Source of the DNA: a virus
IMG/VR virus record: IMGVR_UViG_3300021185_000840
Span: 1 to 20,993 of that record
DNA: 20,993 nucleotides
Reading direction: 5' to 3' (one strand)
Made by a program: the position numbers and the translations under genes. The notes under the pieces are model-generated. The model saw only the letters and a program-made list of their open reading frames with translations, searched no databases and was not told where the DNA came from. Each line of letters opens with the position of its first letter. Positions within the stretch are counted from its first letter, which is position 1. Shown here one piece after another: positions 1 through 20,993 of the stretch.

Positions 1-1
1 G

Positions 2-322
2 GCAGACAACCAGCCTAAGTGGGTACGAGACGCTTTATACGAGAACATGGATGACCCAGACTCAGTCGTAAGAGTTATTGACTTGTACAAGATTGATACA
101 GGCCATACCCCTCAAGCTAAGAAAGCTAGCACTAAAGCAGCGGCTAAAACTATTGGTAAGGGTTCAAGGACTAAGGTTGATCCCACAGAAGGCGGAGCTA
201 CTATCAGAGAGTCAGACGTTTCCAACATGTCTGCCACTGAGTTTGAAGCCCGTGAACAAGAAATTGCTAAGGCCATGCGAACAGGGAAATTCGTGTATGA
301 TCTTAGCGGTAATGCACGATAG
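2..322 (+). CDS. Probable capsid assembly/scaffolding protein, C-terminal part (5' truncated)
   Basis: The reading frame is open from base 2 through the in-frame ATG at 47 to the TAG at 320-322, so this is the 3' end of a longer gene cut by the window edge, not a 91-residue gene. The visible 106 residues are hydrophilic. A Lys/Ala-rich stretch is followed by a charged helix-like end containing MSATEFEAREQEIAKAMRTG. I infer a scaffold or capsid-assembly role mainly because it lies directly upstream of the major capsid gene, where T7-like and many other tailed phages keep their scaffold, and because scaffolds typically end in charged helices that bind the coat protein. No catalytic motif is visible. 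It could instead be another minor capsid component. Confidence 0.55.
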   Translation, partial: ADNQPKWVRDALYENMDDPDSVVRVIDLYKIDTGHTPQAKKASTKAAAKTIGKGSRTKVDPTEGGATIRESDVSNMSATEFEAREQEIAKAMRTGKFVYDLSGNAR

Positions 323-336
323 GTGTTGACAAACAC
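323..336. promoter_or_regulatory. Inverted repeat over the -35 box (possible operator)
   Basis: GTGTT at 323-327 and AACAC at 332-336 are exact reverse complements around GACA, so the -35 hexamer sits inside a 14-base palindrome. A repressor or activator dimer could bind here, but five-base arms may arise by chance. Confidence 0.3.
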
Positions 337-353
337 TTTTGCCTGCATATAAC
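326..353 (+). promoter_or_regulatory. Host sigma-70-type promoter before the major capsid gene
   Basis: A perfect TTGACA (-35) lies at 326-331 and TATAAC (-10) at 348-353, with a 16-base spacer; reading the -10 as ATAACT gives 17. A start near base 360 is expected. The promoter begins right after the scaffold stop codon and would drive the capsid gene from a leader of about 250 bases. The very similar pair at 12841-12869 supports it. It resembles a bacterial housekeeping promoter, which suggests host RNA polymerase rather than a phage single-subunit polymerase reads this region. Confidence 0.7.
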
Positions 354-361
354 TAAGTACG

Positions 362-402
362 TATAGTTCAAGAGCCTCTTAGCAGACTACCTCTTAACTA
401 TA
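362..402 (+). promoter_or_regulatory. Stem-loop near the 5' end of the capsid transcript
   Basis: TATAGTT (362-368) pairs with AACTATA (396-402) and AAGAG (370-374) with CTCTT (391-395), giving 12 base pairs with one bulged C (369) and a 16-base loop. It starts within a few bases of the predicted transcription start. Stem-loops at a transcript's 5' end are known to slow mRNA decay, so mRNA stabilisation is a reasonable inference. The loop and 3' arm contain a direct repeat CCTCTTA (375-381 and 390-396), so AAGAG also has a nearby alternative partner. Confidence 0.5.
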
Positions 403-596
403 AAACTTTCCCAAACCTAAAAACTATAACATTCAACCAAGAACCACCTGAGTAAGTATAGGCCCGTTAGCTAATGGTTGGCCGACCGGAAGCCAAACGC
501 ACCCTAGAAAATATCTCAGCCTCTTCGTCTTGTTTAGTTTCTCTGAGTTGAGGTGTTTGCCTTATACTCGCATTCACTTCTTATCATAAGCCAAAC
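403..596 (+). other. Rest of the non-coding capsid leader
   Basis: I see no credible gene in this stretch. It holds a near-palindrome at 476-487 (GGTTGGCCGACC), a weak 5-base-pair hairpin TTGGC/GCCAA (478-482 with 492-496), and a direct repeat AAGCCAAAC at 490-498 and 588-596. Another TATAAC at 425-430 lacks a matching -35. A structured untranslated leader is the most likely role. Confidence 0.45.
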
Positions 597-609
597 ATTC
601 TAGGAGAAT
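597..609 (+). promoter_or_regulatory. Ribosome-binding site of the capsid gene within a small hairpin
   Basis: The Shine-Dalgarno AGGAG (602-606) lies seven bases before the ATG at 614. It is flanked by the inverted repeat ATTCT (597-601) and AGAAT (605-609), which would place AGG in a three-base loop. The site is strong and fixes the start codon. The hairpin may present or partly mask it. Confidence 0.6.
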
Positions 610-613
610 TACA

Positions 614-1687
614 ATGGCATTCGCATCAGCTGGAGGTTACACCAACCTCCCTAACGGTAACTTCAGTTCCGTTATCTACTCTAAAAAAGTACAGCTTGCA
701 TTCCGCAAGTCAACAGTCGTCGGTGACGTAACCAACTCTGATTATTTTGGAGAGATTGCAAACCAAGGGGACACTGTTAAGATTATTAAAGAGCCAGAGG
801 TGAGCGTATCTGCTTATGCACGTGGTACAACCATTGCTGCACAAGATCTCACAGACGCTGACTTCTCCTTAGTCGTTGATAAAGCTAACTATTTTGCTTT
901 CAAGATGGACGATATCGAGGAGGCTCACTCCCATGTAAACTTCATGGATCTTGCAACCAACCGTGCGGCTTACCGCTTGGCTGACCAGCATGACCAAGAA
1001 GTATTGGGTTACTTGTCAGGTTACAAACAGTCTGCTTTGCACACTGCTGCTGACACAGTAAACGATCAAGTCAACGGCACTAAAGCTGACACAGCTGCTG
1101 GTTCTGACGAACTGCTTGCAGCTAATAAGCTTTCCCGCCCAGACTTCGGCAACATCACAACTGCAGGTGTAGCTGGCGACTCTATTCCAGTTGCTGCTCG
1201 TCTGCCAGGTGCGACTGCTTTGCCAACTGCATACGTATCACCTACTATGTTGATTGCACGTATGGGTCGTCTTCTTGATCAAAACAGTGTTGACAAGGCT
1301 GGTCGTTGGGTTATCATTGACCCAGTGATGATGGAAATCCTGATGGATGAAGATTCCCGTCTGTTGAACGCTGACTTCGGTGACTCTAACGGGTTGCGTA
1401 ATGGTCTCGTCCTCAACAACTGGAATGGCTTCCGTGTTTATGTATCTAACAACCTGCCTCAAATTGGCACAGGTGCATCGACAACAGGCACAGCCGCACA
1501 GTCCACTAACTTTGGCGCTGTCGTAGCTGGTCACGATTCTGCTGTAGCAACTGCTGAGCAAATCAACAAGACTGAAACCTACCGTGACCCAGATTCATTC
1601 GCTGACATTGTCCGTGGTATGCATCTATACGGTAGAAAAATACTGAGGCCAGAAGCCTTGGTAACAGCTAAGTATAACTTGGCTTAA
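614..1687 (+). CDS. Major capsid protein
   Basis: This 357-residue protein forms the phage head shell. It has the size and style of HK97-fold major capsid proteins. The N-terminus is Ala/Gly/Asn-rich (about 1-25). A GDTVKIIKEPEVSVSAY strand region near residues 52-68 is followed by an acidic DLTDADF segment and the helix DLATNRAAYRLADQHDQEVL (about 112-131). A WVIIDPVMMEILMDED stretch follows in the second half, and a conserved-looking end has RGMHLYGRKILRPEAL. The start has a strong ribosome site at 602-606. Upstream is the probable scaffold gene and downstream are the tail-tube genes, the usual order for a T7-like head module. It has its own promoter and a following stem-loop, consistent with high expression. 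No slippery site or second-frame extension like T7 10B is apparent at the 3' end. Family membership is from recognition, not a search. Confidence 0.85.
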   Translation: MAFASAGGYTNLPNGNFSSVIYSKKVQLAFRKSTVVGDVTNSDYFGEIANQGDTVKIIKEPEVSVSAYARGTTIAAQDLTDADFSLVVDKANYFAFKMDDIEEAHSHVNFMDLATNRAAYRLADQHDQEVLGYLSGYKQSALHTAADTVNDQVNGTKADTAAGSDELLAANKLSRPDFGNITTAGVAGDSIPVAARLPGATALPTAYVSPTMLIARMGRLLDQNSVDKAGRWVIIDPVMMEILMDEDSRLLNADFGDSNGLRNGLVLNNWNGFRVYVSNNLPQIGTGASTTGTAAQSTNFGAVVAGHDSAVATAEQINKTETYRDPDSFADIVRGMHLYGRKILRPEALVTAKYNLA

Positions 1688-1705
1688 ACAATACAATAAT
1701 CTGTT

Positions 1706-1731
1706 GGGCTGGTCTTCTAGGAGGCTGGCCC
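1706..1731 (+). terminator. GC-rich stem-loop after the capsid gene (possible attenuator)
   Basis: GGGCTGGTCT (1706-1715) pairs with AGGCTGGCCC (1722-1731) through ten pairs, three of them G-U, around a six-base loop. No run of T follows, so this is not a textbook intrinsic terminator. Its place just after the capsid gene matches the attenuating terminator after T7 gene 10. It could equally be an RNase processing site that protects the capsid mRNA 3' end. Confidence 0.45.
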
Positions 1732-1760
1732 TTCAGCAACCTCAACGGTAGGATAACTCT

Positions 1761-2486
1761 ATGGCTACTTATGTATCTCTAGTTAATGAATTACTAAGAC
1801 GTATGAACGAGGTTACACTTGACATTGCGGGTGATGGCTTTGATACGGTACGTAATGTTCAGGCTCTAGCTAAAGATGCAGTCAATAGTAGCGTTAGACT
1901 TATTCTACAGGATGGTCAGGAGTGGCCCTTCCTTAAAACAACGTATACCCAAACACTAACGGCAGGCACACGCCTCTACGACTTCCCTTCCGACTACTCA
2001 AGTACTGACTGGAACACCTTTTATATTAAACAACTATCCTCTAAGAGTAATGCACCTCGTAACTTAAAGGTAATTACCTATGAGGACTACATTCAAAACT
2101 ATAGAAGTATAGACGACACGGGTGACACAGTTAACGGGGATGCTTCCCCCTCTGTTGTGTACCAAACTTATGGTCCTGCCTTTGGAGTTACACCTGTACC
2201 GGATGCAGCCTACGAAATTGAGTATGTGTACTGGTCTTACCCTGACGACATGGCAGTGTACAATGACGTGTGTATCATACCAGACAGATTCAAGCATGTT
2301 CTTATTGATGGCGCTATGATGTTTATGATGCGTTTCCGTAGTAATGAGCAGAGTGCGTCTATTCACCAGAATAACTTTGATGATGGTATTAAGTCTATGC
2401 GCCGTGTACTTATGGATGACGCAATAGAGATTAGATCCACAGCTGTATCAAGGGGCTTTAACTCTGCGTTTGGTGGTGGTGCCTGA
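1761..2486 (+). CDS. Head-tail adaptor / tail tubular protein A-like
   Basis: This 241-residue protein probably forms the ring joining the portal to the tail nozzle, like T7 gp11. The N-terminus (YVSLVNELLRRMNEV) and following helical stretch with AKDAVNSSVRLILQDGQEWPF resemble known tail-tube A and adaptor proteins. A central LYDFPSDYSSTDW segment and an FKHVLIDGAMMFMMRFR helix near the C-terminus also fit. The length is close to the family's roughly 200 residues. AGGA at 1750-1753 gives a normal ribosome site. The gene lies between capsid and nozzle genes, exactly where gp11 sits in T7-like phages. Its stop overlaps the next start (TGATG), suggesting coupled translation. The assignment rests on order, length and general resemblance. 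Confidence 0.65.
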   Translation: MATYVSLVNELLRRMNEVTLDIAGDGFDTVRNVQALAKDAVNSSVRLILQDGQEWPFLKTTYTQTLTAGTRLYDFPSDYSSTDWNTFYIKQLSSKSNAPRNLKVITYEDYIQNYRSIDDTGDTVNGDASPSVVYQTYGPAFGVTPVPDAAYEIEYVYWSYPDDMAVYNDVCIIPDRFKHVLIDGAMMFMMRFRSNEQSASIHQNNFDDGIKSMRRVLMDDAIEIRSTAVSRGFNSAFGGGA

Positions 2487-4024
2487 TGGCTGATAACCTA
2501 GCCTCCTTTAAAGTCTTCTGCCAAGGCGGTCTAAACACCAGTCGTGATGTGCTGTCACAGGGTGAGACGCAACCGGGTTCAGCTATCTCGTTGATTAACT
2601 ACGAGCCTGCTGTTACTGGTGGTTATCGCAAGATGAGTGGCTACAGTAATGACTATGGTACAGTTCCAGGGTTCGGTGATGTTTTAGGTGTCTGTGTAGC
2701 TAATGGTGTGAATGACGGTATCCTTGCCGCACGGTATGATACAGGAAGCACTGACTATCTGTATTACTGGAATACTTCTACATCTGCTTGGGTAACTATT
2801 ACTACACCTGCCACTGTTGATGTTTCAACTTACCCCAAGGTACGCTTCTCTCGTTACAACTGGGGTACATCTAAGGTAGTTATTACGGATGGTGTGAACC
2901 CTGCTGCAACATATGATGGTACGACTTACACTCAGCTTACTAGCACTAACGCTCCCAGCGCACCTAAACTCTCACATGTATTTAAGAACCACTTATTCTT
3001 AGCAGGTGATGCTACTGAGACTACTAGCCTGTGGTTCTCTGCACCCTACAATGAGATTGACTACGATCCTGCAGACGGTTCAGGTGTCATTAACGTAGGC
3101 TTCCCTATTGTTGCCATAAAGTCATTTCGTGACGCACTCTACGTCTTTGGATCAAACAATATCCGTAAGCTTGTAGGTAACAACATAGCAGACTTTGTAC
3201 TTGAAGAAGTTACAGATGACTTGGGTTGTGTAGCTACCGACAGTATCATTGAGATAGGTGGGGACTTAATCTTTTTATCTCAGGATGGTCTGCGGCCTAT
3301 TAGCGGTACGGATAAAATTGGTGACGTTAATCTTGAGACTGTCTCTAAAGACATTCAGTCTATCTTTACTGATGTAGTTTTTGATGTAGACTTAGACAAG
3401 CTGAACGCCGTAGTTATCAGACAGAAGACACAGTTTAGGTTCTTCCTTGGTGCAGCTGATGGACAGGGTATCATCGGTGGCTTTAGACAGACACCTAATG
3501 GTTTGCAGTTTGAGTATGGACAGATGCTTGGTGTCTTTACTACATGTGCTACCAGTGGTTACATTGGTCAGGATGAGTTTGTAGTACACGGTGATAGCAA
3601 CGGTAAAGTACACCGCCAAGAACAAGGCAACTCATTTGATGGTGAGGATATATTTAGTGTATTCCAGACACCCTTCTTTCACATGCAAGACCCAGAGCAA
3701 CGTAAGGTGTTTTACACTGTAGCTACGTACTTACGTTCTGAGGGTGACAATGAACTAATCATGTCTGCTCTTTACGACTACGAAGACGTAGACACTTTGC
3801 GTCCTACAAACTTTACACTAACAACACAGGGCGCAGCTGCATATTATAACGAAGCCTTGTACAACAGCACAGCAATCTTTGACGGTAACCCTGCCCCTGT
3901 ACGGCGCACAAACATTTCAGGTTCAGGTATGTCAGCATCATTTAAATACGTAACCAATGACACTAACGCCTCCCACAGTATCCAAGGCATCGTGGTGACA
4001 TTCGGAGTAGGAGACAGGTTATAA
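2486..4024 (+). CDS. Tail nozzle / tail tubular protein B-like structural protein
   Basis: This 512-residue protein is rich in beta-strand-like segments. It begins SFKVFCQGGLNTSRDVLSQG and includes GSAISLINYEPAVTGGYRKM, a sequence style common at the start of podovirus nozzle or stabilisation proteins. Later segments such as HLFLAGDATETTSLWFSAP, ALYVFGSNNIRKLVG and LIFLSQDGLRPI recur as strand-turn-strand units, which suggests a beta-propeller-like body. T7 gp12, which has this position and role, is larger (about 790 residues), so this is a shorter version. The start overlaps the previous stop by one base. It would form the distal tail tube to which fibres attach. Exact equivalence to gp12 is inferred from position and fold style. 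Confidence 0.65.
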   Translation: MADNLASFKVFCQGGLNTSRDVLSQGETQPGSAISLINYEPAVTGGYRKMSGYSNDYGTVPGFGDVLGVCVANGVNDGILAARYDTGSTDYLYYWNTSTSAWVTITTPATVDVSTYPKVRFSRYNWGTSKVVITDGVNPAATYDGTTYTQLTSTNAPSAPKLSHVFKNHLFLAGDATETTSLWFSAPYNEIDYDPADGSGVINVGFPIVAIKSFRDALYVFGSNNIRKLVGNNIADFVLEEVTDDLGCVATDSIIEIGGDLIFLSQDGLRPISGTDKIGDVNLETVSKDIQSIFTDVVFDVDLDKLNAVVIRQKTQFRFFLGAADGQGIIGGFRQTPNGLQFEYGQMLGVFTTCATSGYIGQDEFVVHGDSNGKVHRQEQGNSFDGEDIFSVFQTPFFHMQDPEQRKVFYTVATYLRSEGDNELIMSALYDYEDVDTLRPTNFTLTTQGAAAYYNEALYNSTAIFDGNPAPVRRTNISGSGMSASFKYVTNDTNASHSIQGIVVTFGVGDRL

Positions 4025-4025
4025 C

Positions 4026-6440
4026 ATGGCAGGTTACACTAGACAGTCAGTAGCAGACATTATCGCTAATGCGGTTATTAAAGCTGCACCAGTAAACGCT
4101 GAGTTTAACGCTATTCGTGATGCTTTTAATAACAGCACGGGTCACAAGCATGACGGTACATCTTCTGAGGGTACTTACGTTCCCCTCATTGCAGACATTG
4201 ATGCTAATAATAAAGTAGTAGTAGATACAACTAACAATCGTGTCAGTTTTTACTCAGAGGTAGGTGGTTCTGCAGTAGAGCAAGTACGCATTCAAGACGG
4301 TGCTATTGTTCCTGTAACGGACAACGACATTGATCTGGGTTCGTCTGGGCTTAAGTTTAAGAACCTCTACGTTGATGGTATCGGTGAGATTGGCTCTACC
4401 ACTATCCTTGGCGGTACTATTGATAACGTAGTCATTGGTGGCACTACTCCAGCTGCTGCAGACTTTACTACAATGGATGCAACAGGTAATGTTACTGTTG
4501 GTGGTACGTTTGCTGTAACGGGTACGTCTGCACTAACAGGCACTACTACCATTACGTCTGCTGACATCAACTCTGGTGCAATGGACAACACGGTTATTGG
4601 TAATACTACACCTGTTGCAATCACAGGTACTACTATTACAGGTACGTCCCTTGTTGGCCCCCTCACGGGAGATGTTACTGGGGATGTCACTGGTGACGTA
4701 ACAGGCGATGTTACAGGAGACCTTACAGGTAACGTAACAGGGAATGTAACGGGTAACTTAAATGGTATTATTGGTGCTACTACCCCTGCTGCTGGTAGCT
4801 TTACAACTGTATCGACATCTGGACAAGCAACCTTGGCGACTGTTGATATTAACGGCGGTAGCATTGACGGTACTATTATTGGAGCATCAACTGCTGCAGC
4901 TATAACAGGTACTACCATCACAGGTACTAGTCTTGTAGGGCCGCTTACAGGTAGTGTAACAGGTAACGTAGCAGGTAATGTTACTGGCAATCTTGTGGGC
5001 AACGTAACTGGTAATGTTACTGCAGCAAGTGGCACTTCCTCATTCACCGATGTGACCATTAATGGTACACTGAACATGAATGCTGGTACTACCTCCACTA
5101 TTACTAACCTTACAGCACCTTCTAATGACCTTGACGCAGCCACAAAAAAGTATGTGGACGATGAAGTAGCTGGCCTTGTGGACTCTGCCCCCGGTACACT
5201 TGATACGTTAAACGAACTAGCTGCCGCTTTGGGTGACGATGCAGACTTTGCTAATACTATAACAACTAGCATTGCCACTAAGTTACCACTGGCAGGTGGT
5301 ACAATGACTGGCCCTATTGCTATGGGTACATCTAAGATTACTGGCTTGGGTGATCCAACTGCAGCACAGGACGCAGCAAGTAAAAACTATGCTGACACTA
5401 CTTTCTTAGGTAAAGCTGGTGGCACTATGACTGGTGCTATCAGTATGGGTAGTGCTAAGGTTACTACTACCTATACACCTACAAATGGTCCTGATCTCAC
5501 TAACAAGACATACGTAGATAGCATTGTAGGGTCTGGTGCTTCTGCAGCTTCTAGTGCTACAGCTGCTGCTTCTTCCGCTACAGCCGCTGCTACCAGTTCA
5601 ACTAACGCAGGTAACTCTGCTACTGCCGCTGCAAGTTCAGCTACATCTGCCGCTGCATCATACGATAGCTTTGATGATCGTTACTTAGGTGCTAAGTCTT
5701 CCGCTCCTGCGCTAGACAATGATGGCGATGCACTTATAGCTGGTGCTTTATACTTCAACACTACTACTGACATCATGTACGTTTATGGTGGCTCTGGTTG
5801 GCAGGCCGCTGGAAGCTCTGTGAATGGTACATCTAACCGTAATACTTACACTGCTACCGCTGGTCAGACTTCCTTTGCTGCAACGTATGACCCCGGCTAT
5901 GTTGATGCCTACCTCAATGGCGTAAAGCTTATTAATGGTACAGACTTCACTGCTACAAGCGGTACATCTATTGTGCTGGCATCAGGTGCAGCGGTAGGTG
6001 ATACTGTAGACATTGTAGGTTTCGGTACATTTGTAGTAGCTGATACTTATACTAAGACACAGGCAGATGCTCGTTACTTACTAGAGTCAAACAATCTCTC
6101 AGACTTAGTTAGTGCAGCAACAGCAAGAACAAACCTTGGCCTAGCTATAGGATCAGACGTACAGGCTTATGACGCAACTATTCTTGTTGATGGAGATATT
6201 GGTTCTACTGTTCAGGCTTATAACACTAACTTAACTGCTATAAATCAGGCACTAACAACAACGTCTAGTCCAACCTTTGCTACAGCAAACATAACAACGG
6301 CAGACTTTGGTAACTGGACTGTCACAGAGTCAGGTGGCTCACTGTACTTTGCTACAGGCGGCACAAACAAAATGAAATTAGACGCAAGCGGCAACCTCGA
6401 TGTTGTCGGCAACGTCAATTCTAACGCAACAATCACCTAG
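4026..6440 (+). CDS. Large repetitive tail fibre protein
   Basis: This 804-residue, mostly low-complexity protein has the architecture of a trimeric phage fibre. The N-terminus (about 1-45, ending GHKHDG) is a probable attachment domain. Residues 183-245 and 276-325 hold two copies of a module containing ITGTTITGTSLVGPLTG, each followed by TG(D/N/S)V repeats. Two ATKKYVDD/ASKNYADT-type trimer motifs follow. An Ala/Ser-rich segment at about 502-545 is likely coiled coil. A globular region with YFNTTTDIMYVYGGSGW and VDAYLNGVKLINGTDF comes next. The end is LDASGNLDVVGN, a common finish for marine-phage fibres. No S74-type self-cleaving chaperone domain is visible. AGGAG at 4009-4013 serves the start. 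The next gene's ribosome site lies directly after this stop. Confidence 0.8.
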   Translation: MAGYTRQSVADIIANAVIKAAPVNAEFNAIRDAFNNSTGHKHDGTSSEGTYVPLIADIDANNKVVVDTTNNRVSFYSEVGGSAVEQVRIQDGAIVPVTDNDIDLGSSGLKFKNLYVDGIGEIGSTTILGGTIDNVVIGGTTPAAADFTTMDATGNVTVGGTFAVTGTSALTGTTTITSADINSGAMDNTVIGNTTPVAITGTTITGTSLVGPLTGDVTGDVTGDVTGDVTGDLTGNVTGNVTGNLNGIIGATTPAAGSFTTVSTSGQATLATVDINGGSIDGTIIGASTAAAITGTTITGTSLVGPLTGSVTGNVAGNVTGNLVGNVTGNVTAASGTSSFTDVTINGTLNMNAGTTSTITNLTAPSNDLDAATKKYVDDEVAGLVDSAPGTLDTLNELAAALGDDADFANTITTSIATKLPLAGGTMTGPIAMGTSKITGLGDPTAAQDAASKNYADTTFLGKAGGTMTGAISMGSAKVTTTYTPTNGPDLTNKTYVDSIVGSGASAASSATAAASSATAAATSSTNAGNSATAAASSATSAAASYDSFDDRYLGAKSSAPALDNDGDALIAGALYFNTTTDIMYVYGGSGWQAAGSSVNGTSNRNTYTATAGQTSFAATYDPGYVDAYLNGVKLINGTDFTATSGTSIVLASGAAVGDTVDIVGFGTFVVADTYTKTQADARYLLESNNLSDLVSAATARTNLGLAIGSDVQAYDATILVDGDIGSTVQAYNTNLTAINQALTTTSSPTFATANITTADFGNWTVTESGGSLYFATGGTNKMKLDASGNLDVVGNVNSNATIT
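4665..4765 (+). repeat. Tandem 12-base repeat coding TG(D/N)V
   Basis: About eight diverged in-frame 12-base units, roughly ACNGGNGAYGTN, encode TGDVTGDV then TGNVTGN from residue 214 of the large fibre. A shorter, more diverged second block lies near 4945-5025. In-frame units allow fibre length changes without frameshift. Confidence 0.8.
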
Positions 6441-6455
6441 TAGGAGTACACGAAG

Positions 6456-7994
6456 ATGGCGATTAAAGTAGGCGGTACAACCGTCATAAACGATAGCAGG
6501 GCGCTTAATAACATTACCTCAGTAGATGCAACCACTGTAGCTGCCTTGGGTACGGCTGGTGTTGGTGGTGGAGGTGGTAGCTTTGATGCAGTAGCTTCTG
6601 GTACTATTGCTAATGGCGCTCTTGTGTCTTTAAATTCAGATGGCACAGTCTCTACAACTGCAGCTGCTTTAGGAGACAATTCTACTTTTTATAGTGGCAA
6701 CCTAGATGATCTTGTTTCTGTATACGACAGCAATTCTAATAAAGTAGTAATTATGTATATTGCAGCCGATTTATCTAGCCGCCCTTATGCTGTGGTAGGT
6801 ACAGTAAGCGGAACTTCTATTTCTTTTGGTACTGCCGTTAAGTTATCAGATAACTACATGACTTGGCTCGCTATGACCTTTGATAGTAATTCCAATAAAG
6901 TAGTAGTAGCTTTTAGAGATAATAATGATCAAGATAAAATAAGGTCTATGGTGGGTACAGTAAGTGGAACCTCTATTTCTTTTGGTTCCATTGTAGATGT
7001 GACACCCGGCTCCTCAAGCTCTCATTATACTCAACTAGCTTTTGACAGTAATTCAAACAAAATTGTAATTGCCTATAGAGAATACAATGCTGATAACGGG
7101 ACTTATGCAAGCAAGGCGAATGTTGGTACGGTAAGTGGAACTTCAATATCCTTTGGGTCAGCAGCAACCTTTGAAAATAGTAGGTGTGAGCCTACTTCTA
7201 TTACTTTCGACAGTAATTCTAATAAAGTAGTCATACTCTTTAAGCACGATGTCGATGGTGACGATGGGAAAGCTGTTGTTGGTACGGTAAGTGGAACTTC
7301 AATATCCTTTGGCACTCCAGTCACTTATACGACAGGTAATGGGGATGACGGTGTTTGCACATTTGATAGTAACAGCAACAAAGTTGTTATTGCCTTTCAA
7401 GATAATAATAATAGCAATTATGTATCAGGAATAGTGGGTACAGTAAGTGGAACTTCTATTTCTTTTGGTAGTCCTGTTGCGATTGGTGCATGGACCGGAA
7501 CTAATAGGAGTATAACTTTTGACAGTAGCAGGAACAAAATTTTTATTAACTATAAAGCTGGTAACCCTGAAAGGGGTGAAGTAGTTTCAGGAGTTGTTAG
7601 CGGAACTTCTATTACTTTTGGCCTACCTGTTATTTATCACACTGGAAGTTTTGAAAGAGCGGATACTATCTATGACCCTACAACCACTAATGTTGTTATA
7701 TCTTATAAAGATCAAGCTGCTGGTAGCAATGGAATATCTTTAGTAGCAAATCCTAATGGACTTATAAACTTTTTTAAGTGGATAGGTTTAGCCTCTGAAA
7801 GTATATCTAATACATCTACTGGCACTATAAATGTTTTGGGTGGAATTAATGAAAGCCAATCTGGTCTGTCCGTCGGGTCTACTTATTATATAAATGGTGA
7901 CGCTGCACTAAGCACTACAGTCACTACTGGACGTGAAGTAGGTAAAGCGTTGTCAGCTACAAAGTTGCTTATTACCCAAGGGAGTATATCGTAA
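6456..7994 (+). CDS. Tail fibre protein with a seven-repeat probable beta-propeller
   Basis: This 512-residue protein starts with MAIKVGGTTVINDSRALNNI, an N-terminal tag frequent in marine-phage fibres, then a GVGGGGGS hinge near 35-42. Seven repeats follow, each opening with (F/Y)DSNSNKVVI or a decayed form, at residues 90, 142, 196, 251, 303, 355 and 406. The spacing is 51-55 residues. Five carry GTVSGTSISFG, and a sixth has GVVSGTSITFG. Seven units of this length strongly suggest a seven-bladed beta-propeller, a good receptor-binding head. The C-terminal domain (about 430-512) has GGINESQSGLSVGSTYYI and ends LLITQGSIS. AGGAG at 6442-6446 is the ribosome site. The gene looks more AT-rich than its neighbours. 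The fold is inferred from periodicity. Confidence 0.75.
   Translation: MAIKVGGTTVINDSRALNNITSVDATTVAALGTAGVGGGGGSFDAVASGTIANGALVSLNSDGTVSTTAAALGDNSTFYSGNLDDLVSVYDSNSNKVVIMYIAADLSSRPYAVVGTVSGTSISFGTAVKLSDNYMTWLAMTFDSNSNKVVVAFRDNNDQDKIRSMVGTVSGTSISFGSIVDVTPGSSSSHYTQLAFDSNSNKIVIAYREYNADNGTYASKANVGTVSGTSISFGSAATFENSRCEPTSITFDSNSNKVVILFKHDVDGDDGKAVVGTVSGTSISFGTPVTYTTGNGDDGVCTFDSNSNKVVIAFQDNNNSNYVSGIVGTVSGTSISFGSPVAIGAWTGTNRSITFDSSRNKIFINYKAGNPERGEVVSGVVSGTSITFGLPVIYHTGSFERADTIYDPTTTNVVISYKDQAAGSNGISLVANPNGLINFFKWIGLASESISNTSTGTINVLGGINESQSGLSVGSTYYINGDAALSTTVTTGREVGKALSATKLLITQGSIS
6798..7621 (+). repeat. DNA-level repeats in the propeller gene
   Basis: Copies of a 32-base core coding GTVSGTSISFG start at 6798, 6954, 7125, 7281 and 7437, with a diverged copy at 7590. 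Copies at 7125 and 7281 are identical to each other. Copies at 6798, 6954 and 7437 share a different set of silent bases. The DNA similarity exceeds what protein selection requires. Confidence 0.8.
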
Positions 7995-8509
7995 TGACCA
8001 AAGCAAGAGACAATGAGTACAGGAATAGGACCACGGGTGAAGTAAAAACACAAGAGGAATTGATTACAGATAACCTTCATATGTCTTTTCCTAGTGTCTG
8101 GCAGGAAGATGAGTTGGAGGCACTTAACATTGATGCAGTCCTGTCAAGCCCTGCTGCCACCACAACACAATATCAGGACTCCGTGCGTGATGGTGTTGAG
8201 CAGAACAGTGATGGAGATTGGGTAGAGAAGTATATAGCCCGTGATATGTTTTCTGATACTACCGATGAAAATGGAGTGACAACCACTAAGTCAGAGCACG
8301 AAGCTGCATATCAAGACACGCTAGACGCTAGTGTAGCTGAGAGCAACCGCACTAAGCGTTATGGATTGCTGTCTGAGACTGATTGGACAGGTATGTCAGA
8401 TGTAACAATGACTGCAGATATGACAGCCTATCGTCAGGCTTTACGTGATATTACAGATCACGCTAGCTGGCCTAACCTTGACGATGCCCACTGGCCTACT
8501 AAACCTTAA
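7994..8509 (+). CDS. Tail fibre assembly chaperone-like protein
   Basis: This 171-residue protein ends in a segment typical of phage tail assembly chaperones (Phage_tail_APC-like). From about residue 118 it reads RYGLLSETDWTGMSDV, then YRQALRDIT, and finally HWPTKP at the C-terminus. Such proteins help fold or trimerise fibres. The N-terminal two thirds is acidic and not recognised. The first six residues (MTKARD) match the start of the following fibre gene at both protein and DNA level, which is odd for a chaperone. The start overlaps the previous stop (TAATG), with AGGGAG at 7979-7984 as ribosome site. Its place directly after the propeller fibre suggests that fibre, or the next, is its client. 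If incorporated in the virion it could instead be a minor fibre part. Confidence 0.65.
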   Translation: MTKARDNEYRNRTTGEVKTQEELITDNLHMSFPSVWQEDELEALNIDAVLSSPAATTTQYQDSVRDGVEQNSDGDWVEKYIARDMFSDTTDENGVTTTKSEHEAAYQDTLDASVAESNRTKRYGLLSETDWTGMSDVTMTADMTAYRQALRDITDHASWPNLDDAHWPTKP

Positions 8510-8520
8510 GGGATAACCCA

Positions 8521-9321
8521 ATGACAAAAGCAAGAGACCTAGCAAACCTAATCGCAGCGGGTAACCCTCTTTCCGATGGTGCTATCACTGTCGCAGAGAT
8601 TAGTGGACTTACAGCTTCAGAGACAGAGCTTAATAAGCTAGATGGTGTAACGGCAAGCACAACAGAGCTTAATAAGCTAGCTGGTCTGACTTCTAGTACC
8701 GCCGATCTGAACAACGTAGCTGGTATTAACTCCTCAGTACAAACACAGCTTGATGCTAAAGCACCTCTTGCAAGCCCTACCTTTAGTGGTACAGTGACAG
8801 CTACATCATTCTCAGGGAATGGCGCTAACCTTACTGGAGTTGATTCTCTTCCCTCTCAGTCTAGTCACTCTGGAAAATTTCTTACTACAGACGGTACAAA
8901 TCCTACATGGGCTACCTTAGAGGCAGAGACAGAAATAACCTCTAATCGTTCTTACTGGATTACTGATGTATCTAATACTAATCAAATTGTTGGTAAGTTT
9001 AATAAAGTACAGGTAGTACCTGCAAACACATCAATCACAGGTACATGGCAGATAGCATCAGACGCTGAGGTTTATATTACTGAGGTAACATCTATAGACA
9101 GCTTTGGAGAGTATCTAGAAGGTAATCAAACTATCAGTGGTAATCACATCTTTTACAAACAACTAGAGGTACTGGACGGATCAACAATCACAGTTACAGG
9201 CACTATAGAAGGATTCGGAGATAGTCCTGTAGCGGGTACAAGTACTTCGGCCCTAACGTCTGCAGATGTTACAACTTTGATTGACGGTTCTATGGTATTT
9301 GAATCATTTGGAGGCGCTTAA
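8521..9321 (+). CDS. Tail fibre / virion structural protein, MTKARDL type
   Basis: This 266-residue fibre-like protein begins MTKARDLANLIAAGNPLSDGAIT, then has three repeats of the kind TASETELNKLDGV, TASTTELNKLAGL and TSSTADLNNVAGI (about residues 31-70). Next come LDAKAPLASPTFSGTVTATSFSGNGANLTGV, a standard trimeric-fibre shaft segment, and a SGKFLTTDGTNPTWATL motif. The C-terminal half (about 145-266) is a beta-rich, probably globular tip with repeated short Ile/Thr/Gly strands. A weak ribosome site, AAGGGA at 8508-8513, spans the previous stop. It lies in the fibre block with small structural genes after it. It is likely a second fibre, or one segment of a branched fibre. Confidence 0.7.
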   Translation: MTKARDLANLIAAGNPLSDGAITVAEISGLTASETELNKLDGVTASTTELNKLAGLTSSTADLNNVAGINSSVQTQLDAKAPLASPTFSGTVTATSFSGNGANLTGVDSLPSQSSHSGKFLTTDGTNPTWATLEAETEITSNRSYWITDVSNTNQIVGKFNKVQVVPANTSITGTWQIASDAEVYITEVTSIDSFGEYLEGNQTISGNHIFYKQLEVLDGSTITVTGTIEGFGDSPVAGTSTSALTSADVTTLIDGSMVFESFGGA

Positions 9322-9322
9322 A

Positions 9323-9844
9323 ATGGCTACAACAACACACTTTCTACAGGCTTACGGAACTGGCGGGACCAGTACTGCCCAATTCAAAGATGCTATTACT
9401 ATACCAACAGGTAAGATAGCTAAAGTAAAAATTACATCTTTAACAGTACAGAACACTACAAGTGCCGCTGAGAACTATAATTGGAGAGCTGGGATATACT
9501 GTGTTACACCTCGGCCCGATGGGACTTCAACTGAAGTACTGCTAGATAATTATAGAGCAAGTAATTATCAAAGCAACTTTTCTCATTATGTGATCGTCCC
9601 TTATAAACACGGAGATGGTCATACCTCTGGTAATGTTCAAAACAGCTCCGGTCAAGACACTTACAATGACTACAGCCCTAATACTATTCAAGGTAACAAT
9701 GGTGCGTCAGGTATGTTCAATTCAGAATTTTACTTAAATCAAGGAGAGATTCTAAGGTTTATGTGGCGGTACGATGTTGGCGGCATGACAGATTATGAAT
9801 TTTTCTTACGGGGCTTTTACTTACTAGAGGACGTTACATCATGA
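9323..9844 (+). CDS. Small virion/fibre-associated protein, function unknown
   Basis: I choose the ATG at 9323 (173 residues) rather than 9281. GGAGG at 9310-9314 is ideally spaced for 9323, and the upstream extension overlaps the previous coding end in another frame. The protein starts MATTTHFLQAYGTGG and has beta-strand-like stretches with KIAKVKITSLTVQNTTS and YHVIV-like aromatic strands. It ends with an aromatic FLRGFYLLED segment. I do not recognise a family. Its size, composition and place suggest a jelly-roll-like fibre tip or decoration protein. It lacks the VDxI start of the next three genes. The stop overlaps the next start (ATGA), so translation is probably coupled. Confidence 0.6.
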   Translation: MATTTHFLQAYGTGGTSTAQFKDAITIPTGKIAKVKITSLTVQNTTSAAENYNWRAGIYCVTPRPDGTSTEVLLDNYRASNYQSNFSHYVIVPYKHGDGHTSGNVQNSSGQDTYNDYSPNTIQGNNGASGMFNSEFYLNQGEILRFMWRYDVGGMTDYEFFLRGFYLLEDVTS

Positions 9845-10605
9845 GTAAACTAATTGTAGACGATATAGAACTGGCGTCAGGTGACCTTTTGGGTCTTCCT
9901 AATACGGTAGAAAATAATAAGCTACTACCTGTCTCTAATAATTCTATAGGGTCTGGGGAGAGTATTCCATCTGCTAAACACACACTGGTACATGACTTCG
10001 CTGTAGGCTCTCAGCCCACTTCCTTAACCTACAACTTCTCTACAGACAGCTCAAATATTATAGCTATCCGTATTATGTTTTCCCAGATGCGTATTACTGC
10101 GAGTACGGCTTCAACTGATATTGGATATGGCATTGGTAGTTCTACGCTAGATGTACCTGCAAGTCATACCAACTATCAAAATAGGCCTATACGTAATTGT
10201 TATTTAAGTTTTGAGGATCAGGCTCAGTCGCAAGGTACGGCCTTTGGTCGATTTGATAATAGTTATATGTACAGTATGGGTGGACCTAGAGGAGGTACAG
10301 GAATGGATATAAACAAAACACACCCATTAGATCAGTGTGAAAACAGTGTACACCACATCCTTTTTGATAAAAACTCGGTAGACGGTTACGTTTTTAAGCA
10401 GATGGGTAAAACTAGTAAATTATCCGGTAGTGGTAACAACATGAGACATGCTTCTTATGGAAGTCATTGGAACTACAGTTCAACTAGCAATAACACAAGT
10501 GATTACCCAGGACACCCTACCCCTTTTACAAAAATAGGTTTTATCATACCTTCTAATGTTACTGTTTATCAGGGTCAAATATCTATCATGGAGTACTTAA
10601 AATGA
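9841..10605 (+). CDS. VDxI-type small fibre protein 1
   Basis: This 254-residue protein begins MSKLIVDDIELASGDLLGLP. The next two genes share the pattern M(S/R)Kh(I/K)VDxI followed by SG, so this is probably a common attachment tag. After a linker the body has beta-like strands (LTYNFSTDSSNIIAIRIMFS), a Gly-rich MYSMGGPRGGTGMD segment at about 143-156, and an aromatic/Ser/Asn-rich stretch. It ends FIIPSNVTVYQGQISIMEYLK. I do not recognise the body. It starts on an ATGA overlap, with AGAGG at 9826-9830 upstream. It likely forms a receptor-binding or accessory fibre tip, but this is inferred from context and composition only. Confidence 0.6.
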   Translation: MSKLIVDDIELASGDLLGLPNTVENNKLLPVSNNSIGSGESIPSAKHTLVHDFAVGSQPTSLTYNFSTDSSNIIAIRIMFSQMRITASTASTDIGYGIGSSTLDVPASHTNYQNRPIRNCYLSFEDQAQSQGTAFGRFDNSYMYSMGGPRGGTGMDINKTHPLDQCENSVHHILFDKNSVDGYVFKQMGKTSKLSGSGNNMRHASYGSHWNYSSTSNNTSDYPGHPTPFTKIGFIIPSNVTVYQGQISIMEYLK

Positions 10606-11318
10606 GAAAGGTCATAGTCGATACCATCCAGACATCGTCCGGGACAGCATTTGACGTGTTTGAATCTCAAGGTACAGCAGGTAAGCTGGTAACAAGGGAT
10701 GCTGCTGATGGTGTTTTTAAAGACGCTGTTATACCAAAGGATACAAAGGTCGAGCATGTAGGTGCGTTAGGTACTGCAGCAGTATCTTTTGACTTTCCAC
10801 TTCGTAAGGGAGACAATTCCTTAAAGAGTAATTTTACGTTTGACATCAATGTTAATTTTGATTCTATGTTCGTAAGTCCAGCTGATAGTAACAACAGAGA
10901 ACTCCGATTTAAGGTAAAAGACTCAGCAGGTAGTTTTCTTACAGTATCTAGTTCTTATGTCAGGCCTAATATGTTCGATAATAGTTTTAGTGGAACTACA
11001 GCGGGTAATGGTACAACCCTTCAGTATGCTCCTATAAGGACTCGGTACATTAACGATAGTATTTACAATAGCCAATTTACAGCAGACGTTACTTTTTTTG
11101 CTAACCCCAGTAACTCCGCTCAACATTATCTGATGGTAAAGTATGCAGGCCAAGTCGGTCATGTTGGTTCCTCTAGTGGTATTGGTGTTTTAAATGGATT
11201 TTCTTGGGCTAGGTTTGATTCGGGTACTCCTGCAACTCTAGTCTTAGAAACTGACGCTCAAGCGGGAAATAATGAGGAGTCATTATACATAAATAATATC
11301 ACGGGGTACTTATCATGA
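10602..11318 (+). CDS. VDxI-type small fibre protein 2
   Basis: This 238-residue protein starts MRKVIVDTIQTSSG, aligned with the N-termini of its neighbours. A short linker with GKLVTRDAADGVFKDAVIP leads to a beta-rich body with many Ser/Asn/Asp residues and aromatic strands, such as FTFDINVNFDSMF and FTADVTFF. No enzymatic motif is visible. It starts on an ATGA overlap with GGAG at 10590-10593, and ends on an ATGA overlap with the next gene. The body shares little visible sequence with the flanking paralogues, which suggests a shared tag fused to different binding domains. Confidence 0.6.
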   Translation: MRKVIVDTIQTSSGTAFDVFESQGTAGKLVTRDAADGVFKDAVIPKDTKVEHVGALGTAAVSFDFPLRKGDNSLKSNFTFDINVNFDSMFVSPADSNNRELRFKVKDSAGSFLTVSSSYVRPNMFDNSFSGTTAGNGTTLQYAPIRTRYINDSIYNSQFTADVTFFANPSNSAQHYLMVKYAGQVGHVGSSSGIGVLNGFSWARFDSGTPATLVLETDAQAGNNEESLYINNITGYLS

Positions 11319-12007
11319 GTAAAATTAAAGTAGATGTCATACAAGACACATCAGGTAATCAAATGAAATTCCCTTCAACCCCCTTAAGTGATGGGTATCT
11401 AGGAGTTTCTTCCTCTGGAGTAATGACTTCTCATCAATTAGTTGAAAGTACAACAGGTCTTACTCTTTATGACGCCCGTTCTTCTGGTGGCAATAGTGCA
11501 GTTAATGTACTAAAAGAAGTTCCCAGTGAAATTAAAACAAAAATGTTAGCTGGTGTTTCTTGTACAGTTATTATGTCTGGAGTTTCCTATCTTGGCGGTG
11601 GTATGTACTTTACAGACGCTGCTGGTACACCTCAAAGATGGGAATACGGCAGGAATATGTGGAGGTACAAAAGAGAAAACAGCGACACTTACGGGTATGA
11701 AACCTCTCTCACTCATTGCCGTGCTATGTTCCAGGGTCTGTCGGACCAGAATGCACCTACGGCAGATCACGCTGGGGGTTGTGTAATTAACTTTAGATTC
11801 ATTCAAAATAGTTCTGATGGCAATGGCCGTACAGTAAACTACGAAGCGCTAAGTCTGTCAACTACTGCTGGCATTAGACCCGACTCAAACAGTACTTTAG
11901 GTACTTCGGAAGGTAGAATGCCTGTAAATGATACCTTCACACACTTAAACTTTGTTGGTACACGTATTACTGCAAACGGTTATATTAAATTGTTCTTACA
12001 AGAGTAA
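11315..12007 (+). CDS. VDxI-type small fibre protein 3
   Basis: This 230-residue protein opens MSKIKVDVIQDTSGNQMKFP, again the VDxI...SG tag. It is followed by LSDGYLGVSSSGVM, similar to the linker seen in many fibre proteins. The body holds aromatic and charged stretches (MWRYKRENSDTYGYE, about 112-126) and Gly-rich turns. It ends THLNFVGTRITANGYIKLFLQE, which resembles in layout the C-terminus of the gene at 9841. It starts on an ATGA overlap with only a weak GGGG site (11303-11306) upstream, so coupling to the previous gene probably matters. It is the last gene of the fibre block. Role and fold are inferred. Confidence 0.6.
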   Translation: MSKIKVDVIQDTSGNQMKFPSTPLSDGYLGVSSSGVMTSHQLVESTTGLTLYDARSSGGNSAVNVLKEVPSEIKTKMLAGVSCTVIMSGVSYLGGGMYFTDAAGTPQRWEYGRNMWRYKRENSDTYGYETSLTHCRAMFQGLSDQNAPTADHAGGCVINFRFIQNSSDGNGRTVNYEALSLSTTAGIRPDSNSTLGTSEGRMPVNDTFTHLNFVGTRITANGYIKLFLQE

Positions 12008-12014
12008 CTAAGAC

Positions 12015-12362
12015 ATGGAAAACGTAAAGCTTCCTATAGCTCTTGTTGCCGCTATGGCTGTCCAGCTTGCGGGTGGTGTATGGTGGGTATCTCAACAGGC
12101 ATCTACCATCTCTAGCCTAGAAGAGACTGTCAGTCAGCTAGGTTCACGTATGGCTATTGAGGACAACATTAACCTTAAGCGTGACGTTGAAAGCAATGGC
12201 GTAGAGATACAGTACGTGTGGGGCGACATAGAAGAGTTGTGGGATGAGCTTGCCTCTATGACCTTGGCTATCGGTGAGATCAATAAACTCAAGCAACGTA
12301 TAGCTGTTATGGAGAGTGAGCTACGATACATCAACAGAGACCATAGGGATATGGCTAAGTAA
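12015..12362 (+). CDS. Small membrane protein with coiled coil, possible holin or spanin component
   Basis: This 115-residue protein has one hydrophobic segment at about 5-25 (KLPIALVAAMAVQLAGGVWWV). The remainder is charged and helical, with coiled-coil character at about 30-60 and 85-113. This layout (N-terminal anchor plus long helix) resembles inner-membrane spanins and some phage holin-associated proteins. The specific family is one I associate with marine phages but cannot name with certainty. AAGAG near 12000-12004 precedes the start. It is followed closely by another single-pass membrane protein. It may act in lysis or in anchoring at the membrane, but there is no enzyme motif and no lipoprotein partner gene to confirm a spanin pair. 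Confidence 0.6.
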   Translation: MENVKLPIALVAAMAVQLAGGVWWVSQQASTISSLEETVSQLGSRMAIEDNINLKRDVESNGVEIQYVWGDIEELWDELASMTLAIGEINKLKQRIAVMESELRYINRDHRDMAK

Positions 12363-12363
12363 G

Positions 12364-12837
12364 ATGATTGATCCTTTTACAGCTATGGCGGCTGCTACTA
12401 CAGCTTACAATGGTATCAAGAAAGCTGTATCTGTAGGCCGTGAGATCAGTGCTATGACTGGCGCAGTGTCTCAATGGTCTAAGGCTGTGAGTGACCTAGA
12501 CTTCTTGGAAGACAAAGCTAAGAACCCTCCTATGTACAAAATGTTTAGTGACAACCAGTCTAACGCACTGGAGATATGGTCACAAAAACAGAAGCTCAAA
12601 GAAATGCGAGAGGAACTTAGGGCGCATATATCTTGGACGTATGGCCCTAGCGCCTGGGAAGAGATAGTACGTATAGAAGCAAAGCAACGTAAAGAACAAC
12701 GTGAGCTAGTCTACAAGAAACAAGAGTTCATAGATAAATGTATCAATTTGGCTGTAGGTATTGCAGTAGCATTAGCTGGTGTAGGCGTGTTAGTACTTCT
12801 CTTATTCTTCTTAGGTGTGCAGCAAGGTAAGTGGTAA
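12364..12837 (+). CDS. Small protein with C-terminal membrane segment, function unknown
   Basis: I take ATG 12364 (157 residues), not 12316. The protein then begins MIDPFTAMAAATTAYNGIKKA, a natural-looking start, and avoids a 47-base overlap with the previous gene. Residues 1-40 are an Ala-rich helix. The middle is strongly charged, with QKQKLKEMREELRAH and RIEAKQRKEQRELVYKKQ suggesting a long coiled coil. Residues 126-151 form a strong transmembrane helix (VGIAVALAGVGVLVLLLFF), leaving a short tail GVQQGKW. The ribosome site is poor: AGGGA lies 13 bases upstream. Together with its neighbours it could be part of a lysis set, or a membrane-inserted virion protein. No known domain is recognised with confidence. 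Confidence 0.6.
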   Translation: MIDPFTAMAAATTAYNGIKKAVSVGREISAMTGAVSQWSKAVSDLDFLEDKAKNPPMYKMFSDNQSNALEIWSQKQKLKEMREELRAHISWTYGPSAWEEIVRIEAKQRKEQRELVYKKQEFIDKCINLAVGIAVALAGVGVLVLLLFFLGVQQGKW

Positions 12838-12840
12838 GTC

Positions 12841-12869
12841 TTGACAAGTAAGTCAAAAACTGCTATAAC
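12841..12869 (+). promoter_or_regulatory. Second host sigma-70-type promoter, before the core-protein genes
   Basis: A perfect TTGACA lies at 12841-12846, a 17-base spacer follows, then TATAAC at 12864-12869. CTGC precedes the TATAACT, as at the capsid promoter. The -35 is framed by a direct repeat GTAAGTC (12834-12840 and 12848-12854). TTGAC/GTCAA (12841-12845 and 12852-12856) is an inverted repeat. A start near 12876 gives a leader of about 33 bases for the gene at 12909. Confidence 0.7.
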
Positions 12870-12908
12870 TTAACTATCCTTTACTCAATAAAATAGGTAC
12901 TAAAGAGC

Positions 12909-13163
12909 ATGGGTCAAACAACAATCACAAATGAAGAACTTGAAGCTATGCTTGACCGTGCTGCCCGTAAGGGTGCGAAGGAGGCATTGGCTTCTATTGG
13001 CTTGCTTGATGACTCCGCACAGAAAGATATTACTGAGATGCGCAGCTTACTAGAGGCTTGGCGTGACACTCGTAAGTCTATTTGGAATACAGTAACAAAA
13101 GTAATAACAGTCTCTATACTCACCTTTATAGCTGGTGCGGTATGGATGAGCTTAGATAAGTAA
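12909..13163 (+). CDS. DUF6127-like small membrane protein, possible holin
   Basis: This 84-residue protein has a charged N-terminal half, with EELEAMLDRAARKGAKEALASIGL and then DITEMRSLLEAWRDTRKSIW. A single hydrophobic helix follows at about 60-80 (TVTKVITVSILTFIAGAVW), with a short MSLDK end. This layout matches DUF6127-type proteins of alphaproteobacteria and their phages or gene transfer agents, some of which are thought to be holins; this is recalled, not searched. It is the first gene after the second promoter, so it would be expressed with the core genes. The ribosome site is weak (AAAGAG at 12903-12908). A membrane-scaffold role in virion assembly is the alternative. Confidence 0.6.
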   Translation: MGQTTITNEELEAMLDRAARKGAKEALASIGLLDDSAQKDITEMRSLLEAWRDTRKSIWNTVTKVITVSILTFIAGAVWMSLDK

Positions 13164-13174
13164 GGGTAATCTAA

Positions 13175-15013
13175 ATGCTGGATATGTTTAGCAACAAACA
13201 AAAATACACCATCCTCTCTAAGACAGGCTATACAGGGTCTGAACAAGGGGACGAGATGGAAGCTTTCATGCAGTCTAAGCCTGAGGCTAGATCCCTTATG
13301 AAAAAGCTAGAACGAAAAGCTAGAGCAATGCAAGGCTCTCCTACTGCTGAGACAGATACTAAGACAGTAGGCCTTGCTACAGGTGGCTTGACTAGTCCTG
13401 ACTCAGTTACCCCTTCTACTAATGTTGCTGCCCCTAACTACGGCTACATCACACCAACTGCAGACCAAGAGATTCAAACAGGACCAGACCAAGCAGCTAC
13501 CACAGCTGGGTTTGACACTATCGGTACTGCTGCCCAAGCTACCTCCCCTCAGACAGCTCAAGTTTCTACCTTTGCGCCCACTACTGTTGCCCCTGAAGTT
13601 AAGAAGGTTACAGAGGAAACAAAAGCACAAGAGGGTGTTGTCTCACAGCAAGCTCAAGTAGACGCAGCTCAACAAGATAAGTCTGCAGTGTCTGACCTAA
13701 CAGCTGCACAAGGCGCTGCGGTACTGATGAATAACCCTGTGCAGCGTAAGATTGAAGCTGACCCTGTAACTGGTCAAAGTGAGTTGATATCGCCTGTAGC
13801 TAATGCTGAAACTGCGTCTAAGTTCAATGAAGAGATACAGGCTGCAACGGCTACACCTACCAAGCAAGCTACAGTAGCGGGTCAACTCGAGTCTTTGATG
13901 GCTGACTTTGAGGGTGGGGAGACACCTGCTTGGGCTGCTGGTTCCATGCGTACAGCTATGGCTACTTTGTCTGCTCGTGGCTTAGGTGCATCTAGTCTGG
14001 CTGGTCAAGCAGTTGTTCAGGCAGCTATGGAAGCAGCCCTGCCTATTGCTCAGATGGATGCACAGGTACAGGCACAATTTGAAGTTCAGAACTTGTCTAA
14101 TAGACAGCAACGTGCTATGCTTGCCGCACAACAACGTGCTACCTTTATGGGTATGGAGTTTGATCAGGCCTTTCAATCTAGAGTAGCTAACGCCGCTAAG
14201 ATATCTGACATAGCCAACATGAACTTTACCGCTGAACAGCAGGTAGCCTTAGAGAACTCTCGTGCAGCTAACACGATGGCTCTAACTAACCTATCTAACG
14301 ATCAAGCTATGGTAATGTCTGAGGCGTCTGCCTTAGCTAACCTTGATATGGCTAACTTGAACAATAGACAACAGGCAGCTGTTCAGAACGCTCAGTCCTT
14401 CTTGGGTATGGATATGTCTAATCTTAATAATAGGCAGCAGACTGAGATGTTCAGGGCACAGCAGAATATTCAGGCTCTCTTCACGGACCAAGCTGCTGAG
14501 AATGCTGCAGCACAGTTTAACTCTGCATCTGAGAACCAGACAAATCAGTTCTTTGCTGACCTTCAAGCTAACGTTTCTAAGTTCAACGCAGACCAAACCA
14601 ACGCTATCGCACAGTTTGATACCAGTGCTGTAAACTCTACCAATCAATTTAATGTAGCCCAAGACAATGCCTTTAAACAGTTTATGATCTCAAATAGTTT
14701 AGTTGTTGCTCAAGCTAACGCTAAGTGGAGACAGACAGCTGCTACACTAAATCAATCGGCTGCTAACGAGAGAGCCTTATACGTAGCCAAAGAGCAGAAT
14801 GCTTTAACACAGGCTGAGATAGATGAGATCTGGCAGCGTGAGCGTGACGAGATGGACTACGTGTTTAATGCTTACCAGAACGATCAAGACAGAGCCAACA
14901 ACATAGTGATCCAAAAGATTTCAGCTGACGGTACTATAGACGCAGCTAAACTCCAGGCAGAAATAGGTGCTAACCAAGAGATTGCTAAGGCTGTCTTTGA
15001 TTGGTTATTTTAA
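13175..15013 (+). CDS. Probable internal virion protein with Gln/Asn-rich helical repeats
   Basis: This 612-residue protein has a basic helical N-terminus (about 1-55, with EARSLMKKLERKARAMQG), a long Thr/Ala/Pro/Gln-rich and probably disordered region (55-215), then an Ala/Gln-rich helical part. Residues 306-503 contain recurring short units: NLSNRQQ, NFTAEQQ, NLSNDQA, two NLNNRQQ, then KFNADQT- and QFNVAQD-like forms. The C-terminus is charged and helical. Many podoviruses carry such a repetitive protein next to the transglycosylase, as an internal core or ejection protein. That place and composition are the basis for this call. AAGGG at 13162-13166 overlaps the previous stop and serves ATG 13175; ATG 13184 is a possible alternative start. 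No enzyme motif is visible. Confidence 0.6.
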   Translation: MLDMFSNKQKYTILSKTGYTGSEQGDEMEAFMQSKPEARSLMKKLERKARAMQGSPTAETDTKTVGLATGGLTSPDSVTPSTNVAAPNYGYITPTADQEIQTGPDQAATTAGFDTIGTAAQATSPQTAQVSTFAPTTVAPEVKKVTEETKAQEGVVSQQAQVDAAQQDKSAVSDLTAAQGAAVLMNNPVQRKIEADPVTGQSELISPVANAETASKFNEEIQAATATPTKQATVAGQLESLMADFEGGETPAWAAGSMRTAMATLSARGLGASSLAGQAVVQAAMEAALPIAQMDAQVQAQFEVQNLSNRQQRAMLAAQQRATFMGMEFDQAFQSRVANAAKISDIANMNFTAEQQVALENSRAANTMALTNLSNDQAMVMSEASALANLDMANLNNRQQAAVQNAQSFLGMDMSNLNNRQQTEMFRAQQNIQALFTDQAAENAAAQFNSASENQTNQFFADLQANVSKFNADQTNAIAQFDTSAVNSTNQFNVAQDNAFKQFMISNSLVVAQANAKWRQTAATLNQSAANERALYVAKEQNALTQAEIDEIWQRERDEMDYVFNAYQNDQDRANNIVIQKISADGTIDAAKLQAEIGANQEIAKAVFDWLF

Positions 15014-15025
15014 AGGACAAGAGTA

Positions 15026-15904
15026 ATGGCTTTCAAGACTAACTACATGACGAAGTACGACCAGCTTAACAGGTTTGTTAAACAGCAGAAAGACCCTACA
15101 ACTAAAGCTGCTGGTGCTTCTTCAAGAGAGAGGACTAAGAAGATGCTTGCCTTAGGTGAGGCTCAAGCGGAGCAGACCAAGGCCTCCATGCAGAGTAGTG
15201 CCCAAGGCGTTAAGAGGATTTTTAGTCAGTCGGATATTGGTGCATCTAGGGAAAGAGCTTTAGCCCCTGACTTAGACATGGCTTCTTGGATTCAAGGTAT
15301 GGAGGAAGATGCCAGCGAGAATAAACCAGAAGAGTCTTACAACCCAATCCAACTCTCAGAGGACTTGTACGGTAAGAAGGGTGTCCAAACTGGCGAGGTT
15401 GCCCCTCAGTCTTACTTCGACTCCCCTCTGATTGAAGGTGACCTAAGGGGTAACTCCCGTAGGGCTGGTGACGTTAGCCCTGCTGTACAGCAAGAGATAG
15501 TCAATAAGATTGTTGATGTAGGGAGCAAGCTAGGCATGACAGACTACGAGATTGCCTACACACTCGCAACTGTTAGATATGAGTCAGGGTTCAATCCAGA
15601 CGCAGCAGCTAAGTCTAGCAGTGCTAGAGGCTTAGGGCAGTTTATTGACAAGACAGGTAAAAGTTATGGCATCTTCCCTGAGAATCAGTGGGATGTGGAC
15701 ATGCAGGTTCAAGCGGTTCTTGAGCATACTTCAGATAACTTTAGGATGGCTAGGAAAAAGGGTTACAGCAACGACTACGTGTACGCTCTTCACCATGACG
15801 GACCTGCCCTAGATAGTGGAGGCTTAGGTCTATCTGAGGAACATATCATGCCTTACGTACCTAAGTACTTAGACTTAGTCGAAAACTTTAGAGGTGAAGT
15901 ATAA
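15026..15904 (+). CDS. Virion-associated lytic transglycosylase (SLT domain)
   Basis: This 292-residue protein likely cuts peptidoglycan to let the DNA-ejection channel cross the cell wall. The N-terminal 150 residues are charged and unrecognised. Residues 155-290 look like a soluble lytic transglycosylase domain. The catalytic motif RYESGFNPDAAA places the proposed catalytic glutamate at 186. It is followed by ARGLGQFIDKTGKSYGI (200-216), the family's typical G(L)xQF segment. Further along, YVYALHHDG (251-259) fits the conserved Tyr-Ala region. AAGGA at 15013-15017 is a good ribosome site. The stop overlaps the next start (TAATG). In T7 this domain is fused to gp16; here it is a separate gene. 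A holin-dependent endolysin role is less likely, given the neighbours. Confidence 0.8.
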   Translation: MAFKTNYMTKYDQLNRFVKQQKDPTTKAAGASSRERTKKMLALGEAQAEQTKASMQSSAQGVKRIFSQSDIGASRERALAPDLDMASWIQGMEEDASENKPEESYNPIQLSEDLYGKKGVQTGEVAPQSYFDSPLIEGDLRGNSRRAGDVSPAVQQEIVNKIVDVGSKLGMTDYEIAYTLATVRYESGFNPDAAAKSSSARGLGQFIDKTGKSYGIFPENQWDVDMQVQAVLEHTSDNFRMARKKGYSNDYVYALHHDGPALDSGGLGLSEEHIMPYVPKYLDLVENFRGEV

Positions 15905-16476
15905 TGGACGGACCTATCCCAGGGCAATCCCTAACCAAGACCCCACGTAATGCTCTGTACGAGAGACCTCCAGAGATTACAGACCCTAACGATGCAGTCA
16001 TCTGGCATATGGAGAAGCTGTCTGATCCAAAGAGATTGGATAACTTGCTGTTCACCCTTGAGTATGGGCTTCCAGTTAAACATGCAACTCAGGCTGCACT
16101 TACCATAGCTGTAGCCAAGGGTATCCATAACCTTGACATCAGTCTGATCATAGCCCCTGTCATACACAAGTTCATAGCCTCAACAGCGGAAGAAGCTGGT
16201 GTTGAATACTTAGATGATTTTAAGAATACAGAGACAACAGAAAAAGAAGAGAAAGATAAGGTCGGTATCCTACTTGATAAAGCTCTTTCTGAGACACCCA
16301 TCGAAGAGAGGGATGAGGGCTACGAAATGCTTGGTGAGTTTGCTGAGGCAGTACCTGACATTGATGTTGCTCAGGAGACTGAAGGCGAAATATCACCAGA
16401 TGTTTCTGACGTAGCCGATGCACTGACTGAGGAAGCGCCTCAAAGTAAATCCCGTGGCTTAATGGCGAGAGGATAA
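15904..16476 (+). CDS. Acidic virion-associated protein, function unknown
   Basis: This 190-residue protein begins MDGPIPGQSLTKTPRNALYERPPEI, followed by a helical region with LDNLLFTLEYGLPVKHATQAAL and a hydrophobic DISLIIAPVIHKFI segment (about 78-91). The C-terminal half is highly acidic (many Glu/Asp, with ETTEKEEKDK) and ends KSRGLMARG. I recall similar proteins, with a PIPGQSLT-type start and a GLMARG-like end, in several marine phages, but no function. Position between transglycosylase and core proteins suggests a virion component. The hydrophobic stretch is too short for a sure membrane helix. It starts on a TAATG overlap and so is probably translated by coupling. Confidence 0.6.
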   Translation: MDGPIPGQSLTKTPRNALYERPPEITDPNDAVIWHMEKLSDPKRLDNLLFTLEYGLPVKHATQAALTIAVAKGIHNLDISLIIAPVIHKFIASTAEEAGVEYLDDFKNTETTEKEEKDKVGILLDKALSETPIEERDEGYEMLGEFAEAVPDIDVAQETEGEISPDVSDVADALTEEAPQSKSRGLMARG

Positions 16477-16480
16477 AGAC

Positions 16481-17443
16481 ATGTCATTCAAGAACCTAAT
16501 GATAGCTGGCAGTCTTGCTAAAGCATACAACGATCAAGTTGCAGAGAAGAAGGCTAAGGTTGCGGAGATCAATGCTGTAAAGCGTGAGTACTTATTTAAG
16601 ACTGGTCTGAAAAATATTCAGGATCGTAGGGAGTCCCTTAAGGCTTCAAGGGCAAGGGTTTCCCAAGCTAAAAGGTTTGGCTTCTCAACTAAGTCTGCAA
16701 GAGCACTTGAGATGGCTGGTCAATTAGAGTTTGAAATAGACAAGGTAGCTACCTTAACAAAGAATGGTAAGCTGTCAGAGAACTATGTAGAAACTTTATC
16801 AGCATTTCTGGACAAAAAGGTAGAAGGGGACGAGGCTCTTGCTGCTGCAGTCTCAAGGGGTTTGCAAGGTGAAAGCTTCAAGACAGAAGAGGACATGTCC
16901 TTGGGTCTTATTAATGCAATGGGCGACCTCAATGAACTCCAAGAACAGTTCTTAAAAACTACTGAGCCCTCTGGGAGGGCAGGTCTACCAGCCTTTAAGT
17001 ATAGCTCCACTAAGGGGCCACGTATTGAACTGTCAGACCGGAAGTCTATCCAAGCACAGCTGGCCTCATCCCTCAGTACAATGTACGATACTAACTTCTC
17101 TATTAACAACGTAGGTGATGTTGTGTTCAGCCAGGACGCCGCACCAGATGTTCAAATACTTTTTAATAACCTTACTGAAAAGACGGTAGAGTTAGCAGAA
17201 GATCCTACAAACAGTTTCAGCCCAGTGTCTGCTCTAAGTACGGTTATTGGTAGCATTGAAAACAGTTCTAACGTACCTGCAGTCACTGTTCTTGAAAAGA
17301 TAGACGAGGCAATTACCACACCCAACTTTAACTGGGAACCTTTCAAAGCTACCACAGGTACTGGTACAGGTACTGGTACAGGTACTGGTACAGGTACTGG
17401 TACAGGTACTGGTACAGGTTCTCCGACAGAGGATATTGGGTAA
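16481..17443 (+). CDS. Probable internal virion protein with C-terminal (TG)11 tail
   Basis: This 320-residue, mainly helical protein starts with a basic region (KNLMIAGSLAKAYNDQVAEKKAKV and on to about residue 70, rich in Lys/Arg). It continues with a helical middle containing LSAFLDKKVEGDEALAAAVSRGL. A less charged, strand-containing part follows at about 180-285. The final 29 residues are eleven Thr-Gly pairs (292-313) and SPTEDIG. The tail is probably a flexible linker. AGAGG at 16468-16472 is the ribosome site. Its stop overlaps the next start (TAATG). It lies beside the largest core protein and is probably packaged with it. I recognise no family, and the virion role is inferred from position. 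Confidence 0.55.
   Translation: MSFKNLMIAGSLAKAYNDQVAEKKAKVAEINAVKREYLFKTGLKNIQDRRESLKASRARVSQAKRFGFSTKSARALEMAGQLEFEIDKVATLTKNGKLSENYVETLSAFLDKKVEGDEALAAAVSRGLQGESFKTEEDMSLGLINAMGDLNELQEQFLKTTEPSGRAGLPAFKYSSTKGPRIELSDRKSIQAQLASSLSTMYDTNFSINNVGDVVFSQDAAPDVQILFNNLTEKTVELAEDPTNSFSPVSALSTVIGSIENSSNVPAVTVLEKIDEAITTPNFNWEPFKATTGTGTGTGTGTGTGTGTGTGTGSPTEDIG
17354..17419 (+). repeat. Perfect 12-base tandem repeat coding Thr-Gly pairs
   Basis: Five exact copies of ACAGGTACTGGT (17354-17413) plus a half copy (17414-17419) encode (TG)11. Exact copies imply recent slippage. Units are a multiple of three, so copy-number change alters length, not frame. Confidence 0.95.
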
Positions 17444-20400
17444 TGAGTTACGTAGAGCAAGCTGAGGGAAAGTATTTTAACGAGTTGTTGGAGCAGGAAG
17501 AGTTTCAGGAAGACCTTAAGTCTTTCTTCTCTGGAGGTAGGTACAACTACACACCTGAACAGCTGGAGGACACTGACCAACTTGCAGACGACTTTGCGCA
17601 GCACATGAGATGGCAGTCTATGAACGAGGCTACCGCTGTCTTTGATTTGTTGTATGTACAAAAGTCGGAAGAGGAAGCCCCGAAGTCGGGAAAGCTTGCC
17701 TTCGGTAAACTAATGCAGGCCTACGATGTATCAGAGGGTGGAGGTACTGGCGGTTTTGAAACAGCTTGGGACTACGCATCTTCTTTTATCGCTTCCCCTT
17801 CAACGGCTGTAACTGCAGCTACGTTTGGTTTTGGTGTCGGGTCTAAGATTGCTGCTAAGGCTACTGCTAAAGCCAGTCAAATGGCTGTTAGGTCGTATGC
17901 TAACAAGCTTCTTGCCGAAGGGCTGTCCAAGCAAGCTGTTAAGGAGACAGTTAAGAAGGGTGTGACTAAGGAAGGCCTCAAGGCTGCAGGCATTTCTTTT
18001 GCTGGGGAAGCTGCTGTAGGGGGTGTAGCTTCTTACGGTAGGGGTGAGACAAGAGAAGCTGTTATTGAAGGATACAACTACACCGTTGGTGACTTGGCTA
18101 TCGACGCTACAATAGATGGTACTATAGGTGCGGTTGTTGGTGGGTTCGGTGGTGCTTGGACACAGTCATCCAGAAATAAAGCTGCTGACATTCTAGTTGA
18201 TCAAGCCAAGAAGGCTAGTGATACCGCTAAAGCAAATGCAAAAGCAGCTATGGATTCAATAACCTCTAGTGGTCTTTCAGATGAACAGATCAACGACACT
18301 ATGAGTGATATTGTGGACCTAGCTCAGATGTTCCGTGCAAGAGAAACAGGTAAGACACTGGACCCTTTGAGCAAAGACGCAGTTAAAGAAGGTGAGATGA
18401 TCTTCAGCCGTATGTTAGACGAAAGAGCTAACGAGTTGATCGCCCCTGGTCTAGACATGAACACAGTCAGAGGTATTGCTGCGGCTAGTCTGAAGTTAAA
18501 AGAGACCCTGAAGCTAAGACCTGGGGAGCGTGTCAGTTCTGCAGTAGCTAGAGGCATCTCTGATGGATCTATACAGGCAGAGCAACTGACAAACATTCGT
18601 AGAGAGTTTAATCTTTCCTCTGAAGAAATGTCTTACCTTTGGTTGGCAGAGTTGTCTAAGGCTGGTAAAGTTCTTGCCGAAGGTTCTAAACTTAAGAAGG
18701 CTATGACCCAAGAGCTAGACATCCTAGCAAGTAAGGGTGCTTCTGTCTTCACAGGTAACGAGGCTACAGAAATATTTAGTAGGTTGGAGAGGGGTGGTGG
18801 TTACAGCTTCTTCCAAAACTTAGACCAAACTAGAATTGCTTTCATGACCTCTCAAGTAGGCACTACAGCTGCAAACGTTGCAACGGGTGGTTACAATGTC
18901 GTAGCTGACATGTCCGACTCTTTCTGGAAGGATGTCTTGAACAGTACTGTAGGTACTAAGATGCCAGACGGTTCAGTGCAGAGAGGGTGGACTGGCGGTA
19001 CCCTTTCAGTTTTAAAAAGCTTCACAGTCAATAGAAAAGAGTCAGAAGTCCTTGGGTCTATGCTCCTTGAGGATGCCCCCCTTAAGTTCACTGAGTTATT
19101 CTATGAGACGCAGAGGGTGGGTGACCTAACTAAATCAGACAGCTTTCTAAATAGATCCGCTAGGTTTGTGAACACCCTTAACATGGCAACCGATGCTGTA
19201 TTCAAGCAGGGTTCCTTCTATGGGGCATTCGACAGGAGGCTGAGGGAGCTGAATGATCCAAACCTAGGAACAAACTTTTCTGATTACCTATCAAAGCATA
19301 CTGACCTTGAAGCTGCTAGGTCTGCGGGTGTGGTAGACTACGCAACAGACTACGCTAAACGTTTTACATTTCAACGTGGGTACGAAGGAGATAAGTCTCT
19401 ATTTGGCAGGGGTGCTGTTGGACTCCAGCAGGCTCACAAGAAGTTTCCGTTTGTTATTTCTGGCGGTCTAGGCATTCCTTTCCCTAGGTATGTAGCAAAC
19501 CACTTGGAGTATATAAACGACTACACGCCCATAGGTGTCCTGACTGGTGGTCTAGATCAACTGGAGAAGGCTCTATATAAACAGGACGCTAAGTCATTAA
19601 CTCTTGTAGGTGACCAGTTTAAGACAGGTAAAGATAGAGTAGCCAGACAAATGACAGGGGCTATGATTACTATAGGTGGTGTCGCAATCGCTGCTCAAAA
19701 GAATGGTGAAATAGACTACGACAAGATTGTCACAGCTACTGGCGCTGAGGTGGACGTAGGTCGAACAGCTGGTCCTTGGGCGGCAAACCTTTTAATAGGT
19801 GACCTAATCTGGCGGTCTGGATGGCTTGGTAACGAACCACTACCAATCAGCGGCGAGGCATTTGCTAAGAACGCCAGCGAAGTGTTAGCGGGTATGGGAG
19901 ACTTAGGCTTTGACATAGGTCTTGTAGGTGACCTTACGGAGTCTATCAAGGATGGTGAATTTAATGAGGCTGCCCTCAAGGGACTAGGTAACATTGTGGC
20001 TACCTTTACGTACCCTCAAACTATGGCAAGAGATGTCGCAGCACAGTTGTCTGACTTCGCAAGAGGCAACCCTTACGTGAGGGATGTTAAAGGTGAAAGT
20101 CTTGCGGAGTCTTCAGGAATGCTGAATGTTCCTGGAAGAGACACTGTCGGTGTGTCACTGTACGGTGAAAGAAACTTCCTAGAACAGACAAGTGCAAAGA
20201 GTATCCTCAGGAATCAGGCCTTACGTTTTGTAATGGATATGAAGGGTGTAGCCCTTACTCAAACACGCAGGGACTCTGACGGTGAAGACCTAAAGCTTTA
20301 CTCGCCGTTTAACCCAACACCTGTAGGTGGGTACAACCCCATAACAAGGCAGCTTGGCTTTACCCAAGAACCCCCTAGTACCGACATACAAAAGGAGATG

Positions 20401-20991
20401 ACACTCCTTGGACTTGAGGAGTACAAACTGTACGGGAATACTAAGACAAAGAATGCTACTCTCGACTACACAGTTAGAAAACTTCTAGCCAGAGGTATGC
20501 CCGGTGTCCCCACTATGGCAGAAGAGTTTAAATCTTGGAAGGCAAACTGGCAGTTGAACAACAGGACAGAGTACGCTGGTAGGACGTACGATGAGTTGGG
20601 TGACGACTACACACTGAAGAAGATGGCGCTACAGGACTTTGTAAACCATAGGATATCAAATGCACAAGACCTTATGACAGATGCATTTGAGACTATGCTT
20701 GAATCAAACACAGGAAGAAAAAGGGCTGCAGGTTTCCTACGAAACCAGTACGTACTGACTGAGAAATTACTTGAGTCAAGTAGTGGTAGAAACTTTGATG
20801 AACTAGTGTCCCTGATGACTCAAGACGAGGACGTAAAGTACAAATCCGCAAGAGACTACCTAGGAGATTCGTCAAGCATTGAAGAAGAGCTAGCCCGTAG
20901 GAGAAGGGTAATCAGGTACGCAGAGGATAACTACGACTTTGACAAGGCTATCTTCCCTCAACAGTTTCTAGGATCTGAGGAGACGGACTAA
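17443..20991 (+). CDS. Large internal virion / DNA-ejection protein (gp16-like position)
   Basis: This 1182-residue protein is the largest in the window and is complete, with TAA at 20989-20991. It begins MSYVEQAEGKYFNELLEQEEF. Between residues 100 and 240 it has several Gly/Ala-rich hydrophobic segments, including ASPSTAVTAATFGFGVGSKI, GEAAVGGVASYG and GTIGAVVGGFGGAW. Another lies near 737-750 (MTGAMITIGGVAIAA). These could insert into the host membrane. The rest is charged and helical, with Arg/Lys-rich stretches near the C-terminus. T7 gp16 (1318 residues) has the same place in the order and forms the ejection channel across the periplasm. This protein lacks the transglycosylase domain, which is carried by the gene at 15026. 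Equivalence is inferred from size, place and hydrophobic segments. It starts on a TAATG overlap. Confidence 0.65.
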   Translation: MSYVEQAEGKYFNELLEQEEFQEDLKSFFSGGRYNYTPEQLEDTDQLADDFAQHMRWQSMNEATAVFDLLYVQKSEEEAPKSGKLAFGKLMQAYDVSEGGGTGGFETAWDYASSFIASPSTAVTAATFGFGVGSKIAAKATAKASQMAVRSYANKLLAEGLSKQAVKETVKKGVTKEGLKAAGISFAGEAAVGGVASYGRGETREAVIEGYNYTVGDLAIDATIDGTIGAVVGGFGGAWTQSSRNKAADILVDQAKKASDTAKANAKAAMDSITSSGLSDEQINDTMSDIVDLAQMFRARETGKTLDPLSKDAVKEGEMIFSRMLDERANELIAPGLDMNTVRGIAAASLKLKETLKLRPGERVSSAVARGISDGSIQAEQLTNIRREFNLSSEEMSYLWLAELSKAGKVLAEGSKLKKAMTQELDILASKGASVFTGNEATEIFSRLERGGGYSFFQNLDQTRIAFMTSQVGTTAANVATGGYNVVADMSDSFWKDVLNSTVGTKMPDGSVQRGWTGGTLSVLKSFTVNRKESEVLGSMLLEDAPLKFTELFYETQRVGDLTKSDSFLNRSARFVNTLNMATDAVFKQGSFYGAFDRRLRELNDPNLGTNFSDYLSKHTDLEAARSAGVVDYATDYAKRFTFQRGYEGDKSLFGRGAVGLQQAHKKFPFVISGGLGIPFPRYVANHLEYINDYTPIGVLTGGLDQLEKALYKQDAKSLTLVGDQFKTGKDRVARQMTGAMITIGGVAIAAQKNGEIDYDKIVTATGAEVDVGRTAGPWAANLLIGDLIWRSGWLGNEPLPISGEAFAKNASEVLAGMGDLGFDIGLVGDLTESIKDGEFNEAALKGLGNIVATFTYPQTMARDVAAQLSDFARGNPYVRDVKGESLAESSGMLNVPGRDTVGVSLYGERNFLEQTSAKSILRNQALRFVMDMKGVALTQTRRDSDGEDLKLYSPFNPTPVGGYNPITRQLGFTQEPPSTDIQKEMTLLGLEEYKLYGNTKTKNATLDYTVRKLLARGMPGVPTMAEEFKSWKANWQLNNRTEYAGRTYDELGDDYTLKKMALQDFVNHRISNAQDLMTDAFETMLESNTGRKRAAGFLRNQYVLTEKLLESSSGRNFDELVSLMTQDEDVKYKSARDYLGDSSSIEEELARRRRVIRYAEDNYDFDKAIFPQQFLGSEETD

Positions 20992-20993
20992 AA

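Follow-up and report, generated by a model that had tools for sequence, protein, structure and literature searches.

The window (i.e. the whole stretch of DNA analysed) is a virus record of 20,993 bases whose structural genes are collinear with those of Roseobacter phage CRP-13, with amino-acid identities of 96% for the coat protein and 91% for the next structural protein. The morphogenesis genes of CRP-13 are of the HMO-2011 type (PMC8528129, PMC6918029), and the source of the window is an HMO-2011-type roseophage near CRP-13. An open reading frame of 512 amino acids (6456-7994, + strand) was found between two fibre-related genes on the same strand. The upstream gene (4026-6440) encodes a tail fibre with a PHROG tail fiber match (E 3.3e-34) and 71% identity to CRP-13 gp48 over residues 1-684. 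The downstream gene (7994-8509) is fibre-assembly chaperone-like (Phage_tail_APC, E 9e-11; PHROG tail fiber assembly) and overlaps the stop codon of the 512-residue frame. Comparison with CRP-13, CRP-2 and CRP-1 placed these genes at a host-recognition island (approximately 6085-12014) that is largely replaced in CRP-13, which has other genes there except for the chaperone at 7994-8509 and the first part of the gene at 8521. CRP-13 gp45, encoded at the same locus, was rejected as a relative of the 512-residue protein. Isolate CRP-2 encodes, directly after its tail fibre, a 511-residue protein (gp52, L003:7762-9297) with an MSNLSDFL tag resembling those of several relatives and with loosely similar degenerate motifs. 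This protein was collinear with the family described below over 436 columns, but at an hhalign probability of 5.7 and an E of 0.007 the homology is not significant; if a real relative, it would provide a cultured test system. Three consecutive reading frames of the island (9841-10605, 10602-11318 and 11315-12007) lack family matches, have a common K(L/V/I)xVDxIxxxSG starting tag and probably encode further fibre heads. Elsewhere in the window, a perfect 12-bp tandem repeat of 5.5 copies (17354-17419) codes for the C-terminal Thr-Gly run of the reading frame at 16481-17443. The best PHROG match of the frame at 2486-4024 was phrog_5107 'amidase' (E 1e-54), a label that may be wrong, as the gene's position and its other matches point to a tail tube or head-closure protein.

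The initial annotation had described seven (F/Y)DSNSNKVVI-type units recurring every 51-55 residues in the 512-residue protein. Their positions (residues 90, 142, 196, 251, 303, 355 and 406) and successive spacings (52, 54, 55, 52, 52 and 51 residues) were confirmed, the seventh being a half unit. A second, VGTVSGTSISFG-like motif is present in only six copies (residues 115, 167, 224, 276, 328 and 379), which interleave with the seven copies of the first. Across residues 85-440, 83 self-identity matches were obtained at a lag of 52, whereas 2000 shuffles examined at all lags from 40 to 64 never exceeded 46. At the DNA level both motifs form 45-nt repeat families with 64-89% identity to a reference copy, excluding a recent exact tandem, and the repeat is absent from the Tandem Repeats Finder list for the window. 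Protein identities of the units to a reference blade were 35-54%. An iterated repeat HMM detected six full units and a C-terminal half unit (residues 406-435), and N-terminal residues 62-83 matched the other half of the HMM with a weak score; six full units plus two halves are as expected of a closed ring.

A structure was predicted with AlphaFold2 using 44 relatives (mean pLDDT 86.6, pTM 0.78, 324 residues at 90 or above). DSSP resolved residues 76-432 of the model into four-stranded antiparallel units, in blocks mostly of pLDDT 88-97, and pLDDT was low at residues 11-39, i.e. most of the N-terminal tag. Propellers were found throughout the best 50 matches listed by Foldseek against the PDB. 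The highest target-normalised TM values among these 50 were for PLL2 lectin (0.74) and Sec12 (0.72), both seven-bladed propellers; the top matches by E-value were sialidases, which are six-bladed, with target TM mostly of 0.37-0.59. The initial annotation had proposed a seven-bladed propeller and had named a linear beta-solenoid as the prediction that would contradict it. A solenoid is ruled out because Foldseek returned seven-bladed propellers, and the seven-bladed reading is well supported as the predicted fold by the four-stranded units, the TM values of 0.72-0.74 and the unit counts of 7 or 14 reported below. From DSSP strands and the repeat HMM, the blades were delimited on the + strand as residues 83-131 (blade 1, 6702-6848), 135-183 (blade 2, 6858-7004), 187-240 (blade 3, 7014-7175), 244-292 (blade 4, 7185-7331), 297-346 (blade 5, 7344-7493) and 352-395 (blade 6, 7509-7640). 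Blade 7 (residues 399-432, 7650-7751) has three strands of its own. A further strand in the model (residues 76-79, 6681-6692), within the N-terminal HMM half unit, is positioned where it would complete blade 7 and so close the ring.

Searches of Pfam, PHROGs, NCBIfam and PDB sequences gave no credible assignment of the window protein; matches of its relatives to these databases were scattered and look repeat-driven. No solved structure was reached by sequence search from the window protein or its relatives. Among predicted viral structures, the best Foldseek matches were unnamed proteins and gp49 of Lentibacter phage vB_LenP_ICBM2. Neither the Asp-box SxDxGxTW of sialidase and sortilin propellers nor the DxDxDG motif of VCBS/integrin-like propellers occurred in any of 190 proteins of the family, none of which had three or more matches to the WD40 GH...WD pattern, and Pfam WD40 did not match the window protein.

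The propeller is flanked by further conserved parts. An N-terminal attachment tag (residues 1-34) and a GVGGGGG glycine linker (residues 35-41) occupy 6456-6578 (+ strand). The fibre tag of the initial annotation is supported: residues 1-34 were 53% identical to the N-terminus of CRP-738 gp33, the distal part of which differs. The linker follows directly. DNA similarity between the window and CRP-738 starts where the upstream fibre gene ends and breaks off in the first codons of the tag, which suggests a module-exchange point. Among relatives, N-terminal tags vary from lineage to lineage. Between linker and propeller lies a stretch (ASGTIANGALVSLNSDGTVS; residues 42-72, 6579-6671, + strand) conserved in 44 relatives, with the consensus ASGTLxNGxxVxxNxDGTVS. 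A second conserved stretch after the propeller (residues 433-508, 7752-7979, + strand) has the consensus GLTxGQxYYVQxDGTL...AGxAxSATxLIV. These two halves, into which the propeller appears to be inserted, would form one cap domain. A resemblance of the cap to Phage_cement_2 (PF09956) was detected in 2 of 44 relatives at an E of 0.01 or weaker; the window protein itself did not match this Pfam family even at an E of 1. In proteins of 783 and 774 amino acids from contigs L102 and L107, a different repeat (SLSTAWDxSTASY...FKPDGTKMYV) is inserted in the second cap half, giving two-part heads (L102:5637-7985, L102:8001-10322 and L107:4984-7332). This repeat, which is unrelated to that of the window protein and probably forms another propeller, also makes up much of CRP-738 gp33 (L005:8189-11587), the protein with the tag of the window.

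Searching viral contigs with the window protein alone as query produced no matches because the query patterns came from variable stretches; relatives were recovered using an alignment of the repeats as query. In IMG/VR, at least 556 relatives were encoded, i.e. by 556 of the 600 matches listed. The initial annotation had raised the question of whether the repeat is known in phages, and the profile search found it to be rare there: among 50,697 phage records only ICBM2 matched, together with a weak match to a single-cell marine virus. The 84,980 prokaryote genomes contained twelve matching loci, almost all of which were in metagenome-assembled records. The propeller family, frequent in records of uncultured viruses but almost lacking from those of isolates, has therefore escaped annotation. 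Two or three propeller genes are often close together on carrier contigs, and some carriers encode baseplate-wedge and L-shaped-fibre-assembly genes. Contigs L126 (54 kb), L163 (65 kb) and L123 (208 kb) belong to viruses unlike that of the window and have at least two propeller genes each; the relatives in L126 and L163 adjoin fibre or baseplate genes.

Unit numbers were counted in complete relatives selected for having either multiple copies of the second motif or a significant match to the HMM, a criterion that very short arrays would escape. In a first set of 100 proteins, 73 had exactly 7 unit starts and 21 had exactly 14 in one run. For both sets combined (162 distinct IMG/VR relatives), 7 units were present in 125 and 14 in 24, i.e. 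149 of 162 had one or the other number. These multiples of seven argue against an open solenoid, for which such a preference would be unexpected. The AlphaFold2 model of a 14-unit relative contained two arrays (residues 45-397 and 429-781) with most blocks above a pLDDT of 85; at a pTM of 0.49, this model does not give the arrangement of the two rings. Foldseek matches of the 14-unit model to multi-propeller structures were limited to ones of low TM. In the 14-unit proteins, the second ring is inserted inside the second cap half.

Variability within the blades was examined using 704 distinct 52-residue units. Variation was greatest at unit positions 13, 15, 19 and 45-51, and D2, K7, Y12, D14 and the VGTVSGTSISFG stretch were nearly fixed. 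In the AlphaFold2 model, positions 13-19 cover the last part of strand b plus the b-c turn, and positions 45-49 the d-a loop plus the beginning of strand a. From the strand order, as distinct from coordinates, both variable sites would lie on one face, with the chain end leaving strand c on the opposite one. When top and bottom loops were compared using DSSP limits, the result was less clear-cut than that of the per-unit profile, as the variable sites sit at strand ends. For 78 independent close unit pairs, pN/pS was 1.54 (bootstrap 95% CI 1.15-2.18) at positions 13, 15, 45, 47 and 48 and 0.18 for the framework, excluding the seven most variable positions. When the five most variable positions were picked in half of the contigs and assayed in the other half, the mean pN/pS was 1.60 with a minimum of 1.08 in 20 splits. 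Individual codons reached significance only at positions 45 and 13, and the claim of selection therefore concerns the codon group. Recent blade duplicates within single proteins (n = 19) exhibited 69 of 187 differing codons at six rim positions. Of the 101 base changes at these rim positions, 84 affect the first or second base of the codon. Internal virion proteins of sister phage L102 were 95-98% identical to their counterparts in the window, as against only 44-47% for the propellers. The nearest blade often occupies another ring position (85 of 148). Within-protein codon homogenisation was slight (0.771 versus 0.750, p 0.02) and strong concerted evolution is therefore not claimed. Taken at the level of codons, the data indicate that two short groups per blade, predicted to lie on the same rim, are diversifying and that the frame is conserved.

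These observations bear on several explanations of the propeller. It could be an enzyme, e.g. a sialidase-like glycosidase or a depolymerase cutting host surface glycans, as sialidases lead the Foldseek matches by E-value; these are, however, six-bladed and mostly of low target TM (0.37-0.59). Phage endosialidases do use propellers (PMC4901313), but the Asp-box is absent from all 190 relatives and the rim, the usual location of active sites in propeller enzymes, is the least conserved part of the protein, making an enzymatic role very unlikely. Slightly less improbable, though still unlikely, is a capsid decoration or a purely structural tail part whose ring binds nothing on the host. The faint Phage_cement_2 similarity in 2 of 44 relatives is what points to this; the sharing of the tag with a fibre-like protein and the fibre and fibre-chaperone neighbours speak against it, and this gene context argues for the tail over the capsid. 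The island is also swapped, and a structural contact would be expected to conserve its surface, but the rim is diversifying.

A separate question is the origin of the rim variation, which might come from a diversity-generating retroelement instead of ordinary mutation and selection. As a retroelement could produce, the differences between recent blade copies cluster in a small number of codons, frequently at two or more bases of the same codon. Against this, an RVT_1 reverse transcriptase was detected in 0 of 12 carrier records, which are possibly incomplete, by a search with a positive control; a purine is the last base of 41% of the variable codons, and approximately one third of the changes do not involve adenine, i.e. 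are not adenine-limited. We consider a retroelement extremely improbable and ordinary mutation with selection to be the probable source of the variation.

The closest cultured homologue is ICBM2 gp49 (YP_009834236.1, 'hypothetical protein'), which is homologous over its full length and has both halves of the cap (hhalign probability 99.7, E 4e-26). This phage also has a Roseobacter-group host, and its propeller gene adjoins tail fibre assembly genes in the same fibre/fibre-assembly neighbourhood as in the window; the protein differs in having approximately 27% identity, more diverged blades and its own N-terminal tag (MSTLRVDTITDEAG). The K(L/V/I)xVDxIxxxSG motif of the three downstream frames also occurs at the start of gp49. 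Phage propellers that recognise, or are thought to recognise, the host include phi11 gp45 (five blades), PRD1 P2 and phiKZ gp131C (seven blades) (PMC4901313), and the window propeller therefore belongs to a known kind. Those proteins have diverged blades and other supports than the window protein, and no sequence similarity to them was found for the window protein or its relatives. Photorhabdus PLL/PHL lectins (6rgg, 5mxf) resemble it in their seven-bladed ring (target TM up to 0.74) but are lectins with 10% identity and no sequence match. Highly repetitive propellers (PMC9218822) likewise arise by amplification of similar blades, but the window blades (35-54% identity) fall below the 60% limit of that survey, which mentions a few viral members but not phages. 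By analogy, the nearest working counterpart would be the recognition propeller of fungal HNWD proteins (het-d/het-e), whose WD40 repeats have two diversifying codon pairs each, in the d-a loop and the b-c turn and each around a fixed residue (PMC1805685). Both systems combine similar blades and a fixed frame with diversifying codons at these two sites. The fungal proteins differ in being intracellular receptors of the WD40 family with variable repeat numbers and strong concerted evolution; as the sequence family differs, the likeness is one of principle and not of membership.

The product of 6456-7994 is quite likely to be an adsorption protein of the tail-fibre type from a marine podovirus of the HMO-2011 type, with a closed seven-bladed head whose variable rim probably contacts the host receptor. 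Indirect evidence of host recognition comes from the gene context, the shared tag, the swapping of heads and the diversification of the rim; fibre and fibre-assembly neighbours and a swappable head behind a conserved tag are features of receptor-binding proteins found for this gene. As the exposed loops change fast on a fixed frame, the propeller probably grips the host. We infer a hypervariable head that would be incorporated into the tail and bind a receptor of either sugar or protein nature, with the variable face presumably towards the host. In the proposed mechanism, the N-terminal tag and glycine linker would tether a propeller sitting between the two halves of a small cap, and a fixed framework common to all blades would close the ring. 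Each blade would contribute two short hypervariable rim sites, one where strand b runs into the b-c turn and the other where the d-a loop leads into strand a, and their sevenfold repetition would create a variable platform. This platform probably contacts a host surface receptor (i.e. a glycan or an outer-membrane protein) and sets host specificity, and would diversify by selection on rim codons, blade duplication or exchange and the swapping of whole heads behind a conserved tag.

No sequence family covers the window propeller and no description was found in the open-access literature searched, though descriptions may exist elsewhere. As far as found, what is new comprises the sequence family and how large it is in uncultured viruses, the rule of 7 or 14 units, the insertion into a cap and the diversifying rim. 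The initial annotation had not mentioned the cap, the variable rim or the size of the family. A broader reading, whose probability we judge to be evenly balanced, is that these proteins represent a large undescribed phage adsorption family in which closed propellers serve as variable platforms, evolving by blade duplication, exchange and selection at approximately five codons per blade, with several heads per genome, i.e. a viral counterpart of the fungal HNWD repertoire reached independently. Variable rim residues arranged in a ring on a fixed frame provide a natural example of a modular binding platform. The family supplies a named protein and its structure model, as well as a small set of variable codons from which specificity might be predictable.

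Follow-up and report, generated by a model that had tools for sequence, protein, structure and literature searches.

The window, the whole stretch of 20,993 nucleotides that was analysed, belongs by its sequence to a marine phage of HMO-2011 type with a short tail. Its tail nozzle protein (2486–4024) is 91% identical with that of the Roseobacter phage CRP-13 and 78–81% identical with those of CRP-2, CRP-9 and CRP-1, and the structural gene order is the same as in these HMO-2011-type roseophages (nozzle identity 78–91%), whereas their tail-fibre region has other genes and lacks the tagged triplet described below (PMC8528129). The layout runs from the coat protein through the tail genes and the tail fibre (4026–6440) into a variable region (6456–12007), and conserved genes follow from 12015. 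The last genes of the variable region are three, named here T1, T2 and T3, and they are preceded by the gene g5. The main tail fibre, which in relatives too follows the tail nozzle gene and is conserved, contains short repeats (GDVTGDVTGDVTGDVTGDLTGNVTGN). The N-terminus of the gene that follows it recurs in the loci L035, L079, L080 and L081, the MTKARDLA anchor of the gene beginning at 8521 is recurrent in relatives, and the chaperone encoded between these two genes probably serves the tail-fibre region. Further downstream, the gene at 16481–17443 encodes a long C-terminal Thr-Gly repeat run (TGTGTGTG...), and the opposite strand mirrors it with a PVPVPV reading frame. The features of the tail-fibre region are collected in the table.

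Table. Features of the tail-fibre region in the window
Feature	Position	Strand	Basis
Main tail fibre, 804 aa, N-terminus MAGYTRQSVADIIANAVIKAAPVNAE kept in relatives	4026..6440	+	PHROG tail fiber matches, E 3e-34
Tail-fibre-region gene, N-terminus MAIKVGGTTVI(D/N)DSR, body with repeated VGTVSGTSISFG units	6456..7994	+	Translation
Tail assembly chaperone, APC type	7994..8509	+	PF16778, 41.9 bits (cut-off 26.6); PHROG tail fiber assembly
MTKARDLAN-anchored fibre gene, ending in the module base FibreCT (about 8842–9318)	8521..9321	+	
g5, 173 aa, without tag, conserved module member	9323..9844	+	53% identity with L147, 26% with L158
T1, putative tip protein, 254 aa, tag MSKLIVDDIELASGD	9841..10605	+	L147 ortholog, 31% identity
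T2, putative tip protein, 238 aa, tag MRKVIVDTIQTSSGT	10602..11318	+	L147 ortholog, 32–35% identity
T3, putative tip protein, 230 aa, tag MSKIKVDVIQDTSGN	11315..12007	+	L147 ortholog
V-D-x-I tag of T1, 14 codons	9841..9882	+	Left-out tag HMM, 11.2 bits, E 3e-4
V-D-x-I tag of T2	10602..10643	+	Left-out tag HMM, 16.5 bits, E 7e-6
V-D-x-I tag of T3	11315..11356	+	Left-out tag HMM, 29.2 bits, E 7e-10
ATGA stop-start overlap g5/T1	9841..9844	+	Sequence; likewise in L147 and L158
ATGA stop-start overlap T1/T2	10602..10605	+	Sequence; likewise in L147 and L158
ATGA stop-start overlap T2/T3	11315..11318	+	Sequence; 8-nt overlap in L147, 1-nt gap in L158

A sequence-only reading had placed three consecutive genes with a common VDxI start at this site, and both the coordinates and the N-termini were found to be right. 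The tag common to T1–T3 spans 14–20 residues. When residues 2–16 were compared without gaps (BLOSUM62), the three pairs scored 32, 32 and 26, far above the other gene pairs of the window, of which the next best scored 11 (mean −10, sd 9 over all 171 pairs). When a tag HMM was made from other viral contigs, with T1–T3 and their close relatives left out, it recovered exactly T1–T3 among the 19 genes of the window and returned nothing below E = 1 among the other 16. The bodies behind the tag do differ, as had been proposed; without the first 50 residues the pairs within the window give alignment scores like those of shuffled sequence (z −0.4 to 0.2), and profile-profile comparison of T1, T2 and T3 gave an alignment limited to tag and stem. 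The scans of T1–T3 against Pfam and PHROG gave no credible family, isolate phages searched at DNA and protein level with T1, T2, T3, L147 T3 and L158 T1 yielded no real match, and the single-protein scans of IMG/VR with T1–T3 found none. The location in the tail-fibre region agrees with the tail setting that had been assumed. The ATGA overlaps are real at all three joints of the T genes, that of g5 with T1 included, and the coupled translation read from them is suggested by the overlapping genes; gene overlap is ordinary in the window (1-nt overlaps occur at 2486, 7994, 15904 and 17443).

The occurrence of the tag apart from these bodies was monitored in viral contigs. A strict DNA pattern of the tag found zero viral contigs, and a looser pattern found 71. 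Counted over all loci analysed, with the window and the contigs of further scans taken in, 71 loci carried 119 tagged proteins of more than 85 residues falling into 26 body clusters. The tag is common in viral contigs and is borne by many unrelated bodies. One tagged gene was present in 31/71 loci, two in 31/71, and two or more in 40 loci. Because the loci elsewhere mostly have one or two tagged genes, the tag alone implies no set of three. A recurring adjacent pair of larger tagged genes (about 440–510 aa), starting with MTS(K/T)IKV(D/N) and MSTIKVDKIE, was seen in L091, L097, L110, L114, L119, L120, L125, L127, L131, L140 and L146 and represents a two-gene version of the tagged array. These counts bear on a reading in which T1–T3 are three separate homotrimeric receptor-binding proteins that dock on the fibre base or on the preceding protein and give several specificities per virion. 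Since tagged proteins with different bodies are single or paired in most other contigs, a tagged protein can evidently work without two partners, and fibre and C1q-type heads are usually homotrimers.

The surroundings of T1–T3 added a feature that had not been noticed before, namely that on alignment evidence they close a module of five parts with the order FibreCT - g5 - T1 - T2 - T3. The same order recurs in two other phages, L147 and L158, with g5 a protein of ~170 residues in each of the three phages; scans for further carriers found no fourth, leaving the window, L147 and L158 as the known ones, and a search of bacterial genomes with FibreCT found none. The FibreCT of the window is 75% identical with the fibre end of L147 and 55% with that of L158, and has a conserved final segment (LTSADVTTLIDGSMVFESFGGA in the window); the window FibreCT compared here had S for V as its first letter, a difference at one end that should leave these figures unchanged. 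The carrier of FibreCT is the main fibre end in L147, the end of the fibre gene adjoining the capsid gene in L158, and the separate MTKARDLAN gene in the window. Because FibreCT ends a different gene in each phage, the module base has been joined to three different anchors while the downstream order is unchanged. The L147 nozzle has about 61% identity with those of roseophages CRP-738 and CRP-235, and L158 has another type of capsid protein, closest to the Anabaena phage A-4L type at 29%. A PF16778 chaperone lies before the module in the window and after T3 in L147 (7973–8257, 55.9 bits), and the 94-residue gene after T3 in L158 looks like a chaperone of the same type. Between the L147 tail chaperone and the next structural-looking gene there is a gene (8388–8843), just after the chaperone, with a GNAT-type acetyltransferase-like sequence.

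The relationship of the module proteins across the three phages was assessed by Smith-Waterman alignment of g5 and by full-length comparison of T1–T3 with shuffle controls. Against the window, g5 gave z of 60 for L147 and 16 for L158, T1 gave 37 and 12.8, T2 gave 50 and 4.9, and T3 gave 25.6 and 8.9, respectively. T3 of the window and L147 are 31% identical overall and 43% over the first 108 residues. Thus, T1, T2 and T3 of the window and L147 are, as judged from these alignments, each orthologous by position. For L158 the alignments support orthology of T1 and T3, and T2 is weakly assigned, mainly by position, its z of 4.9 being about equal to the 4.8 that T1 and T2 of L158 give with each other. 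The identity between window and L147 in the first 20 columns is 0.85 for T1, 0.70 for T2 and 0.70 for T3, and goes down to 0.05–0.25 in the mid-body. The tags are position specific in these two phages, with MSKLIVDDIELASGD in T1, MRK(V/I)IVD(T/S)IQ(T/S)SSGT in T2 and MSKIKVD(V/I)I(Q/E)D(T/S)SGN in T3, and this specificity is less clear in L158. In the T1 tag, 15/15 residues are identical between window and L147 and the codons differ; among the identical residues of the first 20, the same codon is used in 7/17 for T1, 4/14 for T2 and 7/14 for T3. Because so few identical tag residues share a codon, it is selection, and not a recent exchange of DNA, that has conserved the tags.

These results bear on two simpler readings of the triplet. 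The sequence-only reading had proposed one docking site at which three tips are interchangeable, giving virions with mixed tips or tips that work as a swap cassette, which would be in line with the common tag, the many unrelated bodies behind the tag elsewhere and the hypervariable region. However, the tags and stems are position specific between window and L147, the tag DNA has diverged at silent sites, which indicates that the tags were not recently shuffled, and order and membership are kept in three lineages along with FibreCT and g5. Because fixed order, membership and positional orthology recur across phages, T1–T3 do not appear to be freely interchangeable tips, and we regard such a site as improbable. 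Each protein resembles the L147 protein of the same position and not its neighbours; the exchangeable unit is the whole module. A simple recent duplication of one tip gene, without division of labour, could explain the common tag, the similar length and the similar strand layout of the T1 and T3 models, but within a genome the bodies show only the similarity expected of shuffled sequence, and the triplication took place before the modules of the window and L147 parted. Being largely refuted by the positional orthology of window and L147, recent duplication was rejected as very improbable. T1, T2 and T3 are most likely distant paralogues that differ from one another and serve as tip proteins in a single receptor-binding module.

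The tail-fibre region that holds the module is hypervariable, and its flanks match relatives. The closest relative having downstream sequence (L004) is 95.9% identical over 6.1 kb, and the match ends at 6076. The number of matching relatives per 500 bp falls from 84 at the nozzle to 0 at about 6.5–8 kb, and matches resume at 12015; beyond the MTKARDLAN anchor, at 8.75–9.9 kb, L147 is the only matching relative. In the relatives the region is filled with other small genes having recurrent N-termini (MAIKVGG..., MTKARDLA..., MPYIGNQPAP..., MATKKKMLQAAAG... and MANTFKNAV...). The DNA identity between window and L147 is 72% for FibreCT against 50% for the nozzle, which is consistent with transfer of the module. 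We also noted that the chaperone gene (7994–8011) and the next gene (8521–8538) have near-identical first 18 bases, ATGAC[C/A]AAAGCAAGAGAC, encoding MTKARD. The chaperones of relatives start like MSEYRNRTTGEV, and for this reason the MTKARD prefix on the chaperone resembles a scar left by recombination at an anchor tag. The MTKARDLAN anchor (8520–8585) has 89% identity to L005 across only 66 bases, beyond which the sequence differs, and the alignments read as if the anchor tags were exchange joints. Host-recognition islands of marine phages are known to adjoin the fibre and to have C1q and lectin-like genes (PMC3909814), and the distant-family Alteromonas phages A5 and V22 share a host recognition module of fibre and chaperone (PMC10579305). 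The A5/V22 module thus sets a precedent for whole-module sharing between distant phages, although it consists of a tail fibre and its chaperone and not of three co-inherited tip proteins (PMC10579305).

The possible fold of the tip proteins was approached with AlphaFold2 models of T1 and T3, which were made with 2–3 sequences and are of low confidence (pLDDT 53 and pTM 0.55 for T1; pLDDT 58 and pTM 0.57 for T3). Both low-confidence models are mostly beta, with short strands at residues 8–10 and 16–18 and a long last strand, and share the Foldseek BFVD matches M1UGT0 (cyanophage SS120-1), A0A4D6BK89 and A0A6J5KQ81. Among solved structures, the T3 model best matched galectin-8 (VIA-align Z 6.7 over 123 residues at 3.5 A, a middling score on a model of pLDDT 58), and the T1 model matched a jelly-roll (best Z 5.4) and TNF-like lectins (5.0 and 4.9), also middling at pLDDT 53. 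The models suggest that T1 and T3 carry beta-sandwich heads, but fall short of proving that the two have a fold in common. Matches to toxin binding domains were taken as generic lectin-like folds only. In cyanophage SS120-1 (L159, 14076–16383) there are four adjacent small fibre-type genes (CYYG_00025–00028), one of which is annotated as C1q and starts with MSTIKTTNI; of the four, M1UGT0 is a top fold match of both models, and M1U3B6 is a weaker match of T1. The tag may also be seen as the first strands of an ordinary trimeric beta fibre stem and not as a docking element, a reading compatible with the one preferred here. The similarity running past the tag (e.g. 126 residues in L147 T1-T3, E 6e-6), the two short strands of the models and the similar N-terminus that begins the stem-plus-C1q protein of SS120-1 speak for it, but it leaves the position-specific 15/15 conservation of the T1 tag unexplained if taken alone, and we consider it possible at rather less than even chances.

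When T1–T3 were compared with known multi-protein tails, partial likenesses were found. The branched tailspike complex of the Ackermannviridae places on one tail several receptor binders whose N-terminal domains are related and whose bodies differ; these tailspikes are large depolymerases with named N-terminal adaptor domains. T1–T3 differ in being short, and general Pfam scans found no such adaptor domain in them. The C1q and lectin-like genes of marine phages, as in SS120-1, are likewise small stem-plus-beta-head genes beside the fibre in a hypervariable region, whereas a fixed three-gene set with a common fibre base is not described for them (PMC3909814); C1q Pfam models gave no match at E up to 1 in the proteins of the window (T1–T3 included), L147 or L158. 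The virophage DSLV2 has three consecutive same-strand tail genes for proteins of 196, 205 and 247 aa (PMC12724248). Its tail proteins co-purify 1:1:1, are reported as a heterotrimer forming fibres of ~16 nm (J Virol 2025, PMC12724248), are more alike by position across genomes, and have a conserved and a variable receptor-binding part (PMC12724248). T1–T3 are also consecutive, on the same strand and of comparable length (254, 238 and 230 aa), as are their L147 and L158 counterparts, and their positional similarity exceeds that within a genome, clearly for all three proteins of window and L147 and for L158 T1 and T3, and weakly for L158 T2. The DSLV2 proteins differ in carrying the phage collar domain PF07484, in having no V-D-x-I tag described and in belonging to a virophage and not to a tailed phage. 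PF07484 gave no match at E up to 1 in the proteins of the window, L147 or L158; because this collar domain is absent from T1–T3, DSLV2 is a likeness and not a case of membership.

The co-purification of the DSLV2 proteins at 1:1:1 therefore makes the heterotrimer a concrete option for T1–T3, and in the literature searched a heterotrimeric viral tail is described solely for that virophage. By this analogy T1–T3 might form an obligate 1:1:1 heterotrimeric fibre tip in a tailed bacteriophage, with three different heads round one axis and a common tag and stem, inherited and transferred together with its base; we hold this for plausible, at somewhat below even chances. Three separate homotrimers, given the same chance, would be expected to show single loss or single swap of binders, but every one of the three lineages has the full set of three, with near-equal length and fixed order. 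As to geometry we tentatively and narrowly favour the 1:1:1 heterotrimer; nearly the same likelihood goes to three homotrimers that share the base.

Because the same order and fibre end occur in two other phages, T1–T3 give the impression of a single host-binding tip that is inherited together, and not of spare parts. We propose that they are probably tail-tip receptor-binding proteins that form a fixed, co-assembled and co-inherited set and have their base in common. The weak fold models and the small number of known carriers, three, speak against this proposal. It is built on gene order, its recurrence, positional orthology (strong in L147, partial in L158), tag conservation and the variable region. 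Each tip protein would consist of a conserved N-terminal tag and stem of about 45–60 residues, the stem presumably trimeric, followed by a fast-diverging C-terminal body that is probably a beta-sandwich head. The three proteins would be made together by coupled translation and, with help to the module from the tail assembly chaperone, would assemble as a position-specific set at the fibre end of the virion, where the heads may contact the host surface. The module would then move between phages as a block, with its base fused to the recipient's own N-terminal anchor. The usual description of a tail fibre tip is a homotrimer of one protein. If the proposal is true, a fixed set of three different tip proteins would move as one unit among phages whose capsids differ, and three chains together could make up, and diversify, host binding.
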